Part shown: piece after piece, positions 1 through 64,000 of the stretch
Layout: each line of letters opens with the position of its first letter
Position numbering within the stretch: position 1 is the stretch's first letter
DNA from: Oceanicoccus sp. KOV_DT_Chl
GTDB taxonomy: Bacteria; Pseudomonadota; Gammaproteobacteria; Pseudomonadales; Dasaniaceae
NCBI RefSeq assembly: GCF_900120175.1
Contig: NZ_FQLF01000005.1
Location: forward strand, 64,501-128,500
Direction: 5' to 3'
Length of the DNA stretch: 64,000 bases
Notes under the pieces: generated by a model
Told to the model about the DNA's origin: nothing
Seen by the model: only the letters and a program-made list of their open reading frames with translations
Database searches by the model: none
Translations under genes and position numbers: made by a program

Positions 1-411
1 CATCAATGTTTGCCAAACCCATAATTGCCCGAGCACAAACACCAAAGAAAATATGCCCGCCAGTATCAGCCCCTCCATGGCCTGTCGTACTTTATTAGCT
101 CTGGCTGCCACTCGCGCCCATTGCAAACAAGCACTCGCCAGCACCAGCATTGCCGTATTAACCCAAAGTTGCCACGGGTTAGCTAAAGGCTTCCAGGGTG
201 CCGATAAATGCTCCCAATCAGATAGCTGCGAACGAATCATAAAAGCGATAATAAATAAAAAAAACAACGAGCTGATCACTGCCATTAATACCCGCAGTCC
301 CATTTTTGCCCGTCGCGCTTCTACTTCGGCAGGATCATCATGCCAGGATTGACCACCACCCCCGGATGCGCCATCAAAGCCCTGATCCTTCATTAGCGTA
401 GCAGCACTCAT
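1..411 (-). CDS. cytochrome c oxidase subunit III-like protein, partial
   Basis: This gene runs off the left edge, so only its first 137 codons are visible. It starts with ATG at 411, inside the stop of coxA (ATGA overlap at 408-411), which implies translational coupling. The visible part has a short hydrophilic glycine-rich N-terminus and then three hydrophobic segments at about residues 40-60, 84-103 and 114-134, as expected for the membrane subunit III of a haem-copper oxidase. Position right after coxB and coxA is the main support. Subunit III stabilises the catalytic core and has no redox centres. The family call is by context and topology more than by motif. Confidence 0.7.
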   Translation of the reverse strand, partial: MSAATLMKDQGFDGASGGGGQSWHDDPAEVEARRAKMGLRVLMAVISSLFFLFIIAFMIRSQLSDWEHLSAPWKPLANPWQLWVNTAMLVLASACLQWARVAARANKVRQAMEGLILAGIFSLVFVLGQLWVWQTLM

Positions 412-2156
412 GACACCACCTCCTTGGTCACAACCACTTCATCATCCGACACATGCTGGGCCACAAAATCTTCTTTTACCCCCGGTACGCTATAGTCATA
501 GGGCCAGCGATGAACAACCGGTAATTTTGCTCCCCAATTGCCATGCACTGGCGGAGTATCCGGGGTATGCCACTCCAATGAGGCGGCACGCCAGGGGTTT
601 GGATCGGCTTTTTTACCTTTAAACGCGCTGTAAAACATATTGTATAAAAACAAAATCTGCGCCACGCCAACAATCAACGCAGAGACCGTGATAAAAGCAT
701 TTAAATCATGCGCTGATTGCGGAATAAACTCATAATCAGCCGACTCATAGTACCGGCGAGGCATGCCGAGCACGCCCAAATAATGCATGGGGAAATAAAT
801 CGCATAGGTGCCCAAAAAAGTAATCCAGAAATGTATATGGCCAATGGTATCATTCATCATTCGGCCAGTGATTTTTGGAAACCAATGGTAGATGGCGCCG
901 AACACCACCAGAATAGGAGCAACCCCCATTACCATATGAAAGTGCGCTACTACAAAATACGTATCCGACAAGGGCACATCGACAATCACATTACCCAGAA
1001 ACAAACCGGTAAGACCACCAGCAAGAAAAGTAAAAATAAAAGCGACGGCAAATAACAGCGGCACCGTCATATGAATATCACCCTGCCATAAAGTGAGTAC
1101 CCAGTTATACACTTTAATCGCAGTAGGTACGGCGATAATCAAAGTGGTAGTAGCAAAAAAGAAACCAAAGTACGGGTTCATGCCACTGACATACATATGG
1201 TGAGCCCAGACAATAAAACTCAGCACGCCGATAGCAATAATGGCCCACACCATCATTTTGTAACCAAATACTTTTTTACGCGAATGCACACTCAATAAAT
1301 CAGAAACAATACCAAAAGCGGGTAACGCCACGATATACACTTCCGGATGGCCAAAAAACCAAAACAAATGTTGAAATAGAATTGGACTGCCACCGTTATA
1401 GTCCGTCTGTTGCCCCATCGAAATCATTTCCGGCATAAAAAAACTGGTGCCAATGGTTCTATCTAGCAACATCATAATGCCGCTAACAAATAGCGCGGGG
1501 AATGCCAGCAGCGCTAACACCGTTGCCATAAAAATACCCCACACAGACAGCGGCATTCTGAACAAGCTCATGCCATAAGTACGCGCCTGAATGACTGTCG
1601 TCACATAATTCAAACCCCCCATAGTGGCTGCCACGATAAAGACAATCAATGACACCAACATCAGGATAATGCCCCACTCCACACCAGGGGTGCCACTACT
1701 TATCGCCTGCGGTGGATATAAGGTCCAGCCCGCCCCGGTCGGCCCTCCCGGCACAAAGAAGCTGGCCACTAAAATAATTACCGACAACAAATAAAACCAG
1801 TAACTGAGCATATTGACGAAGGGGAACACCATATCTCTGGCACCCACCATCAGGGGAATTAGATAGTTGCCAAAGCCACCCAAAAAAAGTGCCGTAAGCA
1901 AATAAATAACCATAATCATGCCGTGCATGGTCATTGCCTGGTAATAAGTGCTGGCATCCATAAATTCCAAACTGCCAGGAAAACCAATTTGCATCCGCAT
2001 CAATCCGGAAAGCACCAGCGCAATCAAACCGGCAAATATTGCGGTCAGTGAATATTGAATCGCAATGACTTTATGATCCTGACTCCAAATATATTTGGTC
2101 CAGTAACTTTGTGGCTCATGTAAGTGTTCCTGCTCTGCGACTTCAGCGTAGGCCAT
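408..2156 (-). CDS. coxA: cytochrome c oxidase subunit I (caa3/aa3 type)
   Basis: Catalytic inner-membrane subunit that reduces oxygen to water and pumps protons. It has 582 residues, normal for the family. Visible ligands are His78 in MTMHGM (low-spin haem a), the copper B site with His270 in FFGHPEVY and its cross-link tyrosine Tyr274, His319-His320, and the haem histidines at 405 and 407 in VVAHFHMVMG. Glu272 in GHPEVY marks an A1-type oxidase with a D channel, and Lys348 fits the K channel. It lies 20 bp after coxB and overlaps the next gene by 4 bp, so the three genes look like one transcript. Identification is secure. Confidence 0.97.
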   Translation of the reverse strand: MAYAEVAEQEHLHEPQSYWTKYIWSQDHKVIAIQYSLTAIFAGLIALVLSGLMRMQIGFPGSLEFMDASTYYQAMTMHGMIMVIYLLTALFLGGFGNYLIPLMVGARDMVFPFVNMLSYWFYLLSVIILVASFFVPGGPTGAGWTLYPPQAISSGTPGVEWGIILMLVSLIVFIVAATMGGLNYVTTVIQARTYGMSLFRMPLSVWGIFMATVLALLAFPALFVSGIMMLLDRTIGTSFFMPEMISMGQQTDYNGGSPILFQHLFWFFGHPEVYIVALPAFGIVSDLLSVHSRKKVFGYKMMVWAIIAIGVLSFIVWAHHMYVSGMNPYFGFFFATTTLIIAVPTAIKVYNWVLTLWQGDIHMTVPLLFAVAFIFTFLAGGLTGLFLGNVIVDVPLSDTYFVVAHFHMVMGVAPILVVFGAIYHWFPKITGRMMNDTIGHIHFWITFLGTYAIYFPMHYLGVLGMPRRYYESADYEFIPQSAHDLNAFITVSALIVGVAQILFLYNMFYSAFKGKKADPNPWRAASLEWHTPDTPPVHGNWGAKLPVVHRWPYDYSVPGVKEDFVAQHVSDDEVVVTKEVVS

Positions 2157-2176
2157 ACCCTACTCCTCTAACATTT

Positions 2177-3610
2177 TCATTCTGTGGCAGCCTCACTCAG
2201 GGAGCGAGCGTAAGCCAGTAGTGCATCCAATTGTTGCGGCTCCAGGTTATAGGCCTGCATCACCGGCGGGTAACCGCCAACAATTTTAGCGTTAGGGTCG
2301 GTGATAGATTCGGTGATATAAGCAGCATCGACTTCAATGCTAGTGCCATCGACCAGCGTTTCAGTACGACCGAGCATATTTTTCCAAGTGGGTCCAAGCG
2401 ATTTGCTGCCATCGACACTATGGCAAGCCAAGCAGCCAAGGTTTTGCGCCACCCTGGCGCCGTCTTCCGCTGTTGGCGCTGCTGAACTGTTATCTTCAGC
2501 TGTCAGGGATTGCACATAGGCGAGCAAGGCATCCAGCTGCTCATCACTAAACTCGTAGGGAGCCATCACTGGCGAATATCCCTGAGTAATTTTTTCCGCC
2601 GGCGCCAATATCGACTCTTTAAAAAATTCTGCATCGACGACAATGGTGGAGCCATCGGTTAAAGTTTCCGTACGGCCAATCAAGCCCTGCCAACCTGGGC
2701 CCAAACTTTTGCTGCCATCAATACTATGGCAGGCCAGACAGCCACGGCTTTCTGCCAACTGCTTACCTTGCTCAACAACCCCATCCTGACCACCGCTCGA
2801 CAGTAAACTATTGGCGAAAGTCGGTTGCTGTCCCAGCCATTGATCGTAGTCGGATTGGCTGACCACCATCACATGGCCGCGCATATTGTAATGAGCGACG
2901 CCACAATACTCGGCGCACAACACCTCATACTTACCTAATACGGTCGGCGTAAACCAAAAATAAGAGACTTGTCCCGGCACCATATCCATCTTGGCGCGAA
3001 AGTGCGGGACGTAAAAATTGTGCAACACATCTAAAGAGCGCAGCAATACTTTGACCGGGCGATCAATCGGCAAATAAATAATATTGCTATTTATCAGCAC
3101 GTCGTCCTGCCCATTAGGATCATCAGGATCAATACCATAGGGATTACTGCCGTCGATCCGCTTAACTTCCGCATGCCCCAACTTTTTGTCTTCACCTGGC
3201 AAGCGGTAACTCCACATCCACTGCTTGGCCATGACTTCTATTTCATCAGCGCCATCCGGCACATGCACAAAATCGTTATAGACCACCAAACCCGGGGCTA
3301 ATAATCCGCAGATACCCACGGTGGTAATGCCGGTCAGCCACCATTCCAGTTTTTTATTATCCGGGGTATACGCGGCTTGATGCGTGCCATCACCACGCGG
3401 CTTGCGATGACGGTATTTAACGAGGGCATACACAACAAAAAGCGTGATCCCGATAAAGAAAATACCGGTAATGATGACGGTAATAACAATAGTGGTATCA
3501 ATCGTCCCCCAATTTGAAGCCACCGGAGTCGCTTGCCAGGGGCTGACAAAATTGAAAATGACAGAGCCGACCAGAAGGAGCGCTAAAATGATTGCTAAAG
3601 CCATACCCAC
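2177..3610 (-). CDS. coxB: cytochrome c oxidase subunit II with two C-terminal cytochrome c domains
   Basis: Electron-entry subunit of the oxidase. After hydrophobic segments near residues 4-22, 40-63 and 92-110 comes the periplasmic CuA domain, with His197 and the CAEYCGVAHYNMRGH loop (Cys232, Cys236, His240, Met243). Two covalent haem c domains follow, with CLACH at 291-295 and 393-397 and candidate Met ligands in GYSPVM and GYPPVM. The two haem domains are alike over about 100 residues, including the GSKSLGP stretch, so they look like a tandem duplication. Usual caa3 subunit II has one such domain and about 370 residues, while this has 477. Start ATG at 3610; an internal ATG two codons later is possible. 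Confidence 0.95.
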   Translation of the reverse strand: MGMALAIILALLLVGSVIFNFVSPWQATPVASNWGTIDTTIVITVIITGIFFIGITLFVVYALVKYRHRKPRGDGTHQAAYTPDNKKLEWWLTGITTVGICGLLAPGLVVYNDFVHVPDGADEIEVMAKQWMWSYRLPGEDKKLGHAEVKRIDGSNPYGIDPDDPNGQDDVLINSNIIYLPIDRPVKVLLRSLDVLHNFYVPHFRAKMDMVPGQVSYFWFTPTVLGKYEVLCAEYCGVAHYNMRGHVMVVSQSDYDQWLGQQPTFANSLLSSGGQDGVVEQGKQLAESRGCLACHSIDGSKSLGPGWQGLIGRTETLTDGSTIVVDAEFFKESILAPAEKITQGYSPVMAPYEFSDEQLDALLAYVQSLTAEDNSSAAPTAEDGARVAQNLGCLACHSVDGSKSLGPTWKNMLGRTETLVDGTSIEVDAAYITESITDPNAKIVGGYPPVMQAYNLEPQQLDALLAYARSLSEAATE

Positions 3611-4020
3611 AATACCCTTGATTAAACAGCGCTATAGACACAGCACTTGAGGTTTAAGGTTTTTGGTACAACACAAACAGCAAAAATGTTGCTAACTTGA
3701 TACTTTTACTATTTTTGATTTTCAGTCTTTATTAAGCACGGTAATTTATTAAATTGAGTTACAATGCCGTTTTTAATAACTCAGCGAACTTAAAAGATAC
3801 TTCTTCATTTCTTAATTTTTAATATTATCTGGTAGAGCCCTGTGACAAGCGCTTATCTCTATACCATGCAGCTACAAAGAAAGTAGTGTTTAAGTCTATA
3901 GACAATAAGTTCGCTTCGGCACCCCATTTATTAGACAGTTTTATAATATTAGGTATTTTGTTTAGCGTTAGAAGTTAGCCTCGACTTAATTAATCGGTAA
4001 AACGTATTTTTCCAAATTCC
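3611..4020. other. 410-bp intergenic region between divergent genes
   Basis: This AT-rich stretch separates coxB (minus) from the pseudouridine synthase gene (plus) and must hold both promoters. I see no RNA gene, no clear rho-independent terminator and no repeat. I could not place a promoter with confidence. Confidence 0.6.
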
Positions 4021-4911
4021 ATGACCAGCAACCAACAAAAATTTGAACTTCACTTTGCCATAGACTCGCGCACGCTTAATGCCGTTGATGCCATTGCCGA
4101 GCACATCCCTACCGATAGTCACCCAATCAGCAAGGCCGAGATTAAGCAGGCGATGGCTAAAGGCTGCACTTGGTTAAGCCGCAAAAAAAATACGCTGCGC
4201 CTTCACCGAGGCAAAAAACCGCTACAAATACATGACGAAATTCACTTTTATTTTGACCCACAAGTACTGGCCCAACAACCAGTAGCACCACAGCTAATAG
4301 CCGATCTGGAAGATTACAGCGTCTGGTTTAAACCTTACGGCGTGTACAGCCAAGGCAGTAAGTGGAGCGACCACTGCACCATTGATCGTCTGGTTTCCTT
4401 ACAGTTAAATCGCCATGCCGCCATCGTACATCGACTGGATAGAGCCACCAGCGGCCTGATGCTCATTGCCCACAATAAAAAAACGGCCGCTGCACTGTCG
4501 CAACTGTTTGCACAGCGAACTATCGATAAAAACTATATTGCTATTGTGGCGGGTGAATTCCCCAGCAGTGAAAAACCGGTCCGTATTGAAACCGAAATTG
4601 ATGGTAAGCAAGCCGTTAGTGAGGTCGCTATGCGCAGCTATGACGCAGAACAACAGCAAAGCAAAGTATTCATCAAAATTGAAACCGGACGCAAGCACCA
4701 GGTGCGTCGCCATCTAAGTGAACTGGGTTTTCCTATCATTGGCGATCGCCTCTATGGCACGGCCAAAACTGAAGACGAGAATTTAAAATTATGCTGCCAG
4801 TCGCTGGCTTTTATTTGCCCTATCAGTGGCGAGCCTAAACACTTTCAGTTGCAACAAGCCATGCAAGTACAATTTAGCAGCCACCCCTTAACGAATACGC
4901 GTGGCCAATAA
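4021..4911 (+). CDS. RluA-family pseudouridine synthase
   Basis: Isomerises uridine to pseudouridine in rRNA or tRNA. The 296-residue protein has an N-terminal basic part that could be a degenerate S4-like RNA-binding region (about residues 20-80), and a catalytic domain from about residue 95. The family motif HRLDRATSGLML lies at 137-148, with catalytic Asp140, and the C-terminal motif GRKHQVRRHLSELGFPIIGD is present near 224-243. The target base cannot be read from sequence, so I give no symbol. The gene ends inside the 3' end of the convergent LysR gene (24-bp overlap). Confidence 0.9.
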   Translation: MTSNQQKFELHFAIDSRTLNAVDAIAEHIPTDSHPISKAEIKQAMAKGCTWLSRKKNTLRLHRGKKPLQIHDEIHFYFDPQVLAQQPVAPQLIADLEDYSVWFKPYGVYSQGSKWSDHCTIDRLVSLQLNRHAAIVHRLDRATSGLMLIAHNKKTAAALSQLFAQRTIDKNYIAIVAGEFPSSEKPVRIETEIDGKQAVSEVAMRSYDAEQQQSKVFIKIETGRKHQVRRHLSELGFPIIGDRLYGTAKTEDENLKLCCQSLAFICPISGEPKHFQLQQAMQVQFSSHPLTNTRGQ

Positions 4912-5760
4912 CGGCGCGACCACTTCAATAAACGCTGCGACTCGCCGGTTGTTTTGAATGTCAGTATGGTTAAATACCCACAAGCCAATTTCCAATTCAT
5001 CGATTACTTCACTAATTTGCACTAGCGATTTTTCTTGCTTCGCCAGAAAACACCAGAGCTGACCAACACCGACACCATGGGTTACCGCCTCACGTAATGC
5101 ATGCCAGGAATTGACTCGCAAACTAATGATCGCCTCTTCGGCTACATAACGCTGCATCCACTGCGCGGCATGGCTATGCGCCAGGTCTCGCCCCCAACCT
5201 ACCCATTGCTGTTCGCTGTAAGGCAAAGTCTTTTTATGTTTCTTTAGATAGGATTTAGCGGCATAAATGGCGCGCTGAAGTTCACCAACGCTGATGCCGG
5301 TTAAATAATCCGGCAGCTGATGTCCTACGCCGATACCCACATCCGCCTTGCGTTGATTGATGCTCGCCATGGGATCAACCGTATTCAACAACTCAACCGT
5401 CACATGCGGATACAATGTTGAAAACTGAGCCAGTTCAGGAATAAATTCAGGCCCTAAGCCCAATGGCGCAGCCACCCGCAAGCTGCCAGCCACATCGCCA
5501 CCCGTCGCTGAAATCCGCTGCTCCAAACCATCCACTTGCTGTTGTAAATGACGAGCACTGGCAATCGCCTCTTCACCGGCACTGGTTAACTGCAAACCGC
5601 CAGCCGACTGTTCCAGTAACGGTGTCGCCAATTGTTTTTCCAGCGTCGCAATACGACGGGCGACCGTTGTCCGATTCACCCCCAACTCCCGCGCGGCATT
5701 TGAAAAGCTGCCGCTCTGTACCGTAGCCAGGAGATATTTTAGATCATTCCAATTTAGCAT
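4888..5760 (-). CDS. LysR-family transcriptional regulator
   Basis: One-component regulator with an N-terminal winged helix (about residues 1-60, with the LVTXs-like stretch GSFSNAARELGVNRTTVARR) and a C-terminal effector-binding domain. The open frame extends to 5778, but I prefer the ATG at 5760 (MLNWNDLKYLL). The longer start lies inside a palindrome TTTGCAC-N7-GTGCAAA, and MLNWNDL matches the usual beginning of LysR proteins. It is divergent from the SDR-led operon at 5903, the classic layout for a LysR regulator and its target operon. The inducer is unknown. Confidence 0.92.
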   Translation of the reverse strand: MLNWNDLKYLLATVQSGSFSNAARELGVNRTTVARRIATLEKQLATPLLEQSAGGLQLTSAGEEAIASARHLQQQVDGLEQRISATGGDVAGSLRVAAPLGLGPEFIPELAQFSTLYPHVTVELLNTVDPMASINQRKADVGIGVGHQLPDYLTGISVGELQRAIYAAKSYLKKHKKTLPYSEQQWVGWGRDLAHSHAAQWMQRYVAEEAIISLRVNSWHALREAVTHGVGVGQLWCFLAKQEKSLVQISEVIDELEIGLWVFNHTDIQNNRRVAAFIEVVAPLLATRIR

Positions 5761-5769
5761 TGCTGCATA

Positions 5770-5790
5770 TTTGCACACCCATGGTGCAAA
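5770..5790. promoter_or_regulatory. palindrome upstream of the LysR gene, possible LysR operator
   Basis: A perfect 7-bp inverted repeat, TTTGCAC and GTGCAAA with a 7-bp spacer, sits just before the preferred LysR start and in the divergent region shared with the catabolic operon. Size, T...A ends and position suit a LysR autoregulatory site. No binding data can be seen from sequence. Confidence 0.5.
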
Positions 5791-5902
5791 GTAAATCGTG
5801 TGATTTTAATTTTGGCTACAGTATATTGATGACCGCTTTCGCGTTATATGCAGTTATGAAAGATGTATAAAAACCTCACTATTAATCGCTACGGAGCAAG
5901 CA

Positions 5903-6703
5903 ATGGCAAACACCTTACCGCAACAAAACCCGCGACTACAGGATAAGGTCGCTATTGTGACCGGAGCCGGTCAAGGCGTTGGCTTAGGTATAGCCCGCCG
6001 TTTACATAACGATGGTGCGACGGTAGTGATTGCCGAGTTCCAACAGCAGACGGGCCAGCAAGTAGCAAGCGAATTGACCCGCAGCACGTTTATCCACACC
6101 GATATCACCCAGCGCGACCAAGTGATCGCCATGGTGGAACACACTCTCGAACGCTATGGCCGTATCGACATTCTGGTTAACAATGCCTACCCCACCACTA
6201 CAGCCCCTGCCAAACTGGAAAATCGGGAAGACCAGGATTTTGAAGCGGCCATGACCGGCGGTTTTATGTCGGCGTGGTGGGCAATGAAGGCCGCCTTCCC
6301 CACCATGCAAGCGCAGCACTGGGGCCGCATCATTAACCTGTGTTCGCTAAACGGGGTCAACGCGCACCCTTACACCGCCGAATATAACTCTGCCAAAGAA
6401 GGCTTGCGCGCCCTGTCCAGAACCGCCGCCCGCGAATGGGGTAAACACGGCATCTGCGTTAACATTTTATGCCCTGCGGCCAAAACACCGGCCTATGAAT
6501 TATTTGAAAAAGTGGCGCCGGATAATATCGCCGACATGCTCAAACAAAACCCTATGGGCTATATGGGTGACCCCGAAGCCGATATCGGCGGCGTGGCTGC
6601 CTTTCTCGCCTCGGAAGATGCGCGCTATGTTACCGGCAACACCTTGTTTGCCGATGGTGGCAGCCACATCAATGGCGTGAGCTGGGAACCCCCGGTCGCT
6701 TAA
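5903..6703 (+). CDS. short-chain dehydrogenase/reductase (SDR), first gene of catabolic operon
   Basis: NAD(P)-dependent oxidoreductase of 266 residues, normal for a classical SDR. The cofactor loop GAGQGVG lies at 21-27, NNA at 93-95, the catalytic serine region LCSLNG near 148, and Tyr161/Lys165 in EYNSAKEG. The C-terminal FADGGSH is typical. Start ATG at 5903 is preceded by GGAG at a good distance. It heads a tight plus-strand operon to 11075 and is divergent from a LysR regulator. The substrate is unknown; the neighbours suggest a hydroxyl or keto group on a cyclic substrate. Confidence 0.88.
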   Translation: MANTLPQQNPRLQDKVAIVTGAGQGVGLGIARRLHNDGATVVIAEFQQQTGQQVASELTRSTFIHTDITQRDQVIAMVEHTLERYGRIDILVNNAYPTTTAPAKLENREDQDFEAAMTGGFMSAWWAMKAAFPTMQAQHWGRIINLCSLNGVNAHPYTAEYNSAKEGLRALSRTAAREWGKHGICVNILCPAAKTPAYELFEKVAPDNIADMLKQNPMGYMGDPEADIGGVAAFLASEDARYVTGNTLFADGGSHINGVSWEPPVA

Positions 6704-6724
6704 TCCTATTGCGAGGAATTCATT

Positions 6725-7360
6725 TTGAGTGAGTCCATTGAAAAACGTTTGGATCGATTGGAATCCATCGAGGAAATTCGGCAACTGGTCGCCAAATATT
6801 CACTGTCGTTGGATATGCGCGATCTGGATGCCCACGTCAATTTATTTGCCGAAGACATTCGCGTTAGTCGCGAACAGGTCGGCCGCCAACATTTAAAACA
6901 ATGGCTGGATGACACCCTGCGCTTACAATTTACCGGCACCTCTCATCACACCGGTAATCACATTATCGAATTCGATGATGCCGATAATGCTCACGGCGTG
7001 GTTTACTCCAAAAACGAACACGAAACCCCTAGCGCCAATGGCGATGAGTGGGTGATTATGCAAATGCTGTACTGGGATAATTACCAGCGCATTAATGGCC
7101 GCTGGTATTTCCGCCGCCGCTTTCCCTGCTACTGGTATGCTACCGATTTGAACAAACCACCGGTGGGCGACGACAAAATGCGCTGGCCCGACCGCGATCA
7201 CTATACCGGTGCCTGGCATGAGATTTTTCCCAGCTGGCAGCGCTTTTGGGATAAGCCACCAACCGATCAACAGCCAGAAGTAGCCGCGCCGGCACCCTTG
7301 GGGCAATTCCTCAACACTATGCGCGGGGATGGCCCGTTTCCTAAAATTCGCATTCGCTAA
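6725..7360 (+). CDS. NTF2-like (SnoaL-type) protein
   Basis: A 211-residue protein of the NTF2/SnoaL cone fold. The N-terminal helix pattern (RLDRLESIEEIRQLVAKY), an internal HHTGNHIIEF strand and a C-terminal WYFRRRF strand are the usual signs. Members include ketosteroid isomerases and BaiE-like hydroxysteroid dehydratases. The start is TTG at 6725 (GAGG at 6713-6716, spacing about 8); no ATG fits. It lies 21 bp behind the first SDR and 22 bp ahead of the flavoenzyme gene. A dehydratase or isomerase role is inferred from family and operon, not from a clear catalytic dyad. Confidence 0.75.
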   Translation: MSESIEKRLDRLESIEEIRQLVAKYSLSLDMRDLDAHVNLFAEDIRVSREQVGRQHLKQWLDDTLRLQFTGTSHHTGNHIIEFDDADNAHGVVYSKNEHETPSANGDEWVIMQMLYWDNYQRINGRWYFRRRFPCYWYATDLNKPPVGDDKMRWPDRDHYTGAWHEIFPSWQRFWDKPPTDQQPEVAAPAPLGQFLNTMRGDGPFPKIRIR

Positions 7361-7382
7361 TATTTAACACGACTGGAAAACT

Positions 7383-8444
7383 ATGAGCACTTTATTCGAC
7401 CCTATAAAACTCGGCCAACTGCAACTGCAAAACCGCATCGTCATGGCACCTATGACCCGCTCCCGCGCCGACGAAAAAGATATGCCAACCGAACTCCACG
7501 TCGAATATTATCGACAGCGGGCCAGCGCCGGTTTAATTATTAGTGAAGGCACCCACCCCAGCAAAAATGGTAAGGGCTATTGCCGCACGCCGGGTATTTT
7601 TTCCGCTGACCACGCCAATGCCTGGAAAAAAGTAACCGACGCCGTACACACTGCTGGCGGAAAAATAGTGTGCCAGATTATGCACTGCGGTCGCATCGGC
7701 CACCCCGACAATAAAGCCCCCGATGCAGAAACTGTTGCGCCGTCGGCTATTCGCGCCAACGATAAAATATTTGTCGGCGACGGCATGAAACCCATGGCCG
7801 AGCCGCGCGCATTGACGACTGAAGAAATCGCCGACGTCATCAACGAATATCGACAGGCAACTATTTATGCCATGGACGCGGGCTTTGATGGTGTAGAGCT
7901 GCATTGCACCAGCGGCTATTTACCGGCGCAATTTTTATCCACCGGCACCAACCAACGCGGCGATCAATACGGTGGCTCGCTGGAAAACCGGTTGCGCTTT
8001 GTCACTGAAGTACTGGACACGATGATCAGCGTTGCTGGTGCCGGCAGAGTGGGCATGCGCATCTGTCCCGGTAACCCCTTTAATGATTTACACGACAACG
8101 ATCCCGAGCAAACCTTTGCTGCCCTGTTAGATAAAGTATCGCCAAAACAGTTAGCGTACTTGCATGTCATCCGGATGCCACAAGGACCGGTAGACAACTT
8201 GAAACTGGCGCGCCAGCATTTCAACGGGCCGCTGATTGTGAACGACAGTTACAGCGCCAATGAAGCGCAACAAGTGATCGCCAATGAGCAAGCAGCAGCC
8301 GTGTCTTTTGGCCGCGACTTTATTGCCAACCCCGATTTACCCAAGCGCATCCAAAATAAAGTTGCACTACAAACCATGGACCCCAGCACTTTATACACAC
8401 CGGGCGCCAAAGGTTATACCGACTATCCAGAAGCTAAACAGTAA
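7383..8444 (+). CDS. Old Yellow Enzyme family ene-reductase
   Basis: FMN-dependent NAD(P)H oxidoreductase that reduces activated C=C bonds. The 353-residue TIM barrel shows the N-terminal LQNRIVMAPMTRSRA, the QIMHCGRIGHP strand (99-108) and DQYGGSLENR. The active-site segment reads His174-Cys-Thr-Ser177-Gly-Tyr179; family members have His-x-x-Asn or His-x-x-His before Gly-Tyr, so one carbonyl-binding residue is a serine here, while the proton-donor tyrosine is kept. Closest in form to NemA/OYE proteins. It belongs to the operon, with 10 bp to the next start. Confidence 0.88.
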   Translation: MSTLFDPIKLGQLQLQNRIVMAPMTRSRADEKDMPTELHVEYYRQRASAGLIISEGTHPSKNGKGYCRTPGIFSADHANAWKKVTDAVHTAGGKIVCQIMHCGRIGHPDNKAPDAETVAPSAIRANDKIFVGDGMKPMAEPRALTTEEIADVINEYRQATIYAMDAGFDGVELHCTSGYLPAQFLSTGTNQRGDQYGGSLENRLRFVTEVLDTMISVAGAGRVGMRICPGNPFNDLHDNDPEQTFAALLDKVSPKQLAYLHVIRMPQGPVDNLKLARQHFNGPLIVNDSYSANEAQQVIANEQAAAVSFGRDFIANPDLPKRIQNKVALQTMDPSTLYTPGAKGYTDYPEAKQ

Positions 8445-8454
8445 CGAAACCAAC

Positions 8455-9450
8455 ATGACTGAAACTGAAAAATTACAGCAGCTCATCGGCCACCGGCTTG
8501 GTCCTTATAAAAGTTTCAATCCGGTTAACCGTGCGCAAATTTGGCAGTGGTGCGCGGCGATGGGCGATCACAACCCGCTCTACCTCAATGATGACTACCG
8601 CCCAAAAACCGAATTTAGCCAAGCCGTCGCACCTCCGGCGATGATGCAAATGTGGACCATGCGCGACTTTAATGACTGCTACGCCCCCGGCTCTACCAGC
8701 GACCGTCCCTATCAAGTTTTTGATGATATGACAGCGTTGGGTTATCCCGGTAATGTCGCCGTGAGCTATGACATTCATTTCAAACGACTACTAACCGAAG
8801 GGGAACGTCCGCTACACCACACCACCGTGGTTACCATCAGCGACAAAAAATCAACAGCCTTAGGTGACGGTTTTTTTGTCACGGAAAAAGTCGAATACAG
8901 CACCGAACAAGATCAAACTTTTGCCGAAGCGCTTATTACTTACTTTCAATACCAACCCAAAAACGATCACAACAGCTCGGTAACTAACACACTCACTGAG
9001 CGGAAAGAAGAATCCGCTGTTGAAAATCAGTGGCAACCCGACTTTAAAGATATTCACAGCAAGCAGCTCAACATTGGCGATACCTTGCCTGAACTGGCTA
9101 TTACCATTGACCATCGGCTGATCGTCGGCGGCGCCATTGCCAGCCAGGATTTTATTCCGGTGCATCACAACCTCCCCGCCGCACAAGCCGCAGGCATGCC
9201 CGATATCTTTATGAATATACTGACCACCAGCGGCCTCTGTACCCGCTACCTGACTGACTGGGCCGGGCCCGCCAGTCGCTTGCAACATCTAAGCTTTAAT
9301 TTATTGGCCCCAAACCATCCCGGCGACTGCATGACTATGCAGGGTCAGATAAAAAATATTGAAGCACCCAAAGTCACCGTCGACTTTGCGGGTAAAAACA
9401 GTCTGGGCTTTCATGTCACCGGCAGCGCCACACTGTTGTTAAGCGCCTAA
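8455..9450 (+). CDS. two-domain MaoC-like enoyl-CoA hydratase (FAS1-like dehydratase + MaoC)
   Basis: A 331-residue protein with two hotdog domains. The first (about residues 10-165) has the MaoC_dehydrat_N-like segment MGDHNPLYLND followed by APPAMM; the position of the usual catalytic histidine is a tyrosine. The second (about 200-330) has SQDFIPVHHN, which keeps the Asp and His of hydratase 2. So the C-terminal half is likely catalytic and the N-terminal half may shape the pocket, as in the ChsH1-ChsH2 pair of steroid degraders. The open frame begins at 8284, but ATG 8455 lies just after the previous stop. Probable role: hydration of an enoyl-CoA. Confidence 0.82.
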   Translation: MTETEKLQQLIGHRLGPYKSFNPVNRAQIWQWCAAMGDHNPLYLNDDYRPKTEFSQAVAPPAMMQMWTMRDFNDCYAPGSTSDRPYQVFDDMTALGYPGNVAVSYDIHFKRLLTEGERPLHHTTVVTISDKKSTALGDGFFVTEKVEYSTEQDQTFAEALITYFQYQPKNDHNSSVTNTLTERKEESAVENQWQPDFKDIHSKQLNIGDTLPELAITIDHRLIVGGAIASQDFIPVHHNLPAAQAAGMPDIFMNILTTSGLCTRYLTDWAGPASRLQHLSFNLLAPNHPGDCMTMQGQIKNIEAPKVTVDFAGKNSLGFHVTGSATLLLSA

Positions 9451-9472
9451 CACTTAATACGAGGTTTTAAAG

Positions 9473-10287
<815 letters not shown>

Positions 10288-10316
10288 ATTTATTACTTTT
10301 TGTTTGAGGAAATACC

Positions 10317-11075
10317 ATGAGTTTACTCGCCAATAAAATCGCTCTCGTCACCGGCTCCGGAATGGGTATAGGTCGCGCCATTGCCATTGCCTACGCCCGT
10401 GAAGGTGCCAGCGTGGTCGTGGCCGATTTCAATAGTGACGCCGGCCAGGAAACGGTTGCCCTGATTCAAGCGCAAAACGGTAACGCTATCTTTGTGCAAA
10501 GCGATGTCAGCAAAGAAGAACAAGTCGCCGCCACCATCAAAGCCGCCATCGATCACTACGGCCGTTTGGATATTGCCTGCAACAGTGCCGCCGTTAGCCG
10601 AGGTTCAGGCCCCATTCACGAATACGACCGCGAAGTCTTCGACCACACGTTAGAAATGTGCCTCACCAATACCTGGCTGTGTATGAAGTATGAAATCCCC
10701 GCCATGCTAGCCAATGGCGGCGGTGCCATCGTCAACATATCCTCCAACGCCTCACTCAAAGGCCAAGCCTTTAACACCGCCTACGCCGCCGCCAAATCCG
10801 GCGTCAATATTCTCACCAAAAGTTCCGCCGCGGAATATGGCAGCCAGGGCATTCGTATCAATGCCGTCTCACCAGGCGTCATTCGCACACCCGGCATAGA
10901 AAAATATTTTGAAGAGCAACCAAAAATAGCGGAAGGGCTAAAACGTGCTGCGGTGATGAATCGATTGGGGGAACCGGAAGAAATTGCTGAGGCAGTAGTT
11001 TTTCTTTCCTCAGAACGGGCGTCGTTTATTACTGGACAGATTTTGTCGGTGGATGGTGGCGGCTCAATAAAATAA
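10317..11075 (+). CDS. SDR oxidoreductase, last gene of the operon
   Basis: A 252-residue classical SDR with the full motif set: GSGMGIG (13-19), CNSAAVS in place of NNAG, ISSNAS with the catalytic serine, TAYAAAKSG with Tyr and Lys, and the C-terminal VDGGG. GAGG precedes ATG 10317 at normal spacing. Three SDRs in one operon with an ene-reductase and a hydratase suggest stepwise oxidation and reduction of one ring substrate. A short inverted repeat follows (11091-11111, 8-bp arms) without a T-run, so it is at best a weak terminator. Confidence 0.88.
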   Translation: MSLLANKIALVTGSGMGIGRAIAIAYAREGASVVVADFNSDAGQETVALIQAQNGNAIFVQSDVSKEEQVAATIKAAIDHYGRLDIACNSAAVSRGSGPIHEYDREVFDHTLEMCLTNTWLCMKYEIPAMLANGGGAIVNISSNASLKGQAFNTAYAAAKSGVNILTKSSAAEYGSQGIRINAVSPGVIRTPGIEKYFEEQPKIAEGLKRAAVMNRLGEPEEIAEAVVFLSSERASFITGQILSVDGGGSIK

Positions 11076-11514
11076 GGGCTTAGCCACCATTACTGTATGA
11101 TTTATACAGTATCAGTAAAAATCAGAAAAAACGGCCTCCTTCCCTAGAAGTTGGATTATAAGTGCTCAATATTTTTATACTAAGGATATCAATGTGTTAG
11201 AGTTGCCAGTTTGTAAATGTTCGGCAACTTATACCGACTCATCCTATGTAAGTGATTATCGACTACTTATATAGGACGCGTCGGTTGAATTATTCAAGAT
11301 TGCAGGTAAGATGCTTTCACAATAAAAATCAAAAGCTTAGGGATGAAATATTAATGCCGATGGAAAGACTTATACTGACCAGTCAGCAATTACCTCTGTT
11401 TTTACAACTTATACCGACTGGTCTGTGTAAATATACATATACCGACTGGTCGATATAATAAGCGTTATTTTCCAATGAATTATTGCTCTATTTTTTTACG
11501 GTAGGTTTAGACAC
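11076..11514. other. intergenic region with operator array, no gene
   Basis: No convincing gene lies between the SDR operon and the TpsB gene. It contains a hairpin at 11091-11111 (TACTGTAT/ATACAGTA) and a set of five related palindromes at 11229-11458, described separately. The composition is more AT-rich than the operon before it, marking the start of the accessory segment. Confidence 0.7.
11229..11458. promoter_or_regulatory. array of five related 22-bp operator-like palindromes
   Basis: Five sites share half-sites close to TTATACCGAC and GTCGGTATAA around a 2-bp centre: 11229-11250 (right half poor), 11268-11289, 11370-11391, 11409-11430 and 11437-11458. The last two are 28 bp apart centre to centre and are the best matches. 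Length and symmetry suit a TetR-type repressor. A sixth related site lies ahead of the MFS gene at 22421-22442. The array ends 57 bp before the TpsB start, so it probably controls that gene. Confidence 0.6.
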
Positions 11515-13091
11515 ATGAATAAAAACCTTTTTTTTTTACCGCCAGCCTAGCCTTTTGTGGAGCTGCTTCCGCTGACGATATGACAGTGGGCAACTGCATG
11601 GTAACTGGCGTTACGCAAATATCTGCCGATGCAGTGATACAGGCACTGCCTGGCTGTACTTCAGAGCGGACTGATGAAGCTGACGCGGTACAGACGGCGG
11701 CAGGGTTGGAACGCGCATTACGAAACAATGGTGCATTTGCGGCCAAGGTGTATCCAAGCTGGGATGAGCCAACTCAGCGCATCACGCTCACAGTTATAGA
11801 AGGACGACTGGCCGCTGACGGCATTGTGCTGGGCAGTTCCAGCCCGCGTGTTGACGATAAGATTATTATGAGTCAGCTGCAAAATATTCTTGTGCCGGGC
11901 AGTACACTCACCGCCAGAAAATACGAACGCGCAATTTTGCTGACCAATGATCTGCCCGGCGTGGGTGGCTCCGAAAGCGTGTTGTTCCCTGCCGATACGG
12001 TGGGTGAGGCGAAATTTGAATTACATCCTGCAGAAGGCAAGCTTGTTGATGGCCATGCGTATTACGACAACTTTGGCAGCAGCTATACCGGCCGTAATCG
12101 CTTCGGCGCAAGCCTCGACATTAATAGCCCGTTCCATGCGGGTGAAAAGTTCAGTGTCGGTGCCAATGCCACGGATGAAGGATCCGTTTTTGGTTATCTC
12201 GATGGCAGTATGCCGCTTTTCGTGTCGGGCTTGCGGGCGGGATTTACTGTGGATTCATTGGATTACAAAACCAATGAACCGAATAATCTACGTGGAACTT
12301 CGGATCATATTTCGGCGTATTTGACTTACCCTTTTATTCGCTCTCGGCAACTGAATCTGCAGGGTGAGCTGCGCTATGGGCGGGAAAGCATGGAAGACAA
12401 GACCGATCTTTCCACCGTGACCGATCGCGTGGTCGATGCCAGTTCATTCAAACTGAGCGGCGACTATGCCGATGGACTATGGGGCGGCGGCCTCAACACA
12501 ATGGAGCTTGATCTGGTTTTTGGCAATCTTGATTTGAGCGGTTATGCCCCCTACGAACTGGAGGATGCACAAACGGCAAAAACTGAAGGCCAGTTTGCAC
12601 GTTTTAGCTGGACACTTTCTCGTCTGCAACATCTAACGGGCAACTGGCAGAGCCTGCTTGAGTTTGCTGGGCAAGCGGCATCCAAGCGCCTTGATGGCAG
12701 CCAAGCCATTGCTTTTGGTGGAGCACATGATTTCCCTGGTTACTACAGTGGCGAAGTGCTCGGTGATGAAGGTCGGCGCCTGCACTGGGATTTGCGTTAT
12801 AACGTGCCGAATCCCTGGCTTGGTGGGCAGCAACAATGGTCAGTTTTTTATGGCTATGGATGGATTCAGACCCATGCAAAAGACATTGTCGGCGGCCTGA
12901 TTGTGCCCGGCATTGACGAAGAAAGTTATACTTTGCAATCCGCAGGGCTGGGATTTAGCCAGATTTTTTCCACATTTCAGGTGCAGGCAGCAGTAGGGTG
13001 GCGAATCAATAATGAAATTCCCGATGCGCTGCTCGATGGCAGCCCCAACGACAAACTGCACGGTTGGATTCAACTGGTTTACAACTTTTAG
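11515..13091 (+). CDS. two-partner secretion transporter (TpsB, ShlB/FhaC/HecB family)
   Basis: Outer-membrane pore of the Omp85 superfamily that exports a partner protein. The open frame from 11580 lacks a signal peptide. An ATG at 11515 begins MNKNL, a phenylalanine run and ASLAFCGAASADD, a clean signal peptide, in frame only if the T10 tract at 11528-11537 has one more T. After it come a POTRA-like region (about residues 25-150, with VIEGRLAADGIVL) and a beta-barrel region with HAYYDNFGSSYTGRNR, ending in a C-terminal Phe (IQLVYNF) as needed for BAM insertion. No TpsA gene follows; the next gene encodes a repeat protein. Confidence 0.82.
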
Positions 13092-13102
13092 GAGTTTAAG
13101 GC

Positions 13103-14847
13103 ATGAATAAGAATATTTTAGCTGTCAGTGCAGGCTTATTGGTCGCGGCATCGTTATTGCCAATATGCGCACAAGCTTGCGTCACCAAGTCAGGCAAAGA
13201 TTGCACCAGCACTGTTGCAAATAAAGTTGACCATAAAGTGAAGCTAGGCAAAGTGGCGCCGGCTGCCAATGTGGGGGCGGTAGCACACACATCAGCGCCC
13301 GTTGGCATCGGGCAGGTCGCAACCACAGATCTACAGGTTAGCCCTTCAACACAAGAAATTTTTTATATCATGCCTCAGGTGATTAAACTTGATGGTACCC
13401 CTGTCCCACCACACTTGATACCTAACAATATTATTAAAAGTTCGAGTGGCATAGTAAATCCTGATGGTTCGTTAACCCAGCATGCCATTGATATGGGCTG
13501 GCAGACCATTACCGTCAAAGTGCCGGGGCAGATAGTGGTGCCTACACCCACAGCCGTGCCGTCGCCACGGGCGCCAGCATTGGCTCCTGCACAGTCATCC
13601 ATCAACGGACATATGCAGGTTTTTTATCATCAGTTAAGCCCCGAGAAACCTAAAAAACTGAATAAGCCCGGTGCGCATCGAGAAATTGTCGCTTCCTATT
13701 CGGTGGAGCAAATGCGCAGCCGAGGGCTTATCAATCAGACTGGAAGGTTAACGCTACAAGCCAGGCAACAAGGTTTTGCTACCACTATCACCCCATTGCC
13801 TGGGGTGCAGTATTACCGCACTCACAACGGACAGCAAATTCCTTTAACGCCACAGCAGACCCAGGCCTTGATTCAAGCCGGCCCGATTGGTATAGATGGC
13901 GCACTGAACCAAGCAGCCATAGATCATGGGTATTCTATGGTGATTAACAGGCCTGCGGAGCCTCTGCCTCAGCAGCTGGCCGCGCTGGGGCAGGCACCAC
14001 CGCAGACGGCGCCGCCACAGTTGGCTCCGGGCGTGACACCGGCGCAGCCAACGATACTTGGTAATGTGGCAGTGGTATATGAGCAAAGAGGGATTGATAA
14101 AAATCAAAAGCTGCTCAAACAAGGCCACGACACTCATATGGTGACCGGTTCTTATACCCTGCGACAGATGATTGACAGGGGATGGGCAATGCCTTCTGGC
14201 ACGTTAACCGATGCGGGGAGGCAGAATGCAATCACTCGCACTGTAACGCCGTTGCCGAGTGTTCAGTACTACGCGCGTAGACCGAATGGACAGCTGATTG
14301 CACTTACGCCGCAACAAACTCGTCAATTACTCGGAACCCCGTCGGTTAATCCTGATGGTACGTTGACTCAACAGGGTATTGATCATGGGTTTTCCGTGGC
14401 GGTGCAGACGCAACCCAACCTCGCCCCACAACAAGTGGTCGCGCCGGGCCAAGCAGCTCCGAATAAAGCACCAACACCACAGCAAGTGGCAGCACCCAAC
14501 CTAGCCCCACAACAAGTGGTTGCGCCGGGCCAAGCCGCTCCGGATAAAGTACCAACACCACAACAAGTGGCAGCACCCAACCTAGCCCCACAACAAGTGG
14601 TTGCGCCGGCCAAGCAGCACCGGATAAAGTGCCCACGCCACAACCAGTAACGACACCGAATCTTCTACCAACTCCTCTGTTATCTGGGAACCTGAGCAAT
14701 AGCAAGGCTGCTCAGCATACTAACGGTCCTGTTGAGGTGTATCACCCATTGCATGGTGCCACCTATGATTATGCCGATGCTATACAAACAGGGGATCCAG
14801 CCTTCCATTTGGTTGTTGTCGGGTTTAAGGAACCAAAAAACCAGTAA
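13103..14847 (+). CDS. exported proline/glutamine-rich repeat protein, likely partner of the TpsB
   Basis: I do not recognise this family. It has a signal peptide (about 1-25, ending ICAQA), then a region with five copies of a roughly 28-residue motif of the form G-x-[IL]-N-x-x-G-x-L-T-x-x-A-x-x-x-G-[FWY] (for example VNPDGSLTQHAIDMGW), arranged in two longer units of about 115 residues that contain TPLP-VQYY and LTPQQT. A proline-rich tail of three 27-residue repeats follows. The first frame stops at 14650; comparison of the repeats shows one G missing at 14608, and the true end is 14847 (VVVGFKEPKNQ). It starts 11 bp after the TpsB gene. No TPS secretion domain or beta-helix signature is seen. 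Confidence 0.7.
14417..14658 (+). repeat. three tandem 81-bp repeats encoding a Pro/Gln-rich tail
   Basis: Units at 14417-14497, 14498-14578 and 14579-14658 are nearly identical and each encodes NLAPQQVVAPGQAAP plus a KxPTPQQVAAP-like part (27 residues). The third is one base short (GCCGGCC instead of GCCGGGCC), which gives the frameshift in the host gene. Confidence 0.9.
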
Positions 14848-15284
14848 CCGTGACGCAAAAAAAAATAACAAGCGGCTACTGGGGACTGCATTACGTTGCT
14901 CTTCATGCAGCGCCGGAGCCGAGCGTTATGCGTTTCCATAAAGTATGAATTTCTCGAAATTTGAAACAAAGATGTACCTGTTTTTGGCCGAGTCCATGGG
15001 CTCAGAAGCGACCCTATCCGCATGTGAATTCGAGGGCGGGAAATAATACTGGACAGGCACTGACCAATACTGACCAGTAATAATAATACTGGACAGGCAC
15101 TGACCAATAATAAAAAACTGACCTCCATTCTCATCTAAAAAAACACCGAATTTCTACACCAAGTAGTTAACCCGGTCAGAAATCACAGGACAAACACAGC
15201 CCCAACCAAAAATCCCTGTTTTTCAGCAGCCGTTATCCCTGAGCCATAACGCTCATCAATATCAATAGTGACCTGGTTGGGAGA

Positions 15285-15487
15285 TTAGGCGGTGTTTTTA
15301 ACGCGTTGCCGTTTTTTAGCAAAGCGTTTGTGATAGATTTTCTCAAAGGCCGTGGCATTGATCAACCAGGTTTTCGGCTCTATGCCTAACCGTTCGAGTA
15401 TCGGTGGCAAGTGCAGGGCAATAGCCCCGCGCTTGTCATCGCAGATGGCTCTGCCGGTAAAATCAACTAAGGTCAGGTAATCATCCA
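15285..15487 (-). pseudogene. RAYT transposase fragment (last ~67 codons)
   Basis: This piece matches the C-terminal end of the full transposase at 16497-17468 almost exactly (DDYLTLVDFTGRAICDDKRG to QRVKNTA). It is cut off by the left end of the next copy at 15491. It has no catalytic residues and is not expected to be functional. Confidence 0.85.
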
Positions 15488-15693
15488 TAAAATAATACTG
15501 GACAGGCACTGACCAATAATAAAAAACTGACCTCCATTCTCATCTAAAAAAACACCGAATTTCTACACCAAGTAGCTAACCCGGTCAGAAATCACAGGAC
15601 AAACACAGCCCCAACCACAAATCCCTGTTTTTCAGCAGCCGTTATCCCTGAGCCATAACGCTCATCAATATCAATAGTGACCTAGTTGGGAGA

Positions 15694-16221
15694 TTAGGCG
15701 GTGTTTTTAACGCGTTGCCGTTTTTTAGCAAAACGTTTGTGATAGATTTTCTCAAAGGCCGTGGCATTGATCAGCCAGGTTTTCCGCTCTATGCCTAACC
15801 GTTCGAGTATCGGTGGCAGGTCTAGAGCAATAACCCCTCGCTTGTCATCGCAGATGGCTCTGCCGGTAAAATCAACTAAGGTCAGGTAATCATCCAGGCT
15901 GAAGAGTAAGCCCTGTTGTGTGTTGAGGGTGATATTGCCCTCAAATGACAGCAGTGGTTTGAGGGGAACATTAAAGGTATTGAGCTGCTGTGAGGCGAGC
16001 AGCTCGCTAATGGATTCTGCGAGGTTTAGCGATGGGCTGATTCGCTCTTTAATACTGGTATGCTCTGATTCCTCTGGAGTGGGCGCCATTGCTGCGCGTA
16101 TTGGGTTGAGATCCACATAGGCCATACAACTCAGCAGTGCTTCTTGCGTTAACAAAGCTTGCGAGTGGTAACGGGCTTCCCAGAAGTGGCCTCGGCAACC
16201 ATCCTCTTTATTGGCCATGCG
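15694..16221 (-). pseudogene. RAYT transposase fragment (last ~175 codons)
   Basis: The sequence matches the full-length transposase from MANKEDGCRGHFWEARYHSQ to the C-terminus. It lacks the HUH domain. The open frame starts upstream within the reverse of the repeat (MVSACPVLLR), an accident of the junction. Small differences from the full copy (for instance SFEGN for PFEGN) show it is a separate, slightly diverged duplicate. Confidence 0.87.
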
Positions 16222-16300
16222 TAATAATACTGGACAGGCACTGACCAATAATTAAAAAACTGACTTCCATTCTCATCTAAAAAAGGTCAATAATAATACT

Positions 16301-17543
16301 GGACAGGCACTGACCAATAATTAAAAAACTGACTTCCATTCTCATCTAAAAAAAATACCGGATTTCTACACCAAGTAGTTAACCCGGTCAGAGATCACAG
16401 GACAAACACAGCCCCAACCACAAATCCCTGTTTTTCAGCAGCCGTTATCCCTGAGCCATAACGCTCATCAATATCAATAGTGACCTAGTTGGGAGATTAG
16501 GCGGTGTTTTTAACGCGTTGCCGTTTTTTAGCAAAACGTTTGTGATAGATTTTCTCAAAGGCCGTGGCATTGATCAGCCAGGTTTTCCGCTCTATGCCTA
16601 ACCGTTCGAGTATCGGTGGCAAGTGCAGGGCAATAGCCCCGCGCTTGTCATCGCAGATGGCTCTGCCGGTAAAATCAACTAAGGTCAGGTAATCATCCAG
16701 GCTGAAGAGTAAGCCCTGTTGTGTATTGAGGGTGATATTGCCCTCAAATGGCAGCAGCGGTTTGAGGGGAACATTAAAGGTATTGAGCTGCTGTGAGGCG
16801 AGCAGCTCGCTAATGGATTCTGCGAGGTTTAGCGATGGGCTGATTCGCTCTTTAATACTGGTATGCTCTGATTCCTCTGGGGTGGGCGCCATTGCTGCGC
16901 GTATTGGGTTGAGATCCACATAGGTCATACAACTCAGCAGTGCTTCTTGCGTTAACAAAGCTTGCGAGTGGTAACGGGCTTCCCAGAAGTGGCCTCGGCA
17001 ACCATCCTCTTTATTGGCCATGCGGGCGATGGGCTCGTTAAGGCATTTCATAAACCAGCTAATATCCCCTAACCGCTGGCGATAGGTGTGAATAATCTCG
17101 TTCACTGTCTGTCGTTCCGCGTCATCAAGCCATACCCCCTTGCTGTATTGTTGAATCAGCAAAGGTCCTTTAAATAGACTGGTCCAGCGTTCCACGACTT
17201 CCTGATGGGTCCAATCATCCACCCCTTCAGGAGAAAGCTTAACGACCAGATGCAAGTGATTGGACATCACCGCATAAGCAGCAATATCAATGGCAAATAT
17301 CGAACTGAGTAAATGAATCCGCTGTTCGATAAAGAGCCTGCGGTGGGAGTAATCCGCTCCTGTGGCATGATCAACCCCGCACAGAAACGAGCGGCGCACA
17401 CAGCGGGAAGTAATATGATAGAAGGGCGTGTCATCGACACAGATGAGTGATTTTCTGGGAAGTGTCATCGTAATTCCTTTTACGAAGTATGTGCGCTGAC
17501 GTTAAAGCGGTGTTATTGTTTTGTCAATGTTGAGTGCCTGTCC
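16301..17543 (-). mobile_element. full-length RAYT/IS200-like element
   Basis: The element is bounded by GGACAGGCACT at 16301-16311 and its inverse AGTGCCTGTCC at 17533-17543, about 1.24 kb apart, around one intact transposase gene. Y1 transposases usually act on hairpins rather than classical inverted ends, so I regard these 11-mers as part of the recognition sequence. No target-site duplication is evident. Confidence 0.7.
16497..17468 (-). CDS. REP-associated tyrosine transposase (Y1, IS200-like)
   Basis: Single-strand DNA transposase or REP-processing enzyme of 323 residues. The HUH motif is in AVMSNHLHLVVK (near 67-78), and the region GHFWEARYHSQALL near 160-173 is characteristic of the RAYT group; RAYT proteins also carry a conserved nucleophilic tyrosine whose position I cannot fix. 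The N-terminus (PFYHITSRCVRRSFLCG) is also typical of RAYTs. Two truncated duplicates lie directly downstream on the same strand. The gene looks intact, with no shifts. Such proteins can mobilise short palindromic repeats. Confidence 0.9.
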   Translation of the reverse strand: MTLPRKSLICVDDTPFYHITSRCVRRSFLCGVDHATGADYSHRRLFIEQRIHLLSSIFAIDIAAYAVMSNHLHLVVKLSPEGVDDWTHQEVVERWTSLFKGPLLIQQYSKGVWLDDAERQTVNEIIHTYRQRLGDISWFMKCLNEPIARMANKEDGCRGHFWEARYHSQALLTQEALLSCMTYVDLNPIRAAMAPTPEESEHTSIKERISPSLNLAESISELLASQQLNTFNVPLKPLLPFEGNITLNTQQGLLFSLDDYLTLVDFTGRAICDDKRGAIALHLPPILERLGIERKTWLINATAFEKIYHKRFAKKRQRVKNTA

Positions 17544-17652
17544 TTGTGATTTTTGTGATTTTTTGCCTTTGGCTCTTATCAATATTCCATTACTGTTTAT
17601 TTACTGGCTAGTTGGTATAGTGCCATAAACCAAGGAAATATATTGGTTAACC

Positions 17653-17713
17653 GAGTAAAAACTACTGAGCCCGATTCAAAGAGTCAATCGCTTTTACTCT
17701 GAACCCCGAACTC
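17653..17713. repeat. degenerate copy 1 of a long inverted repeat
   Basis: The left arm is reduced to GAGTAAAAACTACTGA and the right arm reads CTTTTACTCTGAACCCCGAA. It is the weakest of three related hairpin elements and lies 57 bp before the patatin gene. Confidence 0.7.
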
Positions 17714-17769
17714 ACTCTTACTCCTGCTATGCACAGCAGGTAGTAACATTTACAAAAAGGAGAATGAAA

Positions 17770-18675
17770 ATGGCTACACGATATATTTTGAGTTGTGATG
17801 GCGGTGGTATACGCGGGGCTGCTTCAGCTGCTTTTTTAGAAAAGCTGGAATCTGAGCTAGGCATCAATCTGGCAGAGAAGTTTGATTTCTTTGCAGGCAC
17901 TTCCACGGGAGCGATCATTGTTGCCGGTATTGGAGGTAAAGGCTGGACGGCAAAAAAAGTGGCTGAACTGTACAATTATGAGAATGCAAACAAAATTTTT
18001 GATAAGTCGATTTGGGATAAAATGCTAGGTGCTATTCAAACAGAGCCCAAATATGACGGCAAAGGTAAAAGAAGACTACTCAATAAAAAACTCGGCGTAA
18101 CTAAACTAGCCAACGCTAAAAAGCCTATTTTAATTAGCACCTATGATGTAGAGAAACGTAGGTCCAGAATTCTAAAATCTTACTCCTCTAGCAGCTTTAA
18201 ACCAGGAAACATCACTCTCGCAGCAGCAGCTGATGCCTCTAGTGCGGCGCCCACTTATTTCCCTACCGTAAACGTTGAAAAAATGTGGCTAATTGATGGT
18301 GGCGTTGTTGCCAACAATCCGGCCATGTGCGCTTATGCAGAAGCCGTTAAACGGTTCCCCGGCGATGAGATCAAAATACTCTCTGTTGGAACCGGTTACC
18401 GCACCAGGAAAATCGACGGCAAAGAATCCCAGGGTTACGGCTCTATTGAGTGGATGAGACACGACTTACTTGGCGTTGTCATGGATGAGTCAGTTGTTGA
18501 GTATCAGATAAACGTAATTCTGGGAGACAAATATATCCGGGCCAACTCTGAACTGATTGGCATAAAAGACGAAATGGATGACACTAGCAATCAAAACCTT
18601 GATGCGCTCAAAAAATTAGGCGAATCCTGGTTCAACAATAATCGAGAAACAATCGGAAATTTTTTTAAAGAATGA
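17770..18675 (+). CDS. patatin-like phospholipase
   Basis: Predicted lipid acyl hydrolase with a Ser-Asp dyad. The oxyanion motif DGGGIRG lies near the N-terminus, the nucleophile in GTSTG (Ser47 counted from the longer start) and the Asp in LIDGGVVANNP (Asp178). About 300 residues, no signal peptide, so cytoplasmic. I choose ATG 17770 over 17764 because AAGGAG at 17757-17762 gives it a 7-bp spacing. The gene lies between two copies of a long inverted repeat, which suggests it arrived as cargo. Similar enzymes serve as CBASS effectors, but there is no nucleotidyltransferase nearby, so that role is not supported. Confidence 0.9.
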   Translation: MATRYILSCDGGGIRGAASAAFLEKLESELGINLAEKFDFFAGTSTGAIIVAGIGGKGWTAKKVAELYNYENANKIFDKSIWDKMLGAIQTEPKYDGKGKRRLLNKKLGVTKLANAKKPILISTYDVEKRRSRILKSYSSSSFKPGNITLAAAADASSAAPTYFPTVNVEKMWLIDGGVVANNPAMCAYAEAVKRFPGDEIKILSVGTGYRTRKIDGKESQGYGSIEWMRHDLLGVVMDESVVEYQINVILGDKYIRANSELIGIKDEMDDTSNQNLDALKKLGESWFNNNRETIGNFFKE

Positions 18676-18677
18676 GT

Positions 18678-18748
18678 AGTTCGGGGTCAGAGTAAAAACT
18701 ACTGATAAAAACCTAAAGAATCATTAGTTTTTACTCTGACCCCGAACT
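18678..18748. repeat. inverted repeat copy 2, perfect 24-bp arms
   Basis: The left arm begins AGTTCGGGGTCAGAGTAAAA (18678-18701) and is perfectly complementary to 18725-18748, with a 23-bp loop. It starts 2 bp after the patatin stop, so it could also act as a transcription barrier. Confidence 0.93.
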
Positions 18749-18879
18749 CTTTTACTGCTACTATGGCCGCGCTTGGGTTCTTTACAGCAACCAATGTCAT
18801 CGTAGAAATACTCTCTATAATATGGGATGGTCTATATTACTTATTAAAGAGCTGAGTGCGGCAATAGAAATGAAACCTT

Positions 18880-19332
18880 ATGAATAATTTTCCAAAATAT
18901 ATTCCTCCCTTTTGGATGCTGCCCTGCTTGCTAATTATGCTGGCTTTGCATTATTTATTTCCCATCTATTTATATTTACCAACGCCTTGGCATTATCTTG
19001 GCTTTGTTCCTTTGCTGCTCAGCCTTGTACTTACTGGAGCTGCCGCAAAATTACTGGCTAAATCAGGAACAACCATCTCACCCTCGGGATCGCCTGAAAA
19101 ATTAGTCACTACCGGCCTTTATCAGTTTACCCGCAACCCTATGTATCTTGGCATGACATTAATTGTATTAGGCTTTGCCATGCTCCTAGGTTCGCTTTCT
19201 GCTTTGTTGCCGGTGGTCCTTTATATGCTAATTATAGAAAAACTATTTATCTGCAGCGAAGAACAGCGTTTACTGGAAGCTTTTGGTGAAGATTACAGAG
19301 TCTTCAAAAGTCAGGTTAGGCGCTGGCTTTAG
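18880..19332 (+). CDS. isoprenylcysteine carboxyl methyltransferase-family membrane protein
   Basis: A small membrane methyltransferase-like protein of 150 residues with about four hydrophobic segments. The signature TGLYQFTRNPMYLGMTL lies near 84-100 and a conserved acidic stretch LLEAFGEDYRVFKSQVRRWL closes the protein, as in the ICMT/PEMT superfamily. The native substrate in bacteria is usually unknown, although phospholipids and small isoprenoids are candidates. It sits alone between inverted repeat copies 2 and 3, separate from the operons on both sides. Confidence 0.85.
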   Translation: MNNFPKYIPPFWMLPCLLIMLALHYLFPIYLYLPTPWHYLGFVPLLLSLVLTGAAAKLLAKSGTTISPSGSPEKLVTTGLYQFTRNPMYLGMTLIVLGFAMLLGSLSALLPVVLYMLIIEKLFICSEEQRLLEAFGEDYRVFKSQVRRWL

Positions 19333-19356
19333 CTGATGCTCAATTCAAATAAGATT

Positions 19357-19427
19357 AGTTCGGGGTCAGAGTAAAAATTACTGCCTTTTTGGAGTAGACT
19401 CAGCAGTTTTTACTCTGACCCCGAACT
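19357..19427. repeat. inverted repeat copy 3
   Basis: The left arm AGTTCGGGGTCAGAGTAAAA (from 19357) is matched by TTTTACTCTGACCCCGAACT ending at 19427, with small mismatches near the loop. Same family as the copies at 17653 and 18678, so the three elements bracket two genes. Confidence 0.92.
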
Positions 19428-19451
19428 CACAACTATTGTACGACCGCCTTG

Positions 19452-20500
19452 TTAGCCCTCTAGCTTTATCCCCATCCGCTGTGCTCGTTGTCGCCATAAT
19501 TTTCGCGCCTCGGTTTGCATGCTCACCGTATTATCTTTTTCATCAACTATCTCCAAGCCCAGCAGCGTTTCCAGCATATCCTCCAAGGTAACAATACCTT
19601 CAACACCACCATATTCATCTACGACCATCAGCATATGCACACGTAATTCCAGTAATTTGTTGAAGGCTACTGAAATCGTGGTGCTGCCGGGAATAGCTGT
19701 TAGGTTTCTACGATAGTTGAGTAATTGTTTTTCGCCATTACCACGCGCCTTGGCGAGCAACAGGTCACTTCTAAAGACGAAACCGGTAATATTTTCCTGT
19801 TCATTTTGATAGACGGGAATACGAGAAAAAGGCACCCGATTATGTTTATGAAAAAAGCCTTCAACGGTTTCAGTTTCCGGAAGTGAGAAAACCATGGTGC
19901 GCGGTGTCATGGCCGCAGTAACTCCGGTCTCGCGCAACAATAATAAGTTTTTTAATATCTGTGATTCCTGTTCAGCAAGCTGCCCTTCCTCGCTGCTAAT
20001 GTCAGCCATCACGGCGAATTCCTGACGGCTAAACCCCAGCATGGTCGGCCCATGAGGTAATTTACCAATTAACCACTCAGAAAACTTCACAAAAGGGTAC
20101 AGCACAATCACCAGATAATTCAGCAAATAGGCGGTAAGAGGTGCCAATTGACGCCAGTAATGGGCTCCCAGGGTTTTAGGAATAATCTCCGAAAAGATTA
20201 ATATCAACAGGGTTAATACCGCTGAAATAATGCCAACGTAACCGCTGCCAAACACCGCTGCAGCTTGTGCACCGGCGCCAGCTGCACCAATCGTGTGGGC
20301 AATAGTATTTAAGGTGAGAATAGCCGCCAACGGTTTGTTGATATCCGCTTTCATCTGCTTTAGCAGCCGCCCTGCTTTCTTTTGCTGCTGTTCCAGCAAC
20401 GCAATATAAACGTTGCTGACACTCAGCAGCACAGCCTCGGCAATGGAGCACAGAAAAAAAAAAATAACGCAATGAAAATATAACTAATCAATAACCACAT
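19452..20500 (-). CDS. CNNM/CorC-type membrane protein with CBS domains
   Basis: Predicted magnesium or cobalt transport-related protein: an N-terminal DUF21/CNNM membrane domain (SIAEAVLLSVSNVYIALLEQ, LILIFSEIIPKTLG) followed by a CBS pair (AAMTPRTMVFSLP, VDEYGGVEGIVTLEDMLETL). The open frame starts at 20432 (GTG), which cuts off the first transmembrane helix. An ATG at 20500 (MWLLISYIFIALF) restores it if the A11 run at 20454-20464 is changed by one base. No C-terminal CorC_HlyC domain follows the CBS pair; the protein ends with a basic tail. Monocistronic. Confidence 0.82.
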
Positions 20501-20676
20501 AATATACTGAGTTGCTTAAGTTCAATGTAATAATGGCCCAGCCATCAATTTCTGGAAAACAATATTGTCAACTTAACAGTGTGTCGCCACTTAATGCAAA
20601 AAAAGATGCTAAGGAACAATGGTCAATATTTTTAGACTTATAACTAGGCATCCTTATTACACAACTTATATTAATG

Positions 20677-22372
20677 CTAAGGCCCCATATAGACCAATGT
20701 CTCCTGATGCGGATCCGGTGTATCCACTTTAAAGCGAACGGAACCAAATGGTCGCTCCAATCTTCTGCGGATATGCTTTTGCCGACCGGGTATCAAAAAT
20801 TCATCAACCGCTTCCTGCGCATCAAAATCTGCCTGGGTAAACCGATCGCGCATACGTAAATAATCTGCCCAAGTCGGAAAATGATACCGCTCTATCCAGA
20901 GCGTGGGGTCAGCCATATCACGACTTATCGACCAGTCAAAACCGCCATTGCGTAACCGCGTGCGTTGAATTTCTAACATGGCAAGGTAATAGGCGCGCGC
21001 ATTGTCTGGGTCAATGGCGTAATCAATTTCAATCACTACCGGCCCGAACGCATGGTAATCGCCAAAGCAACTTCAGGCTCATGCACAATGGGGAGCGATT
21101 CGGCACCGGCATTATCGACTTCAGGCAAACGTAGAAAGAGCGCCAGTAACGGCAGCAATAGCATAAACACACCTGAGCCAATAATCGCCAGCTCTAGCGA
21201 CCAATGATTTGCCACCATCCCCCAAAACCAGGCACCGAAAGCCACACCGCCAGTCAACGCGGAGGAATACAGTGAAAGTGCCCGGGCAGTCACCCAACGA
21301 GGGGCTGACAGCTGCACTGAAATATTAAAGAGTGAAATAGTCACCATGCTGGCACCGCCAGTAATAAACATGGCCAAACACGTCAGCGGTAATGAACGGC
21401 TTAAACCCACCCCCACTAACGCCAAGCCACCCAGCACTGCCAATATAGATACTGCTTTTTCAGTGCCAAAATAATTGCGGAACGCATTGAGCATTAACGC
21501 CCCCGCTACCGCACCAACTCCACCAGCCCCAACAAGATACCAAAAGTACTGGCGTCACCGCCGAGTAAATCCTTGGCGATCAGTGGCGCTAACGCTGTCG
21601 CTGTAGCGCCCGCTAAACCAAAAATAAAACAACGGATAAGAATGGTACGCACGGGATGCGAATGAAAGGCATAACGCATACCTGACACCATTGCACGGGT
21701 GATACGTTCCGGTGGTAGACGCGACAGTACCACGCCACGATTCCACAAATAGAACGCTAATATCAATGGTAAATACCCTAAAGCGTTGACAGCAAAAGCT
21801 GCTTGCGCTCCCGCAGACAACACAATCAAACCACCAATGGCCGGCCCAAAACTGCGAGCCACGTTATAGCTAATTGTACCCAGTGCAATTGCAGCAGGAA
21901 GATCCGCCGGCTTTACTTGCTCGCCAATAGAAGACTGCCAGGCAGGGCTATAGAGTGCGACCCCGGTACCAATTAAAAAACAAAAAGTCAGTAACACCCA
22001 CGGTGTGGTCAATTCTAAAAATGCCAGCACCGATAAGGTTGAACCAAAAAAAGCCGCAATACCCAAACCTAACATTGCCACTCTGCGGCGATCAAACATA
22101 TCTGCAATGGCCCCGGCAGGAAGCGCGACTAACATGAGCGGCAACATCATTGCTGTCTGCACCAAAGCAACCATGCTGACTGAAGAAGTCAACCGGGTCA
22201 TTTCCCAGGCGACACCCACCCCCAGAATTAACTGGCCAAAGTTAGACAGGAAGCTGGCCGCCCAAATACGAAAAAAAACCGGTTCACGCAGCGGCGCAAA
22301 TGCCGTGCCTCTACCAGCTGCAGATTTTGGGTCAGCGGCATTGGCAGGAGTTGGTTCTAACTTTTCGCTCAC
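20677..22372 (-). CDS. MFS exporter (MFS_3/EntS-like) with a fused C-terminal domain, two one-base shifts
   Basis: Inner-membrane exporter. Three consecutive frames make one protein of about 565 residues: 22372-21506, 21494-21036 and 21036-20677. Adding one base at 21527-21530 (CCCC) gives ILLGAGGVGAVAGALMLNAF, and one at 21047-21048 gives MRFGPVVIEIDYAID. The first part has 12 predicted helices with AGAIADMFDRRR between helices 2 and 3. The last 120 residues form the soluble ferredoxin-like tail found in this MFS_3 group (RNGGFDWSISRDMADPTLWI). A TetR-type site lies upstream at 22421-22442. Substrate unknown. Confidence 0.82.
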
Positions 22373-22420
22373 GATAGCTGCTCTATTCCGGTATTAAGTG
22401 ACTGTACTGGCGCCTGTTTC

Positions 22421-22442
22421 TTACACCGACCAGTAAGCGAAT
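22421..22442. promoter_or_regulatory. operator-like site related to the 11229-11458 array
   Basis: TTACACCGAC, a CA centre and GTAAGCGAAT. The left half matches the array consensus at 9 of 10 positions; the right half is weak. It lies 49 bp before the MFS start, where a repressor could act. Confidence 0.4.
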
Positions 22443-22613
22443 ACCCTGTGCGATCAGGATAGAGTATTTAAGCATTTTTTTAACACATTAGTCGAAGTAA
22501 AATAGCGGACAAGCTACTCATAGCTAGAGAGAGACTGTGTAGGAATAGTGGATGAGTAAAAACCCAGCACCCTTAACAACAATAACAAAGGCGCGGCGCG
22601 AACCAACAGCTAA

Positions 22614-23267
22614 TCATTGGCGCTGATAGCGCAATATATGCCCTTTAAAACCCGCCGCAAGTACGGCCTCGTTCACTGGTTTGGATTTGGTATGAATATA
22701 GCCACGCGCCACCATATTTTTACTGAATGAAGCATGATTAGCACGCCCTGGGTCGACTAATATAATTTCACAGCTTGCGCTGGCATGCCGATCGATAAAA
22801 TGGGATAACAACTCAATGTGGTCCGGCTCGTATAAAACATCAGAGCCGATAATGACATCATACTTACCTAAACCATCACTGGAATTATCCCAGCCAGTTC
22901 GTAGAAAAGGGATTTTGGCACCATTATTCAAACGCGTGTTTTCAGCTAAAAAAGCGCCTACTTCAGGATGAATATCGGTAGCAGTGATATCCGCATGACG
23001 TAAATTCAGCAGTAAACTCGATAACGCCATGCCACAACCCACTTCTAAAATACGCTTGCCGGCAATAGGAAAGTCTGCCATTTCGTGGGCCAGCACTTCC
23101 CCTGATAACCACACGACGCCGAATAGTGGCCACTGCGCAGAAGAGATACCCAGCGATTGTGCCTCGCCTAAATCATCGGCATATTGCTGCTTATCCCACA
23201 GCGAGCGGACGTGAATATCAAAATTATCAATGGTGATGGTTTGGTAGCGGATACGGACGGCAGGCAT
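22614..23267 (-). CDS. class I SAM-dependent methyltransferase (METTL21/Methyltransf_16-like)
   Basis: Probable protein or small-molecule methyltransferase. The SAM-binding motif I is ILEVGCGMALSSLLL, followed by the acidic motif II ITATDIHPEV and motif IV YDVIIGSDVLYEPDH, which resembles the protein-lysine methyltransferase group. An open frame reaches 23312, but the first 15 residues are Thr/Ser/His-rich and unconvincing; I prefer ATG 23267 (MPAVRIRYQTITIDNF), about 217 residues. It stands alone, downstream of the 3-alpha-HSD-like gene on the same strand, and its substrate cannot be guessed. Confidence 0.78.
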   Translation of the reverse strand: MPAVRIRYQTITIDNFDIHVRSLWDKQQYADDLGEAQSLGISSAQWPLFGVVWLSGEVLAHEMADFPIAGKRILEVGCGMALSSLLLNLRHADITATDIHPEVGAFLAENTRLNNGAKIPFLRTGWDNSSDGLGKYDVIIGSDVLYEPDHIELLSHFIDRHASASCEIILVDPGRANHASFSKNMVARGYIHTKSKPVNEAVLAAGFKGHILRYQRQ

Positions 23268-23480
23268 AGTGTGGCTCGTTGTGTGACTCACTGTGTGGTG
23301 AACACGTAACAAGCCATAATCGAAATCGATTCGCCACGTAAAGAGGCCCCACTATAAGCGCCCGCATTGAAATTTACTAATAAATATTTTGCCTAGAGAC
23401 CTTCGGCCACTGTATGTCGCTGGCTGCTTAATTAAAGCAATAGCAACAACGCTAAATCGTCGTTTATTTCAATAAATCCA

Positions 23481-24245
23481 TTAGAACTGATCAGGTCTCA
23501 ACATCGCATCGTGACCACCATCTACAAAAAATACCGAGCCACAGACAAAACTACTCGCTGGCGATAACATAAAACAAATGACATTGGCGATATCAACCGG
23601 CTGACCGGAACGACCCACGGGAATGCTTTCATTAAACTCTTTAATGACCGCACCAAGCGTTTCATCGGCCATGACTTTCTCGGTTAACGGCGTTTGCGTG
23701 AAACCAGGCGCAACGGCATTCATGCGAATCCCCTCAGCGGCATAGGCTGCGGTATTTCGACGCATCCAGCGAGTCAGTGCGCACTTGGAACCAGCATAGG
23801 CGCTATGACCATCCAGTGTATCAATGAGTGATGATGCCCCGGCCTCATCACCGGCCAACAATAAATCTATATAGTTTTCATTCATGCCCGGCATAGACGC
23901 CGAGTTAGAAGAAATAAGCACCAGCGCACCACGCTTTTTCGCGATTAAATCTTTTACACCCTCAACCGTGGCGACCACAGCAAAGTAATTCACTTTTGAA
24001 ATTAATGAATAGGGATTAACGTTTGGCCCCAAACCGGCGCAGGGGATAAAGCCGTCCAAGCCCTCAGCAGCGGCAGCACGAATACCATCAATAGCCGATT
24101 GGCGGCCTGCTTCAGTGGACAGATCCGCAATAATATCAGCGTCCTTAATATCAACAACAATAACGGTATTTCCGCCAGCCCGTAATTGCTCTTTTACCGC
24201 GGCACCAATACCCGTAGCACCACCCGTCATGGCATAAATTCCCAT
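23481..24245 (-). CDS. SDR similar to 3-alpha-hydroxysteroid dehydrogenase/carbonyl reductase
   Basis: NAD(P)-dependent oxidoreductase of 254 residues. It departs from classical SDRs in the way the Comamonas 3-alpha-HSD (HsdA) does: TGGATGIG cofactor loop, DIKDADIIADLSTEAGR, PCAGLGPNVNPYS in place of NNAG, an insertion of about 25 residues before HSAYAGSKCALT (Tyr and Lys), and a C-terminus DGGHDAMLRPDQF that mirrors the DGG-DA-MRP-QF end I recall for HsdA. Likely acts on a 3-hydroxy or 3-keto steroid or a related ring, which is the strongest single hint to the substrate class of the region. Stereospecificity is not readable. Confidence 0.75.
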   Translation of the reverse strand: MGIYAMTGGATGIGAAVKEQLRAGGNTVIVVDIKDADIIADLSTEAGRQSAIDGIRAAAAEGLDGFIPCAGLGPNVNPYSLISKVNYFAVVATVEGVKDLIAKKRGALVLISSNSASMPGMNENYIDLLLAGDEAGASSLIDTLDGHSAYAGSKCALTRWMRRNTAAYAAEGIRMNAVAPGFTQTPLTEKVMADETLGAVIKEFNESIPVGRSGQPVDIANVICFMLSPASSFVCGSVFFVDGGHDAMLRPDQF

Positions 24246-24522
24246 TATATTCCCCTGCTATTGAATAATATTTAGCTAAGCTGTTCGACAGTGTAAGCGA
24301 CTAGTTTAATGACCAATTTACGTTAACGCCCTATTTTCAACACCCGGTATATGGCCTTACTGTGAACCCTACGTGTAAAAAAACCGGCCAATACCCGCAC
24401 CAATGAGCTGACTTTCCGGGCGCTGTCGAAGCGTGCAAGCATAGCTAACGCCATCCCGCTTAGCACTGTGGATAAAGGCCAAACTTAATTAACATCTAAA
24501 ACTAACGTGCATAAGTCGAGTA

Positions 24523-25365
24523 CTACTCTGTCACTGTGTAAAGTTGATACTCGGGGTTTTGACTGGCGATTATTTTGTCCATTCGCTGTTGGTATTCCGG
24601 CTTGAAGTCTTCATGGGTGAAAATCCAGAACTGCCTGACCTGAATAGCAGCAAATACCCGTTCAGCACATTCCGCGGCCGACATCCCGGCGGCAATACCA
24701 TCAGTAAGAAAACCCATCAGTTGATCATTGGCCTGATCCGACACCGCCGACTTTATTTCCCGCGACTGCCCTGACTGAGCAATATCGGTAGCAATAGGAC
24801 CGGGACACAAAACAGACACACTGAGCTGCGCGCCGATACTCTGTAATTCATAGTGCAAGGTCTCAGTTAATGCCACCACAGCTTGCTTACTGACGGTATA
24901 TGGTCCCATTAGCGGTGCCGCTAACAAACCAGCCAAGGAAGACGTATTAACGATATGACCCTCAGTCCCCTGCGCTAACATTCTGGGCACAAAACTGCGG
25001 ATACCATGGACTACGCCCATTAAATTGATATCCAATATCCAACGCCAGTCGGCTACTGAACGCTCCCAGCTAAAGCCACTGATTAACACTCCGGCGTTAT
25101 TAAATAACACATCTACTTGGCCGAACCGTTGATAGGCAGCATCGGCCAGCGCATCCAGTGCTTCGGGTTTTGAGACATCGGTTTTCATCACCAGGACATT
25201 GGCGCCTTGCGCACTCAATTCCTCACGTAATTCATCCAGGCGCTGCTGGTTAATATCAGCCAGCACCAGCGACATACCTAAACCCGCGCCCTGTTTTGCG
25301 AGAGCATACCCAATACCGCTGGCCGCCCCGGTGATTACTGCAACCTTACCCTTAAACTCTTGCAT
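24523..25365 (-). CDS. SDR oxidoreductase
   Basis: A 280-residue classical SDR, slightly longer than usual at its C-terminus. GAASGIG (13-19), NNAGVL, NTSSLAG and Tyr-x-x-x-Lys in MGPYTVSKQAV are all present. The C-terminal extension ends HEDFKPEYQQRMDKIIASQNP. SDRs of this form are common in catabolic clusters with acyl-CoA dehydrogenases. It is separated from the hotdog thioesterase gene by about 95 bp on the same strand, so cotranscription is possible but not certain. Substrate unknown. Confidence 0.87.
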   Translation of the reverse strand: MQEFKGKVAVITGAASGIGYALAKQGAGLGMSLVLADINQQRLDELREELSAQGANVLVMKTDVSKPEALDALADAAYQRFGQVDVLFNNAGVLISGFSWERSVADWRWILDINLMGVVHGIRSFVPRMLAQGTEGHIVNTSSLAGLLAAPLMGPYTVSKQAVVALTETLHYELQSIGAQLSVSVLCPGPIATDIAQSGQSREIKSAVSDQANDQLMGFLTDGIAAGMSAAECAERVFAAIQVRQFWIFTHEDFKPEYQQRMDKIIASQNPEYQLYTVTE

Positions 25366-25461
25366 GCTCGTTCCCCGCCATGATTAAAAACTCATCAGGT
25401 ATACTAACGCGATTAATTTCCTGTACATCGTCAATATGGACTAGCCCCAATTGCTGCAAGC

Positions 25462-25926
25462 CTAACTCCACATTTTTCTGACCTCGTCAACGCTCATGCC
25501 CGCGGCAGCCTCGAGATTATTAGGTCGTTTAAAAATACCACTGCCACCCACCTTCACTTCTTCGGCGCTACGCACTATCCCTTTGGTAAAACCCATGGTG
25601 TTACTTAGCTTTAAACATTCACAATCGGTGTACAACCACTCACCTTCTTTAGTAGAAGCCATATAGTCGATATTAATATTGATTGTCGGAGTACCCGTGT
25701 ATTTACCCTGTGCATGGCCAACAAGCGTAGCAAAGGCGATATCCAACAAAGTCATATACACAGCACCATGAACAATACCCATCGAATTCAGGTGCTTCTT
25801 CTCAACCCGCATGCCAATACGCGGACCATCGTCATCAATCAGCATATAAACCGGCGCAAAACAGTCATTAAAACTATTATCAAGCGGCAGTGGTTTAAAA
25901 CCGGCGGGAGGCTGAAAATCGCTCAT
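25462..25926 (-). CDS. PaaI-family hotdog thioesterase
   Basis: Acyl-CoA thioesterase of the 4HBT/PaaI type, 154 residues and one hotdog domain. The helix motif HLNSMGIVHGAVYMTLLDIA contains the His-Gly pair and acidic Asp used by this group for hydrolysis, followed by the strand PTININIDYMAS. Such enzymes free CoA from dead-end thioesters in aromatic and ring degradation. It is divergent from the LuxR-type regulator at 26069, with about 140 bp between them. Confidence 0.85.
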   Translation of the reverse strand: MSDFQPPAGFKPLPLDNSFNDCFAPVYMLIDDDGPRIGMRVEKKHLNSMGIVHGAVYMTLLDIAFATLVGHAQGKYTGTPTININIDYMASTKEGEWLYTDCECLKLSNTMGFTKGIVRSAEEVKVGGSGIFKRPNNLEAAAGMSVDEVRKMWS

Positions 25927-26068
25927 CGTATTATTCTCGCTATACTATTTTATTGGTTGAGGGCGTAATGTTGGCTGTTATTAATGGTAGCGACAAGCCG
26001 CGCAGAAACAACTTAACAATTGATCATCTTTGCTAGCCAAGCCCGGCAAGGCTGTTTAAGCTAAGCCC

Positions 26069-27205
26069 ATGACAACCTCCTCACTGACCAACATCAACAA
26101 TTTAAGTGCGCTACTACAGGCACTCTACGCGGGCCCGCTGGAAACCATTCCCTGGCAATATTTTTTGCAAACCATTCGCACAACATTGAATGCCGATGGC
26201 GCTATTTTAATTTTGCGCCACCCCTCCGAACATGATTTTGGTGCAATGATCACTGATGGTTTTCCCGAGTTGGGGCAGAAAAAAAATACACTGTACTCTG
26301 AAAATTTATACACGCTCGACCCTTTTGTTAACTTACCCGCCGGTAAAGTAGTGACACTGCAAGAACATATTGGCAGTGATGAGCTAAGCAACAGCGCGTT
26401 TTACCAACAAGCACTGCAACCTTTTGGGATTTTTCATTTACTGGGTATCGATATTTATGAACCTGGCGGCTTTAAAGCCAGCTTTAGATTAAGCCGCCGA
26501 GCTGAACATAAACCATTTGATCAGCAGCAAAAGGATTTTTGTGCACTATTAATTCCGCATCTGCAACAGGCCATAACCATTCACAGCCGCTTAAACGAGC
26601 TGGAATCTGAACGCTCGCTGTATGCCAGCGCAGTTGGGCAAATGTCGGTCGCCACCCTCCTGTTGAATGACAAACAACAAGTCATCAAAACCAATGGCAT
26701 CGCCAAACAATTATTGGCGCAAAAAGATGGGGTGAAGCTGCGTGCGAATAAACTGGAACTGGATAATAACCATGCCAACACCCAACTCCGTGAAATTATA
26801 AACAAGGCCCTACAAGAGCAACCATCCTGTAGTCTGGTGCAAGCCATGTCGGTGCCGAGGACAGCGGGCAAATCACCACTCGGCTTAATCATCCGCCCTA
26901 TCCCTATCAATGAATGGGCAGAGGATCAATCCAATCCCACTATTGCTATTTTTATCAGTGATCCGGAACAAAAATCCCAGGCCTCCCAACACATTTTGTC
27001 ACAACTGTTTAACCTAACCGCTGCCGAATCACGGCTGGCATTATTGCTGGCCAACGGTTTAAGTTTGGATGAAGCCGTTGCAAAGCAAAACATCAGCCGC
27101 AATACCGGCCGGGCACATCTGCGTTCAATCTTTGCCAAAACCGAAGTTAAACAGCAAACTCAATTAGTAAGCTTGATACTAAAAAGCGTGGCAAGCCTGG
27201 GCTGA
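26069..27205 (+). CDS. LuxR-type transcriptional regulator
   Basis: A 378-residue regulator with a C-terminal LuxR helix-turn-helix: FNLTAAESRLALLLANGLSL then AVAKQNISRNTGRAHLRSIF (about 312-357). The N-terminal 200 residues look like a GAF-type sensory domain, followed by a PAS-like middle (LLLNDKQQVIKTNGIAKQLL). Regulators of this architecture are often found beside steroid and terpene degradation genes in gammaproteobacteria. It is divergent from the thioesterase gene and is the only activator-like gene in 23-36 kb. Inducer not known. Confidence 0.88.
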   Translation: MTTSSLTNINNLSALLQALYAGPLETIPWQYFLQTIRTTLNADGAILILRHPSEHDFGAMITDGFPELGQKKNTLYSENLYTLDPFVNLPAGKVVTLQEHIGSDELSNSAFYQQALQPFGIFHLLGIDIYEPGGFKASFRLSRRAEHKPFDQQQKDFCALLIPHLQQAITIHSRLNELESERSLYASAVGQMSVATLLLNDKQQVIKTNGIAKQLLAQKDGVKLRANKLELDNNHANTQLREIINKALQEQPSCSLVQAMSVPRTAGKSPLGLIIRPIPINEWAEDQSNPTIAIFISDPEQKSQASQHILSQLFNLTAAESRLALLLANGLSLDEAVAKQNISRNTGRAHLRSIFAKTEVKQQTQLVSLILKSVASLG

Positions 27206-27351
27206 GTGAGTTGACTAGTTTTTACCACCAGCCAAACCGCTAAACTCTCAATTTATACAGACAAATAGAAGCCTCAAGATGGAAGCCAGCCGCATGGCCA
27301 TAGGCATTTATACCTATATCTAGATAACATTTAATAAACTAGATTTACTAA

Positions 27352-28215
27352 ATGATTAAGTTAAATACTATGAGCTATCGAGACCTACATAAACGCCTTG
27401 CCAGTGCGCTATTACTGATTGTCTCTAGCGGTGTTCTAGCCAGCGATAGCAACACAGTGTCTATTGGTGGCTTACCGGATATGGCCACCGCGCCTTATAT
27501 CTGGGTTGACAGTTGCAACCGTGAATTTCGTGGGGTGCTCCCCCATCTTGCGAATAAAGCACTTTCAGAAGAAGGCTACAGTGTCAGTTATCAACCGCCT
27601 ATTCCTGTCGATAAAGACGCCTGGCAGAAAGCGATTACCGGGTTACAAACCGGTGGTTACGATATTTCTATTGCCATGTTTGACCCTCCAGCTGCAGGAA
27701 TTGTAATAGGGAAAGAGCCGATTATTTACCAAAAAACATCGCTGGTAACGCGCAAGGGTGAATCGCTCAACCTGAACAGTGCAGAAGCATTAACGGGTAC
27801 CCGTGGCATAGTGCTTGATGCCGAAGAATATGGTTCTGGCTATCACCTGCTTACGCAATTAAAAGAAAAAGGCAGTGAAGTATTTAACACCATTAAAGCC
27901 ATTGAAGGATTTAAAATGCTAGCGGCGGGCACTATCGATTATATTGTGGGTGACCATTATTATTTATTGGGTGTCAGCAAAGTAATGGGCAATTACGGAA
28001 ATTTATCGATCACTCAACAAGGCCAAGGCAAAGGCCTCTATGTTGGCGCCAGAATCGATGGCCCCTATGCCAATTTACCTGCAGCGCTGGATAAACATTT
28101 TATCGAATACCGTAAAAGCGGCTTACTCGATAAGTTCAGCCGCGAATCTTTACTACGCTGGATTCGTGAAGACTGCGAAAATAATTCCGGTGACCAAGCG
28201 TTCAATCCGACATAA
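27352..28215 (+). CDS. periplasmic solute-binding protein-like (SBP_bac_3 type)
   Basis: An exported protein of about 285 residues. An N-terminal signal peptide (RLASALLLIVSSGVLASD) precedes a two-lobed type II periplasmic-binding fold: IGGLPDMATAPYIWVD, then AITGLQTGGYDISIAMFDPP, and a C-terminal IEYRKSGLLDKFSRESLLRW. The start may be ATG 27352 or ATG 27370 (MSYRDLHKR), which gives a more usual signal peptide. No permease or ATPase genes are near, so it may serve as a sensor or a solitary binding protein. Confidence 0.72.
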   Translation: MIKLNTMSYRDLHKRLASALLLIVSSGVLASDSNTVSIGGLPDMATAPYIWVDSCNREFRGVLPHLANKALSEEGYSVSYQPPIPVDKDAWQKAITGLQTGGYDISIAMFDPPAAGIVIGKEPIIYQKTSLVTRKGESLNLNSAEALTGTRGIVLDAEEYGSGYHLLTQLKEKGSEVFNTIKAIEGFKMLAAGTIDYIVGDHYYLLGVSKVMGNYGNLSITQQGQGKGLYVGARIDGPYANLPAALDKHFIEYRKSGLLDKFSRESLLRWIREDCENNSGDQAFNPT

Positions 28216-28287
28216 CGACAGCCTGAGCGCCAAGTTATCTCAAGCTGTAGTTTTAGTCTCGCTTATAAGCTGTTATTAACCAGAAAA

Positions 28288-28704
28288 CTAAGCGGCCCCG
28301 GACAGTTGTTCTTCCAATTTTTTCCATTCCCAATGCGCTTTCAATGAAGTCAGCATCCCTTCATCGTTTGCCGTATACACCACAATCATATATTGGGTAA
28401 TCGCCAAATCATCTGTAATTTGATTCTTTAGATACACTAAATTTGCACAGGAATCCCCGGCAGGAATCGAGTGTTGAATTTCAAACTCAACTAAATTGGC
28501 AGTAGCCATATGTTTATCATAAAAGGCACTGATGGCTGCCTTACCATTATGGCCTAAGCCAGTGGGATCCATCGGTGAAACACCAACGGGATCCATCACC
28601 ACGGCATCGTCGGTGAACATCCCCAGCCAACCCTCGCGGTTTTTAGTTAAGGCATACTCTTTTGACTTCATACTCATTTCTTGTGCTTTGTAGCAATTAC
28701 TCAT
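28288..28704 (-). CDS. SnoaL/NTF2-like protein (ketosteroid isomerase-like fold)
   Basis: A small 138-residue protein with the NTF2 cone fold: helical KSKEYALTKNREGWLGMFTDDAVVMDPVG, then GHNGKAAISAFYDKHM and the strand pair VEFEIQHSIPAGDSCANLVY. Members include steroid delta-isomerases and polyketide cyclases. Catalytic residues of true ketosteroid isomerases cannot be confirmed here. It lies 46 bp downstream of the FadH-like gene on the same strand, so it probably works in the same pathway. Confidence 0.75.
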   Translation of the reverse strand: MSNCYKAQEMSMKSKEYALTKNREGWLGMFTDDAVVMDPVGVSPMDPTGLGHNGKAAISAFYDKHMATANLVEFEIQHSIPAGDSCANLVYLKNQITDDLAITQYMIVVYTANDEGMLTSLKAHWEWKKLEEQLSGAA

Positions 28705-28750
28705 TTTTATACTCCTCTATGAAAAATTATTGACACTATTTTTATTTTTG

Positions 28751-30879
28751 CTAAATTTCCCGACCCACTTGATGACCTTGGTGCATAGCCCCTTCGATAT
28801 AACTGACACCACCACAGTCACCAATTTGCGTGAGCGGTATGGATAAATCACTTAACTGGGATGCTAAATCATGATTCGCTGTCGCACCTACTGCCAAGAT
28901 AACGCTATCGGTTGATACCACAGCAGCTTCACCCGCCACACTATAAGTAACTGAGCCATCGTTGATTGCCGCCACTGTAACGCCAGCAATCAAATTCACC
29001 TGATGCTCTTTCAATGTATGTAAGACGCGCCAACGGCGAACAATCGATAACTCCACACCGAATTTTTCGCCCTCTTCCAGCACCGTCACAATACGGCCAC
29101 GCTCAACCAGGAACTCGGCCAATTCCACGCCAACCAATCCCCCACCAACAATGACTACTCGCTTACCCAGTGGCATCCATAATTTACTCAATTCACGCAT
29201 TTTAGCCGCACTATCAGTCACGCTAATTACACTGCCCGCGGTCATCATCGCTCGCTGTGTTATTGACAATTTTTTCTTGGCGATCGCGGGGTCTTCACCA
29301 GTCAATAATTTTCGCAACTCATCGCCACTGAAAACGTTTTTTCCTTCCGCACCGGGAATAGCAGGAGCATCTCGCTTAGAGCCGGTGGCGATCACCACCT
29401 CGTCCGGACTTAATTGCTTGACCAACTCCTTGTCTACAAGTTGTCCCAACTTTAACTCAATCGGTAATTGCCGCACTTGACGCTCAAGGTATTCCACCAA
29501 TCTGGCATTTTCTGCATAGGCCAGCGAAGAGAAAAAGACCGTGCCACCCAAACGCTGCGAACGCTCACAGAGCGTTACAATATGGCCTCGCAACGCAGCA
29601 ACTCTGGCCGCCTCCATTCCGGCAGGCCCACCACCGACGACCAAAATATGCTTTTTCTCTAACGCTGGAGTCAAGACGCGCTCATCTTCAAAGGCTGTTT
29701 GCGGGTTAATAGCGCACATCACCGACTTATTAATAAATATCTGGCTAACGCAGGTATAACAGTAAATACAGGGCGTATATCACCGGCACGGCCCGCTGAC
29801 AATTTGTTCGGTAACTCAGGGTCGGCCAATAATTTGCGCCCCATAGCGACAAAGTCGGCCTTGCCCTCAGCAATAATTTTATCGGCGAGTTCTGGTTCAA
29901 TCCGCCCCACAGCAATAACGGGTATTGATATCCGCTGCTTGATACCCGCCGCAAAATCAACAAATCCCGCGGGCTTTTGTACCAGCGGAGCATCAGTAAA
30001 CGCAACACCAATCGCAGGGTTGCCATAAGCACTCACATGAATGGCATCAGCACCTGCGGCCTCGGCAATTTCAGCGGTGCGTTGAGCATCAGCAAACACG
30101 ATACCGCCTTCCACCCGAAATTCTTTGGCATCAATCCGGCACCACACTGGAAAATCTGCACCCACTTTTTGCTTGACTGCCTGAATCACTTCAACCAATA
30201 AGCGCGCACGGTTTTCTAAACTACCGCCATAGTGGTCTTCACGTTTATTGATATTCGGCGATAAAAATTCTGACAGGATATAACCATGACCGGCATGTAA
30301 CTCCACCGCATCAAAGCCGGCGCGTTTGGCGCGATCAGCCGCCTCGGCAAACTTTTCCACCAACCAATCTATGTCGCTCTGAGTCGCCACTTTATAAGCA
30401 ACCTTAGCCCCCTCAGCGGTATAGTTAGATACGAAAGCAGCCATCTCGGCAGGCGTTAACGCTTGCATCATATCGCCGCTTTGGTGAGGCGGAATCGAAG
30501 GCACCAGCATTGGCCTACCGGCAGCAATATCACAAACCGCCACCTTGCCCGCATGCTGTAGTTGTATAGCCGCTTTACACCCGTGTTGATGCACTCGCTG
30601 GGTCAGCGCTTGCAAACCGGGTAAGAAAATATCATCCGAAACTGCCACTTGGTTGGGATTGCAGGAACCTTCCGGCCAAGTAATGGCACCAACCCCCACG
30701 GTGACCAAACCAGCCCCCCCCTTAGCCCGCTCTTCGTAGTAGCGCTGAATACGCTCGCCACAATGGCCATCTGCCTGTGCCAAATTAGAACCCATAGGCG
30801 TCATTAAAATACGGTTACGCAACGTTAGCTTGCCAATATTGGCTGGCGATAGCAGGTGCGAAAAGGTAGTTGTAGCCAT
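28751..30879 (-). CDS. FadH/BaiCD-like NADH:flavin oxidoreductase with Fe-S and FAD domains, one-base shift near 29772
   Basis: Reduces enoate or dienoyl-CoA double bonds using FMN, FAD and a 4Fe-4S cluster. The N-terminal barrel (30879-29719 frame) has RILMTPMGSNLAQADGHCG, AAIQLQHAGK, ELHAGHGYILSEFLSPNINK and DFVAMGRKLLADPELPNKL. The second frame begins MCAINPQ and has the Rossmann motif LVVGGGPAGMEAARVAALRG and a second NAD motif. One extra base in GGG at 29771-29773 rebuilds RPCIYCYTCVSQIFINK and the fourth Cys in MCAINP, joining both into about 708 residues. Most like 2,4-dienoyl-CoA reductase and the bile-acid enzymes BaiCD/BaiH. Confidence 0.85.
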
Positions 30880-30961
30880 AATGAACGCCTTGGTTTACTT
30901 AGTGACCAGCATAGGCAATTACTCTCTCTATCTCCTCACCCAAACAGGCTAGTAGTGGTAG

Positions 30962-31807
30962 CTACTCTGCTAGCAGCTGCCGATTAAGAAAGTCTGTCAC
31001 TGCACTGGTAAAAATATCATTGCGATCGCCCGCCACCATATGCCGCGCATGTTCAACATCAACATATTCAGCGTGGGGAGCCAACTGCATAAATTCATCG
31101 ACTTGCTGTTGCGTCACTACATCACTCAAGCGACCGCGAATCAGCAACATAGGCACTTGAATATTTTTTACGGCATCACTCATGCGATTAGGGTTAGCCA
31201 CCCGATCTTGCTTTACATTAAAAAAATCAGGATCCCAGTGCCAATAATAACGGCCATCACGCAGGCGCAGGTTCTTTTCCAAGCCCGATAGGTCATCACG
31301 CCGGGGACGACCGGTAAACTGCGCAATAAAATCAGCTGCCTCCTCAAGATCAGCAAAACCTTCTTCCATATGCGTATTCATAAAAGTGAAGATATGTTCA
31401 ACCCCCTGGCGATTTAAATTTGGAGTAACATCGACCAACGTTATCGACGCGAATAAACCCTGTTCAAATTCACCAGCACTGACCATAGCCGATAAACCAC
31501 CCAGTGACGCACCCACGACATGTGGTTTCACCTTAAAACTATTGGCAATAACCTGCATATCACCGCCAAATTCGTCGAAGCTGTAAATACCCTGCGGTGA
31601 CCAATCGCTATCACCATGTCCGCGATGATCATAGGACAGCGTAAACCAACCCAGCTCAGCTAACTTTGCTGCGGTGCCGCCCCATGAATGCCGTGTTTGC
31701 CCACCGCCATGAGAAAAAATTACCGGCGGGTGGCTGGGGTCACCCCAACTATCGGCAACCAAGGTGACGCCATCGGCGACAGAGAAAGTCATAGGTGTGG
31801 GACGCAT
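30962..31807 (-). CDS. alpha/beta hydrolase
   Basis: A 281-residue serine hydrolase fold. The oxyanion strand PPVIFSHGGGQTRHSW, the turn YDHRGHGDSDWS, the nucleophile elbow VGASLGGLSA (Gly-Ala-Ser-Leu-Gly) and the C-terminal histidine in EHARHMVAGDRND are visible. Such enzymes in catabolic clusters often cleave C-C bonds of ring-opened intermediates or act as esterases; the neighbours allow either. It stands 80 bp from the FadH-like gene on the same strand and may be cotranscribed with it. Confidence 0.85.
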   Translation of the reverse strand: MRPTPMTFSVADGVTLVADSWGDPSHPPVIFSHGGGQTRHSWGGTAAKLAELGWFTLSYDHRGHGDSDWSPQGIYSFDEFGGDMQVIANSFKVKPHVVGASLGGLSAMVSAGEFEQGLFASITLVDVTPNLNRQGVEHIFTFMNTHMEEGFADLEEAADFIAQFTGRPRRDDLSGLEKNLRLRDGRYYWHWDPDFFNVKQDRVANPNRMSDAVKNIQVPMLLIRGRLSDVVTQQQVDEFMQLAPHAEYVDVEHARHMVAGDRNDIFTSAVTDFLNRQLLAE

Positions 31808-31970
31808 ACAATAAACTACTTAATTATCTGGGCTACCTGTATATCAGGCTACCAGTGTAATCAGTATGAGAGGGTGTCACCATTACTAAAAGTTAAAGGC
31901 AATAGAAGAGTAAACTCGATTTTAGAGAGTGAAACCTTGCAGCAAGAGCCGCCGCAGCATTTACTCGCAA

Positions 31971-31997
31971 TAAAAAAGCCTCTGAATAGAGGCTTTT
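31971..31997 (-). terminator. rho-independent terminator of the SurE-like gene
   Basis: A 10-bp stem AAAAGCCTCT/AGAGGCTTTT with a 4-base loop is followed on the minus strand by a T-run, 25 bp after the SurE-like stop. The structure is symmetrical enough to act on both strands. Confidence 0.85.
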
Positions 31998-32021
31998 GAT
32001 AAGTTTAAGCAGTTAACAATC

Positions 32022-33076
32022 TTAACGCCATCTAGGACACCAGAATATTTCTACTGCAGCAGAAGATTTTAATTTGCACGCAGTGTAATTGGCTTTAAAA
32101 CTGGTAAACAACGAGGCATCGATATTGCCGTCCACAATCACTATTGTACTATAGCCATAAGCGAAGGCATGCCCTTCATCATTTAGGTCCGGGCTAAAGT
32201 ATTCTTCAGGAACCGGTTGACCTAACTGCGCGGCGGCCAAGAAGTCATTCGCGTCACTATCCAAAACTAAACCACCGTCACCATCAGGTTTAATTAATAA
32301 ATCAAACGCCTGATCATTACCACTGCGTACGATGCGTACGCCTTTAGGGGTAAAAGCCCCGGAAGGTACATTCACATTCAAGCCCAAGCCATCGGCCAAA
32401 CCATCGTCACCTAAATCATCAATCAATGACACTACCAACGCAGCCGCTCGATCAGCACCAATATGGGAATTAACAATTGACTGTCCGTACAGCTGCTGTA
32501 GCTGTTGACCCAACGCAGCCGCTGCCGCGTAATCGCCGGCAGCCAAAGCAGCATTCAACTGATCATTTAACTCGCCTACTGCGCGCAATGTACCGATATC
32601 CTGACCAACACTTATTGCTATGGATGGTACCCTCGACGCAACGCAAACATCGCTGCACCTACGGTGCCTGAAGCATTGGCAAAACGCGCGATATTTTCAC
32701 CATCATTGATCCCGGATACGACTAAATCAATGGCTTCACCTTCCGGCAAAACGGCGGGGAGTAAACCGAATAAACCGGCACTTACGGCATCCGCTGGTGT
32801 TCCCTCAACCGCCCACTGCTTACCGCCGACATACTCAATAAAACCAACAGACTCACCGTAGTGGGTGTTAATACCACCACTTTTACCACTTTGATTTTCT
32901 GCCGGTGCCGACACATAAACCGTATGACCTGCTGACTCCAGCGCCGACTGCATCGCGGTAATGCCATAAGAACCGTAGCCATCATCATTGGTTAACAGAA
33001 TATTCAGCGCGGATACCGGTAGTGCCACCGCAGTGACCGCTGCGACCAAAGCCGCCTTTTTCATTACATTCAACAT
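32022..33076 (-). CDS. SurE-like 5'-nucleotidase with signal peptide, one-base shift near 32631
   Basis: Metal-dependent phosphatase of the SurE family. It shows NILLTNDDGYGSYG, SAPAENQSGKSGG, VEGTPADAV and SGINDGENI, which cover the metal and phosphate sites. Unlike standard cytoplasmic SurE it starts with a signal peptide (KKAALVAAVTAVALPVSA), so it is likely exported, and it has a longer C-terminal half (about 351 residues in total against about 250). The first frame stops near 32618; one extra G in the run at 32630-32632 gives RRGVPSIAISVGQDIG and rejoins the frame ending at 32022. Start ATG 33076 has AGAGG at good spacing. Confidence 0.82.
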
Positions 33077-33379
33077 GCTCTTTACCTCTCAAGTTTTATT
33101 GTTTTTTTACAGCTAAAGAAATTCCAATCTTCAGATTTTAACCCAATGCTACAATATAGTATTACGATGTAGCTCGGCGGATACTACATAGTAATATCTT
33201 GCAATGTCAAATTTTATTACAAAGTAGTATTTACAAGATAACAAAGTGAGCGCGGATAATAACGACAGGCTTATGTTTTATAGATAATCATCAGTATCAG
33301 GCAGGCATAAAAAATGCCGCAAAAAAGCGGCATAACATATAAAAACCAAGCGATCACACTATGGCGAATCCGGTTCTAT
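33077..33379. other. intergenic region with inverted repeat and terminator
   Basis: It contains a 13-bp inverted repeat with one mismatch, TATTACGATGTAG (33160-33172) and CTACATAGTAATA (33184-33196), about 85 bp before the SurE-like start, and the motif TAGTATTTACAAGATA at 33225-33240, which recurs with one change at 39791-39806. The first looks like an operator. No gene is visible. Confidence 0.55.
33308..33333 (-). terminator. rho-independent terminator of the SDR gene at 33380
   Basis: ATGCCGC and GCGGCAT form a 7-bp stem around a 6-base loop, followed on the minus strand by a T-run, 46 bp after the SDR stop. Confidence 0.85.
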
Positions 33380-34186
33380 CTAAGCCAATCCCATCAATTC
33401 AACCAGACCATGATTGTGTCCAGCAGTATAACCCCCATCCACAGCCAGCGATTGGCCGCTGACAAAAGATGAATCTTCCGACGCCAAAAAGAATGCGGCA
33501 CCAGCGATTTCCTCTGGTTTACCCAGCCGCCCAAACGTTGATTCGTTGGTGACTGCCTGCTTATAGTCGGCCATAAAATCATGGTCTATAGTCGCGCGCA
33601 ACATTTCAGTATTAATAAAGCCGGGACAGATACAATTGCAGCGAACACCTTTGCGGCCATAATCCAGCGCGACATTTTTAGTCAGTAAGACCACGCCACC
33701 CTTGGAAGCATTATAAGAGCTACCGCCTTCTGAACCGATCAACCCTTCAATACTGGCAACGGTAATAATGCTGCCGCCACCCTGCTCCATCATTTGTGGC
33801 AGTACTGCTTTAATCGATAAAAATGTGCCCTTTAAATTAATATCCAACACTTTATCCCAGGCGTCTTCAGTCACCATATGGACTGGGCCGGCATCAGCAA
33901 TACCTGCGGCCGTCATTAGCACATCGACACGCCCCCATTCCGCTACAGCCAAATCAACCGCCGCTTGTTGCGCCGATAAACTGGTGACATCACCCTGCAC
34001 AAACTGGGCGCTGGTCAGCGCCTCTATTTCACTCCACTTAGCGCATGGGTTGAGGTCGAAGCCTAAAATTTTAGCCCCTTCAAAGGCAAAACGTTTGGCA
34101 CAGGCGAAACCAATGCCAGAGGCTGCACCGGTAATAAAAGCAACTTTACCCGCAAGGCGTGGACTCGAAGAAGATTGTTCAGACAT
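33380..34186 (-). CDS. SDR oxidoreductase
   Basis: A 268-residue classical SDR. The cofactor site GAASGIG (19-25), TAAGIA in place of NNAG, the serine of TVASIEG, and Tyr/Lys of SSYNASKGG are present, and the C-terminus carries VDGGYTAGHNHG. A 10-bp-stem hairpin lies between it and the amidohydrolase gene downstream (34236-34259), upstream of its own start. The gene has its own terminator at 33308, so it ends a transcript. Substrate unknown, although its place among other ring-modifying genes suggests a cyclic alcohol. Confidence 0.88.
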   Translation of the reverse strand: MSEQSSSSPRLAGKVAFITGAASGIGFACAKRFAFEGAKILGFDLNPCAKWSEIEALTSAQFVQGDVTSLSAQQAAVDLAVAEWGRVDVLMTAAGIADAGPVHMVTEDAWDKVLDINLKGTFLSIKAVLPQMMEQGGGSIITVASIEGLIGSEGGSSYNASKGGVVLLTKNVALDYGRKGVRCNCICPGFINTEMLRATIDHDFMADYKQAVTNESTFGRLGKPEEIAGAAFFLASEDSSFVSGQSLAVDGGYTAGHNHGLVELMGLA

Positions 34187-34235
34187 GGTAATAACTCGTT
34201 AAATTTTATTATGTTAATTAAACGTGAAATTGAAT

Positions 34236-34259
34236 ACAGCGGCTAACAATAGCCGCTGT
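34236..34259. other. 10-bp hairpin between deacylase and SDR genes
   Basis: ACAGCGGCTA and TAGCCGCTGT are perfectly complementary around a 4-base loop. No T-run follows on either strand, so it is either a processing or attenuation hairpin or a weak terminator of the amidohydrolase gene that ends at 34277. Confidence 0.6.
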
Positions 34260-34276
34260 GGTAAATCGGTGGTTGA

Positions 34277-36008
34277 TCAAGCAGCGATCGTGGGCGCAGG
34301 CTGCGCCCCCCGCACCAAAGCGCCCGGTACTGCGCCGGTATACTGACCATTCTCCATAATCACTTCTCCACTAACAATCGTCGCGATATAACCATCTGCC
34401 CCCTGAAACATACGACGACCGCCAGCAGGTAAATCATTAATAATTTGCGGGGCATGAACTTGTAATCGATCGAAGTCAATAATATTTACATCCGCCTTCA
34501 TACCGACTTCCAGCGTGCCACGATCCTCCAGACCAACGCAGCGAGCCGTATCATGGGTATGTAATTTCACCGCCCACTCCAGTTCAAACTTTTTACCGCG
34601 GCTACGATCTCGTACAAAATGCGTCAGCATATAAGTGGGCACACTTGCATCGGACAACACCCCAATGAGCACCGGTATCCGCCAAACTGATCACCGTACT
34701 TTCATCTTCCAACATAATTTGCTGACGGTTTAAATCACCAGCGCTATAGCCAAAACACGGGAAGTAAATGACATTTTTGCCATCGTTTTTCATCATCACG
34801 TCATAGGCATATTCGGCCGCAGGTATGCCCGCGCTTTTGCTTTAGCCGCAATACTGTCTTCCGGGGCTGGCTCATAGTTTGGTGGCGTACCCAGTTCGTA
34901 AAGTTTGTCCCAACCGGCAATAATCGTATCCATAAACTCATCACCCAATAAAGGCGCAGGCTCAGACAATATCGTTTTGCGGAATTCAGGATCACGCAGG
35001 CGTACTAATCGATCAGCCGGCTCCATAATCGATAACTCGGCATAGCTGGGATTGAAACTGAATGGGTGGATGGTACTTTCCCAGCTGAGTAATAAATTCA
35101 CCGGACGGGCACCTACATGAGGAATTAATCGCGCTCCCTTTTGCGGCTTCTTTGACATACTGTAATGTTTCACCACCTTTTGGCCAGTCTTCCTCCTCGC
35201 GGAAAAACATCACAAAATTAATTTGGCATTTATTCTCTATCGACAGACGCTTCAACAAATCCATCTCTTGTTCCCAGTTGTTCCAATCAGAAACAACGCC
35301 ATAAATACCTTTACCCAACTCGCCTATGGCTTTGCCGATGCCTAATATTTCAGCCTCATCGGCATAAGTACCCGGCATGGGTTGGTCCAAACGAGTGGTG
35401 TGTAATTCTGTCCGTGAGGTAGTAAAACCGAGTGCGCCGGCATTGATTCCGCCCCTTAACAATTTCCATCATTTGCGCCACATCGTCTTCGTTAGCCTGT
35501 TCATTATTTGTGCCGCGATCACCCATCACATAAGTACGCACTGCGCAGTGAGGTACCTGTGCACCGACGTCAATGGCGCGGGGAAATTTTTCCAGCGCAT
35601 TTCAGGTATTCAGGGAAGCTTTCCCAATCCCAACTAATACCTTCGTGCAAGGCGGCACCCGGAATATCTTCAACATCCTCACACACCGAAATCAATTGAT
35701 CCCGCGACTCTGCATCAGGTTACAGGGCGCAAAGCCAATACCGCAGTTGCCCATAATAATAGTGGTAATACCGTGGTTGGCTGCCGGCTACACAGTGGGT
35801 CCCAAGTCGCCTGACCATCCATATGCGAATGCACATCTACCCAACCCGGCGTGACCAGTTGACCGTTGGCGTCGATGGTTTTACTGGCACCGCCAGTGAC
35901 TGTCCCTATCGCTGAAATAATGCCATCCTTAACCGCAATATCCCCCATAAAGGCCGGCTTACCGGTGCCATCAACAATCTTGCCATTTTGAATAATCAAG
36001 TCGTACAT
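34277..36008 (-). pseudogene. N-acyl-D-amino-acid deacylase-type amidohydrolase, broken by many frameshifts
   Basis: The pieces align end to end with a zinc-dependent D-aminoacylase/amidohydrolase 3 protein of about 575 residues: MYDLIIQNGKIVDGTGKPAF and VDVHSHMDGQATWDP (metal HxH) at the start, then TYVMGDRG, NAGALGFTTSRT, LIPHVGARPVNLLLSW, LADTGAHW and VGMKADVNIIDFDRL. At least seven frame changes are needed, of both signs (for example near 35787, 35703, 35585, 35457, 35180, 34800 and 34680). The codons between shifts still read as conserved protein, which argues for poor local consensus, but real decay is possible. Role unclear in this context. Confidence 0.7.
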
Positions 36009-36187
36009 ACCAAAAAACCTCGTAGCGCTAATTCAGCAGCCAAGCATACTCCCTTGCTAAAACGAAAACAGCGATCAAAACCGATAGAAATATTATTTCT
36101 TGTTAACCTTTTTAAAAGTGTGATGTCAGGGTTTCCGTCAAACTGAACTGCTCTCTATTACCTCTCTATAGCGCCTCTGCTAAACTA

Positions 36188-37204
36188 ATGTCCAGTTTTG
36201 ACTACTTCCATCAAGAGTTCGCCACCTCAATGCAGCCTTTCCTACCCTCCACTTTATTTAAAAACCCGCATATCCAATCCATCTGTGCCAGCACCGGACC
36301 TCGCAAGCTATTAGTGCGTCGTCGCGCAAGCGCATTAATGCGTGCGTCCAGCACGATTGTGCTCGATTGTGACCAGGGGATTCGTTTACAAGGTGAGTAT
36401 TCGCCTCAACCGAATAGCTCGAAAGGGTTGGTAATCATGATTCACGGCTGGCTGGGCTGTAATGATTCGCTGTATTTATTATCACTGGGGGCCACATTAT
36501 TTGCTGAGGGCTATACTATTTTTCGGCTGAATTTACGCGACCATGGCGATAGCGCTCACTTGAATCAAGGGCTGTTTAACTCTACCCGCCTAGAGGAAGT
36601 CGTGAATGCCGTACGTGCTATTCAACAACAATTTCCACACGACAATAATTATCTATGTGGATTTTCTTTAGGCGGAAACTTTTCTTTGCGGGTTGCTGCA
36701 CAAGCACCTGACAATAATATTCGTTTGAATAAGGTAGTCGCTGTCTGCCCGGTAATAAACCCGAGTAAAACCAATCGCAACCTGAACGAAGGGCCTATAA
36801 TTTATCACCACTACTTTCGCAATAAATGGCGGCGTTCGCTACTAAAAAAACTGGATCATTTTCCCGACTATGATTACCGCGAAAAACTTAGTCTTTTTAA
36901 AACACTGGATGAAATGAATCATTATTTTGTCCCCAATCATACTGAGTACGATACGGTAGAAGACTATCTGCAAGGTTACTCAATAGGTGGGGACTATTTG
37001 GCCGAGTTACAGATTCCCTGCCATATTGTCAGCAGCGAAGACGACCCGGTAATTATGGCAGAGGATCTACAGGAGTTGCCCGACAATAAAAACCTCCACA
37101 TCGAGGTGACTCGATTTGGAGGTCACTGTGGTTTTATTGAAGGCTTTAATTTAAACAGCTGGATTAATCCACGAATCGCCGAAATTATTGCACAATCCAC
37201 CTGA
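36188..37204 (+). CDS. YheT-family alpha/beta hydrolase
   Basis: A 338-residue hydrolase of the YheT/EMB8 group. The family pattern is clear: PFLPSTLFKNPHIQSI near the start, LVIMIHGWLGCNDSLYLLSL (oxyanion), NLRDHGDSAHLNQGLFNSTR, nucleophile elbow LCGFSLGGNFSLR (Gly-Phe-Ser-Leu-Gly), and the late Asp and His in SSEDDPVIM and GGHCGFIEG. The substrate is not known; some relatives act on esters or acylglycerols. It is convergent with the acyl-CoA dehydrogenase gene and appears monocistronic. Confidence 0.9.
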   Translation: MSSFDYFHQEFATSMQPFLPSTLFKNPHIQSICASTGPRKLLVRRRASALMRASSTIVLDCDQGIRLQGEYSPQPNSSKGLVIMIHGWLGCNDSLYLLSLGATLFAEGYTIFRLNLRDHGDSAHLNQGLFNSTRLEEVVNAVRAIQQQFPHDNNYLCGFSLGGNFSLRVAAQAPDNNIRLNKVVAVCPVINPSKTNRNLNEGPIIYHHYFRNKWRRSLLKKLDHFPDYDYREKLSLFKTLDEMNHYFVPNHTEYDTVEDYLQGYSIGGDYLAELQIPCHIVSSEDDPVIMAEDLQELPDNKNLHIEVTRFGGHCGFIEGFNLNSWINPRIAEIIAQST

Positions 37205-37233
37205 CTAAACCCACTACATCCCAATGCTATAAT

Positions 37234-38369
37234 TTAACTACAAAAAGCATCACCCGCAGCAATGCGCTGCCCCAGTGCCGCTAATTGTTGCGCCGAGCTG
37301 CCTAGCATCATTTCATTGTGTCGCGCCCATAAACATAATCGCCACAAGGGGTAATCGCGATCAATGCCCATACCCCATGCAAATGCTGTGAAGCATAGCT
37401 CACCCGGTGACCGACATCCCCCGCCCAGATTTTTGCAATATGTACTTCGTTGGTTGCGTCGCGGCCACTATCTAACAACGACACCGCCTGATAGGTGTTA
37501 AGCCGTAAACTTTCGACATCAATAAAGCAATTCGCTGCGCGATGCCCTACTGCCTGAAACGTCGCGATGGGTACTCCAAACTGTTGCCGCTCAGCAGTGT
37601 AACTTGCGGTCATGCGCATGGATTTATCCGTCACGCCTAATTGATGTGCACAAATTGCTGCACTGGTACGCTCGCTAATCCACTGCATGGCCGCGCTACC
37701 TTCAGCCTCGGCAACTAAAATATCCGCAGCGGCTACTGTGACATTATTTAGATTCAGCTCAAACTGCGGCTCATAAGTGGTGACTTTTACTTCGGTTAAA
37801 CTGACTCCGCTAGCTTTCGGGTCCACTAGCACTACGACAACACCTTTAGCAGTTGCAGCCGACAGTAAAACCCGCTCCGCATGATCAGCAAAAGGGACAC
37901 AGGTTTTAACCCCGTTAAGCACCACACCATCGGCAGCGCTGGTAGCCGTTACCGACAAGGGCGCGCCGGCATTTTCATTCAACATTTCCATCAACGCCGC
38001 AGTTAATATCAACTCACCACTAGCTGCACCTGGCAACAATCGCTGTTTTTGTTCAGCGCTACCGAAATGCTGGATGGCCGAAGCCGCTGATACCAAATGC
38101 GGAATGACCGGCACGGGCGCGATCGAGCGACCAATTTCTTCAATAAACAGTGCCAGCTCGGTAAAGCCAAACCCCATTCCGCCATACTCTTCCGCCACTG
38201 CCACGCCTAATAAACCAGCTTCAGCCAACTGCTGCCACAAAGCTTGGTCAAAGCGCTCATGTTTAAACTCATCGTACTCAGCCAATTTTTCTGGCAGTAC
38301 TTGTTCGCTCAAAATCTGTCTAGCCAGATTTTGTACGTCTTTTTGTTCGTCATTAAATCCAAAGTCCAT
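37234..38369 (-). CDS. acyl-CoA dehydrogenase (second of a pair), one-base shift near 37374
   Basis: FAD enzyme of about 378 residues. Its N-terminal helices (MDFGFNDEQKDVQNLARQIL) and EYGGMGFGFTELALFIEE are typical. The visible stop at 37308 follows a frame change: one more C in CCCC at 37373-37376 restores QHLHGGMGIDRDYPLW and carries the frame to a stop at 37234. The middle (LNGVKTCVPFADHAERVLL) and C-terminus are diverged, as in the partner subunit of heteromeric dehydrogenases that act on steroid side chains. It lies 13 bp after the other dehydrogenase gene. Confidence 0.85.
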
Positions 38370-38382
38370 CAGTCAAATCCCC

Positions 38383-39569
38383 TTAGCGCGATGCGCGCGG
38401 CATCCACAGCCCCGCTGCAGAAATAATATCGCGTTGAATTTCATTGGTACCACCACCAAAGGTGATAATGGATGCGGTGCGGTATAAACGCTCGATACGG
38501 CCACGTAAAATGGCACTGCGTTCTGATTCACCTTTAATCAATCCAGCCTGCCCCATAATTTCACCCATCATGCGATAGGCTTCGATAAAAAATTCCGAGC
38601 CATACACTTTCGCAGCAGAGGCATCCGCCATTTCCAAATTACCTTCAGTCATCGCCCATGCCTGCTTATAGGCGATTAGCTTTAACACTTCCGCCCCGGC
38701 GCGAATTTTGGCTAAATTCATTTGCACCCAAGGTTGATCAATTACCTTGCCTCCGGCGGGTAATTCCGTTTCCTGCGCCCACTTAACCAAGATATTGAAC
38801 ATCTCGGCAGTCGGACCGTAATTTACCAAACTTAAACGCTCGCGATTCAACTGCCCGGTAATTAATTTCCAACCACCATTAATTTCGCCAACCCGGTATT
38901 TATCGGGGACGCGAATATTGTCGTAATAGGTCGCATTGGTGCGAACCCCGCCCAAAGTGACGACAGGTGTACAACTCCAACCTGGATCAGAGGTCGGCAC
39001 CAAAAACATAGTGATGCCTTTATGTTTTTTAGGGTTGTCATTATCGGTTCGACATGCCAACCACACCCAATCACAAAAGTGCGCCAAACTAGTCCACATT
39101 TTTTGACCGTTGATGACCCACTCGTCACCATCTTGTACCGCCTGTGTTTTCACTGCAGCCAAATCCGTGCCAGCACCCGGCTCGGAATAGCCGATCGCAA
39201 TCAGGCATTCACCCGCCATAATTTTTGGCACGATTTCGGTTTTTTGAAATTCATTACCGTGGGTCGCTAACTGTGGCCCAACCGCTTCTGTAGTCAGGAA
39301 TGGAAAGGAGTAGCCTGCGCGCATACATTCTTCAACGAAGATAAACTGCTCGATAGGACTCTTGCCTTTGCCCCCAGCTCTTTTTCCCAGCCCAGCCCGA
39401 TCCAACCATCGCGCCCCATCTTAGCCAGCGCAGCCTTCCATAAAGGGCCACCCCCCTCACCCATGGTTTCCTCGCTTTCAAGCTTTAACTCCGGCGTCAT
39501 TATTTCCTTGAAATAGGCCCGCAGCTCTTTACGCAGCTCGTCCTGTTCCGGTGTAAATTCGACTTTCAT
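38383..39569 (-). CDS. acyl-CoA dehydrogenase (first of a pair), one-base shift near 39373
   Basis: FAD enzyme of about 396 residues that introduces a double bond into an acyl-CoA. It shows CLIAIGYSEPGAGTDLAAVK, DEWVINGQKMWTSLAHFCD and the C-terminal FGGGTNEIQRDIISAAGLWM. The N-terminal frame (MKVEFTPEQDELRKELRAYF) ends at a C5 run at 39371-39375; one more base gives WEKELGGKGKSPIEQ and continues to 38383. I set the start at ATG 39569 because GAGG lies 6 bp upstream. The adjacent paired layout resembles ChsE1-ChsE2/Scd-type heterotetramers. Confidence 0.88.
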
Positions 39570-39907
39570 GGTCATCCTCAAGGTAGAAGGCTTAACCCAA
39601 TACAGGCCAAACCAGAAATTACTAACAACGGCTTATACTAAGGCCTAAGGTAAATTGAACAAGTGCAGAAACTGTCACCGCACTGACAAATGAGATCAGC
39701 CCGCCAGGCACCACTCTCAACCAGAGCGCAGCGTCTGCGAACAAGTACTAAAAACAAAATATACCCACTATAATTACGCAAAATAGAAGATAGTATTTAC
39801 ATGATAGCCATATTGCGTAACTTGCAGATCACAATATCCAGTAGTATGCTAGCTCGGCTTTGAGATCCCAACCACACTCAGGGCTTCATTATCAGCGGAG
39901 AATCCAC
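39570..39907. promoter_or_regulatory. divergent promoter region with an inverted repeat at 39774-39820
   Basis: This 338-bp gap separates the acyl-CoA dehydrogenase pair (minus) from the DUF35-thiolase pair (plus). It holds TTACGCAA (39774-39781) and TTGCGTAA (39813-39820), a perfect 8-bp inverted repeat that encloses TAGTATTTACATGATA at 39791-39806, nearly the same as the motif at 33225. These are candidate regulator sites for both operons. No gene is seen. Confidence 0.5.
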
Positions 39908-40354
39908 ATGAGCGATAAGCCTCAACTAGCCGCCATCGAAGGCTGGCACACCATGGATGTCGATCAGCCCCATTTGATTGGCAGCTGCTGCACTGAATGC
40001 GGCACTTACTATTTTCCCAAGCAATCCAATTTCTGCAAAAACCCTCACTGTGACAGCACTGCTTTTGATGAAGTGCAACTGAGCCGCACCGGTAAAGTCT
40101 GGTCATACACAAACGCTTGCTATAAGCCACCCGAGCCTTTTGTCGCCGCCGAGCCGTTTGAGCCATACACAATCGCTGCCGTCGAGCTGGCAAAAGAGCA
40201 GATGATTGTATTAGGCCAGGTCATCACTGGAGTCAGTGTCGACCAGCTAAAAGTGGGCGATGATATGGAATTGGTACTGGAAGTATTACACGACAGCGAA
40301 GACGGTGAGAAACTCACCTGGAAGTGGAAGCCAATGGCTTCTGCCTCTGCTTAA
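39908..40354 (+). CDS. DUF35 OB-fold/zinc-ribbon protein (thiolase partner)
   Basis: Acyl-CoA-associated partner protein, 148 residues. The zinc ribbon CCTECGTYYFPKQSNFCKNP has Cys pairs, and the OB fold (LSRTGKVWSYTNACYKPPEPF, MELVLEV) follows. Such proteins bind thiolase-like enzymes, HMG-CoA synthases or SCP-x/Ltp2 aldolases and help their catalysis. The open frame begins at 39860, but ATG 39908 (MSDKPQLAAIEGW) has a GGAG site and the natural start. It lies 24 bp before the thiolase gene. Confidence 0.88.
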   Translation: MSDKPQLAAIEGWHTMDVDQPHLIGSCCTECGTYYFPKQSNFCKNPHCDSTAFDEVQLSRTGKVWSYTNACYKPPEPFVAAEPFEPYTIAAVELAKEQMIVLGQVITGVSVDQLKVGDDMELVLEVLHDSEDGEKLTWKWKPMASASA

Positions 40355-40378
40355 TTTAACGAGAATCAGGAGAAAACC

Positions 40379-41565
40379 ATGAGTAAAGATATAGCGATTC
40401 TCGGCGTCGGCATGCACCCTTGGGGGAAATGGGGTAAAAACTTTGTCGAATACGGCGTCCATGCTGCCCGTGCCGCGCTAGCTGATGCGGGGGTGCACTG
40501 GAAAGAAGTCCAGTTTGTCTCCGGTGCTGCCACCATGCGCTGTGGTTACCCAGGTTATGTTGCCGGTGCTACTTTTGCCCAGGCTTTAGGTTGGCAGGGT
40601 GCGGAAGTCAACACGTCGTATGCTGCTTGCGCCTCTGGCTCACAAGCACTCGCCGCCGCTCGGCAGAAAATTTTGTCCGGTGAATGCGAAGTGGCATTGG
40701 TGGTGGGCGCAGACACTACACCAAAAGGTTTTTTAGCGCCCGCCAAAGGTTATCGCCCGGAAGACCCTGATTGGGTGCGTTTTTATTTAGGCATCACCAA
40801 CCCCAGTTATTTTGCACTCTACGCTCGCAGACGGATGGACTTGTACGGCGACACTCAGGCCGATTTTGCTGCCGTGAAAGTCAAAAATGCAGCCATTGGC
40901 GCACTGAACCCCAATGCCCGTTACAAAAAAGCCTTTACGGCTGAAGATGTCGCTGCATCGGCCATGGTGGCAGACCCTTTACGACTCATGGATATTTGCG
41001 CCACCTCCGATGGCGGTGCCGCAATGATTGTATCCAGCGTGGAATACGCCAAAAAAATTGGTAAGGGCGACGCCCCCAGAGTGGCAGCCATTTCAACCGT
41101 CACCCCAAGCTTTGCCAATGCCGTGGTAGAAATGCCGGACATTGCAACGGATTCAGCAGCGGCTGCAGCCGTTACCGCACAAAGTTTTCGCGCCTCATTA
41201 CCGCTTAAAGCTTATGAGCAAGCAGGCATCGGCCTGAAGATATCAGCCTGGCTGAAGTTTACGACTTATCAACCGCACTGGAGCTGGACTGGATTGAAGA
41301 CTTACGGCTATGTGAACGCGGTACTGCGGCACAATTATTAAGGGCAGGCGACACAGCCATAGGCGGCAGAATTCCGGTGAATTGCTCGGGCGGTCTAGGC
41401 TCTTTCGGTGAAGCAGTACCCGCTCAAGCGCTAGCACAGGTGTGCGAGCTAACCTGGCAGTTACGTGGTCAGGCCGGGGATCGACAAGTCGCTAACGCCA
41501 AAGTCGGAATCACTGCCAATCAAGGTTTATTTGGCCATGGCTCTTCGGTGATTGTTAAAAAGTAA
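40379..41565 (+). CDS. thiolase-family (SCP-x/Ltp2-like) enzyme, one-base shift near 41233
   Basis: Acts on C-C bonds of beta-keto or beta-hydroxy acyl-CoAs. About 395 residues with the nucleophile Cys in NTSYAACASGSQALAAAR and the C-terminal NCSGGLGSFGEAVPAQALAQ. In ordinary thiolases that stretch has GGL then GHP; here the histidine position is changed (GEA), which fits SCP-x-like lyases rather than classic thiolases. One C more at 41233-41234 gives AYEQAGIGPEDISLAEVYDL and rejoins the frame to 41565. Its pairing with a DUF35 gene suggests a side-chain aldolase. A terminator follows. Confidence 0.85.
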
Positions 41566-41583
41566 TGCCACAGCTTACCCCAC

Positions 41584-41620
41584 AAAAAAGCCGCAACTGT
41601 ATTACAGTTGCGGCTTTTTT
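41584..41620. terminator. strong bidirectional rho-independent terminator
   Basis: GCCGCAACTGT and ACAGTTGCGGC make a perfect 11-bp stem with a 3-base loop, preceded by A6 and followed by T6. It ends the DUF35-thiolase transcript and, on the other strand, the gene at 41640-42056. Confidence 0.95.
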
Positions 41621-41639
41621 ATTTTACTAAGGGTAACGC

Positions 41640-42056
41640 TTAGATAGAAGAAGCAGTATCCGATAGCTCTGGCGCAACAGATAAAGCGTAATCCTCTGTA
41701 ATCAACTCATAAACTGAAGTCAATTTATTAACGCCCTTCTTCATAGTGGCCAAAATGTAATAATTCTTGCCTGGCTGAAGCTCTATCTTCAGCGGCTTAT
41801 CTTTATAAAAATTACTATAAATTACAGTTTCACCAGCAGCCACAGTAAATGTTTTAGCCGTATTAACCTTAAATCGAGCCAGGCTCTCACTTCCAAGGTA
41901 TACATTAAAATTGGTGCTACGAGTTTTCGTGGATTCTGCACCGCGAATGACGGTTAATGTTGCCGTATCTTTAGTTTGCAGCTCGGCAACGGCATTAAAC
42001 GAAAACAACGTTACTGCCGACAATAAAGTAATAAACACTGTTTTAAATAATTTCAC
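41640..42056 (-). CDS. small exported protein of unknown function
   Basis: A 138-residue protein with a clear signal peptide (FKTVFITLLSAVTLFSFNAVA). The mature part is beta-rich: TLTVIRGAES, FNVYLGSESLARFKVNTAK, VAAGETVIYSNFYKDKPLK and LQPGKNYYILATM. This pattern resembles small periplasmic DUF2846-like domains that display a value and an attached lipid or sugar, but the match is loose and I do not claim it. It stands alone and shares a terminator with the thiolase operon. Confidence 0.65.
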   Translation of the reverse strand: MKLFKTVFITLLSAVTLFSFNAVAELQTKDTATLTVIRGAESTKTRSTNFNVYLGSESLARFKVNTAKTFTVAAGETVIYSNFYKDKPLKIELQPGKNYYILATMKKGVNKLTSVYELITEDYALSVAPELSDTASSI

Positions 42057-42242
42057 TATAAATCTCCATTACGCCTTTGGCGTTTCATCAAATGTCGAGT
42101 TATGTACGGCGAGCTTAGGTATTAAGATCACACTTTTTTTGCATTTTATTTTCAACTATTGTTATAACAATAAAGCAGCAGCGGTTAATAGCTTGCACTG
42201 GCTTCGGCTTGGTTTACTATCAATTGTTATATGGAGGCCACA

Positions 42243-43211
42243 ATGACTGACACCAACGCTAGCCTGGATCCCCCTCAGTACTGCGATGAAGACACTGAGC
42301 ATCAGTACTGGATTACTCCCAATACCGACAAACTGGGTAAGGGCACCCGCCAACGACTGGAAGCTTGGATACAAGATCACCATGACCTCAGTGGTTTTAT
42401 TTTACGCCGCTGCGATCTCAGTGGAATCAACCTTGCAAGAACTGCAGAACATCCAGAAGCTTTTCAATTTTGTAATGCCGACCTCTATCGCGCCGATTTT
42501 TCCAATGCTCACCTCTATTCTGTTGATTTCAGCAGTGCGGTACTGATGAAAGCCAATTTTGATGGTGCCAATTTACACGGTGCCAATATGGAGAATGCTA
42601 ATTTATTAGGGATTAGCCTCAATAAAACCCGACTTGACAATGTGCATTGGGGCGAGCGAGTGCTACAGGAAAAGCAAGCTATCGCCGCCGAAAAAAAAGG
42701 CGATGAAGCACTGGCTAAAGAGCTCTACCAGGAAGCCGAAGAAACCTATAGAAATTTACGTATCAATTTAGAAAAAGCGGGACTACCTGAAAATGCCGGG
42801 CACTTTTTCCATCGAGAAATGGTGATGCGACGCCGGCAACTACCCTTACTATCAGTAGCACGGGGACTCTCTTTACTGGTGGATTTATTCTCTGGCTACG
42901 GCGAAAAACCACTTCGTGTAGTGTTCTTTTCAATGAGTTTTATTTTACTCTGCGCCTGCATTTACTTTTTTTCTGCAGGTATTCTATATCAAGGAGTGGA
43001 ACTGGGCTTTAACAGCCAGACATCAGTTGGCGAAAATTTCAGCCAATTCATATCCTGCTTGTATTTTAGTGTTGTGACCTTCACTACCCTTGGCTATGGA
43101 GATATCACTCCATTGGGATCAACCAGAGCATTAGCGGCCATTGAGGCCTTTGGCGGTAGTTTTACCATGGCTTTATTCGTGGTGGTATTCGTAAAAAAAA
43201 TGACCCGCTAG
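42243..43211 (+). CDS. pentapeptide-repeat protein fused to a two-helix potassium-channel domain
   Basis: A 322-residue membrane protein. Residues about 48-135 form pentapeptide repeats (ADLYRADFSNAHLYSVDFSS, ANFDGANLHGANMENANLLG). A charged helical linker (LQEKQAIAAEKKGDEALAKE) follows, then one transmembrane helix near 210-235, a pore loop with TTLGYGDITPLG (281-292; the GYGD filter is that of K+ channels) and a second helix near 298-318. The start is ATG 42243, because GGAGG at 42233-42237 gives the right spacing; ATG 42231 overlaps that site. Likely a KcsA-like channel with a cytoplasmic pentapeptide sensor or scaffold. Confidence 0.85.
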   Translation: MTDTNASLDPPQYCDEDTEHQYWITPNTDKLGKGTRQRLEAWIQDHHDLSGFILRRCDLSGINLARTAEHPEAFQFCNADLYRADFSNAHLYSVDFSSAVLMKANFDGANLHGANMENANLLGISLNKTRLDNVHWGERVLQEKQAIAAEKKGDEALAKELYQEAEETYRNLRINLEKAGLPENAGHFFHREMVMRRRQLPLLSVARGLSLLVDLFSGYGEKPLRVVFFSMSFILLCACIYFFSAGILYQGVELGFNSQTSVGENFSQFISCLYFSVVTFTTLGYGDITPLGSTRALAAIEAFGGSFTMALFVVVFVKKMTR

Positions 43212-43226
43212 CACTGCAAGCTGATA

Positions 43227-43745
43227 TTAACCAGCTTGTTTTGAGGGATCATCTAACTCAGCAGGCGCATTACGGCCAGCAAAGATAATCTTCGCCATGG
43301 CATCACCCACATCCATTAATTGCGTTGAGGTAACATGAAAAGTGGTTGCAGTCATCTTCCACTGACCAGCAATTTTTTGATACTTATCATCATAATAGCC
43401 GCCTAACTGAGTCGCTACTTTCTGCTTGGTATCAATCATAAAATAATAAAGACTCCACAAGCCTTTAGCATGAGTACTATCCAATAAATCAATTCGTGGA
43501 TTTTGCGCATGATGCATTTCCACAATGTGCTCAGCGCAGGCCAGCTGCGAAAAAATATCCACCAGTTGTTCGCGATCGGTATAAACTCCAATCCGGCCAT
43601 AATCAATATGCACCTGCCCCTCTGCAAAACATTCACGAACATGTTCCGGCTGCTTATGATCACAGAAAAAAAAGTAATCATATTTCAATCGCTCAATCGC
43701 CGCTATATCTTCTAATGCCGTAATGCGTGCTTCGATGTCAGACAT
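43227..43745 (-). CDS. SnoaL-like (NTF2-fold) protein
   Basis: A 172-residue NTF2-like protein: MSDIEARITALEDIAAIERL and KYDYFFFCDHKQPEHVRECF at the start, then VHIDYGRIGVYTDREQLVD and GQWKMTATTFHVTSTQ. Such proteins occur beside dehydrogenases in steroid clusters and may act as dehydratases or isomerases. It lies 6 bp behind the epimerase-like gene, on the same strand. A small stem-loop at 43217-43238 with four T after it overlaps its stop and the 3' end of the convergent gene and may serve as a weak terminator for that gene. Confidence 0.8.
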   Translation of the reverse strand: MSDIEARITALEDIAAIERLKYDYFFFCDHKQPEHVRECFAEGQVHIDYGRIGVYTDREQLVDIFSQLACAEHIVEMHHAQNPRIDLLDSTHAKGLWSLYYFMIDTKQKVATQLGGYYDDKYQKIAGQWKMTATTFHVTSTQLMDVGDAMAKIIFAGRNAPAELDDPSKQAG

Positions 43746-43751
43746 ATAAAC

Positions 43752-44687
43752 TTAACCCTGCTTGTTGATTAAAACTTCCGGCGCTAACTTTTCTAATTGC
43801 CGCTTAATACCCTGTTTCCAATCCACTGCTGTTTCACCAATCAATGAATGCATTTTTTCTGTATCAATACACAGACTGCCAAAGGCTTTTGGATTGTTTT
43901 TAAAGATCGGTTCAAAACCCGTCAGCTCGCTGATATAGGCACACCATTCTTCAATACTGGTACGCTGTGATCCACCAAAGTTTACTGTCGTCACCTCCGG
44001 AGTAGCTGCCGCCAATAAATAAGGAATTTTTGCAATATAGTCATCAGCGTGTAGTAAATTATAATAATTAGGCGCGTCTGGATGTACTTCAATCGGAATA
44101 CCGCCTTTCATCATCAACATATGAAAATACATCCAGCCGCCATTATCACCATAAGGCACACTCAAACGAGCAATCGTGGTCGGGATTTGATGCTGGCGGG
44201 CAACGAAGCGACACACTGTTTCGGCAGCAATTTTGGCAATACTGTAAGTGGGGAACATCACCCGGTGATTATCTCCCAAGGGGTCAGTTTCTTTTCTTGG
44301 TTCCAGGCCATCGTATTCATAAACCGCTGTTGAAGAAAAGTGCAGTATTGCCTTGGCGCTTTTGCAACGGGTCATTAAGTAACCAATGCCTTCACCATTC
44401 GCCGCCAGGTCGTAATCAAAGTTACCGCTCTTCACCACCGCAAAATTTAGTACATAGTCGAAGTCATCAGGAATCGACATAACACTCCTGGCATCAGCCA
44501 GATCGGCCTGCAAGGTTTTAGCCCCGAGCGCCTCTATGACCGCCCTATCTTCAGCCTTGCTAAAGCGAGCAAGCGCATAAACATCAGCAATACGGGCAAA
44601 ATGCTCAACTACCGGCAGGGCGACTTGCCCAGTGGGACCAGTAATCAGAATTTTTTTCCCGGTTAAATCAACAGGTGTGACAGCCAT
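43752..44687 (-). CDS. NAD-dependent epimerase/dehydratase-family (extended SDR) protein
   Basis: An extended SDR of 311 residues. The cofactor motif is ILITGPTGQVALP (14-26), the acidic LQADLADARS follows, and the active-site Tyr-x-x-x-Lys is in PTYSIAKIAAE, with an upstream LHFSSTAVYEY serine region. These proteins modify nucleotide sugars or sterol and ketone substrates (3-beta-HSD-like). It precedes the SnoaL gene by 6 bp and is divergent from the TetR gene at 44796, which is a likely regulator. Confidence 0.82.
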   Translation of the reverse strand: MAVTPVDLTGKKILITGPTGQVALPVVEHFARIADVYALARFSKAEDRAVIEALGAKTLQADLADARSVMSIPDDFDYVLNFAVVKSGNFDYDLAANGEGIGYLMTRCKSAKAILHFSSTAVYEYDGLEPRKETDPLGDNHRVMFPTYSIAKIAAETVCRFVARQHQIPTTIARLSVPYGDNGGWMYFHMLMMKGGIPIEVHPDAPNYYNLLHADDYIAKIPYLLAAATPEVTTVNFGGSQRTSIEEWCAYISELTGFEPIFKNNPKAFGSLCIDTEKMHSLIGETAVDWKQGIKRQLEKLAPEVLINKQG

Positions 44688-44795
44688 AATATTCTCCTTA
44701 ACAACAGCTTAGCGCCCCAAGCTTGGATAACTACTGTAAACAATTGCCCGTAAGCATACCCCCTCCATCTGGGTGAAGCGCAATAATAACGTATA

Positions 44796-45530
44796 GTGGT
44801 TATAAAACTGGGATTTCAATCCGCGCCAAAAGTGGCTACAATTGCCGGTTCAATAATTCAAACCAAGCAGACTAATTTTCAGCTGCCGAACAGCGCTAAA
44901 TACATTCAGGACACTCCATTGCAACCCTCAGCACAGCTCACTAACAAACCCAAACCGACTTACTCCAAGCGAGAAGCATCGCGCCGCCATATCATTAATG
45001 CCGCTCGCGATTTGGTAATGGAACTTGGCCACGCCAACGTTACCATGACGGTAGTCGCGGATCGCGCCAATGTGTCACGGGCAACGCTCTACCGTTACTA
45101 TTCGACTAGAGAACAACTCTATAGTGATGTATCGATTCAATGGGGCATGAATTTTGTTGACCATATGCGGCAAAACCCACCTCAGGGCGGTACAGTAGGC
45201 GAACGTATCTGTATGGTTATTCGCGAGACAGTGAAAGCTTCAGCCGATCACCCCAAGCTAATGGCCGCCCATATTTCAACAATGATTGCCGACGCCGAAT
45301 CGCTGCAGGTAGATCAACGTCAATTAAAGACGCTAATGCCCGGCATCATCAATAGTGCCGTGGGTAAAGTAAAATCAGATAATTTGGAGCTGGCAGCAGA
45401 CACCTTGCAACATGTGCTGATATCCAATTTAATTTTGCTTAACGCCGGTAAGACCCAAAGTAGCAAAATCATTCAACAGATGGAAAAAATTGCCTCTCGT
45501 TTGCTTGATGATATCTGGGATAAACCCTGA
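44796..45530 (+). CDS. TetR-family transcriptional regulator
   Basis: A repressor with N-terminal helix-turn-helix: SRRHIINAARDLVMELGHAN, then MTVVADRANVSRATLYRYYS and TREQLYSDVS. The C-terminal ligand-binding part is 150 residues of helices. The frame begins at GTG 44796, giving an N-terminal extension of about 60 disordered residues before the DNA-binding domain; a shorter start such as the TTG near 44919 is plausible. It is divergent from the epimerase-SnoaL pair. Whether it binds the operator array near 11.3 kb cannot be told. Confidence 0.85.
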   Translation: MVIKLGFQSAPKVATIAGSIIQTKQTNFQLPNSAKYIQDTPLQPSAQLTNKPKPTYSKREASRRHIINAARDLVMELGHANVTMTVVADRANVSRATLYRYYSTREQLYSDVSIQWGMNFVDHMRQNPPQGGTVGERICMVIRETVKASADHPKLMAAHISTMIADAESLQVDQRQLKTLMPGIINSAVGKVKSDNLELAADTLQHVLISNLILLNAGKTQSSKIIQQMEKIASRLLDDIWDKP

Positions 45531-45575
45531 ATAATTATCGAGTTCAGCCACCACACGGCCTGTGACACTCAGCGA

Positions 45576-46733
45576 CTAAACAGAAGCCGGCGCTGTAGCC
45601 TTATTCAAAGCCACATAATGGATGGCATTACGACCTGCCGCCTTGGATAGATAAACCCCTTGGTCAGAACAAGCGATCAGATCCTTGGCAATATCAGCTT
45701 CGATATCTTCTTCGCCCTGCGGCAACCAACAACAGACACCCATGGATAAGGTGACACTGATTTCCCGACAGCTATCCTCTTCAGCATCTTCGTTTTCAAT
45801 CAACAATTCACTAATTTGCTGGCGAATACGTTCAGCAATTTCCATCGCTCGCTGCTGACCGCAATTGGGCAATACCAGTGCAAACTCTTCACCACCATAG
45901 CGACAAACATGGTCCGTTTTGCGCAACATTTCGTTGATATATTGCGCCACCTCTTTTAATACTTTATCGCCCATCGGATGGCCATAGGTATCGTTGATCT
46001 GTTTAAAATAATCCAGGTCAATAAACAATAAACTCAGCGGGTCGCCACTGCGAGTGGCACGGGACACTTCTTTATCCAAGGCTAAATGAAAGGCGCGGCG
46101 ATTCTTCACCCGGGTTAACATGTCATACATACTGAGGCGATGCAGACGCTCTTGATTGACCGCATTTTCAAAACACACCGATACAATTGACGCCAAATGG
46201 GCAATAAAGTCGGTAGACTTATCCAGCGTAAAGCGTTGATGCCCTTTCGACGCAAAATGCAAACTCCCGACTAACACACCCTGCCGCACCAACGGTAGTA
46301 AAGCCGCTGATCGCAATTCTTTACCCACACAAACAGGTAAGGATTTACCTTCGTTAGTGGACACCAATCTTACCGCAGGATTTTTACCATACAAACGATC
46401 CATCGCCGCAGTATTCGAGAACAAATGTAAGCCGGGGATACCGAGGTAATCTTCAGGAAGCAGCTCAGCCAAGGTATTTTGTGGATCGTATAGCCATAGC
46501 TCCACCGCATCCAGCTGAAAATAATCCATAGCGTTGCGGAGCAACATATCCAGTAGTTCTTCCAAACCACTATGGTCCAATAGCTTTAATTCAAACTGTT
46601 GGTAACGACGCAGAATTTGCTCATTCTGTGTTGCCTTCTGAAACAACTCGCTAACGGTTGTGCTAAGGTTTTCTAACCTGCGGCCTGCCAGTGAACCTGA
46701 TTTTCGCTCTAACCGCCCACTATTACGACGCAC
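45576..46733 (-). CDS. diguanylate cyclase with GAF/DUF484-like sensor
   Basis: Makes cyclic di-GMP. The 385-residue protein has an N-terminal helical and GAF-type region (about residues 40-190, with LKLLDHSGLEELLDMLLRNA) like DUF484 sensors, and a C-terminal GGDEF domain. The active motif reads RYGGEEFALVLP (GGEEF) and the inhibitory site RxxD is RKTD, five residues before it, so product feedback is expected. DLDYFKQINDTYGHPMGDKV is also typical. It is on its own and convergent with the TetR gene; no transmembrane segment is seen. Confidence 0.92.
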   Translation of the reverse strand: MRRNSGRLERKSGSLAGRRLENLSTTVSELFQKATQNEQILRRYQQFELKLLDHSGLEELLDMLLRNAMDYFQLDAVELWLYDPQNTLAELLPEDYLGIPGLHLFSNTAAMDRLYGKNPAVRLVSTNEGKSLPVCVGKELRSAALLPLVRQGVLVGSLHFASKGHQRFTLDKSTDFIAHLASIVSVCFENAVNQERLHRLSMYDMLTRVKNRRAFHLALDKEVSRATRSGDPLSLLFIDLDYFKQINDTYGHPMGDKVLKEVAQYINEMLRKTDHVCRYGGEEFALVLPNCGQQRAMEIAERIRQQISELLIENEDAEEDSCREISVTLSMGVCCWLPQGEEDIEADIAKDLIACSDQGVYLSKAAGRNAIHYVALNKATAPASV

Positions 46734-46835
46734 CTACAACTCCTGACATGTTCATCAATGCAATATTGAGTATACCGTAGAAAAGTAATGCTGAAATATT
46801 GAATACCTTAACTGTCATTAAAATATTCCTGGCTT

Positions 46836-48338
46836 TTATAAAAAACTGTCTAACAGTTCCGTTAATGGCTGATCGCTATCTTGTTGCCGCTGTAAAATAT
46901 CCAACAAATTACTTTGAGAACCAAATCGGCTGCTATCATATTGATGCGGGCTCTCGATAGCCGCAGCAACTGAATTATTATCATTGGCAACTATTGAAGT
47001 AGGTGAAGGCTCGACAGAAGGCAATTCATCTACCAACTCAAAATCCAATGCTGGTGGAATTTTCTCCATTGGCGTCAAGGGTAATTCCGCCGCAGCATTT
47101 GCCTGATCTTCAGCAGAATCCTGATCACTGTTATCAACGGGCAAGTCTCGTAGTGACAATGAATCCATCATCGAACTATGGGCCAAACCGGACCAGGGCC
47201 TGACTCTTTCGGCGACTTCCCGCAATAATTGATCGTCGCGCTCGGGAGAATGCACAACTTGCTCCACCAACGTCAACAATTCAACCGGGGAGAACTCAAA
47301 ACGCTTGATAAAGGCGGCAATACTTTCAGCTAACAATGACTGGATCGATTCCGCTTCCGTGTGCCCCTGTTCAATCATTAATAACAACCGGGAACGCAAC
47401 TCGGACAAATAGTCATTATCACGCGCTTCGGCGCTTTCTTCGACAGTGGGCGCAGCAACCACTGCTGCTCGGGGCTTGACCTCTTGACCACGCTTATCTT
47501 TGAACTGACGATGCCAATAAGCACTGAACGTGCCCGTAACGGGCATATCCGCAGTTGCGCTATCCAGTTTATCGGCCAATTTAACAAAACTGCGACTGGA
47601 AGGATCATCATCGGGAAACATAGCTACCGGATTTTGTAACACCACCGCCGCCCGCATACTTTCATCACGAAGAATGAAACCCAGATATTGCGACTGAACG
47701 CCAATGTATTTTTCTACCGCCGCCCCAAAACGATGAAACACCTCTTTGGCTTGGCTGGCACTGCTGCACATATTCACCACCACATGATAGTGAATACTGC
47801 CGCGGCGACGTTTTAGCAATTTGATCAGAGAAAAAGCATCAGTGAGCGAGGTAGGCTCGGGGGTAATCACCACTAACGCGTGTTGAGCGGCACTGACAAA
47901 ATCCAATGTGCCTTCGGCAATGCCTGCAGAGGTATCAATTAATAGGAAATCAAAATCCCCTTCTATCCGCGCCAGCTCCCGGGTCAGGCGCAACTGCTGA
48001 CGCGGATGCAAACTGACACACTCACTGATACCGTTAGCCCCTGGGATAATTTTTAAGCCATGGGGTCCATCCACCATTACATCTTCAATAGCTTTAGCCC
48101 CGTAGAGGACGTGCTCCAAACTATACTGAGGGGTCAAACCTAATAAGATATTGGTATTGGCCAAGCCAGTATCGGCATCCAGCAGACAAACACGGGCACC
48201 GGCCTTTGCCAGCGATATCCCCAAATTCACGGCAATACTCGACTTACCCACTCCGCCTTTGCCACTGCTAATAGCAATCACTCTGGGCATAACAGGATGA
48301 GTATCCTTTTCAGGCTGTTGTGGTTGTGCTTTCTGCAC
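46836..48338 (-). CDS. MinD/FlhG-like P-loop ATPase with long C-terminal extension
   Basis: ParA/MinD-superfamily ATPase of 500 residues. The deviant Walker A is SSGKGGVGKSSIAVNLG (23-39), then LLDADTGLANTNILLGL and the Walker B-like DFLLIDTSAGI. The first 270 residues match FlhG/FleN, the flagellar-number regulators, and PEPTSLTDAFSLIKLL is a family hallmark. The remaining 230 residues are not part of FlhG: a helical stretch (LLMIEQGHTEAESIQSLLAE) and an acidic tail. No flagellar genes are nearby; it is divergent from the HDOD-kinase gene, which suggests a shared signalling role. Confidence 0.88.
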   Translation of the reverse strand: MQKAQPQQPEKDTHPVMPRVIAISSGKGGVGKSSIAVNLGISLAKAGARVCLLDADTGLANTNILLGLTPQYSLEHVLYGAKAIEDVMVDGPHGLKIIPGANGISECVSLHPRQQLRLTRELARIEGDFDFLLIDTSAGIAEGTLDFVSAAQHALVVITPEPTSLTDAFSLIKLLKRRRGSIHYHVVVNMCSSASQAKEVFHRFGAAVEKYIGVQSQYLGFILRDESMRAAVVLQNPVAMFPDDDPSSRSFVKLADKLDSATADMPVTGTFSAYWHRQFKDKRGQEVKPRAAVVAAPTVEESAEARDNDYLSELRSRLLLMIEQGHTEAESIQSLLAESIAAFIKRFEFSPVELLTLVEQVVHSPERDDQLLREVAERVRPWSGLAHSSMMDSLSLRDLPVDNSDQDSAEDQANAAAELPLTPMEKIPPALDFELVDELPSVEPSPTSIVANDNNSVAAAIESPHQYDSSRFGSQSNLLDILQRQQDSDQPLTELLDSFL

Positions 48339-48764
48339 CGATTTACCAGCTCCCAGTGGTCACTCGTTAGCTATTTTTATAGTTACTAATTAGTTACTTA
48401 TGTCATTTATTGGCGTCGATGACAGCCATCCCGGTTGTTATCATTATTGGCCATCCACCCAGCGGGTCAATGTTAACAAATTTTGGGCAGATATTACCTA
48501 GCTGAGCCGTTATTTATAATTTTAATCCCTGTGCGAACACCATCATAAATTCTGCGTGAATATTAAGCAAACAGTGGCTAGAACCAAACACCCTGTCTAT
48601 ACTGAAGCCCATTGTTTTTGCGTTGCTTGCCCACCAATAGGTGGTTTACGGTAGGATTTTCAGCTGATTGCCAGACCTGACTCTTTCTCCAGACCTGAGT
48701 CATCACGCAATCGCAAAAATTACACAGAATAATCAACAAGATAACAAAACCGTAGGACCTGCGA
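48339..48764. other. 426-bp divergent regulatory region
   Basis: The region separates the MinD-like gene (minus) from the HDOD-kinase gene (plus). It shows a small hairpin CCACC-AATA-GGTGG (48631-48644), a direct repeat CCAGACCTGACTC/CCAGACCTGAGTC (48671-48683 and 48689-48701, period 18) and inverted TGACTC/GAGTCA in it. I see no RNA gene or riboswitch; the repeats could be binding sites. Confidence 0.5.
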
Positions 48765-50851
48765 GTGGTAACTAAAGCAGCTATTGACCAACTACCGAGC
48801 TTACCTCAGGTATTGGTTCAAATTCTTAATGCGATACACAGTGATAATACTGATTATCAAACAATCGCCAGCATAATCCGCCACGATGCGGGGTTGCTAC
48901 ACGATTAATTTCCGTCGCCAACTCAAGCTACTACAACCGCGGTCAAAACAAGAGCTGTGAAAGCATTGAGCGAGCACTACTGTTTCTAGGTACTGACACG
49001 GTCAAAACTCTGGCTATCACCGCCTCCATCAAACAGTTTTACGGCAATTTTAATCAACAACACGGCGAATTCCTGCAAACCTTTTGGCGCCGATCCTTAA
49101 TCACCGCCAACTGCGCGCAAGTAATCGCCACCCTCACTAGTTATAGCGCGCCTGATGAAGCCTACTTATGTGGCTTGTTAGCTGATGTTGGCCAACTGGT
49201 TTTGTTGACCAGCAATGAACAACAATATTTAGACATGCTGCAAACAGCAAAAAATGATGCCCAATTATTGGCCGCAGAGGAGCAGTTACTGGGCAGCAAC
49301 CATTGCCTTACCGGCGCCGAATTAGTGGATAGCTGGGGTATCGATAGCTTTATTGCCGATGCGGTCCGCTACCATCACGAGCCTGACAACCTTATTCAAG
49401 ATGCGCACCACTTAGTTAAAATCGTTAATCTAGCCAGCCAACTGAGTGCCGTTGGCGATGTTTCTGACCAGGCACTTGCCAGCGCCAATCAGCTATTCGG
49501 CTTAAACGAAGCACTCACTCGCGAACTGCTCAGCCGGATTAATAACGATGTAGATAAACTAGCTAGCAGTTTAAACATCGATATTAGCAACCAAGCCAGC
49601 GCGGAACACTGGCAGCACGCGCAAACACAACTGGGTAATAAACTCAGCGATATTGGCGAGCTGGCACAAATCAATGCCGCCCTGTGGCAAGCCCAGAGCC
49701 ATGATGGTTTGCAGCAAGCCGCGCAACGGTCATTGTTCCTAACGCTGGGCATCAGCGGTAGCGTACTGTTCTTACTGAATGATGAGAGCAATCAGCTTAG
49801 CGCACAGTCTCCTGCCACGGAACAACAACCCGGTGACACTCCTGCGCTGGATTTCCACCTACCACTGAAGCCTGACCGCAGTTTAATCAGTGATGCGTTC
49901 TTACAAGCTAGAGCTAAAAGCAGTCAGGATAGCGATCAACCACTGACAATCATTGACCGCCAAATGCTACGTTATTGCCAATCGGACATTTTATTATGCT
50001 GGCCGTTAACCGCCACTAAACCCCACGAAGAAAAAGTGGGGGTGTTGGTTTGCGCCGTTAAAGCAGCCCAATTAACTGTTTTGGAGCAACGCGGCCCAAT
50101 GGTGGCTAATCTATGCCGTGAAATTGCCAATGCTATAGTCAATAGCCAACAACGTTTTAAATTGATAGACCAGCAAGGTCCAACTGCCGAGCAGTTTTTA
50201 CAACATATTAGCGAAGCCGTTCACGAGGCCAGCAACCCTCTCAGCATCATTCGCAACTATCTGGAAATGTTACGCATAAAACTGGGGGATGAGCACAGCG
50301 CCAACGAAGGCCTGAGTCTGATAAAAGACGAAATTGACCGTGTTGGAAGTATCTTGCTGCGATTAAAAGACCCTGATCAAGCAGCTGACAGTAGTGGCAC
50401 CGTAGATATAAATTCTGTCATCCAATCCACTGCACATATCTTTTCTGAATCAGTTTGCGCGACACATCAAATCAAGCTGGAACTGGAACTGGATAGGCAA
50501 ACAACGACCATTAATGGCAACCCCGAACACCTGAAACAAATTCTCACTAATCTGATCAAAAATGCGGTGGAAGCACTTGAACCCAATAAAATCATTACCA
50601 TTAGTACTGAAGCGACGGTGAGCGTCAGTGGCCGCAAATATACTGCTATTTATATCGATGATGATGGCCCCGGTATTCCTACCGACATCAAACAAAAGTT
50701 ATTCAGCCCCGTTGCCACCACCAAAGGCGAAGGGCATTCGGGGCTGGGATTGAGCATTGTTAAAAAATTAATTGATGATATGGACGGCTCAATTGTGTGC
50801 CGTAGCAAGCTTGGTAAAGGCACCCAATTTCAAATCCTTTTACCCCAATAA
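48765..50851 (+). CDS. HDOD-domain histidine kinase fusion, one-base shift near 48891
   Basis: Signal transducer of about 695 residues. The N-terminus, GTG 48765 with AGGA seven bases upstream, encodes HDOD (IDQLPSLPQVLVQILNAI); the frame breaks at the G4 run 48890-48893, where one more G gives DAGVATRLISVANSSYYNRG and continues. HDOD covers about 1-250. A GAF-like middle (about 300-430) and a kinase core follow: H-box SEAVHEASNPLSIIRNYLEM, N-box NLIKNAVEAL, DDDGPGIP and GEGHSGLGLSIVKKL. The next gene (22 bp on) encodes a receiver protein, so the two are likely a phosphorelay pair. Confidence 0.88.
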
Positions 50852-50873
50852 TAATGACTTAAATCGAGACACT

Positions 50874-53009
50874 ATGAGCCCTAGTAACAATAACACCAGT
50901 GATGCTCGCATCTTATTAGCGGATGACGACCCTCGTATGCTTGATAGCCTTAGCAGCTTATTACGACTGTATAACTATCAAGTTGAAACTGCGTTAGGCG
51001 GACAAAATGCCATCGACAAACTCGCCAGTAACGAATATGACCTGCTATTACTTGACTTGAAAATGCCACAAGTCACCGGGCATGACGTCATGAGCTTTAT
51101 GTCCCGCAACAACATTCACACCATGACAATTGTAGTCAGTGGTGAAACGTCGCTTGAAGATATTAGCAAAGCCCTCCGACATGGTGCCTACGACTACCTT
51201 AAGAAACCCTATGTACCGGAAGAACTTACCGCAACAGTCAACAACGCAATTCGTAAAAAACTGTTAGAAAACTCCAATGAAATAATGCAGGCCCAACTAA
51301 AACGCTCCGAGCGTTTACATCGCTTTATTGTTAACAACTCACCGGATATTATTTTTATACTTGATCAACAAGGTCGCTTTAGTTTTCTTAATTCAAAAAT
51401 TGAAGAGCTGCTGCAATATTCCAAGAGCGAGCTGCTCGGAAAAAATATTACGACTATTGTTGAACCGGACGACCAAGAAAAAGCGAATTATTTTTTTCAG
51501 CATGCGGTAAATAACGCACCTGGTATTCAAACGATAGAATTGGCCCTGCGACCCAGCGGCCCTGGCCGTAACGCCCGTCACTTTGAACTTTCGTTATATA
51601 AACTCGAAGATAGCAAAGCCGATAGTAACCATCATTATCGCGTTTATGGCACTGCTCGCGATATTAGTGAGCGCATGGAAGCGGAAGCTTTTATTAATTT
51701 TCAGGCTTATCACGACTTACTTACTCGCCTTCCCAACCGCGCTTTATTTAAAGATCGCCTCAGCATGGGCATCACCCAAGCACAGCGAAATAATACTGAA
51801 CTAGCTGTCATGTTTATTGATTTGGATCGTTTCAAAGTTATCAATGATTCACTAGGCCACACTATGGGCGACCGCTTATTACAAGCGGTCAGCCAGCGCT
51901 TACAGGGCTGTATTCGTAAAGGCGACACCCTTTCCCGCTTTGGTGGTGATGAATTTACGTTATTATTGCCCGATCTTAAGGATGCCAACTCTGCCGTCAC
52001 CATTGCTAAAAAAATTCTTAACGATATAAAAAAGCCCTTTCAGTTAGGCGATCACGACGTCTATGTGGGTGCCAGTATTGGTATAGCTATATACCCCGAG
52101 TCTGGCGACAGCATGGACTCGCTGATTAAAAATGCAGATATTGCAATGTACCGGGTAAAGAAAACCGGCAAAGACGGCTATCAGATTTTCAACAGCGAAA
52201 TGCACAGCGAATCTGCCGAGCGGCTTATGCTGGAGCAGGATATGCGACGCGCACTTGAAAATGACGAATTTGAAATTTGCTACCAACCGCAAATCGATAC
52301 CATCAGCCAACAAATTTACGGCGTAGAAGCCTTAATTCGCTGGAATCACCCAACCCTGGGGCGCTTATCCCCAACCGAGTTTATCCCGGTGGCAGAAGAT
52401 AGCCGACTGATTATTGATATTGATAAATTAACCCTGCGCAAAGCCTGTCGGGAGATACTAAGTTATCATCAGGAACTACCTGGCTTGCGTTTAGCCGTTA
52501 ACCTTTCACCGGTAATGATCGAAAAAGCGTCATTTGTTGACGATATTCTCATCATGTTGAAGGAAGAAAATTTTCCACCCTCGCAGTTAGAATTGGAAAT
52601 TACCGAGAATATTTTAATGAGCGATGGCCAGGATACTATCGATAAGTTGAATAGATTAGCGGCTGTAGGCATACACTTAGCGATCGATGACTTTGGCACT
52701 GGTTACTCATCTTTAAGTTATTTGCAGAATCTGCCAGTCACTACATTAAAAATTGATCGCAGTTTTATCAGTGAAATCAAAAACTCAAATGATGAAGCCT
52801 GTATCGTCAATGCTATCGTATCAATGGCGAAAGGGTTAAAAATGCAAATAGTCGCTGAAGGTGTTGAGAGTACTGAGCAACTCAATTATCTGCACACACT
52901 GGGCTGCAATATTGTGCAAGGCTATTTATTTGGCCACGCTACGCAGCTAAAAGAACTGGCTGAGCAGTTCAAACAAAATCTTGATTTGCAGAAATTAGAA
53001 GCCTCCTGA
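50874..53009 (+). CDS. response regulator with PAS, GGDEF and EAL domains
   Basis: A 711-residue signal output protein. Receiver domain at about 12-125 (LLADDDPRMLDSL, phospho-Asp in LLLLDLKMPQVTG, YDYLKKPYVPEE). PAS domain about 150-275 (NNSPDIIFILDQQGRFSFLN). GGDEF domain with RFGGDEF and RxxD site RKGD before it. EAL domain with VEALIRW, LELEITENILM and IDDFGTGYSSLSYL. Both catalytic motifs are intact, so it may make or break cyclic di-GMP according to phosphorylation by the neighbouring HDOD kinase. The frame extends to 50772, but ATG 50874 (MSPSNNNTSDARILL) is the start. Confidence 0.94.
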   Translation: MSPSNNNTSDARILLADDDPRMLDSLSSLLRLYNYQVETALGGQNAIDKLASNEYDLLLLDLKMPQVTGHDVMSFMSRNNIHTMTIVVSGETSLEDISKALRHGAYDYLKKPYVPEELTATVNNAIRKKLLENSNEIMQAQLKRSERLHRFIVNNSPDIIFILDQQGRFSFLNSKIEELLQYSKSELLGKNITTIVEPDDQEKANYFFQHAVNNAPGIQTIELALRPSGPGRNARHFELSLYKLEDSKADSNHHYRVYGTARDISERMEAEAFINFQAYHDLLTRLPNRALFKDRLSMGITQAQRNNTELAVMFIDLDRFKVINDSLGHTMGDRLLQAVSQRLQGCIRKGDTLSRFGGDEFTLLLPDLKDANSAVTIAKKILNDIKKPFQLGDHDVYVGASIGIAIYPESGDSMDSLIKNADIAMYRVKKTGKDGYQIFNSEMHSESAERLMLEQDMRRALENDEFEICYQPQIDTISQQIYGVEALIRWNHPTLGRLSPTEFIPVAEDSRLIIDIDKLTLRKACREILSYHQELPGLRLAVNLSPVMIEKASFVDDILIMLKEENFPPSQLELEITENILMSDGQDTIDKLNRLAAVGIHLAIDDFGTGYSSLSYLQNLPVTTLKIDRSFISEIKNSNDEACIVNAIVSMAKGLKMQIVAEGVESTEQLNYLHTLGCNIVQGYLFGHATQLKELAEQFKQNLDLQKLEAS

Positions 53010-53050
53010 CTAATAGTTTTTTTCCAGCCCATCAGCAATCGCAATTGGAA

Positions 53051-54013
53051 TTATTTTTCCGGCGGCACTTCTCGCGCGTACGCTTCCCAAGTACCAATGG
53101 GAAAACCATCATCCCAATCCGTAACAGGCTGCAAAAATTCAGGGTAATGTTGCTCGGTATACGCCAACACCTTTGGCGGTATATCGCTCAAGCCATTGTC
53201 TGATTTATGTGAGTGCATGCGACCAAACAACATGCCATCGATACCACTACCCCCCATCTTCATCCACGGCCACCAAGGTGAAACTCTGGAAAAACCACAG
53301 GTAAATTTTGCACAGGGATTTGATCGGTCCTGTAACTCCTGCAAAGAAGTGGTGAAGGTAAAGTGCTCTGAAGGGTTAATGTAGGGACCAGTATGCGCCT
53401 TCGGCCACTTATCAGCAGTGACCGGGTTTTTATAGCGATGAGTATAATCCCAGGACAACATCATCTGCTCACCGTAACGCTCCCAGGGTAAAATAAAGGG
53501 AGTGCTACCATCTTCACGAACGATCGCGGTACCTTCGTTCATCAGTGTCGGGGCATCATGACTATCACCAAACTCAAAGGTTGGCATCTCTGGCGATAAC
53601 TCGCCACGAATACGATCATTTAAAAAATTAAACACCTTCACCGTTTCGCCAGTGTAGGGGTTATCCCAGGTCTCCAAAATCTCACCCGTCAACGGATCAT
53701 TAAAATACCCCACTTCTTTACCACGCAAGCGCACATTGCCATTTTCCAACACCTTCGCCTGAAAATTTCCAAAACCGGTGTAACCAAACAGAGGCTTTAA
53801 TCGCTGGTCGCCAACCATGCCAAACATCAAGCCATGAAAGGCCGAATAAACCGGTTTGTCAGCATAGGTTGCCCACAACTTACCGAAGGCGTAAAGATTA
53901 TCGATAGGGTCACTGAAATCCAGTGCTGCTGAGCGGCTAACTCCACCACCACTGTCAGTGTCGGTGCTGGATTGAACATAACGGTTAATATAATCAGGAA
54001 GCAGGATAGACAT
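53051..54013 (-). CDS. DUF1838-family protein
   Basis: A 320-residue soluble protein I identify with the uncharacterised DUF1838 family by NPYTGETVKVFNFLNDRIRG, LPWERYGEQMMLSWDYTHRY and PWWPWMKMGG. No catalytic motif or signal peptide can be named. The start is ATG 54013 (MSILLPDYINRY): GAGG lies five bases upstream, although an ATG at 54028 is in frame. It stands alone between the signalling block and lipA. Family members often sit in lipid or steroid catabolic gene sets, which matches this genome, but the function is unknown. Confidence 0.68.
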   Translation of the reverse strand: MSILLPDYINRYVQSSTDTDSGGGVSRSAALDFSDPIDNLYAFGKLWATYADKPVYSAFHGLMFGMVGDQRLKPLFGYTGFGNFQAKVLENGNVRLRGKEVGYFNDPLTGEILETWDNPYTGETVKVFNFLNDRIRGELSPEMPTFEFGDSHDAPTLMNEGTAIVREDGSTPFILPWERYGEQMMLSWDYTHRYKNPVTADKWPKAHTGPYINPSEHFTFTTSLQELQDRSNPCAKFTCGFSRVSPWWPWMKMGGSGIDGMLFGRMHSHKSDNGLSDIPPKVLAYTEQHYPEFLQPVTDWDDGFPIGTWEAYAREVPPEK

Positions 54014-54118
54014 GGAGGCCTCTGGCATTGTTATAGTATTATCAAAAACAATAATGCTATAACAATAGGGTTTTTGCCAGTGGTTTTTGTTACGCTTTAG
54101 ACAACTGGCTACTCCGGC

Positions 54119-55120
54119 TTAGCGCAGCAGACTGAGATCAACCTGCTTATCAGCATGGTAGGATGAGCGCACCAACGGTCCACTCGCAACCGACTTGAAG
54201 CCTAATTCTTCAGCAATACGGCCAAACTCATCAAATTCTTCCGGGGTGACAAATCGCTCCACCGCCAGATGATCACGGCTGGGCTGTAGATATTGCCCCA
54301 TGGTAATCATATCGATGTCATGCGCGCGCATATCACGCATCACCTGAATCAACTCCTCAGCGGTCTCCCCCAAACCCAGCATCAAGCCGGACTTGGTCAG
54401 CACATCGGGGCGACGCTCTTTGTATTTCTTCAACAAGTCGAGTGACCACTGATAATCCGAGCCAGGGCGAATCTTCTTGTAGAGGCTGGGCACTGATTCC
54501 AGGTTGTGATTAAACACGTCCGGGGATTCATCCGCCAAAATATCAAGTGCGATATCCATGCGCCCGCGAAAATCAGGAACGAGAATTTCAATCCGAATAT
54601 CGGGATTAAGGATACGGGTTTCACGAATACAATCGGCAAAATGTTGGGCACCGCCATCTTTTAAATCATCGCGATCAACCGAGGTCACCACTACATATTT
54701 CAAGCCCATATCCGCAATCGCAGTGGCGAGCTGGACCGGTTCACCCTCATCCAACGCGTTGGGGCGGCCATGAGCCACATCGCAAAAAGGGCAGCGGCGG
54801 GTACAAATCTCCCCCATAATCATAAAGGTCGCTGTACCACCACTAAAACACTCACCCAGGTTAGGGCATTGCGCCTCCTCACAGACTGAGGCTAATTTAT
54901 GTTTACGCAGTGTCTTTTTAATACGGTCGATTTCAGGGCTGGCCGGTAATTTAACCCGGATCCAATCAGGCTTTTTCGGCAACTCCACAGTTGGGATGAC
55001 TTTTACCGGAATACGGGCAACTTTTTCAGCGCCACGCAGCTTTTCACCTTGCACCACTTTTTTCGGTTGCGGCCTGACTTTGGCATTCTTAGTCACTGAA
55101 GCACCACTTTCACTTTCCAT
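54119..55120 (-). CDS. lipA: lipoyl synthase
   Basis: Radical-SAM enzyme that inserts two sulfurs into octanoyl groups of lipoyl domains. The 333-residue protein has the auxiliary cluster cysteines in [12 protein letters not shown] and the radical-SAM triad in CTRRCPFC (Cys-x3-Cys-x2-Cys), then DVAHGRP and the C-terminal RSSYHAD with its conserved Ser. The N-terminal 60 residues ([18 protein letters not shown]) are a variable extension. It lies 2 bp after lipB on the same strand, so both are probably translated together. Clearly identified. Confidence 0.98.
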
Positions 55121-55122
55121 CT

Positions 55123-55821
55123 TTACTCACTCTTGATACTCGAAGGCACATGGCCATCACTCACGTCTTGGCGCGCAGTATACCCGAGATCCGCCATTAA
55201 TTGGCCTACCAACTGTGCACTTAACTCATCAATTGACGGCGCTACACCCTGCTGCAATTGCATGCTAGTGACCGCCATGCCCGCATGACCACAGGGGTTA
55301 ATACGTAAAAAGGGCTCCATATCCATCGCCACATTGAGGCTTAAACCATGGAAACTACAGCCCTTGCGCACCCGCAAGCCCAGCTGGGCGATCTTGGCAT
55401 CCGGCGTACCATTTGCGGCTAACACATAAACACCGGGTGCATCCGCTCGCGGACTGGCGGCAATCTGATACTGCGCCAACACACTAACAATGGCGTTTTC
55501 TATGGCAGTGACCAACTCTCGCACCCCCAACTTACGGCGTTTGAGATCAATCAACAGGTACCCGACTAATTGACCGGGGCCGTGGTATGTCACTTGCCCA
55601 CCCCGATCCACCGGAATAACCGGGATATCCCCGGTTGCTAACAAATGCTCAGCTTTCCCAGCCTGCCCTTGGGTAAATACCGGATTATGCTGTAACAACC
55701 ACATCTCATCATGGCTGTCGGCATTACGTTGATCGGTAAAGTTTTGCATGGCTTGCCAAACAGGTACGTAATCAGCAAGACCCAAGTGGCGAACAATTAA
55801 GTGTGAAGTGATATCTGACAT
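55123..55821 (-). CDS. lipB: octanoyltransferase
   Basis: Transfers octanoate from acyl carrier protein to lipoyl domains. Of the active-site signature, [18 protein letters not shown] (the Gly-Gly-x-x-Thr-x-His-Gly-Pro-Gly motif) is present, and the acyl-thioester cysteine lies in INPCGHAGM. Length about 232. I prefer ATG 55821 ([14 protein letters not shown]); the frame reaches 55842 but the extra residues (MPRSSCC) do not look conserved. It lies between the DUF493 gene and lipA, as in many gammaproteobacteria. Confidence 0.97.
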
Positions 55822-55868
55822 GCAACAGCTGGACCTTGGCAATTAACGGAACACAATAACAGAAAGGC

Positions 55869-56165
55869 TTACAGTACCATCTGCACCTGGCCAGTAGCTT
55901 TTAAATCTTCAAATATAGCTTCCAGCTGTGTTTGTCCGGTTGCCACTATGGTGACGGTAATAGAGATAAACGTCCCTTTGCCACTAGGACGCTCTTTGAT
56001 ATTGGATTCAGCGATGTCACCGGCATGTTTACGCATCACCGCTAATACCACCTCGCGAAAAGTCTCGGACTGCCGCCCCATAATTTTAATGGGGTACTCG
56101 CAGGGAAATTCAATTTTTGGTGGTTCACCGTCACTGGCTCTTTTGCCATCGCCACGAATTAACAC
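55869..56165 (-). CDS. ybeD: DUF493 (YbeD-like) protein
   Basis: A small protein of 98 residues, with IEFPCEYPIKIMGRQSETFR near the start, then SGKGTFISITVTIVATGQTQ and a C-terminal VQMVL, matching YbeD. It has an ACT-like fold; the role is unclear, although its place between dacA and lipB is conserved. The open frame begins at 56240 within dacA, but GTG 56165, one base after the dacA stop and with GGAG seven bases upstream, is the likely start. Confidence 0.9.
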   Translation of the reverse strand: MLIRGDGKRASDGEPPKIEFPCEYPIKIMGRQSETFREVVLAVMRKHAGDIAESNIKERPSGKGTFISITVTIVATGQTQLEAIFEDLKATGQVQMVL

Positions 56166-56166
56166 C

Positions 56167-57339
56167 TTAGAACTCCAGTAATTGACTAAAGAATAGCGCA
56201 ACTGCATCCCAAAGACGCTTGAAAAAACCTCCAGCTTCAACAGACTCTAAAGCTAGTAGTGGTTCACGCAGTAATTCTTCGCCCTGTAACGTTATCACCA
56301 ATTCGCCGTATTCTTTACCTTTGGTGACTGGCGCTTTAATCACTTCGTTGAGATTCATTACCGCTTTGATTTCTTTATGCTGACCACGGGGAATCGTTAA
56401 GTGAATATCCCGCTCAACGCCCAATTTAAACAGATCCTTGCTGCCCGCCCACAGTTTTGTTTCAGCTAACTCGTCACCCGTCGAATACAATTGATGGGTT
56501 TCAAAATAACGAAAACCATAAGCCAACAGTTTTTGCGTTTCTTTTTCTCGGCCACTCTGGCTGTTTGCGCCCATAACGACTGAAACCAAACGCATACCAT
56601 TGCGCTCAGCAGAGGTCACCAAGCAGTAACCCGCCTCTTTGGTATAGCCCGTTTTTAAACCATCTACACTGTCATCTTTCCACAATAACCGGTTGCGATT
56701 GGTCTGACGAATATTATTATAGGTGTAGTCAGGCTCACTATATAAGGCGTATTCGTCCGGATATTTCAGTATTGCTTTTGACAATGTCGCTAAATCTCTA
56801 GCCGTCATATAGTGATCAGGATCGGGTAATCCATGGGAATTCACAAAATGAGAATTGGTCATACCCAAGGTCTGCGCATGCTGATTCATCACGTCAGCAA
56901 AGGCCAACTCACTACCGGCTAAATGTTCGGCCACGGCGACCGTGGCATCGTTACCTGATGAAATCACCACACCCCTGTGTAAATCACCTAAGGTGACTTG
57001 CTTGCCAACTTCAATCCACATTAACGACGAACCAGCAAAAATCGGGTTTTGCGCCCAGGCATTTTTACTAATGGTGACTAAATCACTATTGGCTACGTTG
57101 CCCTGCTCCAGCTCATAGGAAAGCACATAGCTCGTCATTAGTTTGGTCAAACTAGCGGGAGGTAAACGCTCATCAGCATTCTTTTCGGTAATGACCTTAC
57201 CGCTATTGGCATCGATCAGAATATAACCACTGCCATTAATGGCGGGAGGTGCTGGAATAATCGCAGGAGCCGCGATAGCTGCTGGTAGAAACAAGATAAA
57301 ACAAACAACAAAAAAATTACGCATAAGGTCTGGCTTCAT
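56167..57339 (-). CDS. dacA: D-alanyl-D-alanine carboxypeptidase (PBP5/6 type)
   Basis: Periplasmic enzyme that trims peptidoglycan pentapeptides. Signal peptide (RNFFVVCFILFLPAAIAAPA), then the active-site SxxK in LPPASLTKLMTSYVL, SGN in VISSGNDATVAVAEH and KTG in DGLKTGYTKEAG. The C-terminal beta domain and an amphipathic membrane anchor (FFKRLWDAVALFFSQLLEF) complete it. The start is ATG 57339 or ATG 57324; the open frame begins farther up at a TTG with no good site. About 390 residues, normal for the family. Confidence 0.96.
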   Translation of the reverse strand: MKPDLMRNFFVVCFILFLPAAIAAPAIIPAPPAINGSGYILIDANSGKVITEKNADERLPPASLTKLMTSYVLSYELEQGNVANSDLVTISKNAWAQNPIFAGSSLMWIEVGKQVTLGDLHRGVVISSGNDATVAVAEHLAGSELAFADVMNQHAQTLGMTNSHFVNSHGLPDPDHYMTARDLATLSKAILKYPDEYALYSEPDYTYNNIRQTNRNRLLWKDDSVDGLKTGYTKEAGYCLVTSAERNGMRLVSVVMGANSQSGREKETQKLLAYGFRYFETHQLYSTGDELAETKLWAGSKDLFKLGVERDIHLTIPRGQHKEIKAVMNLNEVIKAPVTKGKEYGELVITLQGEELLREPLLALESVEAGGFFKRLWDAVALFFSQLLEF

Positions 57340-57407
57340 TATTGTGATGATAAAAAAGTGTTGTGATGGTAACGCATGTGGCAAAGAAAAAAAAATATCT
57401 TACCCGT

Positions 57408-58265
57408 TCAATCCAATGCCAACAACGATTCAGTAATTAATTGCGGTGCTGTGTACTGCTGCCCTTGCAATTGGGTGCTCATTTGCTCAACCAAGGCCAT
57501 CGTGGCCAATGGCCCCAATTGCACCCGATAAAAACCAGCAGGCTCAGAGGCTATAACTCTCACGGGTTGATTTAGCTCGAGCAACAACCGCGCCCGTAAC
57601 TGATTCGCCGAGGTGATATTTTTGAATGATGCCACCTGCAGAAAATAGTGCTCTTCCTTTACTTGCTGATCCTGCACCTGAATACTTGTCGGTGACTGCG
57701 GGGACGCTTGTCGCAGAGATTGTTGCCGTAAACTGTCGAGATCAATAGCTTCCACAATCACTTTCGCCGTTCCCTTTTCCGCATAGCCCAGTTTGACCGC
57801 AGCAGCATAAGAAAGATCAATTATGCGATGATCATGAAATGGGCCGCGATCATTTACCCGCACAATAGCCGTGCGCTGGTTTTCAATATTAGTGACTTTG
57901 ACATAAGAGGGAATTGGCAGTGTTTTATGGGCAGCGGTCATCGCATAAAGGCTATAAATCTCACCATTAGCGGTAGGCCTGCCATGAAACTTGGTGCCAT
58001 ACCAGGAAGCAACGCCGCCTTGGTAGTAACCTTTGCTCGTCGGGAGCAAGTGGTAGGTTTTACCCAATACTGTGTAGGGATTTTTGTTACCGGCACGGGT
58101 CACCTCATCATGCCTGGGGATAGCATCCTGAATAGATGCCGGATCTACTTTATGGGTGGGGGCAGCATCCTGTTCATGCGGTAAAAAGCGATTGAATTGA
58201 GTACAGCTAACTAACAGTACCAACACCGCTAGTAACGAGAACTTTTGAACGAAGTTGATTAACAT
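57408..58265 (-). CDS. rlpA: septal ring lytic transglycosylase RlpA (SPOR domain)
   Basis: Lipoprotein that cleaves denuded glycan strands. A lipobox LVLLVSC gives a lipidated Cys. The double-psi beta-barrel follows with GGVASWYGTKFHGRPTANGE, HKTLPIPSYVKVTN and VRVNDRGPFHDHRIIDLSY, which carry the catalytic Glu and Asp positions. A C-terminal SPOR domain (YFLQVASFKNITSANQLRAR, FYRVQLGPL) directs it to septal peptidoglycan. 285 residues. It sits between dacA and mltB in the usual cell-wall cluster. Confidence 0.95.
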   Translation of the reverse strand: MLINFVQKFSLLAVLVLLVSCTQFNRFLPHEQDAAPTHKVDPASIQDAIPRHDEVTRAGNKNPYTVLGKTYHLLPTSKGYYQGGVASWYGTKFHGRPTANGEIYSLYAMTAAHKTLPIPSYVKVTNIENQRTAIVRVNDRGPFHDHRIIDLSYAAAVKLGYAEKGTAKVIVEAIDLDSLRQQSLRQASPQSPTSIQVQDQQVKEEHYFLQVASFKNITSANQLRARLLLELNQPVRVIASEPAGFYRVQLGPLATMALVEQMSTQLQGQQYTAPQLITESLLALD

Positions 58266-58280
58266 AACACGGATTCAGCT

Positions 58281-59279
58281 TTAACGGGTTTTCAACGCTT
58301 CACTTAATTGGTACACCGCCATCGCGTACATCCGGCTGTGATTATAGCGGGTAATGACATAAAAATTTTGTAAGCCCAACCAATATTCATCGCCGCTGTC
58401 ACCATCAAGCTGCATCGCAGTAGCTAACTGCTTACTATCGATGGCAGCGGCAGCCAGATAACCTGCCTGCTGTAATTCAGCCACGCTACGCTTAGGCTTT
58501 AACGAATCGTTAGCTACTTCAACCTTTTGATTACCATTTACCTTGGCTGTCACAGTAACGATTTCACCTTGCCGCCAACCATGGGATTTAAAATAATTTG
58601 CCACACTACCAATCGCATCAACAGGGTTATTGACAATATCGGCAACACCATCGCCATCAAAATCAATCGCGTAATGGCGATAGCTACTAGGGATAAATTG
58701 ACCGTACCCCATAGCACCAGCATAAGAACCTTTTAACTGCTGCGCATCAAATTTTTGTTCACGCACTAACAGTAAGTACTCTTCCAATTGTTTACTAAAA
58801 AATTTACTCCTTGGCTCGTAGTCAAAGCCTAACGTCGCCAATGCATCAAGCACTCGATAGCTGCCTTTGTTCCCGCCATAATACGTTTCTACACCGATGA
58901 TGGCGGCAATAATTTCCGCCGGCACGCCAAAATCACGCTCGGCTCTAGCCAATGTATCAGCATACTCCTGCATAAAAACCAGACCTTTACGGGTACGTTT
59001 TTCAGTCACAAATATTTGACGATACTCACCCCAGGTTTTGGTTTTTTCTGCAGGTCGAGCAATGGCATCAAGAATGGATTGTTTACGTTCAGCGCTTTTC
59101 ATTAACTGCTGCACATAACTGCGTTCGAAGCCATGATCACTTACCATCTTCTCAACAAATGCCTTTGCGGCAGGGTGGTTCTCATAACTATCGGCACTTG
59201 TAGCCACTGAAAAAATTAGCGCAAAACACACTAGCAGAGTGCCTTTTATATTGAAAAAACCGTTTACAATTGTTTGCAA
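58281..59279 (-). CDS. mltB: membrane-bound lytic murein transglycosylase B
   Basis: Cleaves peptidoglycan glycan chains. A signal peptide (LLVCFALIFSVATSAD) is followed by the GH103 domain: AEIIAAIIGVETYYGGNKG with the catalytic Glu, then YAGAMGYGQFIPSSYRHYAI and FDGDGVADIVNNPVDAIGSV. No lipobox is evident, so it may be soluble in the periplasm. 332 residues. Gene order rlpA-mltB-rodA matches that of other gammaproteobacteria. Confidence 0.95.
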   Translation of the reverse strand: MQTIVNGFFNIKGTLLVCFALIFSVATSADSYENHPAAKAFVEKMVSDHGFERSYVQQLMKSAERKQSILDAIARPAEKTKTWGEYRQIFVTEKRTRKGLVFMQEYADTLARAERDFGVPAEIIAAIIGVETYYGGNKGSYRVLDALATLGFDYEPRSKFFSKQLEEYLLLVREQKFDAQQLKGSYAGAMGYGQFIPSSYRHYAIDFDGDGVADIVNNPVDAIGSVANYFKSHGWRQGEIVTVTAKVNGNQKVEVANDSLKPKRSVAELQQAGYLAAAAIDSKQLATAMQLDGDSGDEYWLGLQNFYVITRYNHSRMYAMAVYQLSEALKTR

Positions 59280-59360
59280 AACTCACCTCTACTGAGTACA
59301 TTTGAATCAAAAAATACTTAATCACTGTAACACTGCTCACTAACCACAGCATGAAAACCT

Positions 59361-60502
59361 TTACTGAACCATAATTCGCTTTTCAGTACTGATTGCCATT
59401 AACAAACCGAAACCCGCCAACAATGTTACCAACGACGTCCCTCCCTGGCTAACTAACGGTAACGGTACGCCAACCACCGGTAACAAACCCGACACCATGC
59501 CCATATTCACAAATACATAAACAAAAAAAGTTAAGGTAATACTGCCGGCTAATAAGCGCCCAAAACAATGCTGTGCATTCATACCAATCCATAAACCACG
59601 GGCAATAATCGCAAGATAAGTCACCAATAAAACCAATACACCTTGCAAGCCCCACTCTTCAGCCAATACCGCAATGATAAAATCAGTATGACTCTCGGGC
59701 AAAAATTCCAAATGGGATTGGGTACCATTAAGCCAACCTTTACCATCCCAGCCTCCGGAGCCAATCGCTGTTTTCGACTGAATAATATTCCATCCCGCCC
59801 CAGCTTATCGCTTTCTGGATTAAACATAGTCAGGATTCGCTGTTTTTGATAGTCCCGCAAAACATATTGCCACATCGGATAAGCTGCTAGCACCGCCAAA
59901 CCGACAGCACCAAAAATAAACCCCAAACCAATGCCTGATAAAAACAACACAAAAATACCGGACGCGGCTATCAAAATGGAAGTACCCAAGTCAGGCTGCT
60001 GAGCAATTAATAGTGTAGGCACAGCCACTATCCCCAGACTCACAAGAATATATTTAAACCTGGGAGGTAAATTTCGGGTTGAAAAATACCAGGCTACAGC
60101 CATTGGCAGCACTAACTTCATCAACTCTGACGGCTGAAACCGAAAGCCACCCAAACTTAACCACCGCTGTGCACCTTTAGCACCAACACCAATTAGCGGC
60201 ACCGCAATTAACAGGCCGATGCCAATTAAATACCCTAACGGTGCCAACCGTTTTATTCTCTCTACATCAAACTGCGCTATCACTAACATACCAACATAGG
60301 CGATCAATAAAAATCTGCCTTGCCGGATCAACGTGTCTATCGATTGTCCGCTGGCGCTATACAACACTACCAACCCAAAAACTGTGAGCGTGAGTAATAA
60401 CAGCAACAATAATGGATCGATGTGCAGCCGCTGCCACAAGCCTACGCGACGAGCCAGGTCAGAGGACTGACCGGGCATTTGACGTACAAAATCCTGACTC
60501 AT
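59361..60502 (-). CDS. rodA: peptidoglycan polymerase RodA (SEDS family), one-base shift near 59799
   Basis: Inner-membrane glycosyltransferase of the elongasome. The first frame has [20 protein letters not shown], then breaks; one more base in CCCC at 59798-59801 gives [20 protein letters not shown] and reaches the frame that ends at 59361 with [20 protein letters not shown] and [10 protein letters not shown]. About 380 residues and 10 helices. The start is ATG 60502 ([12 protein letters not shown]), overlapping the mrdA stop by 4 bp. RodA is normally essential, so the shift is best read as a consensus error. Confidence 0.95.
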
Positions 60503-62396
60503 TGCGCCCCCCCTACAGCCACCTGACCGACAAATTCTGCAGGCGACTCTTCTTCCAGCATCCCCTGATCTATTAGCCAAGCGTCAAACACCTTGCGCGC
60601 CACAGGCGAAATCCACGAACCATGCTCACCATTTTCAACGATCACCGCGACTACAATTTTAGGGTTTTCAACCGGCGCAAAACCAATAAATAAACCATGA
60701 TCACGTTTACGCTTGGCAATTTCTTCGGGATTAACCTGATCTCCCTGCACCATATCAATCATTTGTGCGGTTCCGGTTTTACCCGCCATACGATATTTGG
60801 CGCCACGATTAATGCGGGTAGCGGTACCTCGAGCACCATGGACCACCTGCTCCATCGCATAAATTACTGCCTGCCAGTTTTCCTCAGACGCGTCAATCGG
60901 TGGTAGCGGCTGAGGTGGTAAATCCCGATCGTTCATCTTTTGTAATAATTGTGGTTTAAAATTTTTGCCGCGATTGGCAATCGCCACCAACGACTTCGCC
61001 ATCTGCATTGGAGTCACCAGCATATAACCCTGACCAATTCCTACGCTCAAAGTTTCACCGGGGAACCAAGGTAAGCGTTTATAGATTTTCTTCCACTCTC
61101 TGGAAGGCAATAAACCACTGCGCTCATTAGTAATATCAACACCGGTTTTTTCACCGTAACCAAATGGCGCCATAAAATCATGGATCTTATCGATACCCAT
61201 TCTGTAGGCCAAATCAAAATAATAAGTATCACAGGATTCAACGATCGACATTTCTAAATCGACCGCCTTGCCATGGCCACGCTTATGCTTGTGCCACGTC
61301 CAGTCCCGATACAAACGCTCATCATTGGGTAGACGATACCAGCCAGGATCATTAATCGTGGTCGTCGGCTTGACTAAGCCATAATGCAAACCCGCCAAAC
61401 CATAGAGCGGCTTAACGGTGGATGCCGGCGGATACTGCCCCTGCAAGGCACGATTAAACAGTGGTAAATCGATAGAGTCACGCAGCACGTTATAATCCCG
61501 GCTACTAATGCCACCAACAAATAAATTGGCATCAAAACTGGGCTTGCTAACCATCGCCAGCACACCACCATTGCGCGGATCAATCGCCACAACCGCGCCA
61601 CGATTATCACCCAATGCCTCATCTGCTACTTTTTGAACATGCGCATCCAAATATAAATGTAAATCCGAACCAGGCCCGGATCGGTCCTTTCCAATACACG
61701 CAATACCCGTCCACGGGCATTAGTTTCTACGTTCTGATATCCCACCTGACCATGTAAAACATCTTCGTAATATTTTTCCAGGCCTATTTTTCCGATCTGG
61801 TTGGTACCGCTGTAATTAACCTCATCAATTTCAAATTGTTCTTTTTCACTGATGCGGCCAACATAACCCAACACATGGGCAAACAATTCACCCTGCGGGT
61901 AATAACGAGCAAGCTCAGCATTCACTTCAACCCCGGGTAAGCGGTAACGATTGACCGAAATCGCTGCAATCTCTTCTTCACTGAGTTGTAACTTAAGGGG
62001 AACAGCGGAATATGGCCGGCGACGCTCTGACAACCGCTTAAATTTTTCAATATTGTCCTCATCGATAGACACGATTTCAGACAACAGCTCAATTGTCTTA
62101 TCCAACCCATCCACACGCTCTTTAACAATCGTCAAACTATAACTGGGTCGATTCTCTGCCAATAACACGCCGTTGCGATCATAAATCAGCCCACGCTTGG
62201 GCGGGATCGGTAACAACTGCACGCGGTTGCGCTCGGACTGGGTGCTGTAGATTTCATGCTCGGTAATTTGCAAGTTGAAATAGCGCAGGATTACCAAACT
62301 CAATAACAGCAGTACGAATACACCTGACACAACCGTTCTAGAGCCGTAAATGCGCTTCTCGTTATAGGTGTCTTTCAGTGCGACTTGTTCAGCCAT
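60499..62396 (-). CDS. mrdA: penicillin-binding protein 2, one-base shift near 61675
   Basis: Class B transpeptidase that partners RodA. One membrane helix (YGSRTVVSGVFVLLLLSLVI) is followed by the N-terminal pedestal, then SxxK in YPPASTVKPLYGLAGLHYG, SxD in VESCDTYYFDLAYR and KTG in AGKTGTAQM. The frame breaks at GGCCTG near 61675: one more base gives DPGPGSDLHLYLDAHVQKVA and joins the 62396-61626 and 61650-60499 pieces into about 632 residues. The protein is essential in rods, again pointing to a consensus error. The start of rodA overlaps its stop. Confidence 0.96.
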
Positions 62397-62414
62397 TATA
62401 ATTAATTGCTACTT

Positions 62415-62882
62415 TCAACGATGATAGGGATGATTATTATTGATTGCCCAAGCGCGATAAAGTTGCTCAGCGAGGACAATTCTTACCAAGGGATGTGGCA
62501 ACGTAAGTGGCGATAGCGACCAGCGTTTGTTTGCTCGCAGCAAACATTCACCTGCCAAACCGTCAGGCCCACCCACCAACAAACTGATATTGTGCCCCTC
62601 GCGCTGCCAGTCCTGGAGCTCCAGGGCCAACTGCTCGGTACTCCAGGGCTTGCCTTTGACATCCAATGCAATGACATGATCGTGCTGACCAATCGCCGCC
62701 AGCATTTGCTGACCTTCAGTATTAATCGCTCGCTGAATGTCAGCACCTTTTCCACGCTGACCTAGCGCCAATTCCTTCAGTTCCCACTTAAGTTCCGGCG
62801 GCAGGCGCTTGGTATATTCCTCCGCCCCCTGCTCTACCCAGGAGGGCATCTTGGTGCCCACAGCGATTAAGCGAATGCGCAT
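62415..62882 (-). CDS. rlmH: 23S rRNA pseudouridine-1915 N3-methyltransferase
   Basis: SPOUT-class methyltransferase of 155 residues. Signature parts are [39 protein letters not shown], and the C-terminal [20 protein letters not shown] then HPYHR, which binds the target helix. Start ATG at 62882. It lies 18 bp before mrdA and about 100 bp after rsfS in the standard order. Confidence 0.97.
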
Positions 62883-62985
62883 TAGAGTGTGCCTACAGCA
62901 ATTAAGCGAATGCCATTTATCGGATCAAAATAAACCAAAAGCCCAACACCTGTATTATTGTTTTCTGAAAGCGTAGTGTTTTCTC

Positions 62986-63324
62986 TTATGCAGCAGGGAC
63001 CGACCACAATCGTTCCAAATCATAAAAATCCCGGGTATCCGGCAGCATCACATGCACCACCACATCGCCAAAATCCACCAGTACCCACTCAGCAGCGGCA
63101 TCATCTCCTTCAATACTGGATGCAGGACACCCCTTCTTTTTCAACTCCAGGGCAACATGATCGGCCAACGACTTTACATGACGATTGGATGTACCGGTGC
63201 AGATCACCATATAGTCAGTCATATCCGTCATTTCCCGCACATCGATAGTGAGAGCGTCTTTACCTTTTAAGTCATCCAAAGCCTCCAGGGCTATTTCTTT
63301 AATTTGCTCTGCTTTCATACGCAA
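62986..63324 (-). CDS. rsfS: ribosomal silencing factor RsfS
   Basis: Binds uL14 and blocks subunit joining when growth slows. 112 residues with DLKGKDALTIDVREMTDMTD, YMVICTGTSNRHVKSLADHV and AEWVLVDFGDVVVHVMLPDT, which match RsfS. The frame begins with TTG at 63324 and has GAGGA eight bases upstream; an ATG two codons later (63318) would be 14 bases from it, so TTG is preferred. It follows nadD by 12 bp on the same strand. Confidence 0.97.
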   Translation of the reverse strand: MRMKAEQIKEIALEALDDLKGKDALTIDVREMTDMTDYMVICTGTSNRHVKSLADHVALELKKKGCPASSIEGDDAAAEWVLVDFGDVVVHVMLPDTRDFYDLERLWSVPAA

Positions 63325-63336
63325 TGTTTGTTTCCT

Positions 63337-63993
63337 CTAGGGTTTTTCATTATCAGCATACAGCTGATGTTGTTGAATATAGTGTAGTACGCCAGCGGGT
63401 AAATCACTGTCCCGCCACTGCCGTTGCGCCAGCCCCGATCTAATCTCGGTGGCAGACACCGGGTACTGGGTCAGCTCAATGCAATAAATGGCACCGGCCG
63501 CCTGTTGCCGTAACGTGTCAGCTTGCTCTGTTTGATACTGCGCTTTTAATTGCGCAATTGGCCCCAGTGTCGGCAACACCTCACCGGGTCTCGCCATAAC
63601 AATAATATGTGCCAGCGTTAATAAATCCTGCCAATGATGCCAGCTATCCAGCTGCGCGAACGCATCGACACCCATCACCCAGCTTAGGGAGACATACTCG
63701 CCCAATTCCTGCCGTAAAAGCTCTAGCGTTTCTACGCTGTAGGACGGCCTTTGGCGACGTAACTCACGATCATCCACGGTCAGATCGCTGCCCGCTAATG
63801 CCAACTGCACCATGTTTAATCGATGTTCACTACTGGCCCCCGGCGATTGGCGATGCGGCGGTATATGACAGGGCAGTAAGCGCAATTCGTCCAGCTGCAA
63901 TATCTGTTTTAACTCCAGCGCCGACTGCACATGACCGTTATGCACCGGATCAAAAGTACCACCGAAGATGGCGACGGTTTTCAACTCAGCCAT
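63337..63993 (-). CDS. nadD: nicotinate-nucleotide adenylyltransferase
   Basis: Adenylates nicotinate mononucleotide in NAD synthesis. 218 residues with the nucleotide-binding VAIFGGTFDPVHNGHVQSAL (Hx(G)H-type motif), the middle LSWVMGVDAFAQLDSWHHW and the C-terminal YPVSATEIRSGLAQR (ISSTxIR-like). Start ATG 63993; the upstream region is outside the window (holA is the usual neighbour, not seen). It begins the nadD-rsfS-rlmH-mrdA-rodA run. Confidence 0.97.
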   Translation of the reverse strand: MAELKTVAIFGGTFDPVHNGHVQSALELKQILQLDELRLLPCHIPPHRQSPGASSEHRLNMVQLALAGSDLTVDDRELRRQRPSYSVETLELLRQELGEYVSLSWVMGVDAFAQLDSWHHWQDLLTLAHIIVMARPGEVLPTLGPIAQLKAQYQTEQADTLRQQAAGAIYCIELTQYPVSATEIRSGLAQRQWRDSDLPAGVLHYIQQHQLYADNEKP

Positions 63994-64000
63994 TGCGTGC

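Follow-up and report, generated by a model that had tools for sequence, protein, structure and literature searches.

The window, a 64,000-nucleotide stretch of contig NZ_FQLF01000005.1 from Oceanicoccus sp. KOV_DT_Chl, contains a gene for a TpsB-type outer-membrane transporter (11580-13091, + strand) followed, after an intergenic gap of 11 bp and on the same strand, by a gene for an exported repeat protein (13103-14847, + strand; the called ORF stops at 14650). A Pfam profile search of the first ORF returned PF03865 (ShlB) with an E-value of 2.9e-13 and 50.4 bits against a cut-off of 22.7. This match and the ORF coordinates confirmed the arrangement proposed in an initial sequence-only reading, a TpsB with an exported repeat protein 11 bp behind it.

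The transporter and the repeat protein

The start of the TpsB gene, which encodes the signal peptide, was located by six-frame reading at 11515-11579 (+ strand), out of frame with the 11580 ORF. The break between the signal peptide, which starts with an ATG at 11515, and the 11580 ORF falls at a run of ten T residues (11528-11537), the longest T run in the window, and TASLAFCGAASADD was read in the downstream frame ahead of POTRA1. The transporter was assigned to a clade of TpsBs with TPS-less cargo by its PF03865 match, by alignment to POTRA_2-bearing relatives and by its position in the tree. PF03865 scores of the TpsBs of clade relatives were 44-63 bits. POTRA_2 (PF08479) was not called in the window TpsB and scored 51-68 bits in three clade relatives that align over that region. 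As far as the upstream frame break allows it to be read, POTRA1 of the window TpsB comes straight after the signal peptide, without the H1 plug helix and linker; a segment matching H1 and the linker exists in the other clade members aligned. The window TpsB is strongly diverged, with 33-35% identity to its nearest relatives and a long branch in the tree, and comparison with the sequences of solved structures gave no match.

The repeat protein has a signal-peptide-like N-terminus followed by a Cys-x7-Cys pair (Cys26 and Cys34; 13178-13204, + strand), the spacing of which is identical in four relatives. Five copies of a motif of about 28 residues had been reported from the sequence alone. All five copies of the motif, ..G..n.dG.Lt..a.d.Gf...v, are real, but each is only the C-terminal half of a module of 53-65 residues. 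The modules, all on the + strand, lie at residues 84-142 (module 1, 13352-13528), 171-234 (module 2, long type, 13613-13804), 234-286 (module 3, short type, 13802-13960), 322-386 (module 4, long type, 14066-14260) and 386-439 (module 5, short type, 14258-14419). A profile built from four units gave 78-113 bits when scored on those units themselves, as it must, and 16 bits for the remaining unit, which had been left out. The Pro/Gln-rich tail noted in the sequence-only reading was borne out and is encoded by a tandem array of 2.9 copies of 81 bp (14413-14648, + strand). Beyond it, a conserved C-terminal motif, GPVEVYH...DAI...FHLVVVG.KEP, is encoded at 14725-14844 (+ strand).

Searches of the repeat protein against Pfam and NCBIfam returned nothing above cut-off, TPS domain included. 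A pair of modules was predicted to adopt a mixed beta/alpha structure with a pLDDT of 80.4 and a pTM of 0.56, from a three-row alignment, the pLDDT of the individual models ranging from 46 to 80. Foldseek gave no significant match to the module, a result that does not show a new fold, and sequence comparison of the module with solved structures gave no convincing match. GYF_2 was matched by one module at an E-value of 0.2, below cut-off, and the WWE fold gave a Z-score of only 3.3. For the C-terminal motif the predicted structure reached a pLDDT of 51, giving only a hint of two strands. The idea that this motif is half a module was rejected, as profile-profile comparison gave it a probability of 0.2%.

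Frame breaks and flanking sequences

The span 13103-14847 given in the sequence-only reading is not one open frame: the frame breaks within the 81-bp array, so that the ORF 13103-14650 ends early and the frame continues to 14847. A profile of four relatives, made with the window left out, ranked the frame to 14847 first among 1440 window frames (E-value 2.6e-5), and a stricter profile of three relatives also ranked it first, weakly (E-value 0.021). Since a profile free of the window ranks it first, the frame running to 14847 is, on this evidence from relatives, genuine coding sequence, and the called ORF is thus truncated.

Frame breaks were also observed elsewhere in the window. In the region 59624-62396 (- strand), a PBP2 gene is split over two frames, with the dimerisation domain at 61629-62396 and the transpeptidase domain at 60502-61650, and the RodA ORF matches only part of its profile. 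A short-chain dehydrogenase (SDR) gene at 9473-10287 is split between two frames at approximately 10.05 kb. A living rod would hardly be expected to lack PBP2, and assembly indels are therefore the likeliest cause of the breaks, including those in both genes of the pair.

Three palindromic operator-like sites lie upstream of the pair, at 11371-11389 (TATACTGACCAGTCAGCAA), 11410-11428 (TATACCGACTGGTCTGTGT) and 11438-11456 (TATACCGACTGGTCGATAT), the last overlapping a promoter-like hexamer pair at 11432-11459. The palindrome type TATACCGACTGGTCNNTAT gave 10 strand matches in the window with a 3-mismatch pattern, against 0.18 expected; six of the ten are both strands of the three sites at 11371-11456. 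Promoter-like matches in the region were no commoner than chance (4 found, 5.0 expected). The three palindromes before TpsB are unusually dense and are candidate repressor operators, possibly TetR-type sites. Directly behind the pair, the region 15045-17468 contains a near-perfect tandem duplication of 409 bp (15082-15896) and a Y1/IS200-like transposase, present as one full and one truncated copy.

Recurrence of the pair in other genomes

Homologues of the repeat protein were not found in genome contigs, viral contigs, plasmids or its family, and a search of its order returned two matches, both to the low-complexity Pro/Gln tail only. Relatives were reached through TpsB searches and a tree and not through the cargo. 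The two nearest TpsBs in the order are 35% and 30% identical to the window TpsB, and the short exported proteins encoded behind them begin ..ANCQHSNSWQC and ..ANCQQSQSWQC. A family-wide TpsB search yielded a third locus, and a scan of genome contigs with four TpsBs yielded seven loci, three of them already seen: in Seongchinamella sediminis, Porticoccus, Halioglobus, a member of the Rhodocyclaceae, another betaproteobacterium, Microbulbifer mangrovi and a metagenome-assembled genome (MAG) labelled Coxiella. The relative searches sampled Porticoccaceae and Rhodocyclaceae shallowly. Members come mostly from marine or sediment proteobacteria.

In a tree of 92 TpsBs, eight grouped with a ninth, from genome G509, with an SH-aLRT of 99. 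In a more careful tree of 45 TpsBs the nine formed one clade (support 97/98), recovered in 98% of 200 bootstrap trees. Tree placement of G509 in the clade preceded any look at its neighbouring gene, and the neighbour was then found to be of the same kind. Behind all eight other clade TpsBs (the seven and G509) the next gene encodes a short, signal-peptide-bearing, Pro-rich repeat protein. The arrangement thus recurs at every one of the nine TpsBs of the clade, which speaks against a chance pairing. No third gene was common to the loci.

Complete cargos of the seven-locus set are 290-440 residues long, and all four share the C-terminal motif, for example QNQRVELYRSNDAEEVLYKDVIPMDKTGFHLTVFGTRPPAYQ. 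The cargo genes of Halioglobus, Microbulbifer and the betaproteobacterium, three of the nine, run off their contigs, leaving the C-termini unseen. Five members carry C-x7-C close to the N-terminus; the 'Coxiella' and G509 proteins have a Cys pair close to the C-terminus. The middle regions of the cargos vary freely in length and sequence, and the conserved parts are short and terminal. The cargo of G509 is a Pro/Gln/Thr repeat protein of approximately 900 residues with no clear C-terminal motif. One stretch of it resembles the short module of the window protein and was the best non-self match among 3799 ORFs (E-value 0.29-0.43), a link that is suggestive only; the window modules had no convincing recurrence in another genome. 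A plasmid search with the cargo of the Rhodocyclaceae relative found nothing. The nearest plasmid-borne TpsB (34%), that of Paraburkholderia caledonica, has a large YDG-domain protein as its neighbour.

TPS-domain partners in the member genomes

The absence of a TPS domain from the repeat protein, as originally proposed, held in profile searches of the window protein (Pfam and NCBIfam) and of the five relatives tested. Searches of the window genome gave four ShlB matches and three TPS matches. Every TPS gene lies beside one of the remaining three TpsBs, leaving no TpsA gene elsewhere for the TpsB of the pair. At an E-value of 0.001 or below, TPS matches were absent from the Seongchinamella, Halioglobus, Porticoccus and 'Coxiella' MAG genomes, each of which has one TpsB. 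In the remaining member genomes, TPS genes are present but sit on different contigs or at a great distance from the TpsB of the clade. When the same searches were applied to five classical genomes as controls, a TPS gene was found within approximately 6 kb of every TpsB.

Lid-lock residues

In Omp85 proteins, a salt bridge fixes loop L6 inside the barrel; it joins the Arg of a (V/I)RG(Y/F) motif to the Asp of an (F/G)xDxG motif, which are R450 and D492 in FhaC (PMC4490367). The L6 and strand-13 motifs have been described as essential (PMC7644211, PMC4490367), and the function of L6 has been called unclear (PMC7644211). Alignment of the window TpsB placed the L6 tip at 12717-12749 (+ strand; GGAHDFPGYYS), where Pro (12735-12737) replaces the lid-lock Arg, and the strand-13 motif at 12846-12863 (+ strand; FYGYGW), where Gly (12852-12854) replaces the lid-lock Asp. 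The L6 Arg was present in 80 of 83 other TpsBs and in none of the eight core clade members, which have Pro or Ala instead. The strand-13 residue of the same eight is A, Q, S, T or G; among the 83 other TpsBs, 70 have a residue there (D in 62, E in 7) and 13 are gapped. Basal G509 keeps both Arg and Asp, so that the loss applies to eight of nine members. A second alignment method (L-INS-i) gave the same result, with R and D in 20 of 20 controls. Fisher's test gave a p-value for the Arg of 1.5e-8, a figure that ignores shared descent. As the eight share descent, the pattern probably reflects one double loss, a single evolutionary event, and not eight. Outside the clade, two of the three TpsBs without the Arg (G868 and G1003) adjoin large, conventional-looking partners, indicating that a missing L6 Arg is not by itself a predictor of an unusual cargo.

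Discussion

TpsBs have been described as dedicated to haemagglutinin-like partners with a TPS domain (PMC4104836, PMC5422565), and reviews tie recognition of the partner to that domain (PMC5422565). The pair resembles the FhaC/ShlB systems of type Vb (PMC5422565) in its PF03865 fold, probable POTRA region, adjacent co-directional genes and signal-peptide-bearing partner. It differs in that the partner lacks the N-terminal TPS domain PF05860, is short (290-900 aa) and Pro-rich where the type Vb partner is a large beta-helix, and is encoded after the transporter gene; in eight of the nine members both the L6 Arg and the strand-13 Asp are also replaced. The Omp85/TpsB survey of Heinz and Lithgow (2014) found no TpsB groups other than FhaC and Hmw1B (PMC4104836); the clade falls in the TpsB half of that classification by PF03865 and is absent from the survey. 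ZirTS of Salmonella also comprises two genes, and its outer-membrane barrel exports an exoprotein that is not a TpsA (PMC2270342). ZirT, however, is an intimin/invasin barrel, whereas the barrel described here is PF03865 ShlB with no intimin-type family reported. A literature search, with most subscription journals outside its coverage, returned no description of the pair. We class the pair as a variant of two-partner secretion: its transporter is TpsB by its barrel, and both the domain that defines the partner and the lid-lock were looked for and found to be missing.

We favour, as rather probable, the reading that the two genes form an operon belonging to an undescribed TpsB subfamily, whose members export, and perhaps tether, a flexible surface protein without a TPS domain. 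The TpsB barrel would export the product of the next gene, a small protein that would take the place of the usual TpsA. The cargo would cross the inner membrane by means of its signal peptide (Sec) and, because its middle is a Pro-rich repeat, is proposed to stay unfolded and so pass through the barrel without a TPS domain. The short conserved ends of the cargo may stand in for that domain: the C-terminal beta-hairpin-like motif could be a recognition signal for the POTRA region or a displayed tip, and the terminal Cys pair, N-terminal in core members and near the C-terminus in the two outliers, could form a small disulphide loop that stops or tethers the chain. HMW1 is tethered at HMW1B by a C-terminal Cys loop, and by analogy the Cys pair could stop the cargo and hold it in the channel; unlike in HMW1, it is N-terminal in core members and the cargo has no TPS domain. 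Loops of HMW1B that tether HMW1 have been mentioned (PMC5422565). The product would be a flexible fibre of variable length, secreted or surface-tethered, and a role as a flexible adhesin or spacer at the surface is the simplest guess. The transporter would be adapted to such a cargo: it has lost both lid-lock partners, and the window copy also lacks the plug-helix segment.

Recurrence in the clade, the missing TPS domain and the lack of a spare TpsA make the 'new class of cargo' suggested in the sequence-only reading a fair one. The suggestion had been of a cargo or an accessory protein, and the second half of it is still a live rival. The core TpsBs lack residues whose mutation impairs other Omp85 proteins and, by that analogy, might not act as translocases. 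In the main rival to the favoured reading, unlikely in our view, the small protein would work with the TpsB in the periplasm, for instance as a gate, plug or chaperone standing in for the missing lid-lock and plug helix, and the barrel would export a different cargo or assemble another surface structure. Such a partner would fit a TpsB that has lost its gating elements and, in the window, the segment between signal peptide and POTRA1, and would fit a protein whose conserved parts are short and terminal. Against it, four member genomes hold no other TPS-type substrate, the loci share no third gene, and the middles vary freely, a pattern more typical of surface fibres than of fixed gates. That the pair is instead an ordinary two-partner system, its TpsA lost or unlinked and the repeat protein an unrelated neighbour, is very improbable. 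TpsBs can in principle serve unlinked partners and the genome holds three TpsA genes, but each of these adjoins its own TpsB, four genomes are without any TPS match, and the same pairing is seen in nine genomes of one TpsB clade.

Two further explanations concern the state of the window copy. Both genes carry frame breaks, the TpsB sits on a long branch and lacks the H1 segment, and transposase remnants lie downstream, all of which would suit a decaying relic with a degenerate TpsB. However, the essential PBP2 gene and the SDR gene of the same window are broken likewise, pointing to assembly indels; both genes are otherwise open over approximately 500 codons each, and behind the break in the cargo gene the C-terminal motif survives. 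We regard decay as improbable on these grounds. Surface proteins are classic targets of phase variation, and the T run, the window's longest, falls exactly within the signal-peptide codons of TpsB, where it could act as a switch, the assembly having caught the off state of a live system. The second, independent break in the cargo gene and the broken housekeeping genes speak against such a switch, which we consider quite improbable.

If the favoured reading of an exporting TpsB holds, the clade could be a third branch of type V two-partner secretion, in which a lid-lock-free TpsB recognises the short ends of a disordered Pro-rich protein and not a TPS domain. We put this forward tentatively, as possible though somewhat doubtful; were it true, neither the TPS domain nor the Omp85 lid-lock would be required for export by this barrel. 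A natural clade with both lock residues lost together and the partner changed allows one to ask directly what purpose the lock serves, and how few features a substrate must have to be exported by an Omp85 barrel.

Other TpsB genes with unusual neighbours were observed during the searches. Two loci (L104 in G757 and L105 in G645) have TpsB genes without a TpsA-like neighbour, beside which lie genes for a sigma-54-type regulator, a peptidyl-prolyl isomerase-like protein and an HlyD-like secretion adaptor. At a third locus (L150 in G647, 7955-10362), a TpsB outside the clade and without the L6 Arg is followed within 3 bp by a gene for a 229-residue protein with an N-terminal membrane-anchor-like start, possibly a further odd TpsB pair.
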